From NCBI GenBank assembly GCA_025352785.1, contig JANXSD010000032.1:1-37892 (forward strand): 37,892 bases of DNA. Direction: 5' to 3'. The position numbers and the translations under genes were made by a program. Positions 1 to 37,892 of the stretch are shown here, piece after piece. Within the stretch, counting starts at the first letter, position 1. Each line of letters opens with the position of its first letter. Origin of the DNA: Bacteroidota bacterium (GTDB lineage Bacteria; Bacteroidota; Bacteroidia; AKYH767-A; OLB10). Under the pieces are notes generated by a model. The model did no database searches and was not told the origin of the DNA. It saw only the letters and a program-made list of their open reading frames with translations.

Positions 1-588
1 ACTAAGATTGATATTTACATTTTCACTTGCTGGGTTAGGGAATACTTCAAAAGATGAAACGGTAGCAGGTAAATCATTTATTCCAGTGGCAGAATTTAAC
101 AATGCCATTATCGAATCTCTCATGATCGTTGTATCACTTGTAGAGAAACTTTGTGTCGAAAACATTACTCTATGATCCGCACCTCCTAATAATACAACTG
201 TAGGCATTCCAAACCCACCATAATGTGCAACTTGAACAGCGCCACTATCAAACGGTGCATACAGCGATAATCCGTTAGTCGTAACCCATGATGTTGTGTA
301 GGTACAGGTAGTCGAGTTATTGTAAGGCATTGCATAAGCGGTGATCATACCTGGGTGCGATGATAAAATATGATTTGCCATTAATTGAATTCTTTTTGCA
401 GGTGGAGGACAAGCTGAACAGTTTGGCATAAAGAAATGTATTAGTACTGCTTTTCCTGCATTTAAATCTGCGTATAGATCATGCATGTTTCCATTACAGT
501 CCATCCCATTTAATTGCATTGCTGTTTGTGCTTTTGTGATGTTCATTAGAAACATCAATAGGACTGCTAATAAGGTAGTTTTTTTCAA
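1..588 (-). CDS. Secreted thioredoxin-fold protein with T9SS sorting domain (partial)
   Basis: The reading frame is open on the minus strand from a TTG start at 588 to the window edge, giving 196 codons of an incomplete gene. The N-terminus is a Sec signal peptide (MKKTTLLAVLLM..., ending ITKAQ near residue 21). A thioredoxin-like core follows with a CSAC motif (C57, C60) after the strand VLIHFFMPN, and a GMPT cis-proline loop is seen further on. The last visible residues, FEVFPNPASENVNINLS, match the start of a type IX secretion (T9SS type A) sorting domain. Known: such proteins cross the outer membrane through T9SS. Inferred: an extracellular or surface redox/lipid-anchored protein. The TTG start was chosen because the only nearby ATG (codon 12) would destroy the signal peptide. 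The C-terminus lies outside the window. Confidence 0.82.
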   Translation of the reverse strand, partial: MKKTTLLAVLLMFLMNITKAQTAMQLNGMDCNGNMHDLYADLNAGKAVLIHFFMPNCSACPPPAKRIQLMANHILSSHPGMITAYAMPYNNSTTCTYTTSWVTTNGLSLYAPFDSGAVQVAHYGGFGMPTVVLLGGADHRVMFSTQSFSTSDTTIMRDSIMALLNSATGINDLPATVSSFEVFPNPASENVNINLS

Positions 589-761
589 TGTGTTAGAGTT
601 TTATGTTTTATTAATTGTTTATGATTCTTAATGGATAAGTTTTATTTCTCTCAGAAATTATCTTTGTGATAGGTACAAACAAAGTCGACCGTTCAAAATG
701 ACGGTAAACAAACGAAGCATAGTTAAATTTAAAAATTAAATCTAAACTTGCTTAAAATAAA

Positions 762-1148
762 TCAAATAAGGAAAATGCCATCCAAAAGGTAGATCGGCAC
801 TTTGGAATTATTCGGCGGCGGACGATAAAAAGCCGATGAATAATTAGTATATAATGTGGAAGGAATAAATTCGCAAAAGGAAACTAAATTAATATCGAAA
901 TCAGGCACCGCACTTTTAAAAATAAGTTGGTTTGTTTTTGCTAAATCTTTTTGAGCCTTTAGTGTTGTAGTTTTACTTTTACAACATCCTGGTTTCATCA
1001 CTTTTTTACCACAAGCACATCTATGGTCATTCGAAGAAACTAAGGTGACAGAAGCAATTTTGCCACCGCAACTATGAATGGTAACAGCTATTCCTGAATT
1101 TGTGATCAGGAATAAAAAAAGCATTAAAATAGCTGTGACTTTTTTCAT
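762..1148 (-). CDS. HYC_CC_PP-family small Cys-rich exported protein
   Basis: A 128-residue protein from the ATG at 1148; an in-frame start nine codons upstream lacks support and would overlap the promoter. It has an N-terminal hydrophobic signal segment (residues about 5-23), then HSC (H25, C27), CAC (C44, C46), a GCC pair (C55, C56) and a C-terminal RPPP stretch before a hydrophobic tail. The HxC...CC...PPP order is the signature of the Bacteroidota HYC_CC_PP family. The family's biochemical role is not established; members are often near metal-efflux or TonB genes, which suggests metal binding (inference). It is monocistronic here, with a TATCTTTG promoter box 8 bases upstream of the start. 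Confidence 0.75.
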   Translation of the reverse strand: MKKVTAILMLFLFLITNSGIAVTIHSCGGKIASVTLVSSNDHRCACGKKVMKPGCCKSKTTTLKAQKDLAKTNQLIFKSAVPDFDINLVSFCEFIPSTLYTNYSSAFYRPPPNNSKVPIYLLDGIFLI

Positions 1149-1156
1149 TTGGTTAG

Positions 1157-1164
1157 CAAAGATA
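1157..1164 (-). promoter_or_regulatory. Bacteroidota -7 promoter box (TATCTTTG) for the HYC_CC_PP gene
   Basis: Read on the minus strand this is TATCTTTG, a perfect TAnnTTTG. It ends 8 bases before the ATG at 1148, so the transcript would have almost no leader. This spacing also supports the downstream ATG over the longer reading. Confidence 0.6.
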
Positions 1165-1363
1165 AGAGTATCCACTAATCAATAATAACTATCCCGGTTA
1201 TTATATCTCAATACATTGATAATCAATATATAATATTTCTTAACACCATTTAACTGTTTCACATCCATAACTATATTTTGAATTCATGGTATTTGCAAAA
1301 TTGTTTTCTACTTATGATTCATATTAAAGTATCAAATTTGATATCCAATTTAATTCTTAGTGT

Positions 1364-2398
1364 TTAACCTTCACTTGTCATCACCATCGGAATAACCTTT
1401 TTTCCAATCAATTCAATGGCATTTAATAATTTCTCTTGCGATAATCCTGCGTTATCCATTTGAAAAGTTAATCGTGAAATGCCTCCTAATGCTTTACTAT
1501 GACGAATAATTTTTTCTGCAACATCTTTTGGTCCGCCAACAATTAATGCTCCTGTGTCGCCTGTCTGTGCATCGAAGTGTGGTCTTGTAACTGGTGGCCA
1601 TCCTCGCTCTCTGCCAATGCGAGTAAATGTTTCAGCATAACCCGGAAAATAATCGTTGATAGCTTCTTCTCTTGAATTGCCAACATATCCCAATGAATGT
1701 AATCCAATTTTTAATTTTTCAGGAGCGTGACCGGCGGCAATTCCAGCTTTTTTATAAAGATCAATCAACGGACGAAAGCGATGTGTTTCGCCGCCAATTA
1801 CAGCAACCATTAAAGGCAATCCTAATGTTCCTGCGCGAACAAATGAGGATGGCGTTCCACCAACTCCAACCCAAATGGGTAAAGGATTTTGTAATGGTCG
1901 TGGATAGATAGCTTGTTGTTTTAATGCAGGACGAAATTTTCCCGACCAACTTACAATTTCATTATCACGAATTTTTAAAAGCAAATTTAATTTCTCTTCA
2001 AACAATTCATCATAATCATGAAGATCAAAACCAAACAGTGGAAATGCCTCCGTAAATGAACCTCTTCCTGCAACAATTTCTGCTCTTCCATCAGAAATCA
2101 AATCCAATGTTGCAAAATTTTGAAAAACACGTACAGGATCAGCAGCACTTAAAACTGTTACTGCACTTGTAAGACGAATATTTTTGGTTTGTGCAGCAGC
2201 AGCAGCAAGTATCACTATGGGTGCTGAATCCAAAAATTCTTTTCGATGATGTTCACCAATTCCAAAAATTCCTAGACCACATTTATCAGCATGCACTATT
2301 TTCTCCAGTAAATGATGAATTCCATTTCTGTTACGTTGGGAACTATCATTTTTTATATCCGTTGATACAGATGCGAAACTGTCAATACCTATTTCCAT
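1364..2398 (-). CDS. LLM-class flavin-dependent oxidoreductase
   Basis: A 344-residue protein of the bacterial luciferase-like monooxygenase superfamily (TIM barrel; FMN or F420 as flavin). The sequence opens with MEIGIDSFAS. It then shows the family's GIGEHHRKEF segment, TKNIRLTSAVTVLSAADPVR, and the conserved DLISDGRAEIVAGRG turn around residues 100-115. PLPIWVGVGG near residue 175 and a VGGPKDVAEKI helix near 287 complete the family pattern. Full length for the family. The substrate cannot be told from sequence. It lies downstream of secA, separated by a probable terminator, so it is probably transcribed alone. The ATG at 2398 is the natural start (MEIGID is the typical first strand). Confidence 0.9.
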   Translation of the reverse strand: MEIGIDSFASVSTDIKNDSSQRNRNGIHHLLEKIVHADKCGLGIFGIGEHHRKEFLDSAPIVILAAAAAQTKNIRLTSAVTVLSAADPVRVFQNFATLDLISDGRAEIVAGRGSFTEAFPLFGFDLHDYDELFEEKLNLLLKIRDNEIVSWSGKFRPALKQQAIYPRPLQNPLPIWVGVGGTPSSFVRAGTLGLPLMVAVIGGETHRFRPLIDLYKKAGIAAGHAPEKLKIGLHSLGYVGNSREEAINDYFPGYAETFTRIGRERGWPPVTRPHFDAQTGDTGALIVGGPKDVAEKIIRHSKALGGISRLTFQMDNAGLSQEKLLNAIELIGKKVIPMVMTSEG

Positions 2399-2447
2399 GG
2401 AACTTAAAATTAGTTTTTCGTAATTTAATTTTTTAATAGAAATAAAA

Positions 2448-2475
2448 AAGAGGAAAATTTTTCAATCTTCCTCTT
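2448..2475 (-). terminator. Probable rho-independent terminator of secA
   Basis: Inverted repeat AAGAGGAA (2448-2455) / TTCCTCTT (2468-2475) with a 12-base loop. On the minus strand it is followed by a T-rich run (CTTTTTTATTT). It lies between the secA stop and the LLM oxidoreductase start. Confidence 0.5.
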
Positions 2476-2556
2476 AATATTATTTATTTAAAATTTTTTC
2501 ATCTTCAAATCAACACATTTTCATCCCGATTGCTATAGGGACGTCAAATTATCATT

Positions 2557-5500
2557 TCAACTTTCCACCATCGCCCCATGGCAATTTTTGAATTTTTTTC
2601 CAGAGCCGCAAGGGCAAGGCTCATTTCTACCGGTGGTAATTTCTTTTTTTGCAGGTTGTGGTTTTGCAGCAGGAGCTTGTGGACCTCCTTCCATTTGCGG
2701 ACCTCCTGTGGAATTACTATTTTGATGGAACTCATCATGCGTAGTGCGCAGTCGACTCATATCCGTTTTTTGTGGCGCAGCTACTTGTTTTACCTGACGA
2801 GGCTCATCAGCAGCAACAGCACCTTTAAATAAAAATGACATCGTATCTCGGTTAATCTCATCAATCATTTTCTTGAACAACTCAAATGATTCAAACTTAT
2901 AAATCAACAAAGGATCTTTCTGCTCATAAACTGCATTCTGTACACTCTGCTTCAATTCATCCATATCACGTAAATGCTCTTTCCATGCATCATCAATCAA
3001 TGAAAGTGTTACGTTGCGTTCAAATGCACTTATCAACTCACGACCATGCGACTCATACGATTTTTTCAAATTAGCAAGCACTTGAATGTTGTGAATACCA
3101 TCGGTAAATGGAACAACAATATTTTCGAAACTTTGTGATGGCTGCTCGTAAACTCCTTTAATAACTGGAAACGATCGCTCTGCAATTAGTTTTGCTTTGA
3201 AACGATAATGTTCATCCAACGAATGATATAATCGATCACTCAAATCTTCTAATTTGGCATTCATAAAATCCTCTTTCGTAAACGGATTTTCAATAGCGAA
3301 AATACGTATCAATTCTAAACCGAAAGCATCGTAATCACGCTCATCATCATATTGCGTTAAAATCGTATCGCTCAAATCAAAAAGCATGTTTTGTAAATCA
3401 AGCGCCAATCGTTCACCATACAATGCATGACGACGTTTCTTGTAAATCACTTCGCGTTGTGCATTCATCACATCATCGTATTCTAATAAACGCTTTCTAA
3501 TTCCAAAGTTGTTTTCTTCCACTTTGCGTTGAGCACGTTCAATAGATTTGGTGATCATACTATGTTGAATCACTTCACCTTCTTTCAGTCCTAAACGATC
3601 CATCAAACTAGCAATACGTTCCGACCCAAAAAGACGCATCAAGTTATCTTCTAGTGAAACAAAAAACTGAGTACTACCTGGATCTCCTTGTCGTCCTGAT
3701 CGCCCGCGTAATTGCCTATCCACACGACGAGATTCATGCCGCTCTGTTCCGATGATTGCTAATCCACCTGATTCTTTAACGCCAGCACCTAACTTAATAT
3801 CTGTTCCACGACCGGCCATGTTGGTTGCAATCGTTACAGTACTCGGTTGCCCCGCTGCTGCTACAATTTCTGCTTCACGCTGATGTAATTTTGCATTCAA
3901 TACATTATGTTTAATCTTACGTTGATTAAGCATCCTACTCAACAATTCAGAAACTTCAACTGATGTTGTTCCCACCAATACCGGACGACCTGCTTTTGTT
4001 AAGCGATCAATCTCTTCGATAACAGCATTGTACTTTTCACGAACTGTTTTATAAACTAAATCTTCTTCGTCTTTACGAGAAATATTTCGATGCGTAGGAA
4101 TAACAACAACATCTAATTTATATATTTCCCAAAACTCACCAGCTTCTGTTTCTGCAGTACCTGTCATACCTGCAAGCTTATGATACATCCTAAAGAAATT
4201 TTGTAAAGTAACAGTAGCATACGTTTGTGTTGCTGCTTCTACCTTTACATTTTCTTTCGCTTCAATGGCTTGATGTAATCCATCACTATAACGACGACCA
4301 TCTAGCACACGACCCGTTTGCTCGTCAACAATTTTAATTTTACCATCTTGTATGATGTACTCCACATCACGCTCATACAAAGCATACGCGCGTAACAATT
4401 GGTTAATAGTATGTATACGTTCTGACTTAATAGCAAAGTCACGTAGTAATGTTTCTTTCTTCTCTAATTTTTCCTCAGCAGAAAGAGCTGATTTTTCAAG
4501 ATCAGCAATTACAGAACCCACATCTGGCATCTCAAAAAAGTGTGCATCACTTGAGTCTGTAGAAATTTTATCGATCCCTTTTTCAGTCATATCAATGCTA
4601 TGATTTTTTTCATCGATCGTGAAATAAAGTTCAGGATCAATTTTCTCACGCATCAAACGACCTTGCTCAGCCATATAAGCATTTTCTGTTTTTTGTAATA
4701 ATGCTTTAGCTCCTGGCTCACTCAATAATTTAATGAGCGCACGATGTTTGGGTAATCCTCGATTTGCACGAAGCAATGAAATTCCTACTTCATCTTGTTT
4801 CTCTTTTACATCAAGATTTTTCTTTGCATCAGCAATTAATGTGTTGATATAATTACGTTGTGCTGTTACTAATTCTTCAATCTTTGGTTTCAATTCATAA
4901 AACTCTTGATCATCACCACGTGGTGTTGGACCAGAAATAATTAACGGAGTACGCGCATCATCAATCAATACCGAATCAACCTCATCCACTATGGCGTAAT
5001 GATGTTCGCGCTGTACCATATCTTCAGGGCTGCGAGCCATGTTATCTCGTAAATAATCAAAACCAAATTCGTTATTTGTTCCGTAAGTAACATCAGCTAA
5101 ATAAGCTTTGCGACGATCAGGAGAATTAGGTTGATGCTTATCAATACAATCAACAGTTAATCCGAGAAATTCGAAAATTGGACCGTTCCATTCGGAGTCA
5201 CGCTTAGCTAAGTAATCATTCACTGTTACCACGTGAACTCCGCGACCTGCTAAAGCATTCAGGTAAATCGGCAATGTAGCAACCAATGTTTTACCTTCAC
5301 CAGTCGCCATCTCCGAAATTTTTCCTTGATGCAAAACTGTAGCACCAATTAATTGCACATCATAATGCAACATGTCCCATTTCATTGGAATTCCAGCAGC
5401 AAGCCATTCGTTTTTATAAAATGCTTTGTCGCCTTTAATCACTACACTATTACGTTTTACTGATAAATCACGATCCAATTGAGAAGCGGTAACTTCTAGT

Positions 5501-5892
5501 TCGTCATTTTCTTTAAAACGGTGAGCAGTTTCCTTCACCACGGCGAAAGCACGCGGAAGAATCTCCAATAAAATCTCTTCGATTTTCTGGTTACGCTCTT
5601 TTTTGAGCGCATCTACACGTGTAAAGATGAGTTCCTTCTCTTGAAGATCCATTTCAGGATTCGACTCCGCATTATTTGTGAGCTCTTGTAGCTCCGTTTC
5701 GATGGTTTGAATATGATCCTGAATACGCTGACGGAATTCAGCAGTACAGTTTCGTAACTCATCATTACTGAGTAATTGCAGTTCGTCGTATTCTTTATTG
5801 ATAAGTCCAACATAAGGACCTAACTCTTTTAAATCACGATCTGACTTACTTCCTACAAACTTTTTGAGGATATTATTAAAGAAATTTAACAT
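2557..5892 (-). CDS. secA: Preprotein translocase ATPase SecA
   Basis: A 1,111-residue SecA, the motor that pushes unfolded preproteins through SecYEG using ATP. Visible features in order: the N-terminal helix; MATGEGKT Walker A (about residues 195-202); [13 protein letters not shown]; the Walker B-like [16 protein letters not shown] (about 302-316); the preprotein-binding and helical scaffold region; [13 protein letters not shown] and [14 protein letters not shown] of the second motor domain; and a C-terminal SEC-C zinc motif ([14 protein letters not shown]). The length, longer than the roughly 900 residues of E. coli SecA, is normal for Bacteroidota. ATG at 5892 follows a TACCTTTG box. Monocistronic. 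Confidence 0.99.
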
Positions 5893-5917
5893 GATAATGG
5901 GGATGCAAATTATAGCA

Positions 5918-5925
5918 CAAAGGTA
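5918..5925 (-). promoter_or_regulatory. secA promoter -7 box (TACCTTTG)
   Basis: The minus strand reads TACCTTTG, matching TAnnTTTG, about 25 bases before the secA ATG. Confidence 0.6.
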
Positions 5926-6009
5926 ACGTTAATTGGCTAAATTCTAAACTAGTTTTTCAAGTCGATTAGGCTGGGTTGCTTCTACGGAATATTTATTTGT
6001 GCACAGCTA

Positions 6010-6040
6010 TTGACCTAAGGCTGTTCGAGCGGTATATTTG
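6010..6040 (+). promoter_or_regulatory. Bacteroidota-type promoter (TTG, 20 bases, TATATTTG)
   Basis: TTG at 6010-6012 and TATATTTG at 6033-6040 are separated by 20 bases, close to the spacing of the phylum's -33/-7 promoter. It precedes the ATG at 6063 by 22 bases and argues against the longer upstream reading that begins at 5976, inside the promoter. Confidence 0.6.
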
Positions 6041-6062
6041 TCGGATCAAAGAATACGATTTT

Positions 6063-6551
6063 ATGGCATGGGAAAATGATGATGAGGATTTCGATCCTTC
6101 AGATTTTGAAGCGGGGGAGCCTGATGAAGAGGCACTTGCAGACATTCGCCGTGAGGATGAGCGTATTCAAAAGATGCCATTGATGATTTTAGCACATCAG
6201 ATTTTTGATATTACCGAGGCATTACTTGAAACGTTACCCGATGATGATATGTCGGAACATTATAAAAGTATTATGCTTGAAGATGCACTTACTTTAGCTC
6301 CCAAAATTGCGGGTGCCGAAGGTGCTGACCTCTACACTTTGAGGATGGAAAATGCCGTAATCATAAAAGTGGCTGCCCGTAATCTTCTTACCCAAACCGC
6401 TGGATTAAAAATGATGGGACTTTCTGATGATCGGTATCTCAATGTTTTACGTGATGAACTCGATCTCTTTCGACTGCATTTTATTGATTGGATAAAAACT
6501 TTTGATAAATCAAAAGACATTCAAGATAACTGGGGACTGTTTTACGACTAA
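6063..6551 (+). CDS. Conserved acidic protein of unknown function
   Basis: A 162-residue protein from ATG 6063 (MAWENDDEDFDPSDFEAGEP...). The first 40 residues are highly acidic and probably disordered. The rest is predicted mostly helical (ILAHQIFDITEALLETLPD, ENAVIIKVAARNLLT, YLNVLRDELDLFRLHFIDWI). There is no signal peptide or membrane segment, so it is probably cytoplasmic. I do not recognise a named family; proteins of this kind are seen as 'hypothetical' in Bacteroidota. The start was chosen over 5976 because of the promoter at 6010-6040. It is divergent from secA, and nothing in the context gives a function. Confidence 0.8.
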   Translation: MAWENDDEDFDPSDFEAGEPDEEALADIRREDERIQKMPLMILAHQIFDITEALLETLPDDDMSEHYKSIMLEDALTLAPKIAGAEGADLYTLRMENAVIIKVAARNLLTQTAGLKMMGLSDDRYLNVLRDELDLFRLHFIDWIKTFDKSKDIQDNWGLFYD

Positions 6552-6821
6552 CCCGAAAATGGCCAGTACATGATTAATTCAATCTTATTAATTAGTTACT
6601 CGGTATTTGATATTGCCATTTTTTTTAATTCGTAATTCATCGGAATGTGAAAAAATATCCTTCCTTGTTTTTTTTCTATAAATTGTCAACGAAGAAATCG
6701 TATCAATGCAATAGCGGCAATTTTAAGATATGTTTTTTTAAGCGGATTATTTTGGTTGAAAAATTTGGAAGAGGTAGTTGAAAATAATTTGGGCTGAATT
6801 TTATTCTCACGCTGCATCTAT

Positions 6822-7508
6822 TCATTTGCGCTTTAAAGGATATAAGGATGCAAAAACCAAATTTTCCAAAAATCCGATTACTTTCCCATCATCTTTTATG
6901 TTTCCAAAATCCGTTAACGAAGGAAGATTTCGCATAAAAAAATTTTGATAATGCGCCATCTCAATAATAGTGCTTGACAGCGAACGGGGATATTTATATT
7001 TCGGATTGCATTCTTGAATAATTGCTGCAATCGTGCCGCAAAGGTCTTTGTATGGTTTAAATAATCGTTGCTTATTGTCTTCTGTTACATGCCTTGTCAG
7101 ATATGCTTTCGCACCTTCCATCCTCACAATTTCGTGCAATAGCCGCTCATCAACATGCGTTGTTTGCACATCATCTTTAACCTCTGTGGCAAGTATCTGA
7201 ATTATTTTTTTAAGTTTTATTTCGGGCGACTTGATGTTATTAGTGTGAACCATCACCTTATATTCAAGCCAGCTCCAATACCACGAAACAATGTAAACAA
7301 GTAAACGGTGTTTGTTTTCAAAGTAGCGGTAAATCCCTGCCTCTGTAGTCCCGATTTTTTCAGCAAGTTTTTTGAAAGTGAATAATTCAAATCCTGTTTT
7401 ATGAATGAGAACAATACTGTGCAATAGTATTTCCCTCCCAAGTTCGGTTTCTTCGGGGTTGCGAAGAAAAAGTTTTTCGTTCATCCTTATTTGTAAGGTG
7501 AGTTCCAT
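6822..7508 (-). CDS. TetR/AcrR-family transcriptional regulator
   Basis: A 228-residue regulator from ATG 7508 (MELTLQIRMNEKLFL...); an ATG at 7484 is an alternative start. The helix-turn-helix is typical: SIVLIHKTGFELFTFKKLA then EKIGTTEAGIYRYFENKHRL, with the G-x-YRYF-x-K-LL ending (about residues 30-75). The remaining helices form the ligand-binding/dimer domain, here with unusually aromatic content (VSWYWSWLEY). Known: TetR proteins usually repress a divergent operon and are released by a small ligand or stress. Context: it faces the carbonic anhydrase/TerC/DedA string, and a 34-bp inverted repeat lies between them, so it probably controls that string. The ligand is unknown. Confidence 0.9.
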   Translation of the reverse strand: MELTLQIRMNEKLFLRNPEETELGREILLHSIVLIHKTGFELFTFKKLAEKIGTTEAGIYRYFENKHRLLVYIVSWYWSWLEYKVMVHTNNIKSPEIKLKKIIQILATEVKDDVQTTHVDERLLHEIVRMEGAKAYLTRHVTEDNKQRLFKPYKDLCGTIAAIIQECNPKYKYPRSLSSTIIEMAHYQNFFMRNLPSLTDFGNIKDDGKVIGFLENLVFASLYPLKRK

Positions 7509-7568
7509 AAGCAATATGATTTTGTTGTGAATTTTAAATCCGTTGTAAAAGTAATCATTTATTTTTAA

Positions 7569-7602
7569 ATAGTAATACTATCATTGTAAATATTATTACT
7601 AT
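7569..7602. promoter_or_regulatory. Probable TetR-type operator (34-bp inverted repeat)
   Basis: Arms 7569-7581 and 7590-7602 pair at 12 of 13 positions, with outer perfect arms ATAGTAATA / TATTACTAT and an 8-base centre. The left arm also holds an 11-bp near-palindrome TAGTA-A-TACTA (7570-7580). The right arm runs into the TATCTTTG promoter box at 7600-7607, so a protein bound here would block transcription of the carbonic anhydrase gene. Binding by the adjacent TetR protein is inferred. Confidence 0.55.
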
Positions 7603-7607
7603 CTTTG
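7600..7607 (+). promoter_or_regulatory. -7 promoter box (TATCTTTG) of the carbonic anhydrase/TerC string
   Basis: Perfect TAnnTTTG match, 23 bases before the ATG at 7631; its first three bases lie inside the inverted repeat. I see no good TTG at the expected -33 spacing, which fits a weak or regulated promoter. Confidence 0.55.
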
Positions 7608-7630
7608 CCGCTTAAATAAAATAAGTTAAA

Positions 7631-8326
7631 ATGAAAAAAATCAAAAACATTACAGCAACACTCTGTATTAGCTTGTTTATAGCTTCTTGCGGACAACAGA
7701 AAACTGAAACATCTCATGACGATAAAACTCATGCAACGCATGAAGAAGTTACCATTAACACACCAGACGATGCACTTGCAGCACTTAAAAACGGAAATCA
7801 GCGATTCGTTGACGGCAAGTTGACAAACACCGATTACCAGGAGCAGATTGAACACACAAAATCAGACCAGCATCCGCACTCCTTAATTCTTTCATGCCTT
7901 GATTCACGCATCCCGCCTGAAATTATTTTTGACCAGGGCATCGGAAATATTTTTGTTGCCCGTGTTGCAGGTAATGTGGAAGACCCGAATATTTTAGGCA
8001 GCATGGAATTTGCAACCAAAGTAAAAGGCACAAAACTTATTGTTGTGATGGGGCACAACAAATGCGGTGCGGTTAAAGGTGCTGTTGACAATGCCGAATT
8101 AGGAAACCTTACACAACTTGTTAAGCAGATAAAACCTGCTATCACTGGCGACAAATCCAATCCCGATTTAATGCTTGACGAAACTGCAAAGAATAATGTA
8201 AGGATGACTATTGCAGATATCGTAAAAGACAGCCCTGTGATAAATGAGCTGGTTACAAATGGAAGTGTAAAAATTGTTGGTGCATTTTACGATATCACTT
8301 CGGGTAAAGTCAGTTTCATTGAATAA
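7631..8326 (+). CDS. Beta-class carbonic anhydrase, lipoprotein form
   Basis: A 231-residue protein that interconverts CO2 and bicarbonate. It starts with a lipoprotein signal peptide (MKKIKNITATLCISLFIASC; lipobox Cys20), so the enzyme is probably membrane-anchored outside the cytoplasm. A short His/Asp-rich linker follows, then the beta-CA domain from about residue 45. The zinc site is complete: C89-x-D91-x-R93 (SCLDSR) and H142-x-x-C145 (GHNKCGA). The FDQGIGNIFVARVAGN and ILGSMEFA signatures are present. It is the first gene of the plus-strand module and lies downstream of the operator. A second beta-CA without a signal is at 11101-11733; the two differ in compartment. Confidence 0.95.
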   Translation: MKKIKNITATLCISLFIASCGQQKTETSHDDKTHATHEEVTINTPDDALAALKNGNQRFVDGKLTNTDYQEQIEHTKSDQHPHSLILSCLDSRIPPEIIFDQGIGNIFVARVAGNVEDPNILGSMEFATKVKGTKLIVVMGHNKCGAVKGAVDNAELGNLTQLVKQIKPAITGDKSNPDLMLDETAKNNVRMTIADIVKDSPVINELVTNGSVKIVGAFYDITSGKVSFIE

Positions 8327-8414
8327 CGAATGAAACCAAAAATACAATCGGCCAATTGTTTAAGCAGCGAAAAGTGTAAATACATTAATAATATCAAAAT
8401 AAAAAAGCAAATTT

Positions 8415-8633
8415 ATGAAAGCAGAAATTAAATTCAGTGGCTTTAACTCCCGTCAGGAATTAAAGAATTTCGTTTATGAAAAAGCAAACACGCTCATACG
8501 TATTTATAGAGAATTTATCGACAGCGAAATTTTCCTGCAACTAGATAATTCGCCAACGATAGAAAAGAAATTGTGTGAGATAAGATTGGCAATATCAGGA
8601 AACGATTTTAATGCAAGAACCCGAAGTAAATAA
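8415..8633 (+). CDS. Short HPF/RaiA-like ribosome-associated protein (C-terminally shortened)
   Basis: A 72-residue protein resembling the first two-thirds of the HPF/RaiA (S30AE) fold: a first strand (MKAEIKFSGF), a helix (ELKNFVYEKANTLIRIYREF), a second strand (SEIFLQLDN), then KLCEIRLAISGNDFNA. Family members normally run to about 95-105 residues with a second long helix after the final strand. Here the frame stops right after ARTRSK, so that helix is missing. I see no convincing continuation in another frame. It is either a shortened functional variant or a decaying copy. Full-length HPFs bind the 30S decoding site and silence ribosomes under stress; that role is uncertain for this form. 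It sits between the carbonic anhydrase and terC. Confidence 0.6.
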   Translation: MKAEIKFSGFNSRQELKNFVYEKANTLIRIYREFIDSEIFLQLDNSPTIEKKLCEIRLAISGNDFNARTRSK

Positions 8634-8801
8634 ATTGAATAGGCCAAAACTTAAAAATTGTGAAGGCGCTTAAAAGTAAATAGAAAATCTAAAAATCCAA
8701 ATATTCAATAAAAGAAAAATTGTACCCGTAATTTAAAAACTTACGATAATGAATAAATCAATGTTCCTAAAATTATTTTGTCACACCTCAACAATAAATA
8801 A

Positions 8802-9725
8802 ATGACAACCGAAATTTATTTCTGGATTGGTTTCATCCTCTTCATAATGTTGATGCTTGGAATTGATTTGGGGATTTTCCATCGTAAAACTCATGCCGTC
8901 TCATTTAAAGAATCACTTGCATGGACAGTTGTTTGGGTGGGACTTGCTATGTTGTTTAGCGCAATTGTTTATTTCTGGAAGGGTCCCGAAAAATCAATTG
9001 AGTTTCTAACTGGATATATTATTGAATTATCACTAAGCGTAGATAATTTATTCGTGTTCATTTTAATTTTCTCCTACTTCCAAGTGCCTATACACTACCA
9101 ACACAAAGTATTGTTTTATGGAATATTAGGTGCCCTTGTTATGCGGGTGATATTCATTTTTGCAGGTGTAGCGCTTCTCACTAAATTTCATTGGATAATT
9201 TATGTGTTCGGTGCAGTCATTATTTTTTCAGGATTAAAAATGTTGTTTCAAAAAGATAAAAAAATCGAACCTGATAAAAATCCTGTCATCAGGTTCGTAA
9301 AAAAAATGTTGCCCGTAACACATGAATATCATGGAGACAAATTTTTTGTAAAAATTCAAAAAGGTGTCTTGGCGGCAACACCACTCTTTATTGTTTTGGT
9401 ATTTGTTGAAATAGCCGATTTGATTTTTGCAGTTGACTCCATCCCAGCCATACTTGCAATTACCACCGACACATTTATTGTTTTTACTTCCAATGTATTT
9501 GCAATTCTCGGATTAAGGTCTCTCTATTTTGCACTTGCGGGAATGATAAGCCTTTTCCGATTTCTGCATATTGGCTTGGCGACTATATTAATATTCATCG
9601 GCTTAAAAATGGTATTCTCCGAAGTTTACGATATACCAATTGAATATGCCCTGATTACCGTCTTAAGTATTCTACTCACAAGCATTGCCGCATCATTAAT
9701 TTTAAAAAAAAATGGAACCCAATAA
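8802..9725 (+). CDS. TerC/Alx-family integral membrane protein
   Basis: A 307-residue protein with about seven to nine hydrophobic helices. The family signatures are clear: IIELSLSVDNLFVF (about residues 73-86) and FVEIADLIFAVDSIPA (about 201-216), two acidic motifs within membrane helices. Length matches the roughly 300-residue Alx/TerC class. Known: the family includes tellurium-resistance TerC, the pH-inducible Alx (linked to Mn2+ export) and proteins that supply metal to exported enzymes. Inferred: Mn2+ or proton-linked transport at the inner membrane. Its last 14 bases overlap the start of the small gene at 9712, which ties terC to the following genes in one transcript. Confidence 0.95.
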   Translation: MTTEIYFWIGFILFIMLMLGIDLGIFHRKTHAVSFKESLAWTVVWVGLAMLFSAIVYFWKGPEKSIEFLTGYIIELSLSVDNLFVFILIFSYFQVPIHYQHKVLFYGILGALVMRVIFIFAGVALLTKFHWIIYVFGAVIIFSGLKMLFQKDKKIEPDKNPVIRFVKKMLPVTHEYHGDKFFVKIQKGVLAATPLFIVLVFVEIADLIFAVDSIPAILAITTDTFIVFTSNVFAILGLRSLYFALAGMISLFRFLHIGLATILIFIGLKMVFSEVYDIPIEYALITVLSILLTSIAASLILKKNGTQ

Positions 9726-9891
9726 AAGTAATATACTCTATACGATTACAGCAATCTTCATAATTATGATGATGGGATTTTTAGTTGCCATGGCATCCGT
9801 GTTTTGGATTTCACTTTATCTCGTAATCATGTTGATAATAAAGATAAAAAAAATAGTACGAAATAAATTACCAGCACATCAACTTAAATAA
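9712..9891 (+). CDS. 59-residue two-helix membrane protein overlapping terC
   Basis: An ORF of 59 codons plus stop (MEPNKSNILYTITAI...) starts inside the end of terC (14-base overlap, different frame) and stops six bases before the dedA-family ATG. Residues about 8-42 form one long or two closely spaced hydrophobic helices rich in Ile, Met and Phe. A basic tail (KIKKIVRNK) follows, indicating an inner-membrane protein with a cytoplasmic C-terminus. I do not recognise a family. Its exact fit between two membrane-protein genes, with a 14-base overlap on one side and a 6-base gap on the other, is the main reason to believe it is real. Confidence 0.6.
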   Translation: MEPNKSNILYTITAIFIIMMMGFLVAMASVFWISLYLVIMLIIKIKKIVRNKLPAHQLK

Positions 9892-9897
9892 AAAAAC

Positions 9898-10527
9898 ATG
9901 GAAACTATTTCAGATTTTTTCACCTTGTTATTCGACTCGAAAAAACTAATTCATTACGGCGGATTTTCACTTTTACTCGTAATCATATTTATTGAAACGG
10001 GGCTTGTTTTCGGATTCTTTTTTCCAGGCGACACACTTTTATTTACTGCGGGCTTATTGTGCGGAACAAATGATTTGGAAATAAATATTTTCCTTCTTCT
10101 TTTTTCCGTAACAGGTGCAGCAATTTTAGGAAACCTGATAGGATATATTTCTGGAAAATATTTCGGTAAAAAATTATTTGCAAAAGAAGACTCTTTCTTC
10201 TTTAAAAAACGGCATCTTGAAACTACAAAATCTTATTACGATAAATATGGTGGTGTAGCAATAATAGTTGGTCGATTCTTGCCTGTTGTGCGAACATTCG
10301 TTCCAATTCTTGCAGGAACTATTGATATGAATTTTTTCAAATTTAAACTCTACAACATCACAGGAGCTTTCTTGTGGGTTTGGACACTTATTCCAATCGG
10401 TTATTTTCTCGGCATTAGATTTCCGCAACTAATCCATCAGTTAGAGTATTTCATAATCGGAATTTTTCTCGTTACCACATTATTTTTAATCAAAGGATAT
10501 TTAAAATTTAAAACAAAAAAGCCATGA
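9898..10527 (+). CDS. DedA-family membrane protein
   Basis: A 209-residue inner-membrane protein of the DedA/VTT superfamily. Typical motifs: FIETGLVFGFFFPGDTLLF (about residues 31-50) with the conserved Glu and the FxPGD re-entrant loop, and VGRFLPVVRTFVPILAGT (about 124-141) with the GRFxPxxR signature. Known: DedA members support membrane phospholipid recycling (some flip undecaprenyl phosphate or phosphatidylethanolamine) and are needed for growth at extreme pH or low proton-motive force in E. coli. It starts 6 bases after the small gene and its stop overlaps the next start (ATGA), so translation is probably coupled. Confidence 0.95.
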   Translation: METISDFFTLLFDSKKLIHYGGFSLLLVIIFIETGLVFGFFFPGDTLLFTAGLLCGTNDLEINIFLLLFSVTGAAILGNLIGYISGKYFGKKLFAKEDSFFFKKRHLETTKSYYDKYGGVAIIVGRFLPVVRTFVPILAGTIDMNFFKFKLYNITGAFLWVWTLIPIGYFLGIRFPQLIHQLEYFIIGIFLVTTLFLIKGYLKFKTKKP

Positions 10528-11030
10528 GCAATAAAATGGAATCTGCATTTGAAAAAATACTATTCGCCAGCCGATGGCTGCAAGCACCGCTTTATGCCGG
10601 GCTTATTGTAGGAGGAGTTTTATATGCCTACAAATTCATTGTTGAATTGATACACCTGTGCGTAACCATCAATGAAATCACCGAAACAGCATTGATGCTT
10701 GGTATACTTACATTAGTTGACATAACTATGGTTGCCAATCTTCTTATCATGGTTATCATCGGTGGTTATTCAACATTTGTAAGTCGCTTGGATATTGACA
10801 AGCACGAAGACAAGCCTGAATGGTTGCAAAAAATTGATGCTGGAACATTAAAAGTTAAGCTCTCTGGAGCACTCGTTGGCGTATCAGGTATTCATCTATT
10901 GATAACATTCATTAACATTAACAACTATAAATCAGAACATATTATGTGGCAAGTTATAATACATGTAGTGTTTCTACTTTCATCCGTAATGCTTGCTTAT
11001 TCTGAAAAACTTTTAAATAACAAACACTAA
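10524..11030 (+). CDS. YqhA-family (UPF0114) membrane protein
   Basis: A 168-residue membrane protein with three or four helices. The N-terminal amphipathic stretch MESAFEKILFASRWLQAP followed by LYAGLIVGGVLYAYKF, and the later NLLIMVIIGGYSTFVSR, are typical of the YqhA/UPF0114 (TIGR00645) family. The C-terminal part (KVKLSGALVGVSGIHLLITF) also fits. The family's function is not established. It overlaps the preceding dedA-family gene by 4 bases, so the two are very probably co-translated. Confidence 0.9.
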   Translation: MSNKMESAFEKILFASRWLQAPLYAGLIVGGVLYAYKFIVELIHLCVTINEITETALMLGILTLVDITMVANLLIMVIIGGYSTFVSRLDIDKHEDKPEWLQKIDAGTLKVKLSGALVGVSGIHLLITFININNYKSEHIMWQVIIHVVFLLSSVMLAYSEKLLNNKH

Positions 11031-11100
11031 AAATTTAATTTTAACTTCGCATCATACTAGGAGAATTATTCAAATATGAATCGAAAAAGCGCTAAATGAA

Positions 11101-11733
11101 ATGAGAACTCATACCAAAGAAACACAGGATAATTTGTCACCTGAACTCGCACTTGAAATGTTAAAAGAAGGAAACAAAAGATTTGTAAATAACATCAACG
11201 CTCATCGTAACTTATTAGAACAGGTTAATGAAACATCGTCAGGTCAATTTCCCTTTGCAGCCATTTTGAGTTGCATCGATTCAAGAACTTCTGCGGAACT
11301 TATTTTTGACCAGGGCTTAGGTGACATCTTCAGTATTCGCATTGCGGGAAATATTATTAACGAAGACATTTTAGGAAGCATGGAGTTTGCCTGCAAAATG
11401 GCAGGTTCAAAACTCATAGTTGTGCTTGGGCACACAAAATGCGGAGCTATTGAAGGTGCTTGTAACAATATTATTTTGGGAAATATTACCGCACTTCTTA
11501 ACAAAATAAAACCAGCTATCGATAATGAAACCCTGACTAAATCTGAACGAAACGGAAGCAATGATTCTTTTTTAAAAAATGTAACAAAAATCAATGTTAC
11601 CTTGGCTGTTCAAAAAATAAAAGAACAGAGCATCATTTTAAATGAAATGGAACAGACGAAGCAATTAAAAATCATTGGCGGACTTCACAACATCGACACC
11701 GGACAAGTAACTTTTTACGAACAACTTCAATAA
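11101..11733 (+). CDS. Beta-class carbonic anhydrase, cytoplasmic form
   Basis: A 210-residue beta-carbonic anhydrase with no signal peptide. Zinc site: C58-x-D60-x-R62 (SCIDSR) and H111-x-x-C114 (GHTKCGA). It also has FDQGLGDIFSIRIAGN and ILGSMEFACK. It is clearly similar to the lipoprotein CA at 7631 throughout the catalytic domain but carries a longer loop (about residues 140-160, ...TKSERNGSNDSF...). It is the last gene of the plus-strand module, 70 bases after the yqhA-family gene. With the first CA it could move CO2 and bicarbonate equilibrium on both sides of the inner membrane (inference). Confidence 0.94.
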   Translation: MRTHTKETQDNLSPELALEMLKEGNKRFVNNINAHRNLLEQVNETSSGQFPFAAILSCIDSRTSAELIFDQGLGDIFSIRIAGNIINEDILGSMEFACKMAGSKLIVVLGHTKCGAIEGACNNIILGNITALLNKIKPAIDNETLTKSERNGSNDSFLKNVTKINVTLAVQKIKEQSIILNEMEQTKQLKIIGGLHNIDTGQVTFYEQLQ

Positions 11734-11964
11734 GAAATATATAGTGAGTTTCAAATAGTGGCAACACAGCTCCACAACCCAGCACATTTGCAGGTTCATT
11801 TTATTTTTTCTCGGAACTCAATTCACTAGCTGCAAAAAAATAAAAAGAGCTTACAAGTCATTACATGCCACAACCACAATTTGTCTCACATTTTAATTTG
11901 CCCCATTGAACTCACAACTTCATAGCAAGTTTACTGAAAAACTCGACTTTTATTTTTAATATCG

Positions 11965-11972
11965 TAACTTTG
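11965..11972 (+). promoter_or_regulatory. -7 promoter box (TAACTTTG) for the Cys-rich gene at 11983
   Basis: Perfect TAnnTTTG match, 10 bases before the ATG at 11983, giving a very short leader. The 230 bases before it (11734-11964) contain no gene that I can support. Confidence 0.55.
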
Positions 11973-11982
11973 GCAACAGAAA

Positions 11983-12333
11983 ATGAAATTTAAGACTCTC
12001 CTACTTACAACTTACATTTGGCTGCTGACAGTTCAACCTGTTTTGACCGCAATTGCATCAGTATTTAATGTGCATACAGAAGAAAGTTGTGGAGATTCTT
12101 TTTGCATGCACGAACAGCAAGAGAGCAAACAGACTAAGCAAGATCAAAGCGGAGTGTGCAATCCTTTTCTGGCGTGTGCTTATTGTTTAGGTTGCTACTA
12201 GGTTGCTACATTTCCGAACCGACATTTCAAGTTGTATTAATTCAGCACTTAAAAATTTTGCATCCATCAGTTTAAAGAAAATTTCACTTCCGTCTTTTGT
12301 ACTGATAGTTTCCATCCACCAGAAATTGTTTGA
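11983..12333 (+). pseudogene. Small exported Cys-rich protein broken by an 11-bp tandem duplication
   Basis: The intact frame gives 72 residues (stop TAG at 12199): a signal peptide (residues about 4-24), then HTEESCGDSFCMHEQQ and SGVCNPFLACAYCLGCY. Small Bacteroidota proteins of this type, often beside metal-related TonB receptors, continue after the CNPF...C..C motif and end in a W/HPPEIV tail. Here that tail (KENFTSVFCTDSFHPPEIV, stop at 12331) is still readable downstream in the same frame, behind further stops. The break coincides with a perfect duplication of TAGGTTGCTAC (12188-12198, 12199-12209). Removing one copy restores reading to ISEPTFQVVLIQ but leaves one more frameshift before the tail. 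I therefore call it a decaying gene; the short product might still be made. Confidence 0.5.
12188..12209 (+). repeat. Perfect 11-bp tandem duplication
   Basis: TAGGTTGCTAC occurs twice back to back (12188-12198 and 12199-12209). Eleven bases cannot be inserted without a frame change, and the second copy supplies the TAG stop that ends the small Cys-rich ORF. Confidence 0.9.
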
Positions 12334-12385
12334 CTTTTTTAAACTTTTAGTCAAATAATTTAATACAATTTAAATGTAAATACAA

Positions 12386-12604
12386 ATGAAAAAGAAAATA
12401 GGTTTAGGCATTATAGCAATGTTAATGATTACAGGTGCATTTGTGTTCGCGAACTGCAACACAAAGAAGGTCGATAACAATTGTCCTGATAAACTAGGTT
12501 GTATAAGTTCCAAGCAAACAACTAAGCCAGTAGTTGCCAAACCAACAGCCACAATCGGAACGAAGGACAATTGTCCGAACACACCTAATTGCATTTGTAA
12601 ATAG
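12386..12604 (+). CDS. Secreted Cys-rich miniprotein with two NCPxxxxC motifs
   Basis: A 72-residue protein: a signal peptide (MKKKIGLGIIAMLMITGAFVFA) followed by a mature peptide of about 50 residues. The mature part has six cysteines, arranged as two similar units: NNCPDKLGC (C33, C39) and DNCPNTPNC-I-C (C63, C69, C71), plus C24 just after the cleavage site. A Thr/Lys/Pro-rich linker separates them. I do not recognise a named family. The paired CPx4C units suggest metal binding or disulfides (inference). It lies between two damaged genes of the TonB-receptor locus and ends at a strong terminator. Confidence 0.7.
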   Translation: MKKKIGLGIIAMLMITGAFVFANCNTKKVDNNCPDKLGCISSKQTTKPVVAKPTATIGTKDNCPNTPNCICK

Positions 12605-12623
12605 GTTTCATTTAAATATTTTT

Positions 12624-12661
12624 ATAACAAAGCCCGTTACGAAAGTAACGGGCTTTGTTAT
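12624..12661 (+). terminator. Strong rho-independent terminator
   Basis: A perfect 17-bp stem (12624-12640 / 12645-12661) closed by a GAAA tetraloop, core AAGCCCGTTAC/GTAACGGGCTT, followed by a T-rich stretch. It ends the transcript of the Cys-rich miniprotein. Confidence 0.85.
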
Positions 12662-12683
12662 TTCAATTTCCTATCTTCGCAAC

Positions 12684-13040
12684 ATGAAACGAACATTGTT
12701 CAAATTCTTATTTTTGCTGACAGGTATTTGCTGCATTTGAGTTGGACAGCAACGAACGCAACCAGAATTACGAGAAGGAAACTCACTCTTTCATTACTTC
12801 GGTTAAGACAACAGATGATTTTACTACTCATCTTGACAAGAGTACTGATTTGCGTTTTACTTTCAGCAACTTTATTTTTCGCTGCGATTTCCATTCGAAA
12901 GCGTTGCAGTTTTCTTTTTCAAAGAACCTTCACCGCCTGACAAAATTTATTTGCGGCAACTTTCATTACTGATTTTATTTTTTGAATTGCATTGTTTTAT
13001 TCCGACATTTCGGAACAGAGACTATTTTATTTTCAAATAA
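12684..13040 (+). pseudogene. Possible frame-disrupted small exported protein
   Basis: ATG 12684 follows TATCTTCG and opens with a signal-like MKRTLFKFLFLLTGICC, then stops after 18 codons. The reading can be continued in the +1 frame (LDSNERNQNYEKETHSF... to about 12915). It then returns to the first frame with FFKEPSPPDKIYLRQLSLL, which resembles the PP-rich tail of HYC_CC_PP-like proteins such as that at 762-1148. No single frame holds the whole, so two compensating frameshifts would be required. No cysteine motif of the family is visible in the middle. This could instead be non-coding leader of the receptor gene at 13060. Confidence 0.3.
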
Positions 13041-13059
13041 TTCAATTTCAAAAACAGTA

Positions 13060-14730
13060 ATGAAGAAAATATTTCTCATAGTAATAGTAGTGGCTACCAC
13101 TACTACTGCTTATTCGCAAAACACTTTCAAAGCAAAAGTGGTTGACGAACAAAACAAGCAACCGTTATTTGCTGCAACGGTTTCCATTGACACTCTACAA
13201 CTGGGTGCAATCACAGACACCGCAGGTTTGGTAGCAATCAAATATATTCCTAATGGAAAATTTAAAATTCATTTCCGTAACGTCGGCTACAATGAATTGA
13301 GAAAAGAAATTTCATTTCCGCTTGCCAACCCCAATCAAGTTTTTGAAATTGAATTAGAACCCAATACAAAAGAATTAAGCGAAGTTATTGTGCAAACTAC
13401 ACGAACCAATTCCAGAATTGAAGAAATCCCCATTCGTGTTGAAGTAATCGAAGGCGAAGAACTCAACGAAAAGGGAAATATGAAACCATCCAACATTTCC
13501 ATGTTGTTGAGTGAAGGAACTGGGATACAATCACAACAAACATCAGCGGTAAACGGAAATGTAAGCATCCGTTTGCAAGGGCTTGGCGGCAAATACACAC
13601 AAATTCTAAAGGACGGTATTCTTCTGTATGGCGGATTTTCTCAAGGCCTAAGCATCATGCAAATTCCACCACTTGACTTGCAACAAGTGGAAGTAATAAA
13701 AGGTTCATCAAGTTCGCTTTACGGCAGTGATGCCATTGCTGGAATCATAAATTTAATTCCTAAAAAACCACAGAAAAAAAGAGAGTTAACATTTTTAATC
13801 AATCAAACTTCATTATTCGGAAGTGACATCAATGCTTATTTTTCACAGCGATGGAAAAAATTTGGATTCAGTTTCCTTACAGCAAATAATTTTCAATCGG
13901 CACAAGATGTTAACCACGATGGATTTTCTGATTTGCCAAAATCAAAAACATTGAATCTCGCACCAACTTTTTATTATTACTTCAATCCGAAAACAACATT
14001 ACAATTTGGTGTTATCACAACTTATGATAATCGCAAAGGAGGCGACATGAAAGTTTTGAAAAATGAAGCAGATAGTTTGCACAAGTTCTTTGATGAAAAC
14101 ATTTCCAATCGCATTTCAACACAACTGAAATTTCAGAAAGGTAAATTATTCATTCTCAAAAACAACGTATCTTATTTTGACAGAGAAATAAATCAGCCGA
14201 CATTTTCTTTCATCGGGAAGCAAATCAGTAGTTACACTGAAGGAACTTTCAATTTTGATTTCAAGAAAAATCAATTCGTGACAGGAATAAATTTCATCAC
14301 CGAAAATTTTTTGGAAGACAGCAGTAGAAGTCATTTGCAGCGCAACTACAATTATTTTACAACAGGAATTTTTCTGCAAGACGATTGGAAACCTACCGAA
14401 AAATTGACAATTGAGGCAGGACTACGAACCGACTACCAAAACTAATTCGGTTTCTTCGTGTTACCACGATTGAACCTAATGTATAAATTCACAAAAACTT
14501 TTTATGCAAGAGCTGGTGCAAGTTTCGGTTACAAAGTTCCTTCAATATTTTCAACTGCATCCGAAGAAGAAGGAATCAATACTATACAACCGCTTGCAAA
14601 TAATATCAAAGTAGAAAAATCTATCGGAAGAAATCTTGATTTCAATTACAGAACAATTATCGGAAACGAAACTTCTATTTCATTCAATCAATCCTTTTTT
14701 GTAACACAAATAAGTAAGCCATTGGTGTGA
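13060..14730 (+). pseudogene. TonB-dependent receptor with internal stop and missing 3' half
   Basis: Starts at ATG 13060 with a signal peptide (MKKIFLIVIVVATTTTAYSQ). A carboxypeptidase-regulatory-like domain follows (about residues 22-95, with QPLFAATVSIDTL). Next comes the plug (RIEEIPIRVEVIEGEEL, ...SIRLQGLGGKYTQILKDGI, LQQVEVIKGSSSSLYGSDA) and part of the outer-membrane barrel. The frame is interrupted by TAA at 14443-14445, and the same frame goes on without any shift (FGFFVLPRLNLMYKF) to 14730. A single base change thus made the stop. The frame then runs into insertion-sequence DNA, so roughly the last 200 or more barrel residues are absent. Intact relatives transport siderophores, vitamins or metal complexes; the Cys-rich neighbours suggest a metal substrate (inference). 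Almost surely non-functional. Confidence 0.88.
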
Positions 14731-15097
14731 AGTCACGTTTTATTATCGCTTTTGTTATCTTATGACGCCATCGGCGTTTCTTTATCCGAAGATAAACTTG
14801 CCTACCCCTAAGTGGAAAATCTTGGATCAGATTGCTTTCCATATAGCCTTTTGATTCATATTCTGAGGACGAATAGCCATTGGGTAGTTCATTCTTTTCT
14901 TCAAATTCAATTACCAACTACTCCTTCTTCTTTTCTACATTACATAAGGTTTCGAAAGACGTAATAATGAAGTAATCCATCATCTCTGATGGAAAAAATT
15001 GTTGCAGTAATTGGAAGCTTAGCGGTTCGATCTCTTTTTGATATCAAAGTTATCCTTTCTGCCAGTAATCCCCAACTTTTAAACCTGACCCCAAATT
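14720..15097 (-). mobile_element. Truncated ISAon1-like insertion sequence (5' end of transposase)
   Basis: On the minus strand a frame from about 15045 to 14735 reads LLQQFFPSEMMDYFI..., then a TAG at 14918-14920. It continues VIEFEEKNELPNG...YESKGYMES, NLIQDFPLRGRQVYLRIKKR and RRWRHKITKAIIKRDF. The IQDFP-[IL]RG...L.I.RRRW pattern is the N-terminal region of ISAon1-type transposases of Bacteroidota. The catalytic part is missing: the fragment abuts the TonB receptor near 14720-14730. Sequence ending in AACCTGACCCCAAATT (about 15080-15097) may be the outer IS end. It is a dead remnant that explains the loss of the receptor's 3' end. The rest of the gap to 15147 holds nothing I can identify. 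Confidence 0.65.
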
Positions 15098-15147
15098 AAT
15101 TCAAATTTATGATCATTATTTGAATTTTAAGAATGGTTAATTACCAT

Positions 15148-15182
15148 AAAAAAAGCCCTGAAGTATTCGTACTTCAGGGCTT
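15148..15182 (-). terminator. Terminator of the ppiD-like gene
   Basis: A perfect 13-bp stem (15153-15165 / 15170-15182) with a TTCG tetraloop, core AAGCCCTGAAGTA. On the minus strand it is followed by seven Ts (15154-15148). It lies 19 bases beyond the stop of the minus-strand gene at 15202. Confidence 0.9.
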
Positions 15183-15201
15183 AAATATTTTTCAGTTATT
15201 C

Positions 15202-17301
15202 TTAATAGAATTTTCCTCTTCGATCATCGATATTTGCTTTTTCGCGTAATGCATTAAATACTTCGTATTGAGCACGTGATTGAATTTGCTGACGCAATTG
15301 TTTTTTAGGATCCGCTAAATCTTTTGGAAGAACCGCATCTTTAAATGAGGTAACCATTACTACATACACTCCATTCTGGCCTTTTAACGGCTCAGAAAGC
15401 TGATTGGGTTTTAGCGTCATAATATGACCAACAACATTTGCTTCCATTCCTGCATTGCCAAGGAACGGTGTAGCGAAAGAAATGTTCTCAGCTGGCAACA
15501 CAGTTTGTTTATTAGCAGATGCAATCACATCCAGATTTGTTGCATTCCCTGACTTCTTTAATTTCTCGATCAGCATTTCAGCCTTTTTATCTTTACGAGC
15601 TTCGGCCGTTACTTGATCTTTAACTTGTTCGAGTGTAGAAAAGCCTTTTTCACGAGCATCTGTTAATTTTGCAACGACAAATTTATTTCCAAACTCGAAT
15701 GCTTTTGAAACATCTGCAATCTTTGCGTTAAATGACCATCGAACTAATTCGCGTGAATTTTCTAATGGTCCGATTTGCTTTGATGATTCCGTAATATTTG
15801 CTTCAGTCAATTTAGTTAGATTTCCTTCTTTAATACCTTTATCAAATCCAAGAGCCGTATTGTTTTTACTTGCAAACTCATTAGCCTTTGTATAAACACT
15901 TTGATATGTTTTTGAACTTGCTTCAATTTTGCGTGTTACAAATGATACTTGTACTTGTCGTGACGTACTACTTTGGTCGTTAATTTGAATAATGTGAATT
16001 CCAAATTGTGTTTCCACAACTAGTACATCACCTTTTTTGCCAGCGAAACATGCGTCGTTAAATGGCTTTACCATCGCACCAGAAGCGAACCAACCTAAGT
16101 CACCACCTTTTGATTTCGCACCTTCATCTGTTGAATATTTATCTGACAACATTTGCAGCGGTGTTCCACTTTGAATGGCCTTTTTAATACTATCGGCTAA
16201 TGCCATTACTGTTTCTTTTTTAGATGCGTCAGCAACCTTTAGTAAAACATGACTTGCTTTTACAGAATCTGGCATCATCTTACTACTTGAAAGTTTAGCA
16301 AGCTTTAACGTATTATTTTCTTCATACGGACCAACAACAGTACCCATTGCGGCACTAAACATTACAGAATCCATATTGGGAGGTAATGTGCCTTTTTTGT
16401 GATAAGCACCATCAAAAGGGGAATCACTATTTAGCACAACAAAAGCTGAATCATTTGTTGAAGCCTTAAATCCATCACTCATTTTTGCAATTGCATCCGC
16501 TGCTGATTTGCGATCAATCTCAGATGGATTTACATCAAATGTTACATAATCAATGGAGCGACTAGCAACTTGTTTGTAGCGCTTTAAATTAGCATTGTAA
16601 ACTGATTTTAAATCAGCATCTGAAATTTGAATTGTGGTATCTGGAATGGAACTAAAAGGTAATTCAACGTAACGAATAAATGCAGTACGATTTTTATTGA
16701 TGAAATCATCTTTCACTTCGGCAGTAGTAATGTAGAGCCCTTGTTTTACAAGATCATTGTATTTCTGTCCTAAGCGTTCTTGTTGAATTGCTTTTTCAAA
16801 AACGACCCATTGAGCGCGCGTTTTTCCAGTTTTATCATTATCCATATTTTTAAGGAAGTTCATCACATTGGCTGGATTAAACACTCCCGTCTTAGGATCT
16901 GTAAATGCTTGCTTAATTTGTGGATGTGGATTATTCCCTCTTACCATATCAAAAAGTTCATCAGGTGAAACGGTTAAACCAATCTTAGAATATTGCTTCC
17001 CCATCACTTCATCATTGACGAGTTGATTATAGGCTTGCTCCCGCAACTGATCCATTGTATTTTGGTCAACGTTTTCAGTATTGTTGTTCAGCTTATAATT
17101 GGTAACCATGGTTTGAACCTGTGCTTCAAAATCCTGAACATTAATTTTCTTACCAGCGATAACAGCAACAGAGGAGTCACTACCACCAAATAAGTTCCTG
17201 TTATTGTGAAGAAGGTCTCCGAGGATAAAAGCAAAGAGACTGAATCCTATGATTCCAATCAATAGGCCTGCCTTGCTTCTGATCTTATTGATAACTGCCA
17301 T
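15202..17301 (-). CDS. PpiD/SurA-like periplasmic peptidylprolyl isomerase
   Basis: A 699-residue foldase anchored in the inner membrane by one N-terminal helix (AGLLIGIIGFSLFAFILGDL, residues 12-31). A SurA_N-like chaperone region follows (about 40-190; VAVIAGKKINVQDFEAQVQT). A clear parvulin PPIase domain spans about 345-440 (VKASHVLLKV, DKYSTDEGAKSKGGDLGWF, GIHIIQIND), and a further parvulin-like repeat is likely in the C-terminal third. Known: PpiD and SurA help outer-membrane and secreted proteins leave the Sec channel and fold. Length is typical for Bacteroidota PpiD (about 700). It lies downstream of lptC and an outer-membrane protein gene, which fits a role in envelope biogenesis, but has its own promoter region. 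Confidence 0.93.
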   Translation of the reverse strand: MAVINKIRSKAGLLIGIIGFSLFAFILGDLLHNNRNLFGGSDSSVAVIAGKKINVQDFEAQVQTMVTNYKLNNNTENVDQNTMDQLREQAYNQLVNDEVMGKQYSKIGLTVSPDELFDMVRGNNPHPQIKQAFTDPKTGVFNPANVMNFLKNMDNDKTGKTRAQWVVFEKAIQQERLGQKYNDLVKQGLYITTAEVKDDFINKNRTAFIRYVELPFSSIPDTTIQISDADLKSVYNANLKRYKQVASRSIDYVTFDVNPSEIDRKSAADAIAKMSDGFKASTNDSAFVVLNSDSPFDGAYHKKGTLPPNMDSVMFSAAMGTVVGPYEENNTLKLAKLSSSKMMPDSVKASHVLLKVADASKKETVMALADSIKKAIQSGTPLQMLSDKYSTDEGAKSKGGDLGWFASGAMVKPFNDACFAGKKGDVLVVETQFGIHIIQINDQSSTSRQVQVSFVTRKIEASSKTYQSVYTKANEFASKNNTALGFDKGIKEGNLTKLTEANITESSKQIGPLENSRELVRWSFNAKIADVSKAFEFGNKFVVAKLTDAREKGFSTLEQVKDQVTAEARKDKKAEMLIEKLKKSGNATNLDVIASANKQTVLPAENISFATPFLGNAGMEANVVGHIMTLKPNQLSEPLKGQNGVYVVMVTSFKDAVLPKDLADPKKQLRQQIQSRAQYEVFNALREKANIDDRRGKFY

Positions 17302-17330
17302 AACTATATTATTTTTCCGATTTGAGGCTG

Positions 17331-17338
17331 CGAATATA
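17331..17338 (-). promoter_or_regulatory. Possible -7 box (TATATTCG) of the ppiD-like gene
   Basis: The minus strand reads TATATTCG, one mismatch from TAnnTTTG, 29 bases before the ATG at 17301. The 175-base gap to the upstream gene contains no other feature that I see. Confidence 0.35.
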
Positions 17339-17476
17339 CGATTCTTCCTATTACGACGAAAGCCGATAACGGTTTCCTACAAACTAAAATTAGCCGTATC
17401 ACTTTACACAGCAAGCATCCTCAACTTCCAATCTTTTTGAAGGGCAGTTCGATTTATCGAGATAAAAATAGCTTTT

Positions 17477-17662
17477 TCAGCTCTGATTTTTCTCCATTAG
17501 AATACGCTGCTTACGGCGAACCATCCAAAAAATTGTGGCAATTGTAGAAAACAAGAAAAACCATATTGCAGAACAGAAATTCTCCGTCATCCATTTAAAG
17601 CTTCCCAAAGCTATGCCTATCAATGCAATAAAAAACCAAGAAAGTTCTAGCATCCGTAGCAT
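17477..17662 (-). CDS. 61-residue two-helix membrane protein downstream of lptC
   Basis: A 61-residue protein with two hydrophobic segments (MLELSWFFIALIGIALG and FCSAIWFFLFSTIATIFWMV), a short loop and a basic tail (RRKQRILMEK). Its ATG lies 4 bases after the lptC stop, so it is probably translated from the same mRNA. I do not recognise a family. The position between lptC and the ppiD-like gene suggests an inner-membrane accessory of envelope assembly, but nothing in the sequence proves it. Confidence 0.6.
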   Translation of the reverse strand: MLRMLELSWFFIALIGIALGSFKWMTENFCSAIWFFLFSTIATIFWMVRRKQRILMEKNQS

Positions 17663-17666
17663 CTCA

Positions 17667-18239
17667 TTATTCTTTTACTGTGATTCTTCCTTTTACATTA
17701 AAGATACGATATCTGCTAAAATCCTGATTGGCTTCAAAGCCGTTACCGTAGATAATTTCTTCTTTCGTCTTAATTTTCACAAACTGATCAGAATAAAGGA
17801 TTTCTTTTTTTTCATCCCAAGTAAGCTTCTCGGTATTTAACTGATCACCTTTTTCATTAATTACTACTACATTACTCTTTGCTTCCCATTTACTTTCTTG
17901 TTCAAAATGTATGGCGTAATTTGCAGATAATTTTGAAATCACCTTTTTATTTTGATCGTAAAACTCTATCAATAGCCCCTTTGGTAATTCCGTTATTGCT
18001 GGAGGCGTAGTGATCTTCTTTAGTACTGGAGCGGTTACTCTTACTTTAACTATTCCCGAATCACTATACAGCGTTTCAAGACCCTTAATTTCTTCTGCTG
18101 GATCTGAACTCTTTGCGGAGATTCTTTCTATCTCCTTCTTATCGTTTTCGCAGGAAGAAAATAGGAAGCCTAAAGCTAATAAAAAATACAGGCCAATGAC
18201 CTGTATCCTGATATTTTTTTGTGCGAAACGAAACAACAT
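17667..18239 (-). CDS. lptC: LPS-export protein LptC
   Basis: A 190-residue protein with an N-terminal membrane/lipoprotein signal (IQVIGLYFLLALGFLFSSC; Cys30 in a plausible lipobox). One beta-jellyroll (OstA/LptC) domain follows: SDSGIVKVRVTAPVLKKI, a strand with PKGLLIEFYDQNKKVISKL, SNVVVINEKGDQLNTEKLTW, KIKTKEEIIYGNGFEANQDF. Known: LptC bridges the LptBFG transporter and the periplasmic LptA-like slide for lipopolysaccharide. Length matches the family (about 190). It starts 4 bases after the upstream outer-membrane protein gene, in the same string as coaX. Confidence 0.9.
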   Translation of the reverse strand: MLFRFAQKNIRIQVIGLYFLLALGFLFSSCENDKKEIERISAKSSDPAEEIKGLETLYSDSGIVKVRVTAPVLKKITTPPAITELPKGLLIEFYDQNKKVISKLSANYAIHFEQESKWEAKSNVVVINEKGDQLNTEKLTWDEKKEILYSDQFVKIKTKEEIIYGNGFEANQDFSRYRIFNVKGRITVKE

Positions 18240-18243
18240 TCAA

Positions 18244-19524
18244 TTAATCGTATTTACTTTTACGGAACCAATCTTCATTTAATGTGATGCCGAAAACCAT
18301 ACGCAAATATTGTTCGGAGATTAAATTATCTTTTGTGGTACCTCTCATTCCAGCCGCAAAACCGAAATTAAACATGGATCCATAAGATTTTTTGAAAGGC
18401 AAACCAGCACCTAAAGTAACTCCATAATCATTAAGGGCTGTATTTTTTAACTCGAGAAATGTTTTATTGAAATAGAGTCCGGCGCGATATTGAATTCGGG
18501 AAGAATAACTCAAACTTTTATCATTAGGGATCCATTGACCTCCCAATGCGACTTTAAAACTATTCTTTAAACCATCATTAACACCATAAACTTTATAGCT
18601 ATTCCAATCTTGCCAATTAATATCCAAGCCTACTGAATACCTTTTAGTTGAAATTTGAGCGCCAAATCCAATCTTTGTAGGCAATACTACGGTGCCCGCT
18701 TTATCAGGAGAATAATCTATGGTATCACGAATTACTTCTAAATCATTAAATGATTCGTATTTGTAATTCTCCCACAAGGTAGTTTTCTTAGCTTTAATAC
18801 TTTGTGCAGGAGATCCCGTAAGTCCGAGGGAATAATTAAATTTATCATTTAGTTTCCCATTGTAATTTAAGCCCATTTCGAAATAAAAATCGGCGAGATA
18901 GACTTCTTCTTTATAACGATTACTAAAAAAAGAGGGGTTAGTAAAAAGTATCTTTCTTGTTTTATTGACTGTTCCAAATAGATAATTTGCATTCACACCC
19001 AACGAAAGATTCTTCGTTATTTTTACTCCTGTTCCAATATAATATCTGGTATATCCACCATTACCACTATACTTTGTGATCAAAGAATTAGCAGTATCGA
19101 GTACTTCTCCAGTTTGAATTTTATAACCTATCCCACTGTAGGGAATAAAGCCGAATGCCATTCCCCAAATTCCTCGTTTTAAAGGCACTCCAATCGAGAA
19201 ATTATTTAATGAAGTATTTACTTGGGTACTAGATACAGATGATTGTTTAAGTCTTAATCGTTCGCTCGAAAGATTAAAATCCAAAATCATAAGCGTATCA
19301 TAAGCATAAGATGCAGGGTTATTGAAATTCAATTTAGAAACAGAAGTTCCCGCATTGGAAACGCCAGCCATCCCTACTTGATTTGCATATCCATTAAAGA
19401 TAAGATCACCAGGACCAAACCGTGAATAAGGTGAAAGTGTACTTGTTTGAGCAAAAACACTGAAGGCCGGAAGCATCAGTAAATAAAATAGACCGGAGAT
19501 TAATTTGTTAGCGTTGGGCCTCAT
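18244..19524 (-). CDS. Outer-membrane beta-barrel protein of unknown function
   Basis: A 426-residue protein with a signal peptide (LISGLFYLLMLPAFSVFAQ). The mature part has alternating hydrophobic strands rich in Tyr, Gly and Asn (SPYSRFGPGDLIFNGYANQ, GGYTRYYIGTGVKITKNLSL, KRYSVGLDINWQDW), ending in a strand-like MVFGITLNEDWF. The SRFGxGDL...NP.S opening is common to a FadL-like/outer-membrane family encoded between coaX and lptC in Bacteroidota. The transported substrate, if any, is unknown. Its start overlaps the coaX stop by 4 bases and lptC begins 4 bases after its stop, so the three genes form a tight operon. Confidence 0.8.
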   Translation of the reverse strand: MRPNANKLISGLFYLLMLPAFSVFAQTSTLSPYSRFGPGDLIFNGYANQVGMAGVSNAGTSVSKLNFNNPASYAYDTLMILDFNLSSERLRLKQSSVSSTQVNTSLNNFSIGVPLKRGIWGMAFGFIPYSGIGYKIQTGEVLDTANSLITKYSGNGGYTRYYIGTGVKITKNLSLGVNANYLFGTVNKTRKILFTNPSFFSNRYKEEVYLADFYFEMGLNYNGKLNDKFNYSLGLTGSPAQSIKAKKTTLWENYKYESFNDLEVIRDTIDYSPDKAGTVVLPTKIGFGAQISTKRYSVGLDINWQDWNSYKVYGVNDGLKNSFKVALGGQWIPNDKSLSYSSRIQYRAGLYFNKTFLELKNTALNDYGVTLGAGLPFKKSYGSMFNFGFAAGMRGTTKDNLISEQYLRMVFGITLNEDWFRKSKYD

Positions 19525-20240
19525 TGATTATAGCGGAGAATTGTATCCAATCCTTGAAGTGTCAAAGTTGGGGATGCAAAGATGAAGGTTTTAAGCTTAT
19601 TTAAAAAGTAACGAGCATCGCCACCTGTAAGAATGCAGCGAAGAGAAGGAAAATTCGTTTGATATTCATGTATTAGGGAAAGTATTTCACCTGTCATGCC
19701 ATTAATAACACCAGAATGTATGGAAGAAACTGTATCCTGTCCGATCAAATTTGCATGTTCAATAGGGATGAGTAACGGTAATTGATCAGTAAAGTGATGT
19801 AATGCTTTGTAACGCATGGATAGTCCGGGCGAAATTCCTCCACCTAAATAATTCCCTTGATGATCTATAAAGTCAAACTTCAAACAAGTCCCAGCATCAA
19901 CCACAAGAACGGATTTCCCTTTAAATTGCTCCCACGCGCCTACTGCATTTGCCAAACGATCGCCGCCCAAGGTGTTTGGAGAATGGTAATTATTTTGAAT
20001 TGGAAGGGCAGTTTCGGCATCCAAAATCACTTTAAACGGCAAATTATTAAAATAATTTTCAATATTTAGAGGAAGTTCTGCAACCGAAGAAAGAATTCCT
20101 GCCTCAATGCTATAGGGATGAATATCGCTGAGTAATTTATCGCTTTCAGAGTGGAGATAGCTAGCGCTCAGCACAAACTGACCTTGTTCGAAGAGTCCGA
20201 TTTTCAGGAAAGTATTGCCATTATCGATAATAAAATTCAT
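19521..20240 (-). CDS. coaX: Type III pantothenate kinase
   Basis: A 239-residue CoaX, phosphorylating pantothenate in the first step of coenzyme A synthesis. ASKHA-fold motifs: IIDNGNTFLKIGLF with the phosphate-loop Asp6; TLGGDRLANAVGAWEQ; VLVVDAGTCLKFDFID; LGGGISPGLSMRYKALHHFT; ILTGGDA near the C-terminus. ATG 20240 was preferred to an upstream TTG (20249) because MNFIIDNGNT is the usual beginning. Type III enzymes need a monovalent cation and use ATP poorly compared with CoaA (family knowledge). It is the first gene of the coaX-OMP-lptC string and divergent from tRNA-Phe. Confidence 0.95.
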   Translation of the reverse strand: MNFIIDNGNTFLKIGLFEQGQFVLSASYLHSESDKLLSDIHPYSIEAGILSSVAELPLNIENYFNNLPFKVILDAETALPIQNNYHSPNTLGGDRLANAVGAWEQFKGKSVLVVDAGTCLKFDFIDHQGNYLGGGISPGLSMRYKALHHFTDQLPLLIPIEHANLIGQDTVSSIHSGVINGMTGEILSLIHEYQTNFPSLRCILTGGDARYFLNKLKTFIFASPTLTLQGLDTILRYNQ

Positions 20241-20290
20241 AGACTGCAAAGAAAAAAGGAAAAAACTACAAAACGAGATTAATTTGGATC

Positions 20291-20319
20291 TTGTTATTAA
20301 TGAAAAAGTTTTACTTTTG
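20291..20319 (+). promoter_or_regulatory. tRNA-Phe promoter (TTG, 18 bases, TACTTTTG)
   Basis: TTG at 20291-20293 and TACTTTTG at 20312-20319, 18 bases apart, directly upstream of the tRNA gene with 12 bases between. Confidence 0.6.
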
Positions 20320-20331
20320 CGCCCTCCTCAG

Positions 20332-20404
20332 GGAGATGTAGCTCAGTTGGTAGAGCAAAGGACTGAAAATCCTTGTGTCGGCGGTTCGATTCCGTTCATC
20401 ACCA
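20332..20404 (+). tRNA. tRNA-Phe (anticodon GAA)
   Basis: Full cloverleaf of 73 bases. The D stem is GCTC/GAGC with loop AGTTGGTA. The anticodon stem is AAGGA/TCCTT with loop CTGAAAA (GAA at 20365-20367). The T stem is GGCGG/CCGTT (two G-U pairs) with loop TTCGATT. The acceptor is GGAGATG/CATCACC, with an A3-A70 mismatch. Discriminator A at 20404; CCA is not encoded. Confidence 0.93.
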
Positions 20405-20440
20405 CAAAAAAACGTTCAACCCTTAAAGATCTATCCTCGG

Positions 20441-20842
20441 ATGAAAACAAACCAGGCCCGTTACCGTAAGGTCCTGCTTATCGATGATAATGAGATCGAT
20501 AACTTTATCAACGAACGTATGATTACTTCTAGCTTATTTGCCGTGAAGGTAGAAGTGAAAAATTCGGCAGATGTTGCATTAGCATTTTTGAAAGGACTTA
20601 CAGATCCTGAAGAATTCCCTGAGATTATCTTTTTAGATTTAAATATGCCAGTGAAAGATGGCTTTGGGTTCTTAATAGAATTTGAAGCGCTTCCAGAAAA
20701 TTTACGTAATGCTTCAAAAATTGTGGTGCTTTCTTCTTCTATAAGTCCTGCCGACATTAATAAAGCTAGTACCAATCAGCATGTTTTTAAATATGTAAAT
20801 AAGCCGCTTAGCCAAAAGTATTTAGATGCTATTGCGTTTTAA
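20441..20842 (+). CDS. Stand-alone response-regulator receiver protein
   Basis: A 133-residue CheY-like receiver domain with no output domain. Key residues: acidic pair D15-D16 (VLLIDDNEID), phosphorylation site D66 (IIFLDLNMPVKDGF), the Ser run at 98-100 (VVLSSS, the Thr/Ser switch) and K121 (YVNKPL). ATG 20441 was chosen because longer readings would begin inside the tRNA. Single-domain receivers relay phosphoryl groups or bind partner proteins; the partner here is unknown, and no histidine kinase is adjacent (the nearest is at 30129). Confidence 0.92.
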   Translation: MKTNQARYRKVLLIDDNEIDNFINERMITSSLFAVKVEVKNSADVALAFLKGLTDPEEFPEIIFLDLNMPVKDGFGFLIEFEALPENLRNASKIVVLSSSISPADINKASTNQHVFKYVNKPLSQKYLDAIAF

Positions 20843-20924
20843 GCTCGAATAAATTTCTTGGTGTTTTATTTTGATGATGATACTATCGATTTCGATTTTT
20901 GTATAATTTATTATCTATGCAACC

Positions 20925-20932
20925 TATCTTTG
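20925..20932 (+). promoter_or_regulatory. -7 box (TATCTTTG) of the GNAT gene
   Basis: A perfect TAnnTTTG only 4 bases before the ATG at 20937, which would make the mRNA leaderless or nearly so. Confidence 0.55.
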
Positions 20933-20936
20933 TAAC

Positions 20937-21503
20937 ATGGGAAAATTATTTTTAACAACAGAACGATTATCTATTCGCAATTTGAAATCAGAAGATCTTG
21001 AATTGTTTTATCAATATCGCTCTAATCCAAAAGTTACCAAGTTTCAAGGTTTTGATGTAATGAATGAAGAAGACGCTAAACTATTTATTGCAAATCAAAC
21101 CGATAAAACATTTGGAAAAGCAGGCGAATGGGTGCAATATGGAATTGAATCTTTGGCAACTAATAATTTAGTTGGTGACTGTGCAATAAAGCTCAATGAC
21201 AACGATATACGAATAGCGGAAATAGGGATTACCATATCACACTTACATCAAAAAAAAGGTTTTGGAAAAGAAGCGATGATTGGCATACTACAATTTTTAT
21301 TTGATATCAGAAATATTCACCGTGTAGTGGAAACGGTTGATGCAGAAAATATCGCATCTATTAATTTGATGAAGAGTATTGGATTTCGACAGGAAGGACA
21401 CTTTATTGAGAACTTTTTCTTCAAAGGAAAATGGAGTAGTGAAATTCAATTTGCGATGCTGAATAGAGAATGGAACAACAATGTTAATAGACATACTAAA
21501 TAA
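20937..21503 (+). CDS. GNAT-family N-acetyltransferase (RimJ/RimL type)
   Basis: A 188-residue acetyl-CoA-dependent acetyltransferase. It opens with TTERLSIRNLKSEDLELFYQ, typical of the Acetyltransf_3 (RimJ/RimL) group. It has the core AEIGITISHLHQKKGFGKEA, where the Q-K-K-G-F-G-K-E-A turn is motif A (pyrophosphate binding). Later, RNIHRVVETVDAENIASINL and MKSIGFRQEGHF form motif B. Substrates of this group are protein N-termini or small amines, including some antibiotics; the sequence does not decide. It converges on the minus-strand gene at 21557 through a shared terminator. Confidence 0.93.
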   Translation: MGKLFLTTERLSIRNLKSEDLELFYQYRSNPKVTKFQGFDVMNEEDAKLFIANQTDKTFGKAGEWVQYGIESLATNNLVGDCAIKLNDNDIRIAEIGITISHLHQKKGFGKEAMIGILQFLFDIRNIHRVVETVDAENIASINLMKSIGFRQEGHFIENFFFKGKWSSEIQFAMLNREWNNNVNRHTK

Positions 21504-21513
21504 TCAATTTGTT

Positions 21514-21556
21514 ATAAAAAGAAAGGGAAGCAAATTTTGCTTCCCTTTCTTTTTAT
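21514..21556. terminator. Bidirectional terminator between convergent genes
   Basis: A perfect 21-bp inverted repeat (21514-21534 / 21536-21556) around a single central base, with core AAAGGGAAGC/GCTTCCCTTT flanked by A runs on the left and T runs on the right. It would terminate from either side. Its right edge directly touches the stop codon of the minus-strand gene. Confidence 0.85.
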
Positions 21557-23014
21557 CTAATCCTTGATAGGATTTCCCATCCTACGTAGAATATTCTCAT
21601 CCACTTTAATATAAGTGAGCACCGGAAATAATCCTTTATTCATTGTTTCAAATTCTATCCACATCTCAGAAAGTTTTTTAACCTTACGGCGATAATCAGC
21701 AGGCTTCAATGCGGTTTTAAATATCTTCATCAGGAATCGTGAGGAATCAAATTGACTATCATTATCACGAATCTGACGTTTCAAACTTGAAATTATTTGC
21801 ATACATAAAGTATCATCACCCATCACGCAATACTGGAATGCTTGAAAAAGTTTGCAATCAACATCGGTATAAATATATTGCTTGAGTGAAATTTGATTTC
21901 GCAATTCATTAATTTTTCTAGCAGCGCCATGAAAATCACGTTGATAAAATTTGATTGTTGCCAAGCATCGTTTTAAAGCAATATAATGGTATGCTTCGGT
22001 TTGATCAATATCCATTTCTTTTTCACACTTATCGCTAAATAGTTGCAAGTGATCTATATTTCCATCAATCATAAACTTCAATACTTTTGATCGCATGAAT
22101 TGCACTACAAAGAAATGCATAAAATGTTTTTCCATTAAATCTGGCAACTGAACATGTATTCGTTGCAAATAATAATCAGCGCGAACAATATTCCCTGTAC
22201 GTATATAGTATTCAAAATACAATAAATCAGTAATGCCTTTAATGTTTTGATAAAAAGTATCCATAGGATAAGATTCAAAAATGTGCGCCATTTTTTGAAG
22301 GATTCCTTCTATTTCAAGCTCACGTGCTTTTAAACCATCCACCTTATGTGGGACGCTACACAAATAATAAATACGTGCAACATTATACAATACAAACAAG
22401 CGATGAGAATCATACAACTCACAAATATTAGAGAGCTCGCGTTTCATCATAATCAACTCTTCAAGATCTACCTCTTGTTGATTTAATTGATAAACGCCAA
22501 GTTTCTTGATAAGTTTAAAAAATATATTTTCCGCTTTTGAAGTTGCAAGTGAAAATGCAACATGCTTATTGAATTTATTTTCAAAATATTCAAAATCATC
22601 ACTAAACAAATGTAACTGAGATAATGTTTTATACACCAAAATTAATTCAGCATTCATATCATACTCTATCAATTGCTTTTCAAGTTCACGTAAAGCACGA
22701 ATAGAAAATTCACGATTAGAGCCGAACAAATGTGCTGGAACTCGTGACACTTCATCCATCAAACTTTGAATAGGGTTTGTAACTTTGCGGCTAAGTATCG
22801 CTGCAATCTTCGAATTCAACCTCGACTTTAAAGTATAATATGCACTGGGATTCACTTGAAGTAAATCCATCATTTCACAATCTTCGATGTCACGTGTACG
22901 TGTTGTTTCCAATACTAAAAAAGGCTTGTTCTTTTTCTTTCCAGATACTTCCTGGATTAGCTGCTGATACTCCTCTTCTGAAAGTTTTTTAATGGTCTTG
23001 TTAAGAATGTCCAT
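21557..23014 (-). CDS. All-helical protein of unknown function (TPR-like)
   Basis: A 485-residue protein with no signal peptide or membrane segment. It starts MDILNKTIKKLSEEEYQQLI. After a charged N-terminal segment (about 1-110) the rest is a series of amphipathic helix pairs that look TPR-like, such as ELIMMKRELSNICELYDSHR, YYIRTGNIVRADYYLQRIHV, TIKFYQRDFHGAARKINELR and CKLFQAFQYCVMGDDTLCMQ. I do not recognise a named family and see no catalytic motif. It may be a cytoplasmic scaffold. The gene stands alone, ending at the bidirectional terminator. Confidence 0.8.
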   Translation of the reverse strand: MDILNKTIKKLSEEEYQQLIQEVSGKKKNKPFLVLETTRTRDIEDCEMMDLLQVNPSAYYTLKSRLNSKIAAILSRKVTNPIQSLMDEVSRVPAHLFGSNREFSIRALRELEKQLIEYDMNAELILVYKTLSQLHLFSDDFEYFENKFNKHVAFSLATSKAENIFFKLIKKLGVYQLNQQEVDLEELIMMKRELSNICELYDSHRLFVLYNVARIYYLCSVPHKVDGLKARELEIEGILQKMAHIFESYPMDTFYQNIKGITDLLYFEYYIRTGNIVRADYYLQRIHVQLPDLMEKHFMHFFVVQFMRSKVLKFMIDGNIDHLQLFSDKCEKEMDIDQTEAYHYIALKRCLATIKFYQRDFHGAARKINELRNQISLKQYIYTDVDCKLFQAFQYCVMGDDTLCMQIISSLKRQIRDNDSQFDSSRFLMKIFKTALKPADYRRKVKKLSEMWIEFETMNKGLFPVLTYIKVDENILRRMGNPIKD

Positions 23015-23412
23015 AGTCGATTTTTTGTTTACGTTGCAGTAATAATGGTACTGTTACGAATGGTTTTTAAGAAAGTTATGGTGGGTGAGGAAATTTTTAA
23101 ATCTGGTAAATTTCCGACTGAAATAGAACCTTCCTACGTAAGGTTCGTATGAAAAGATGCATTTTAAAAAAAAGGCTCCAATAAAGCATTTTGTTGTGAT
23201 AATAATGAATACACCTCCATTTTTTAAAAAAGCTTACAGAAATATTTAGACGGAAATACTACTTAGATACTTCATCACCGTGAGCATAAAAATTAAATGA
23301 TGCAGATCTCAAGCATTAACTCAACAAAAAAGGGCAAACCTTACAAATGGAAGAATGTAACCTTATGCATACCCTATAGCGTATATATGCCCATAAATTG
23401 CAATAACCAAAA
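23015..23412. other. 398-base intergenic region
   Basis: AT-rich region between divergent genes. The only structure I see is a 7-bp hairpin GAACCTT/AAGGTTC (23126-23132 / 23140-23146, 7-base loop). No gene or TAnnTTTG promoter box was found. Confidence 0.4.
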
Positions 23413-23991
23413 ATGAATTATCAGATCATGAACACAACTACACATACTGAAGATTTCTACAAAACGATTCGTGAAAACAGAATGCTAATGTATTCGAAAC
23501 CGAAACGCTACTTTAATCGTGATGAACAAACTGGATCTACATTCAGATTTTTATTCTTAATAGAATCTATTGTTTTCCTAATTCTCATTGCTGCTGCTAC
23601 TAGTTCGATGGCTCAAACTCCTCAAACAAATAATCCAATGTCGATGGTGGCAAGCAATCAAGCAGCAATGAATATTTACAACTACAATACTATTTACAAC
23701 TCAGGAAAAGTTTTTTTAAGTTGGACTTCTAAAAACGAAGCACAAGATTGTATTTACGTAGTGGAACGTTCTGCTGATGGACTAGATTTCCAATCGGTAG
23801 GAGTAAAAGAAGGCATTGGAGCAGAAATCGAATTATACTATAGCTGGATTGATCAAACACCTCCAGCAGGATTCTCCTATTATCGTGTTAAGAAAATCAC
23901 GAAAGAAGGGACACAATTATATAGTGCTGTGAATTCTGTTATTAATCAGGCATCCAACTTTAGCAATTATGCTTTAAGTCCTGAGAAATAA
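23413..23991 (+). CDS. Exported protein with one Fn3-like domain
   Basis: A 192-residue protein. A hydrophobic segment at about residues 45-66 (FLFLIESIVFLILIAAATSS) followed by MAQ looks like a signal peptide preceded by an unusually long polar N-terminus. The true start may be a later Met (codons 6, 24 or 26). The mature part carries a fibronectin III-like fold (about 95-172): VFLSWTSKNEAQDCIYVVER, SADGLDFQSVG, SYYRVKKITKEGTQLYS. The FxLxWT...YxVERSxDGxxF pattern is the domain usually placed before T9SS sorting signals, but no such signal follows. It lies 55 bases before the giant PKD gene and may be co-transcribed with it. Confidence 0.7.
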   Translation: MNYQIMNTTTHTEDFYKTIRENRMLMYSKPKRYFNRDEQTGSTFRFLFLIESIVFLILIAAATSSMAQTPQTNNPMSMVASNQAAMNIYNYNTIYNSGKVFLSWTSKNEAQDCIYVVERSADGLDFQSVGVKEGIGAEIELYYSWIDQTPPAGFSYYRVKKITKEGTQLYSAVNSVINQASNFSNYALSPEK

Positions 23992-24046
23992 AACACTTCT
24001 CGAACAAAAATTTAAAGTAGACAACCAAACATCTTGAAACAGCCAC

Positions 24047-27000
24047 ATGGCGAGTTTACATCATAACAAGCTTTTATTTTCATTCCTATTCTTAATTCTC
24101 TTAACATCGAATATTCTACGGGCACAAGTGCCCGTAGCTTCGTTTACAACTGATAAGAATACAGGATGCGCACCTCTTTTGGTAAATTTTACCAACACCT
24201 CTACCAGTGCTGTCTCTTTCACTTGGAATTTCGGGAACTCTAATACTTCAACGATTAGTAATCCTTCAACAGCTTACATTACACCTGGCATTTTTACAGT
24301 AACATTAATCGTTACTTCAGCAGGTGGACAACGCGACACTGCAACAACAATAATTACTGTTGTAAATGATCCGATAGCAGCATTTGTAGCCAACCCATTA
24401 TCAGGATGTGAAGATTATAATATCATTTCATTTACTAATAATTCCATTAATGCGAATTCCTATACTTGGGATTTTGGCGATGGCAACACTTCCATTTTAA
24501 CAAATCCTACTCATACATATTTAAATCCTGGCACCTATAGTATTAAATTAATTGCAATTAATGCTTATGGTTGTCAAAATATAAAAATCAGAAATGCGTA
24601 TGTAATAATTAATCCTAAACCTTCGGCACAATTTACTGCAAACATCACATCAAGTTGTAATGTAAGTACCACTTTCAATTTCACTTCGCAAGGAACAGGA
24701 CTAACAAATTGGCAATGGAATTTCGGTGATGGAACCTCATCAACAACTTCATCACCATCACATCAATATTCAAGCGCTGGAATTTATGCCGTCACTTTAA
24801 TTGCAAGTAATGCAAATGGATGTAGAGATACTTTAGTTAAACCCAATTATATTAATATTGGCTCGTCACTAGTCCCTTCGTTTACGTCAAGTGATACTGC
24901 AGGATGCGCTCCATTAATTATAAATTTTAACGCTACGGTTGCTAATGCGACATCATGGAATTGGACTTTTGGTGATGGCACTTCCTCCACGATAGCTAGT
25001 CCAAGTCATACTTACTCAGCGCCTGGAAATTATTCATTGACCTTAACTGTTACTACACTTAGTGGATGCAATGGATCAATTACAATTCCTCAATATATAA
25101 AAATTGATTCTTTACCAATAGTTAATTTTACGGTTCAGCAAGATACTGGATGTGTTCCATTTTTAGCAAATTTTATCAATACCACAACGGGAGCTACAAG
25201 TTATAGTTGGGACTTTGGCAATGGAGGTACATCTCCTTTACAAAACCCCACTCCAATGTACAATCAAGGAGGTAATTTTAATGTAACATTAACTGGTTAC
25301 TCTTTGCATGGATGTAGTTCTGTCAAAAAAATTAATAACTTAATCAAGGCATGGCTTGTACGTGCAACATTTATTGCAAATCCTCTTAGTGGTTGTCCTG
25401 GTACGGTTGTTCAATTTACGACCAACGGTACCGTAATAGGAATCACAAATTGGTTATGGAATTTTGGTGATGGAACAATCTCCTCATTACAAAATCCTTC
25501 GCATACCTATAACAGCGTTGGGAGCTACACCGCTTGGTTGATCATCACAAATAGTTTTGGCTGTAAGGATACCGTTTATAAATCACATTATATAAATATT
25601 ACAAGTGGAATAGTGCCTTACACGGTTCCTGATACTATCCCTGTTTGTCAAGGTGCGCCAATTGGCTTTTCTGATCCAACTTTAGGAAGTAATAATTGGC
25701 TATGGAATTTTGGTGATGGAACAACTTCGACAAATCAAAATCCAAGTTATACGTATTTCATTCCTGGTCTATACACCGTAACATTAAATACAAGTATGCC
25801 AGGTGGTTGTTCGCAATCTTTTAATCCCTTTGCAATAGTGAATGTAATTCCTTACGATCCAAAACCAATAGATTTAAATTTTATTGGAACATGTAAACCA
25901 TATACCATTTCATTTTCAACTACCACTCCAGACATCACTAGTTATTCTTGGGATTTTGGTGATGGAGGAACATCAACATTAAGTAATCCAACACACATTT
26001 TTCAAACTGCAGGAACTTATGGCATCACATTGAATGTAACTATTGGTGCTGGTTGTCAAACAATAATTACAACAACGGTAACAGTAGGACATGTGAATCC
26101 AATGAGCGTTAATAGTAGTAATATTTGTTTAAGCGATATTAGTCAGTTTACTTTTTTTAATACTGCTGCATTTACTTCCTGGCAATGGGCCTTTGGCGAT
26201 GGATCTACATCTACACTTGCAAGTCCAACTCATATTTACGCTGTTAAAGGATCATACACTCCACTATTAACCACATTAGACACACTGGGCTGCCGTGATA
26301 CTTTTGCGTTAGCTGCGATCTTAGTTAATAATCCTATTCCATCCTTTTCTGTTAATCAAACTCCATGTATAAACGCATCAGTGCAATTTCAAAATACGAG
26401 CACGAATGCAACTTCTTATTTATGGGATTTTGGTGATGGAACTACGAGTAATGATCCTAATCCAGTTCACACCTATACAGTTTCGGGGAACTTCACCATC
26501 CTACTTTCTGCAACATCTGATTCCTGCACACGAACCTCCACATTTTCGAATTTTATCACTGTAATTGATCCGGTTTGCAGCTTTATAGTTTCTACAAGTG
26601 GGCAATGTATTCCGATCTCTGCGCAATTTACTGATGGAAGTCCTACAGCAATTAATTGGTTGTGGAATTTTGGTGATGGAACAAATTCGTCTCAGCACAA
26701 TCCAACGCATATTTATACACTCGCACCTACTGATTCCATTAAATTAACAATAACAGATGTTCATGGTTGCATTAAATCATATAGTCAAAAAGCAATAAAT
26801 TATTATTCGGCAGTTGCAACGATCGACAATACTACTGGTTGCGTACCTCATACATCACAATTTACTGATTTATCTAATTCAGCTACATCGTGGTTATGGA
26901 ATTTTGGCGACAACACTACTTCGACATTGCAAAATCCACCACATAACTATATCACAGCAGGGATATTTACAGTAACGCTTATTGCGCATTTTCCTGGAGG

Positions 27001-30000
27001 ATGCATTGACACCGCAGTGTATTCAAACATGATTACTATTGAAAAGCCCACTGCCAATTTTTATTCTCCAACTATTGGCGGATGTTCGCCAACACAAATA
27101 AGTTTTACAAATCAATCATTTAATGCAACTACCTATTTGTGGAATTTTGGTGATGCAGGAACTTCAACAACAGATAATCCATCACATATTTATTACATCC
27201 CTGGATATTATGATGTAATGCTTATTGCGACATCATCAAATGGATGCAGTGATACTATTAAAAAGATAAATTACATTCACATTCCTGGCACCAATTCGCA
27301 TTTCAACATTTCATCAACATCAGGATGCGAATCACTTGCAGTAACATTTACTGATTCTTCCATAAATGCATCAAGTTGGTTTTGGAATTTCGGCGATGGA
27401 TTTATCGACTCTATTCAAAATCCAATTCATCTTTACCAAGATACTGGAGCTTATACGGTAACCCTTATCACACAAGATACAACAGGATGCACGTCATCCT
27501 ATACGTTTCCATTACCTGTAAATATTTATCCGAATCCAATTGCACATGCAAGCGTTACTGATACTATTGGATGTTCATCGTACCTAACTATTTGGCACAA
27601 TGAATCTCAATATGCAAATTCATACTTATGGTTATTTGGTGATAATGATAGTAGCAATGCCATTGATCCAACACACACCTATCTTTCAGGTGGAATTTAT
27701 CAACCAACAATAATTGCAATGACACAATATGGTTGTCGAGATACCTTTCAAATCCCTGTAAATATCCATGTTTTACAAACCCCCGTTTCTTCATTCAATG
27801 TGAGTGATACGATTGCTTGCAATCCTTCAAACATTACATTTACTAGTACTGCTACCTTAACACAAAATCCATCCTTTTCATGGACTTTTGGAAATAGTCA
27901 AACTGCGAATGGATCAACCGTTGCAACAAATTATTCAATAGCTGGAACCTATCAGACACAACTTATTGTCACTAATAATAATGGGTGTATGGATAGTACA
28001 ACAATTAACCTACAAATAAATCCTTCACCTGTTGCTGCTGCTACGACGGATATTTCAGAAGGATGTCAAAACTTGCAAGTAAATTTTAGCAATAATTCCA
28101 GTGGAGCTATCAGTTACACATGGCACTTTGGGAATGGCGATTCTTCCATTTTATTTTCTCCAACTTACATTTACCTTCAAGCAGGGATTTTTAACGCATC
28201 TGTTATTGCAGAGAATGGATTTGGTTGTAAGAATACATTCAATATAAATCCAGTAATAACAGTTCATGCAACTCCTTACGCATCATTTATTGCAGATAAT
28301 TATACGGGATGTGCACCTTCACAAATTCAATTTACAAATCAATCAACTAATTTAGTTCAGCCTAATTATAGTTGGGACTTTAATGATGGAAACCTTTCGA
28401 ATGCAACAAATCCATCACATCTTTTCATCAACGATTCCCTATATGTTGTTCAGCTAGAAGTAGTGAATGCATTTGGATGTAAAAGCGATACAAGTATCAA
28501 CGTGACCATAAATCCAACACCTATTGCAAATGCAAATATTGATGCAACTGTAGGATGTTCGCCGTTAGCAATTACCTTTAATAATTTAAGTTTAGGTGCA
28601 ACAAATTATTTTTGGAATTTTGGTGATAATGATACGAGTACTAGTATTTACCCCGTTCATTCCTATCAATGGGGAGGACTTTTCAATCCCTATTTAATTG
28701 CATCAAATAATTTTGGTTGCAGTGATACATTTTATTTACCAATGATAACTATCAATCAAAGTCCGGTTGCTGATTTTATTGCAGACTCTCAAAAAGGATG
28801 TGTTGGATCTCCAATACAATTCACCAACTTAACTCCAACAATTTACAATCCTATTTTTAATTGGGACTTTGGCTTTACAACATCAACCATTCAAAATCCA
28901 TTGATCGTTTATAACACACCTGGATTTTATGATGTAACATTAACAATTACCAATAGCAATGGATGCTCGAGTACCTATACTGAAACAGCATATATTGAAA
29001 TTTACGATACACTTCCACCTCCACCAGATTCAATTTTATCGGTTACCGTGTTAACAGATACTGAAGTTCAAATTACATGGGCAAATAGTAATGCTACTGA
29101 TTTAAAAGCATACATGCTTTATCGTTATAATTCAGCAACAACAAATTATCAATTAATTTACACAGACCATAATCCTGCAACTGCTTCCATAAAACCCACA
29201 AGTAGTTTCACTGAAACAAATCTTAACACCTTAACAAATACGTATACTTATAAATTACAAACTATAGATTTATGTAATAATGTTTTGCCATTACAACAAC
29301 TGCAGGAACATACCACGATCAACATTACTGCACAGCAAGCAGGCCAAAATATTCGTGTGAGATGGTCGGCTTATGGTGGATGTACTGTAACCAATTATGA
29401 ACTCTGGCGTGCAGAAGTTTCGAATGGAATATTCCAACAAATTGCACTCGTTGCTGGAAACAAATTTACGTATCTCGATACTACTTTAGTTTGTCCTTTT
29501 AATTATTCCTATCGAGTAATTGCAACCGATCTTTGTGGCTCAATTTATACTTCTAATAGTGATACTTCAGTCGCTCGACCTATCAATATTTTAGAAGATC
29601 AAAAAGTTGAAATCATACGATCAACAGTAATAAATAATTTGCAAGTATTGACAGAATGGCTTCCTCCTCTTTTACATCCAGAAAGAGTCTTATCGTATTC
29701 GATTTTGCGGTCTACCGATAAAGTGAATTTTAATAAAGTAGGTTCTGTCCCTGTTGGGATAACTACATTCACCGATAATCAAGTGGATGTTCAAAAGCGA
29801 GATTATTATTATCGTATTGATGTAATTAATGATTGTGAATTAGCAGGAAAGATAAGTAATGAGGGTTCTTCTATTTTACTAATTGGAAAACAAACCGATT
29901 TAAAAACAGATCTTATTTGGACTCCTTATAAAGAATGGCAACCTGGTGTGGAAAATTATTCTATTGAACGACAAAGACCCGATGGAACTTGGGAATTAGT

Positions 30001-30046
30001 AAAAGTAGTTGATGGCAATATCACCACTATGCAAATTGACGAGTAA
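24047..30046 (+). CDS. Giant secreted PKD-repeat protein (1,999 residues)
   Basis: Signal peptide (LLFSFLFLILLTSNILRAQ, ending near residue 27), then 20 PKD-like domains of about 80-88 residues up to about residue 1655. Each is centred on a W-x-FGDG-type core (for example FTWNFGNSNTS, YTWDFGDGNTS, WLWNFGDGTTS). Most repeats carry one Cys near the start (TGCAP, SGCEP) and one near the end (GCRDT, GCKDT). Three complete Fn3-like domains (about 1660-1965) and the first half of a fourth (YSIERQRPDGTWELVKVVDG) follow, then the stop. Known: such proteins in gliding Bacteroidota are adhesins or sugar-binding surface proteins exported by T9SS. Odd: it ends mid-domain with no T9SS sorting domain. Confidence 0.93.
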   Translation: MASLHHNKLLFSFLFLILLTSNILRAQVPVASFTTDKNTGCAPLLVNFTNTSTSAVSFTWNFGNSNTSTISNPSTAYITPGIFTVTLIVTSAGGQRDTATTIITVVNDPIAAFVANPLSGCEDYNIISFTNNSINANSYTWDFGDGNTSILTNPTHTYLNPGTYSIKLIAINAYGCQNIKIRNAYVIINPKPSAQFTANITSSCNVSTTFNFTSQGTGLTNWQWNFGDGTSSTTSSPSHQYSSAGIYAVTLIASNANGCRDTLVKPNYINIGSSLVPSFTSSDTAGCAPLIINFNATVANATSWNWTFGDGTSSTIASPSHTYSAPGNYSLTLTVTTLSGCNGSITIPQYIKIDSLPIVNFTVQQDTGCVPFLANFINTTTGATSYSWDFGNGGTSPLQNPTPMYNQGGNFNVTLTGYSLHGCSSVKKINNLIKAWLVRATFIANPLSGCPGTVVQFTTNGTVIGITNWLWNFGDGTISSLQNPSHTYNSVGSYTAWLIITNSFGCKDTVYKSHYINITSGIVPYTVPDTIPVCQGAPIGFSDPTLGSNNWLWNFGDGTTSTNQNPSYTYFIPGLYTVTLNTSMPGGCSQSFNPFAIVNVIPYDPKPIDLNFIGTCKPYTISFSTTTPDITSYSWDFGDGGTSTLSNPTHIFQTAGTYGITLNVTIGAGCQTIITTTVTVGHVNPMSVNSSNICLSDISQFTFFNTAAFTSWQWAFGDGSTSTLASPTHIYAVKGSYTPLLTTLDTLGCRDTFALAAILVNNPIPSFSVNQTPCINASVQFQNTSTNATSYLWDFGDGTTSNDPNPVHTYTVSGNFTILLSATSDSCTRTSTFSNFITVIDPVCSFIVSTSGQCIPISAQFTDGSPTAINWLWNFGDGTNSSQHNPTHIYTLAPTDSIKLTITDVHGCIKSYSQKAINYYSAVATIDNTTGCVPHTSQFTDLSNSATSWLWNFGDNTTSTLQNPPHNYITAGIFTVTLIAHFPGGCIDTAVYSNMITIEKPTANFYSPTIGGCSPTQISFTNQSFNATTYLWNFGDAGTSTTDNPSHIYYIPGYYDVMLIATSSNGCSDTIKKINYIHIPGTNSHFNISSTSGCESLAVTFTDSSINASSWFWNFGDGFIDSIQNPIHLYQDTGAYTVTLITQDTTGCTSSYTFPLPVNIYPNPIAHASVTDTIGCSSYLTIWHNESQYANSYLWLFGDNDSSNAIDPTHTYLSGGIYQPTIIAMTQYGCRDTFQIPVNIHVLQTPVSSFNVSDTIACNPSNITFTSTATLTQNPSFSWTFGNSQTANGSTVATNYSIAGTYQTQLIVTNNNGCMDSTTINLQINPSPVAAATTDISEGCQNLQVNFSNNSSGAISYTWHFGNGDSSILFSPTYIYLQAGIFNASVIAENGFGCKNTFNINPVITVHATPYASFIADNYTGCAPSQIQFTNQSTNLVQPNYSWDFNDGNLSNATNPSHLFINDSLYVVQLEVVNAFGCKSDTSINVTINPTPIANANIDATVGCSPLAITFNNLSLGATNYFWNFGDNDTSTSIYPVHSYQWGGLFNPYLIASNNFGCSDTFYLPMITINQSPVADFIADSQKGCVGSPIQFTNLTPTIYNPIFNWDFGFTTSTIQNPLIVYNTPGFYDVTLTITNSNGCSSTYTETAYIEIYDTLPPPPDSILSVTVLTDTEVQITWANSNATDLKAYMLYRYNSATTNYQLIYTDHNPATASIKPTSSFTETNLNTLTNTYTYKLQTIDLCNNVLPLQQLQEHTTINITAQQAGQNIRVRWSAYGGCTVTNYELWRAEVSNGIFQQIALVAGNKFTYLDTTLVCPFNYSYRVIATDLCGSIYTSNSDTSVARPINILEDQKVEIIRSTVINNLQVLTEWLPPLLHPERVLSYSILRSTDKVNFNKVGSVPVGITTFTDNQVDVQKRDYYYRIDVINDCELAGKISNEGSSILLIGKQTDLKTDLIWTPYKEWQPGVENYSIERQRPDGTWELVKVVDGNITTMQIDE
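24128..29010 (+). repeat. Array of 20 PKD-domain coding repeats
   Basis: Protein-level tandem repeats with a period of roughly 250-260 bases. The conserved DNA core encodes W-N/D-F-G-D-G-x-T-S. Copies are diverged rather than identical at the DNA level, so the array is old, although local stretches (TGGAATTTTGGTGATGGAAC and close variants) recur many times. Confidence 0.85.
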
Positions 30047-30103
30047 TAAATTTAAGGATTCAAGTTTACGTTATGATATTGTTTTTTTATAATTAGTTAT
30101 TTT

Positions 30104-30111
30104 TACCTTTG
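30104..30111 (+). promoter_or_regulatory. -7 box (TACCTTTG) of the histidine kinase gene
   Basis: Perfect TAnnTTTG, 17 bases before ATG 30129, in the gap after the PKD gene; the kinase is thus probably transcribed on its own. Confidence 0.55.
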
Positions 30112-30128
30112 AAACATAATTATAAAAA

Positions 30129-31088
30129 ATGTCGCGTACCCTCTTCTTCTTTTATTTACTTGTAACTTATGTGTTATTCCAATTTTGTTGGTGGGCATAT
30201 TTGCTCATTGAATTAAACAGAGAATTATTAACTTATCATTACCAACATATAGGATCTGGAAATTCAATTTTAGATGTTAGTGAGCATAGCGCATATACCA
30301 ATGATTTGAAGAAAAGATTGTACATGGTATTTGGCGAGGGTGGTGTCTTCTTAGGGTTATTAATATTTGGAATTTCAAAAATTCGAAGTGCCTTTTTTAG
30401 AGAAGTGGAATTAGCGAGGCAACAAAAGAACTTCCTATTATCCATCACTCATGAATTTAAATCACCACTCGCAGCTGTAAAACTTAATTTACAAACGTTA
30501 CAGAAAAGAGTACTTGAACCTTATCAGCGAGAAGAAGTCATCCGAAAAGCATTGGTTGAAACAGATCGTATAAATTTGCTTGTCGAAAACACTTTATTAG
30601 CAGCAAGGTTAGAAAGCCATAATTACGATTTATATTTTGAGGAATTTAACTTCTCCGATTTTGTTCATACCACGGTTACCGATTTTATTGAAAGGCAGGA
30701 TCATGACCATACGTTTTTACATAATATCATCCCAGGGATTCAAGTAAAAGGCGATAAAGTTGCATTGACTTCTTTAATCAATAATCTCATAGAAAACGCG
30801 GAAAAATACTCGCCAAAAGGAACTACCATACAAGTTGATTTATTGAAATCTGGACAAGAAGCAATTGTTTTGGTGAAAGATGAAGGAACTGGAATCCCTT
30901 TAAATGAATACACACGAATCTTTGAAAAGTTTTATCGTATTGGAAATGAGGAGACACGTAGAACTAAGGGGACTGGCTTAGGTCTTTTCATTGTGCAACA
31001 TATTGCGGGGCTTCATAAAGGCAAAATTACCGTAAGGCCAAATATTCCATTAGGAACCGTTTTTCAATTTCGTATACCATTATTGTAG
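30129..31088 (+). CDS. Sensor histidine kinase
   Basis: A 319-residue membrane kinase. Two hydrophobic segments (residues about 5-27 and 68-84) flank a short periplasmic region of about 40 residues. HisKA follows with the phospho-accepting H108 in LLSITHEFKSPLAAVKLNL. The HATPase domain has the N box LINNLIENAEKYSP, G1 VKDEGTGIP, the F box IFEKFYRI and G2 GTGLGLFIVQHIAG. No HAMP or PAS domain is visible. All catalytic boxes are intact. No response-regulator gene is adjacent, so its partner and signal are unknown. Confidence 0.94.
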   Translation: MSRTLFFFYLLVTYVLFQFCWWAYLLIELNRELLTYHYQHIGSGNSILDVSEHSAYTNDLKKRLYMVFGEGGVFLGLLIFGISKIRSAFFREVELARQQKNFLLSITHEFKSPLAAVKLNLQTLQKRVLEPYQREEVIRKALVETDRINLLVENTLLAARLESHNYDLYFEEFNFSDFVHTTVTDFIERQDHDHTFLHNIIPGIQVKGDKVALTSLINNLIENAEKYSPKGTTIQVDLLKSGQEAIVLVKDEGTGIPLNEYTRIFEKFYRIGNEETRRTKGTGLGLFIVQHIAGLHKGKITVRPNIPLGTVFQFRIPLL

Positions 31089-31118
31089 TTCTCACATCTA
31101 AACGCGCGCGCTTTTCCC

Positions 31119-31126
31119 TAACTTTA
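31119..31126 (+). promoter_or_regulatory. Possible -7 box (TAACTTTA) of gpmI
   Basis: One mismatch from TAnnTTTG, 33 bases before ATG 31160. An alternating CGCGCGCGC run lies just upstream at 31103-31111. Confidence 0.35.
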
Positions 31127-31159
31127 CCGCTTTAATTTACTATCAGAATCCTTAAATTT

Positions 31160-32686
31160 ATGGCTAATAAAGTTGTACTTGCGATACTAGATGGCTGGGG
31201 TTTCGCTCCCAATACTGAAAGCAATGCCATCACACATGCGCATACTCCTTGCATGGATATGTTGATGGCAAATTATCCGCATAGTACATTAATAGCATGT
31301 GGAGAAGATGTAGGATTACCCGTTGGCCAAATGGGTAATTCAGAAGTTGGTCATTTGAATATAGGTGCTGGAAGAATCGTTTGGCAAGAATTAGCAAATA
31401 TCAACAAAGCTGTTCGTGAGAATACAATTGATAAGGAAGTAACATTATTAAATGCATTTAAAATTGCAAAAGAAAGAAGTTGCAATCTTCATTTTATGGG
31501 TTTAGTTTCTGATGGCGGTGTTCATTCTCATATCAATCACTTGAAGAAATTATGCTCGATGGCGAATGATCATCAGCTTACAAATGTTTTTGTGCATGCC
31601 TTCACCGATGGTCGTGATACTGATCCTAAAAGCGGGTTAAAGTTTCTTACGGACTTAGAAAATCATCTACTATCTACGACAGGAAAAATTGCAAGTATTT
31701 GTGGACGCTATTATGCTATGGATCGTGACAAAAGATGGGAACGAATTAAAGTTGCATATGATGCGATAGTGAATGGAAAAGGAACCCACACGACTGAATG
31801 GAAACAAGAAATAAAAAAATCCTATTCGGAAAATGTTACGGATGAATTCATCAAACCAATCATCACTACCGATAAAAATGGTGAAGCATTGGCAACCATA
31901 AAAAATAATGATGTAGTAATCTGCTTTAACTTTCGTACTGATCGTTGTCGAGAAATTACAACTGTACTCACACAAAAAGATTTTCCAGAATTTCAAATGC
32001 ATAAGTTGCCATTGCATTATGTTACGATGACACGATATGATGATAGTTACGATCATGTTGAAGTGGTTTTTGAGAAAGATAATTTATCAAAAACATTAGG
32101 AGAAGTTTTAGAAATAAATCATAAGAAACAATTACGTATTGCAGAAACAGAAAAATATCCTCATGTAACATTTTTCTTTTCGGGAGGACGCGAAGATCCT
32201 TTCATTGGCGAAAAACGAATTATGGTTTCATCATCAAAAGTTGCTACGTATGATCTTAAACCAGAAATGAGTGCGATTGAATTAAAAGATGCTTTAGTTC
32301 CTGAATTATTAAAAGGCGAGATGGATTTTGTTTGTTTGAATTTTGCTAATGCAGATATGGTGGGACATACTGGAGTTTTTAGTGCTGTCGTAAAAGCCGT
32401 TGAAACAGTAGATAGATGTTTGAAAGAAGTAATTGATGCGGGACAAAAAAGTGGATATAGTTTTATCATTATCGCTGATCACGGTAATGCCGATATGATG
32501 ATCAATGCTGATGGATCACCCAATACTGCTCACAGTTTAAATCCAGTACCTTGTATTTTGGTAACAGATAACAAAAACGCGAAAATAAAATCCGGACGAT
32601 TAGCCGATGTAGCGCCTACCATCTTATCTTTATTGGGCATCACTCCCCCACCTGAAATGACGGGTTCGAATTTAATTTCCAATTAA
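31160..32686 (+). CDS. gpmI: 2,3-bisphosphoglycerate-independent phosphoglycerate mutase
   Basis: A 508-residue iPGM that interconverts 3- and 2-phosphoglycerate in glycolysis and gluconeogenesis, using two Mn2+ ions. Alkaline-phosphatase-fold motifs: LAILDGWGFAP with metal-binding Asp11; GQMGNSEVGHLNIGAGR with the phosphoserine nucleophile S61; HAFTDGRDTDPKSG; SICGRYYAMDRDKRWER; NFRTDRCRE; NFANADMVGHTG and IIADHGNADMM near the C-terminus (metal-binding Asp and His). Length matches the family (about 505-515). Its start lies 71 bases after the histidine kinase stop. Confidence 0.98.
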   Translation: MANKVVLAILDGWGFAPNTESNAITHAHTPCMDMLMANYPHSTLIACGEDVGLPVGQMGNSEVGHLNIGAGRIVWQELANINKAVRENTIDKEVTLLNAFKIAKERSCNLHFMGLVSDGGVHSHINHLKKLCSMANDHQLTNVFVHAFTDGRDTDPKSGLKFLTDLENHLLSTTGKIASICGRYYAMDRDKRWERIKVAYDAIVNGKGTHTTEWKQEIKKSYSENVTDEFIKPIITTDKNGEALATIKNNDVVICFNFRTDRCREITTVLTQKDFPEFQMHKLPLHYVTMTRYDDSYDHVEVVFEKDNLSKTLGEVLEINHKKQLRIAETEKYPHVTFFFSGGREDPFIGEKRIMVSSSKVATYDLKPEMSAIELKDALVPELLKGEMDFVCLNFANADMVGHTGVFSAVVKAVETVDRCLKEVIDAGQKSGYSFIIIADHGNADMMINADGSPNTAHSLNPVPCILVTDNKNAKIKSGRLADVAPTILSLLGITPPPEMTGSNLISN

Positions 32687-32716
32687 AATTGAAAGAAGCT
32701 TAATAGCATTATCAAT

Positions 32717-33625
32717 ATGCGTAAAATCATTTTTTGCTTTGCAATTTTTGTATCAATGCTTCATCATCCGAAGCCCATTCAAGCGCAATCGCGCTTAGGG
32801 ATTTATATTGGTGCTGGTGCCACATGGTATTATGGAGATATGAATGATCGGCTCTTTACAAATAATAAATTATTTCGAACCTACTTTAATGGTGGATTAT
32901 TATACCGACTTCATCCAAAATTAGATGTTTTAGCTAACGTAACTGTTGGAAAAATTGTTGGTGCTGACTCATTGGCAATTCAATTATTTAACAGAAAGCG
33001 AAATTTAAATTTCGAATCAAAAATAGTTGAAGCATCGTTACTTTTAAATTATCGACTATTCAGAAATATTAAATCTTCAAAAAGAGTTTTGAACCCTTAC
33101 CTGATTGCTGGGATTGGGTATCTTAAATTTAATCCTCAAACAATTTACAATGGAAATAAAATTGACCTTCAACCATTAGGTACAGAAGGACAATTTATAA
33201 ATGGCGGTAATTATCCAAAACCTTATAAACTTTATACATTAAGTTTTCCATTGGGGATTGGCATTGAAATTCCATTAAGTAACGCTTTTAGTGTTCGATT
33301 GGAATATGCAAATCACTTTACATTAACTGATTATTTGGATGATGTAAGTACAAAATATGCAGATTCAACAAAATTAGTTGCAACTCCCAATGGACCAATT
33401 TCTGTTGCTGTTTCTAGTAATCTCACCGCTGGATATCCAAAAGAAGGTTATGGCCGAGGCAATCCTAAACAAAGGGATAGCTTTTCGACATTTGGAATTA
33501 GTATTCTTTACACACCGGTAAATTTTCATGGAAAGGGGAGTTCTGGAAATAGTGGCGGCAGTAGAAACAAAGGAGTAATTGGAAAGAAGAAAAAACATAA
33601 AAAATCCTGTCCTGCATTTGGTTAA
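32717..33625 (+). CDS. DUF6089-like outer-membrane beta-barrel protein
   Basis: A 302-residue protein with a signal peptide (KIIFCFAIFVSMLHHPKPIQAQ). A small beta barrel follows, starting RLGIYIGAGATWYYGDMND, with later strands SLLLNYRLFRNI, YLIAGIGYLKFNP, LSFPLGIGIEIPL and SVRLEYANHFTLTDYLDD, a pattern typical of DUF6089 and related Bacteroidota barrels. Function unknown. The C-terminus is an unusual tail: a Gly/Ser-rich stretch, then a strongly basic KKKKHKKSC sequence. It lies 30 bases after gpmI and is probably in the same transcript. Confidence 0.8.
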   Translation: MRKIIFCFAIFVSMLHHPKPIQAQSRLGIYIGAGATWYYGDMNDRLFTNNKLFRTYFNGGLLYRLHPKLDVLANVTVGKIVGADSLAIQLFNRKRNLNFESKIVEASLLLNYRLFRNIKSSKRVLNPYLIAGIGYLKFNPQTIYNGNKIDLQPLGTEGQFINGGNYPKPYKLYTLSFPLGIGIEIPLSNAFSVRLEYANHFTLTDYLDDVSTKYADSTKLVATPNGPISVAVSSNLTAGYPKEGYGRGNPKQRDSFSTFGISILYTPVNFHGKGSSGNSGGSRNKGVIGKKKKHKKSCPAFG

Positions 33626-33683
33626 TTTACTATCTTTTTATCATTATTTAAACTTTCATTCACTTTAGCCGTTTCTCTTTTGT

Positions 33684-33691
33684 TACCTTTG
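33684..33691 (+). promoter_or_regulatory. -7 box (TACCTTTG) of mfd
   Basis: Perfect TAnnTTTG, 16 bases before the GTG start at 33708. Confidence 0.6.
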
Positions 33692-33707
33692 CAGTATTAA
33701 TTAAATA

Positions 33708-36700
33708 GTGGATTTAAAATCAGTTTTGCAAGGTTACCGTGATCATCCGCATGTGCGTAGCTTGGTCGATCTCCTCCGTAAAAGAACAGCAAACAGAGTT
33801 CATTTAGATGGACTTGTTGGCTCTTCCGATGCTGTGGTAATGGCGGCGCTTTGTTTAGAATTACAGCATCCCGCAGTATTTATCCTTGGTGATCGTGAAG
33901 AAGCAGCTTACTTTCAAAACAATTTAGAGAACTTATTAGGCGCTCAGCATGCCTTGCTTTATCCTTCTTCTTATAAAAAAGCATATCAACTAGAAAAACC
34001 GGATAATAGTTTAGTACTTCAACGTGCGGAAGTGCTTACACGAATCAATAAAAATAATTCGCATTTTTTAGTGGTGTCGTATGCGGATGCTGTTCACGAA
34101 CGTGTTGTTACAAAGAAAACACTCGAACGCAATACGATGGAAATCAAAATTGGCGAATGGCTAGAAGTCGATTTTGTGATGGAGTTTCTTCAAGAAAATA
34201 ATTTCGAAAGAATTGATTTCGTGTATGAGCCCGGACAGTTTGCAGTGCGTGGAGGAATCGTCGATGTTTATTCGTTCGCACATGAGTTACCTTACCGAAT
34301 CGAATTTAATGGAAATAAAATTGAATCCATTCGTTCCTTTGATCCATCAACACAACTTTCCGAACAACAAATTGGTTTCGTAACGATCATCCCCAATATT
34401 CAATCCGGAATGGTGAAGGAAGAGCATGAATCCTTCTTTGATTTTATTCCTACCAACACTGTTATCTATGGTAAAGATGTAGCTTATACGATTCGTTCGA
34501 TAGAAGCTTCACTAAAAAAAATTGAAGAGAATTACGGAGAAACGGTAACAATAGAAGAGGATCAAGTCATTAGAAATGTAAATGAATTATTTGATGATGC
34601 ACCAAGTTTTATACAACATTTAGAAAAAAAATTAATTGTTGAGTTTGGATCTAAACCATATTTCGAACCTAAACAAAAGTTTGAATTTTCTATTCGTCCA
34701 CAACCGCACTTCAATAAAAATTTTACACTTTTACTTGAAGATCTTTACAAAAATCAAAAGTTAGGATATAAGAATTTTCTTTTTGCAGATTCCGCTAAAC
34801 AAGCCGAACGCCTGTATGCCATTTTTGAAGATCTCCCTCGACCAACGGCGTATCTAGGAATAGAATTAAAGTTTTATACCATATTAAGTGCATTGCATCA
34901 AGGATTTATTGATGATGATAAAAAATTTGTTTGTTATACCGATCATCAGGTTTTTGATCGTTACCATCGTTTTAGATTAAAGAAAAATTATAGTAAAAGT
35001 GAAGCGATTACACTTAAAGAAATTTACAGTTTAAAGCCTGGCGATTTCATCACCCATATCGATCACGGTGTTGGTCGCTTTGCAGGATTGGAAACATTAG
35101 ATGTAAATGGGAAAGCGCAAGAAGCAATACGTTTAGTTTACAAGGACAACGATATTTTATATATTAGTATTCATTCATTGCATCGCATTTCGCGTTACTC
35201 TAGTAAAGATGGAGCTGCACCCTCATTAAATAAATTAGGTTCTGCAGCGTGGAGTAATCTCAAACAAAAGACAAAGAAAAAAGTAAAAGATATTGCTAAA
35301 GATTTAATTGCACTGTATGCCAAACGGAAAGCGCAACATGGTTTTGCTTTCAGTAAAGATTCCTACATGCAAACGGAATTAGAAGCATCTTTCATGTATG
35401 AAGATACTCCAGATCAGTTGAAGTCGACAAGAGATGTGAAGAAAGACATGGAGCTCGATTACCCAATGGATCGTTTGATATGTGGTGATGTTGGTTTCGG
35501 TAAAACAGAAATTGCTATTCGTGCTGCATACAAAGCTGCTGTTGATGGAAAACAAGTTGCCATATTAGTACCCACAACAATTCTTGCACTGCAACATTAC
35601 CGTACATTTAAAGAACGATTAAAAGATTTCCCTTGCAATATTGATTACTTAAACCGATTTAAATCTGCCGCACAACAAACAGAAACATTAAAGCGATTAG
35701 AAGCAGGAAAAATTGATATCATCATCGGCACACACCGCTTGTTAAGCAAAGACATTAAATTCAAAGATCTTGGTTTGATGATTATCGATGAGGAACAAAA
35801 ATTTGGTGTTGCTGCTAAAGAAAAATTAAAAGCCATCCGTGTAAACGTTGATACACTTACATTAACAGCTACACCCATTCCTCGAACGTTACAATTTTCA
35901 TTGATGGGCGCGCGTGATTTATCGATCATCAATACTCCACCACCGAACAGACATCCAGTTACAACCGAAGTGCATGTATACAATGACAAGTTAATTAAAG
36001 ATGCAATTGAATATGAAATATCACGTGGAGGTCAAGTGTTTTTTGTACACAATAGAGTTAGTGACATTCATGATATAGCGGGTAAAATTCAGAAGCTTTG
36101 CCCAGATGTTGTTACGGGCATTGGGCACGGACAAATGGATGGCGACAAACTCGAAGATGTGTTGATGAAATTTATCGAAGGTGAAACGGATGTTTTAATT
36201 GCAACAACAATTATTGAATCTGGATTAGATATTAGTAATGCGAATACCATCATTATTAATGGTGCACAAAATTTTGGCTTGAGTGATTTGCATCAGATGC
36301 GCGGACGTGTTGGTCGTTCCAATAAAAAAGCATTTTGTTATTTACTTGCTCCACCACTTACTGTACTTACACCTGAAGCTCGTCAGCGATTAAAAGCTAT
36401 TGAAGAACATGCTGAATTAGGGAGTGGCTTTCAGATTGCGATGAAGGATTTAGATATTCGTGGTGCAGGAAATTTATTAGGTGGAGAACAGAGTGGATTT
36501 ATTTCCGAGATTGGTTTTGAGATGTATCATAAAATTTTGGATGAGGCAATTCAAGAATTAAAAGAAACGGATTTCAAAGATTTATTTCCAGCAGATGAAA
36601 ATGCAACATTCGTTAACGATTGTCAGATTGATACAGATATGGAAATGCGTATTCCAGATACGTATGTTTCGAATACTGCTGAACGATTAAGTTTGTACAA

Positions 36701-37082
36701 GGAGTTAGATGATATTGAAACGGAAGAAAAACTTTTGGTATTTGCTGAATCATTGCGCGATCGTTTCGGACCCATTCCTCCACAAGTTTTTGAATTGATG
36801 AATACTATTCGCTTGCGATGGAAAGCACGCTTATTAGGTTTCGAAAAAATTGTTTTAAAGCATCGCACCTTGAAAACATATTTCATCAACAATCAACAAT
36901 CGGCCTATTTTCAAAGTCCGTTATTTGCGAGTGTTTTGCGTTTTGTACAGGCTCATCCTCGCCTATGTAAGATGAAAGAAGAGAAAGGCAAGCTTAGTTT
37001 AACACTTATCCCTGTAGATACCATTCAAGAGGCGTATCGCATTTTGGATAGGATGGTGAATTACGATAAAGTTGCTGTTTAA
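33708..37082 (+). CDS. mfd: Transcription-repair coupling factor Mfd
   Basis: A 1,124-residue DNA translocase that pushes stalled RNA polymerase off damage and recruits UvrA. In order: UvrB-like N-terminal domains (FAVRGGIVDVYSFAHELPYR at about 175-195); the CarD-like RNA-polymerase-interacting domain from about 443 (PGDFITHIDHGVGRFAGLE); a RecG-like motor with Walker A GDVGFGKTEIA (about 593-603), the DEEQ box (about 692-695) and TLTATPIPRTL; motifs V and VI near ATTIIESGLDI and HQMRGRVGRS; and the C-terminal TRCF domain (about 970-1110). The GTG start is supported by the promoter; no in-frame ATG lies nearby. Length is typical. Confidence 0.98.
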   Translation: MDLKSVLQGYRDHPHVRSLVDLLRKRTANRVHLDGLVGSSDAVVMAALCLELQHPAVFILGDREEAAYFQNNLENLLGAQHALLYPSSYKKAYQLEKPDNSLVLQRAEVLTRINKNNSHFLVVSYADAVHERVVTKKTLERNTMEIKIGEWLEVDFVMEFLQENNFERIDFVYEPGQFAVRGGIVDVYSFAHELPYRIEFNGNKIESIRSFDPSTQLSEQQIGFVTIIPNIQSGMVKEEHESFFDFIPTNTVIYGKDVAYTIRSIEASLKKIEENYGETVTIEEDQVIRNVNELFDDAPSFIQHLEKKLIVEFGSKPYFEPKQKFEFSIRPQPHFNKNFTLLLEDLYKNQKLGYKNFLFADSAKQAERLYAIFEDLPRPTAYLGIELKFYTILSALHQGFIDDDKKFVCYTDHQVFDRYHRFRLKKNYSKSEAITLKEIYSLKPGDFITHIDHGVGRFAGLETLDVNGKAQEAIRLVYKDNDILYISIHSLHRISRYSSKDGAAPSLNKLGSAAWSNLKQKTKKKVKDIAKDLIALYAKRKAQHGFAFSKDSYMQTELEASFMYEDTPDQLKSTRDVKKDMELDYPMDRLICGDVGFGKTEIAIRAAYKAAVDGKQVAILVPTTILALQHYRTFKERLKDFPCNIDYLNRFKSAAQQTETLKRLEAGKIDIIIGTHRLLSKDIKFKDLGLMIIDEEQKFGVAAKEKLKAIRVNVDTLTLTATPIPRTLQFSLMGARDLSIINTPPPNRHPVTTEVHVYNDKLIKDAIEYEISRGGQVFFVHNRVSDIHDIAGKIQKLCPDVVTGIGHGQMDGDKLEDVLMKFIEGETDVLIATTIIESGLDISNANTIIINGAQNFGLSDLHQMRGRVGRSNKKAFCYLLAPPLTVLTPEARQRLKAIEEHAELGSGFQIAMKDLDIRGAGNLLGGEQSGFISEIGFEMYHKILDEAIQELKETDFKDLFPADENATFVNDCQIDTDMEMRIPDTYVSNTAERLSLYKELDDIETEEKLLVFAESLRDRFGPIPPQVFELMNTIRLRWKARLLGFEKIVLKHRTLKTYFINNQQSAYFQSPLFASVLRFVQAHPRLCKMKEEKGKLSLTLIPVDTIQEAYRILDRMVNYDKVAV

Positions 37083-37223
37083 GACCCTTTTGTGGGTAAG
37101 TCGATATTGATTTCCATCGATAAAAAAGCAGGATTTCGCCCTTTCAAATTCCCAATTGACCAAAATCTGTGAGGTAAAATTGCGAGTCGACCGATCTTGC
37201 TATCGAAACAAAACGAAAAAACT

Positions 37224-37319
37224 ATGTTAGCTATCTCGATCATCATTGTAGTATTAGGTTTCTCTTGCATCTTCTGGCAACAGTACTTAGAATCAAAATC
37301 GGAAAATAGTAAAAACTAA
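37224..37319 (+). CDS. Possible 31-residue single-helix membrane miniprotein
   Basis: ATG 37224 opens MLAISIIIVVLGFSCIFWQQ, one hydrophobic helix of about 18 residues, then a charged tail (YLESKSENSKN). There is no obvious ribosome-binding site or promoter box. It could be real, since small one-helix proteins are common, but a chance ORF of this size is also quite possible. Confidence 0.3.
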   Translation: MLAISIIIVVLGFSCIFWQQYLESKSENSKN

Positions 37320-37459
37320 AGTTTAATGCTTAGCATTTAGTTAGTGGGAAACTCGTGCTAAGAAGTAATAAATTCCCTTGTATAACAATCAACCAATAGC
37401 AACGTGTATTTATGAAAAAACAGATTACGACAATTATTTCGGCGGTACAATCCTTATTC

Positions 37460-37467
37460 TATCTTTG
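37460..37467 (+). promoter_or_regulatory. -7 box (TATCTTTG) of the SET-domain gene
   Basis: Perfect TAnnTTTG, 20 bases before ATG 37488. Confidence 0.6.
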
Positions 37468-37487
37468 CGACCCGTTAAACCGGTTAT

Positions 37488-37892
37488 ATGTTATACCTGA
37501 AAAAAAGTCTGATACCGGGCGCTGGAAAAGGCCTGTTCACCAAAACACAATTTACGCGCGGAGATATTGTATGCGAGTACGAGGGGGAAATAGTTACCTG
37601 GACCGAGTGTGAGCGTCGTGCTGATGAAGGTCATGAAGGTTATGTCTTCTTTATCACTAAGCATCGTTGTATTGATGCGTACTTCACGCCAGAAGCGATG
37701 GCACGTTATGCAAATGATGCCAAAGGAATTGGGCGTGTTGAAGGATTAAAAAATAATGCTCAGTATGAAATAAAAGTGCGTCAAGGTGTGAAGCGTGGTT
37801 TTATTGTGGCAACACGAACCATCAATCCTGGCGATGAAATTTTAGTTGACTACGGCGATGATTATTGGGCAAACCTCAATAAAACAAAACAT
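37488..37892 (+). CDS. SET-domain protein (partial at right edge)
   Basis: The frame is open from ATG 37488 (preceded by an in-frame TAA at 37476) to the window end, 135 codons. It encodes a compact SET domain. It opens KKSLIPGAGKGLFTKTQFTR, then GDIVCEYEGEIVTW. The substrate/cofactor part reads YANDAKGIGRVEGLKNNAQY, with the N..NA..E pattern that replaces the NHS motif. The last part is VATRTINPGDEILVDYGDDYW, with the catalytic/ELxxDYG element. Known: SET proteins are S-adenosylmethionine-dependent lysine methyltransferases; bacterial members methylate ribosomal, histone-like or unknown proteins. No histone-like gene is nearby. Another frame in the same place (37412-37612) is a shadow. Confidence 0.88.
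   Translation, partial: MLYLKKSLIPGAGKGLFTKTQFTRGDIVCEYEGEIVTWTECERRADEGHEGYVFFITKHRCIDAYFTPEAMARYANDAKGIGRVEGLKNNAQYEIKVRQGVKRGFIVATRTINPGDEILVDYGDDYWANLNKTKH

Follow-up and report, generated by a model that had tools for sequence, protein, structure and literature searches.

The locus at positions 6822–11733 of contig JANXSD010000032.1 most likely forms a single operon under divergent TetR repression, which would serve inorganic-carbon and pH homeostasis together with envelope (and metal) protection; we put the probability of this reading at roughly 0.6. The window, i.e., the whole stretch of DNA analyzed here, covers positions 1–37,892 (37,892 nucleotides) of this contig, and the host draft assembly consists of 197 contigs of a 3.46-Mb genome. 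Comparison with other Bacteroidia reveals a conserved module, a conserved operator, and recurrent neighbors of the regulator gene. The operator and the retention of the module elsewhere give strong comparative support to the proposal of the first-pass annotation that these genes would act as one TetR-controlled unit.

Gene Content and Organization of the Locus

The seven plus-strand genes and the divergent TetR gene listed in that annotation are all present at 6822–11733, with unchanged coordinates and strands; families were assigned with Pfam and NCBIfam profiles. The TetR-family repressor gene (6822–7508, minus strand) encodes a TetR_N domain of 33.2 bits, above the cut-off. Its start is likely the ATG at 7508, with the TTG at 7514 as a possible alternative. 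The protein combines an N-terminal TetR helix-turn-helix (HTH) with the alpha-helical ligand domain of the family, the helical part being taken from a low-confidence AlphaFold prediction (all-helical, 3-sequence alignment) that was too poor for a fold search. A PDB sequence search with this protein gave mostly HTH-level matches and no clue to the ligand.

Two genes encode beta-carbonic anhydrases (CAs) with the Pro_CA fold and the C-D-R and H-x-x-C zinc/catalytic residues, and each exceeds the PRK15219 cut-off. CA1 (7631–8326, plus strand; Pro_CA 136 bits; CLDSR and HNKC) is an exported lipoprotein with the lipobox IASC, and its nearest solved structure is 1ym3/2a5v. CA2 (11101–11733, plus strand; Pro_CA 130 bits; CIDSR and HTKC) has no signal peptide visible in its sequence and is predicted to be cytosolic; a relative is found in L021 and, elsewhere, adjoining SulP or bestrophin genes. 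The suggestion that carbonic anhydrases are present on either side of the inner membrane thus agrees with the predicted location of both proteins.

The TerC/Alx-type metal-homeostasis membrane protein (8802–9725, plus strand) scores 407 bits against TIGR03718 (cut-off 246). The DedA (VTT-domain) membrane protein (9898–10527, plus strand; PF09335, 63 bits) contains the family motifs E..PGD and RF.P..R in the form of ETGLVFGFFFPGD and GRFLPVVR. The DedA family is tied to the proton-motive force and to the flipping of undecaprenyl phosphate and other lipids. The membrane protein YqhA (UPF0114/TIGR00645; 10524–11030, plus strand) reaches 198 bits with a cut-off of 144.

The remaining two open reading frames do not have the role initially given to them. 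The HPF/S30AE-like ORF (8415–8633, plus strand; 72 aa) reaches only 21.4 bits, below the cut-off of 23.7, and misses the C-terminus of a full S30AE domain. Its homologue in L020 is 98 aa long, and a degenerate C-terminal remnant lies in another frame. Judged from its sequence, this is probably a decaying gene, and what was counted as a short HPF-like module member appears to be a truncated remnant. The 59-aa hydrophobic ORF (9712–9891, plus strand) belongs to no family and occupies the place where L020 and L021 carry a universal stress protein (UspA). It is unlikely to be a chance frame (p ~0.0045 for an open frame so long in its interval). No homologue was found in 395 class genomes, and the predicted two-helix protein was rejected as a component of the conserved set and is an ORFan.

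Overlaps had been described within the TerC-to-YqhA core. They do exist between TerC and the 59-aa ORF (14 bp) and between DedA and YqhA (4 bp), but the 59-aa ORF and DedA are 6 bp apart. The operon also has gaps of 88, 168, and 70 bp, so internal promoters are possible.

Operator and Promoter

The DNA between the TetR and CA1 genes holds palindromic operators and a promoter box. The inverted repeat first noticed here is real and corresponds to the conserved operator RATAGYAWTRCTATY, which precedes 59 of 73 homologous TetR genes compared with 14 of 7300 shuffles. As expected for a local TetR repressor, the palindrome lies in the divergent intergenic region and is kept in orthologues. Operator 1 (AATAGTAATACTATC, 7568–7582) is palindromic and is the sole exact copy in the 3.46-Mb host genome. 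Operator 2 (AATATTATTACTATC, 7589–7603) has one mismatch, lies 21 bp from operator 1, and overlaps a Bacteroidota-type −7 box (TATCTTTG, 7600–7607, plus strand; consensus TAnnTTTG). No other box of this type stands immediately before a module gene on the plus strand, and the same box-to-operator spacing recurs in many homologous TetR promoters. The tandem operators lie over the one plausible promoter that the operon has.

A scan of 34 genomes gave 54 operator sites versus 10 for a reversed-pattern control, most of the 54 lying at the TetR promoter itself; in a set of 14 genomes, the reversed pattern gave zero sites. Many additional sites in the 34 genomes are positioned inside ORFs and were rejected as noise. 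The only additional sites that look meaningful precede isocitrate dehydrogenase (ICD) genes, SPFH genes, and an amphi-Trp/zf-TFIIB/DedA operon. One site in L203 precedes an ATPase-like gene, which lies outside this theme.

Conservation of the Module

Two other genomes (syntenic modules L020 and L021) keep the order of a divergent TetR gene followed by CA1, TerC, DedA, and YqhA, with added stress genes. Both modules add UspA, zf-TFIIB, and a second DedA, while L020 further adds SPFH, amphi-Trp, and a full HPF, and has a bestrophin-like gene following YqhA. The window TetR shares 77–89% identity with the regulators of L021 and L020, TerC 81% with that of L021/G214, and YqhA 80–86% with its counterparts in L020 and L021; DedA matches those of L020 and L021 with 276–293 bits. 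The expected co-occurrence is borne out for CA1, TerC, DedA, and YqhA (and CA2), and not for the 59-aa protein. Because the set is conserved in both genomes, it is, on the evidence of gene order, more than a chance grouping (59-aa ORF excluded).

Only the window, L020, and L021 have the full module, which is thus rare, and YqhA is present in just 13 of 247 class genomes. Apart from partial relatives in G011, no further genome sampled from the host's family has the module. In G155, the parts are split between two operons, TerC with the divergent TetR gene and amphi-Trp/zf-TFIIB/DedA, and the only two exact operator sites of this genome precede these operons. The relative L024 joins DedA, TerC, YqhA, zf-TFIIB, the Mn exporter MntP, and CA2. 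Neither of the host's two additional TerC genes has further module genes alongside, and paralogous modules at these places were rejected. A plasmid or mobile copy was likewise rejected: plasmid YqhA relatives are all <60% identical, and the single plasmid-borne TetR homologue is distant.

Neighborhoods of the TetR Clade

In many families, the TetR clade adjoins SulP and CA, bestrophin and CA, SbtA, or TerC. In 28 of the 73 TetR neighborhoods there is TerC, a carbonic anhydrase, or a transporter or channel of the bicarbonate type (SulP, bestrophin, SbtA), and neighborhoods with this label group together on the tree (11 changes, against 22.4 after shuffling; 0/500). Since the class survey gives ~0.35 CA genes per genome, simple arithmetic predicts ~0.1 CA neighbors by chance in 73 neighborhoods, compared with 20 observed. 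Recurrence of this TetR clade and its operator next to SulP, bestrophin, SbtA, CA, and TerC supports the inorganic-carbon link suggested by the first-pass annotation.

Comparison With Known Systems

Cyanobacterial CcmR and CmpR regulate CO2-concentrating uptake genes (PMC3401165). The present system resembles them as a repressor-controlled bicarbonate transporter set, with SbtA among the targets in some relatives, and its isocitrate dehydrogenase target recalls 2-oxoglutarate/NADP sensing. However, CcmR is LysR-type and serves Rubisco, whereas the present regulator is of the TetR type with a different operator, and TerC, DedA, and YqhA are included; no Rubisco or carboxysome genes were recognized by eye among the window ORFs. 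Mn2+ homeostasis by Alx/TerC and MntP (PMC10550928, PMC9603457) is comparable in that the window TerC belongs to the Alx subfamily by a curated model and that MntP adjoins TerC in L024. It differs in that the control here is by TetR, coupled to carbonic anhydrases, with no yybP-ykoY riboswitch upstream of TerC (an Rfam search of the window gave only a tRNA). In other Bacteroidia, pairs of SulP or bestrophin with a carbonic anhydrase have a beta-CA of the CA2 type and come with the same control by TetR and operator, but the window contains neither SulP nor bestrophin. The tLST transmissible stress-tolerance islands of Proteobacteria, with signature genes such as ClpK, FtsH, and YfdX, are similar in that membrane and protein-protection genes form a set with a patchy, horizontal distribution; none of these three was seen among the labelled genes here.

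Alternative Explanations

The locus could also be a general envelope or oxidative stress cassette, in which a toxic or membrane-active compound is the signal for TetR, the CA, TerC, DedA, YqhA, Usp, SPFH, amphi-Trp, and exporter genes serve defence, and CO2 chemistry is incidental. Drugs or lipids are frequent ligands of TetR proteins. An ABC/HlyD-type exporter, the commonest neighbor of the wider TetR subfamily, is present in 44 of the 73 neighborhoods, so the signal may be other than CO2 or pH. Such a function would fit the Usp, HPF, SPFH, amphi-Trp, and zf-TFIIB genes of L020 and a Hymenobacter plasmid on which SPFH and a Na+/H+ antiporter adjoin TetR (operator with one mismatch from the consensus), as well as the higher H2O2 resistance of E. 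coli overexpressing yqhA (PMC8228696). We consider a stress cassette rather unlikely; it leaves unexplained the repeated pairings with SulP and CA, bestrophin and CA, or SbtA, which are bicarbonate and not defence genes.

It is even less probable that the operon answers metal stress, with TerC (and MntP in relatives) exporting Mn2+ or metallating exported enzymes, CA1 being one client. TerC/Alx has been connected with the efflux of Mn and with metal loading of secreted enzymes (PMC10550928), MntP adjoins TerC-YqhA-zf-TFIIB in L024, and CA1, an exported metalloenzyme, shares the operon. Yet the Mn riboswitch is absent from the window, the regulator lies outside the metal sensor families, and the SulP, bestrophin, and SbtA targets have no known metal role. 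That unrelated genes are neighbors by chance is very improbable: the composition does vary among genomes and other sampled family members (save those partial relatives) are without the module, but L020 and L021 keep the gene order and the split regulon in G155 shares the operator.

Proposed Function and Significance

We favor the single TetR-repressed operon for inorganic-carbon and pH homeostasis, for which we infer the repression, the single transcript, the signal, and the physiological role as follows. A TetR dimer would bind the tandem palindromic operators over the promoter region and the −7 box and block transcription. A signal would free TetR, upon which exported CA1 and cytosolic CA2 would be made together and would each, on its own side of the inner membrane, interconvert CO2 and bicarbonate. 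Co-produced TerC would act in metal homeostasis, mainly of Mn2+, or in metalation of exported enzymes, and DedA and YqhA would be produced alongside. The most likely purpose would be inorganic-carbon and pH homeostasis coupled to envelope protection. The operon may represent a reduced member of a larger Bacteroidia regulon defined by this TetR and its operator, with SulP, bestrophin, SbtA, carbonic anhydrase, TerC, DedA, zf-TFIIB, amphi-Trp, SPFH, isocitrate dehydrogenase, and the ABC/HlyD-type exporter as putative targets.

Quite tentatively, this TetR might be the regulator through which transcription in heterotrophic Bacteroidia responds to inorganic-carbon status (sensed as bicarbonate/CO2 or a reporting metabolite), acting via the operator GATAGTAWTACTATC on carbonic anhydrases, SulP/bestrophin/SbtA transporters, TerC, and isocitrate dehydrogenase, with the window operon as an extended version linking carbon balance with the homeostasis of envelope and metals. 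The library of papers searched gave no description of the module or of a TetR regulator for CA, SulP, or TerC, and the comparative evidence points to an undescribed control of inorganic-carbon and envelope homeostasis. Little is known of how non-photosynthetic bacteria sense CO2/bicarbonate and control its supply. With its defined operator, a regulator subfamily that recurs beside carbonic anhydrases, three bicarbonate transporter/channel families, and TerC offers a testable handle on this control, and would tie the poorly understood YqhA, TerC, DedA, zf-TFIIB, and amphi-Trp families to one regulon.

Gene content of the module

The TetR gene lies on the minus strand and is divergent from the genes for CA1 (an exported lipoprotein beta-carbonic anhydrase), an HPF-like ORF, TerC, a 59-aa ORF, DedA, YqhA, and CA2 (a cytosolic beta-carbonic anhydrase). 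This seven-gene set with its divergent regulator, described in the first-pass annotation, was borne out, as were the overlaps in the TerC-to-YqhA core (14 bp between TerC and the 59-aa ORF, 4 bp between DedA and YqhA). As read from the sequence, both carbonic anhydrases keep their zinc and catalytic residues, with a lipobox in CA1 and no signal sequence in CA2. The HPF-like ORF (72 aa) falls short of the Pfam cut-off score and lacks the C-terminus of its 98-aa homologue in the syntenic module L020, while a degenerate C-terminal piece is found in another frame; the gene is probably decaying. The 59-aa ORF, put forward earlier as a new small membrane protein, is hydrophobic and longer than expected by chance (p about 0.0045) but has no homologue in the fetched loci or 395 sampled genomes of the class.

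Elsewhere in the window, two small Cys-rich ORFs (11983-12201 and 12386-12604) precede a TonB-receptor-like frame (12982-14730), which stops at 14445 with a similar stretch restarting at 14458; this gene is possibly broken. Positions 24047-30046 encode a 1999-aa protein with many PKD-like repeats (named by eye).

Related modules in other genomes

YqhA was chosen as a probe for relatives because few sampled genomes of the class have it (13 of 247). Two loci, L020 and L021, have the window-type arrangement (families named by Pfam). In L020, from a MAG labelled Chitinophaga pinensis, TetR is divergent from CA1, SPFH, a zinc-ribbon membrane protein, amphi-Trp, full-length HPF, zf-TFIIB, DedA, TerC, UspA, DedA-DUF454, YqhA, and a bestrophin-like gene. 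In L021 (the same region as in genome G214, from the window's taxonomic order), it is divergent from CA2, CA1, zf-TFIIB, DedA, TerC, UspA, DedA, and YqhA. The co-occurrence search suggested along with the module thus found its arrangement kept in both loci, with extra genes. In the window, the 59-aa ORF takes the place of UspA, the HPF gene is decaying, and no zf-TFIIB relative was found in the host genome; the window module is thus a reduced form of this arrangement.

The module is absent from all other sampled genomes of the window's own family. One of these, G011, has a related CA1 adjoining an SbtA-like gene, with TerC and a divergent LysR gene nearby (L141:8428-12306), the latter being a possible alternative carbon regulator. 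A second, TetR-less arrangement (L024-L029, L053) combines TerC and YqhA with DedA-type genes and partly zf-TFIIB; the L024 cluster (7038-12079) additionally contains a TerB-like gene, CA2, and MntP, an exporter of Mn. Bacteroidota loci repeatedly encode, a few genes upstream of TerC, small proteins that look secreted and have WQPPK at their C-terminus (L024:6178, L025:6203, L026:5192, L029:7141, L144:8176). YqhA from Bdellovibrionales and from MAGs of Flavobacteriia and Parcubacteria (one each) still shows 65-77% identity (L030-L039), unusually high between hosts this far apart, which suggests horizontal transfer or strong constraint.

Operator and promoter

The inverted repeat noticed between TetR and the operon proved to be a conserved operator. 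The palindrome RATAGYAWTRCTATY occurs with at most one mismatch in 59 of 73 upstream regions of homologous TetR genes versus 14 of 7300 shuffled regions, the motif having been defined on part of the same 73 promoters. The window contains two operators (7568-7582 and 7589-7603), the second overlapping a -7 box, TATCTTTG, which starts at 7600; this operator-to-box spacing recurs in many homologous promoters. The exact window operator is present as a single copy in the 3.46-Mb host genome, a draft assembly. On the plus strand directly before the module genes, no TAnnTTTG box besides TATCTTTG was found, which fits a single transcript, although this is not proven given intergenic gaps of 88, 168, and 70 bp inside the operon.

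Genome G155, of the window's taxonomic order, offers a cleaner operator test since the motif was defined partly on the counted promoters. An exact match to the operator, GATAGTAWTACTATC, is found there just twice: once in the TetR-TerC intergenic region, and once on another contig, ahead of an operon of amphi-Trp, zf-TFIIB, and DedA. The second site was unknown when the pattern was chosen, and a reversed-pattern control gave zero matches in 14 genomes. The families behind both operators are those grouped together in L020, and the second site is the strongest single evidence for the module as one regulon.

Neighborhoods of the TetR subfamily

Genes in the 73 TetR neighborhoods were called as simple longest ORFs and labelled with phmmer, which missed some labels (as in L166 and L222, the carbonic anhydrase of L222 being at first masked by an antisense ORF). 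A carbonic anhydrase is present in 20 neighborhoods versus about 0.1 expected by chance (our estimate, based on 87 matches across 247 genomes); 19 have a SulP, bestrophin or SbtA-type gene, and five have TerC. At least one of these is found in 28/73, a fraction that describes the subfamily sample rather than all Bacteroidia, because search depth was set by similarity to the window TetR. This label is clustered on the tree (11 changes versus 22.4 when shuffled; none of 500 shuffles as low). In examples of these, TetR adjoins SulP-CA (L159, L163, L165), bestrophin-CA (L160, L161, L113, L222), SbtA (L174; identified by eye from the L141 sequence and by similarity, with no family model), TerC (L168, L142), or DedA...zf-TFIIB-TerC (L173). 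On a Hymenobacter yonginensis plasmid, it is divergent from an SPFH gene behind an operator with one mismatch, in a cluster ending with a sodium:proton antiporter and DUF2254.

The commonest partner of the subfamily is an ABC/HlyD-type exporter with the same operator (e.g., L122, L164, L194), found in 44 of 73 neighborhoods, including five of those 28. An NADP-isocitrate dehydrogenase gene (named by eye) is divergent from TetR in L112, L169, and L170; in genome G699 it lies at a distance from TetR, 49 bp past an exact operator (L205). This TCA-cycle enzyme apparently belongs to the TetR regulon.

Proposed regulation

Our comparison shows, at the sequence level, a conserved gene set, a conserved operator, an operator placed over the promoter, and carbon-related neighbors. 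Beta-carbonic anhydrases interconvert CO2 and bicarbonate, some SulP and SbtA proteins transport bicarbonate, and bestrophins let anions through, bicarbonate among them. TerC proteins have roles in Mn homeostasis and in metalating exported enzymes (PMC10550928). TetR would repress by covering the promoter. The cyanobacterial regulator CcmR reads 2-oxoglutarate and NADP+ (PMC3401165); given this parallel and the isocitrate dehydrogenase target, a central-carbon metabolite is a reasonable first guess for the TetR signal, and no more. Release of TetR would lead to a joint rise of carbonic anhydrases on both sides of the membrane together with envelope and metal proteins.
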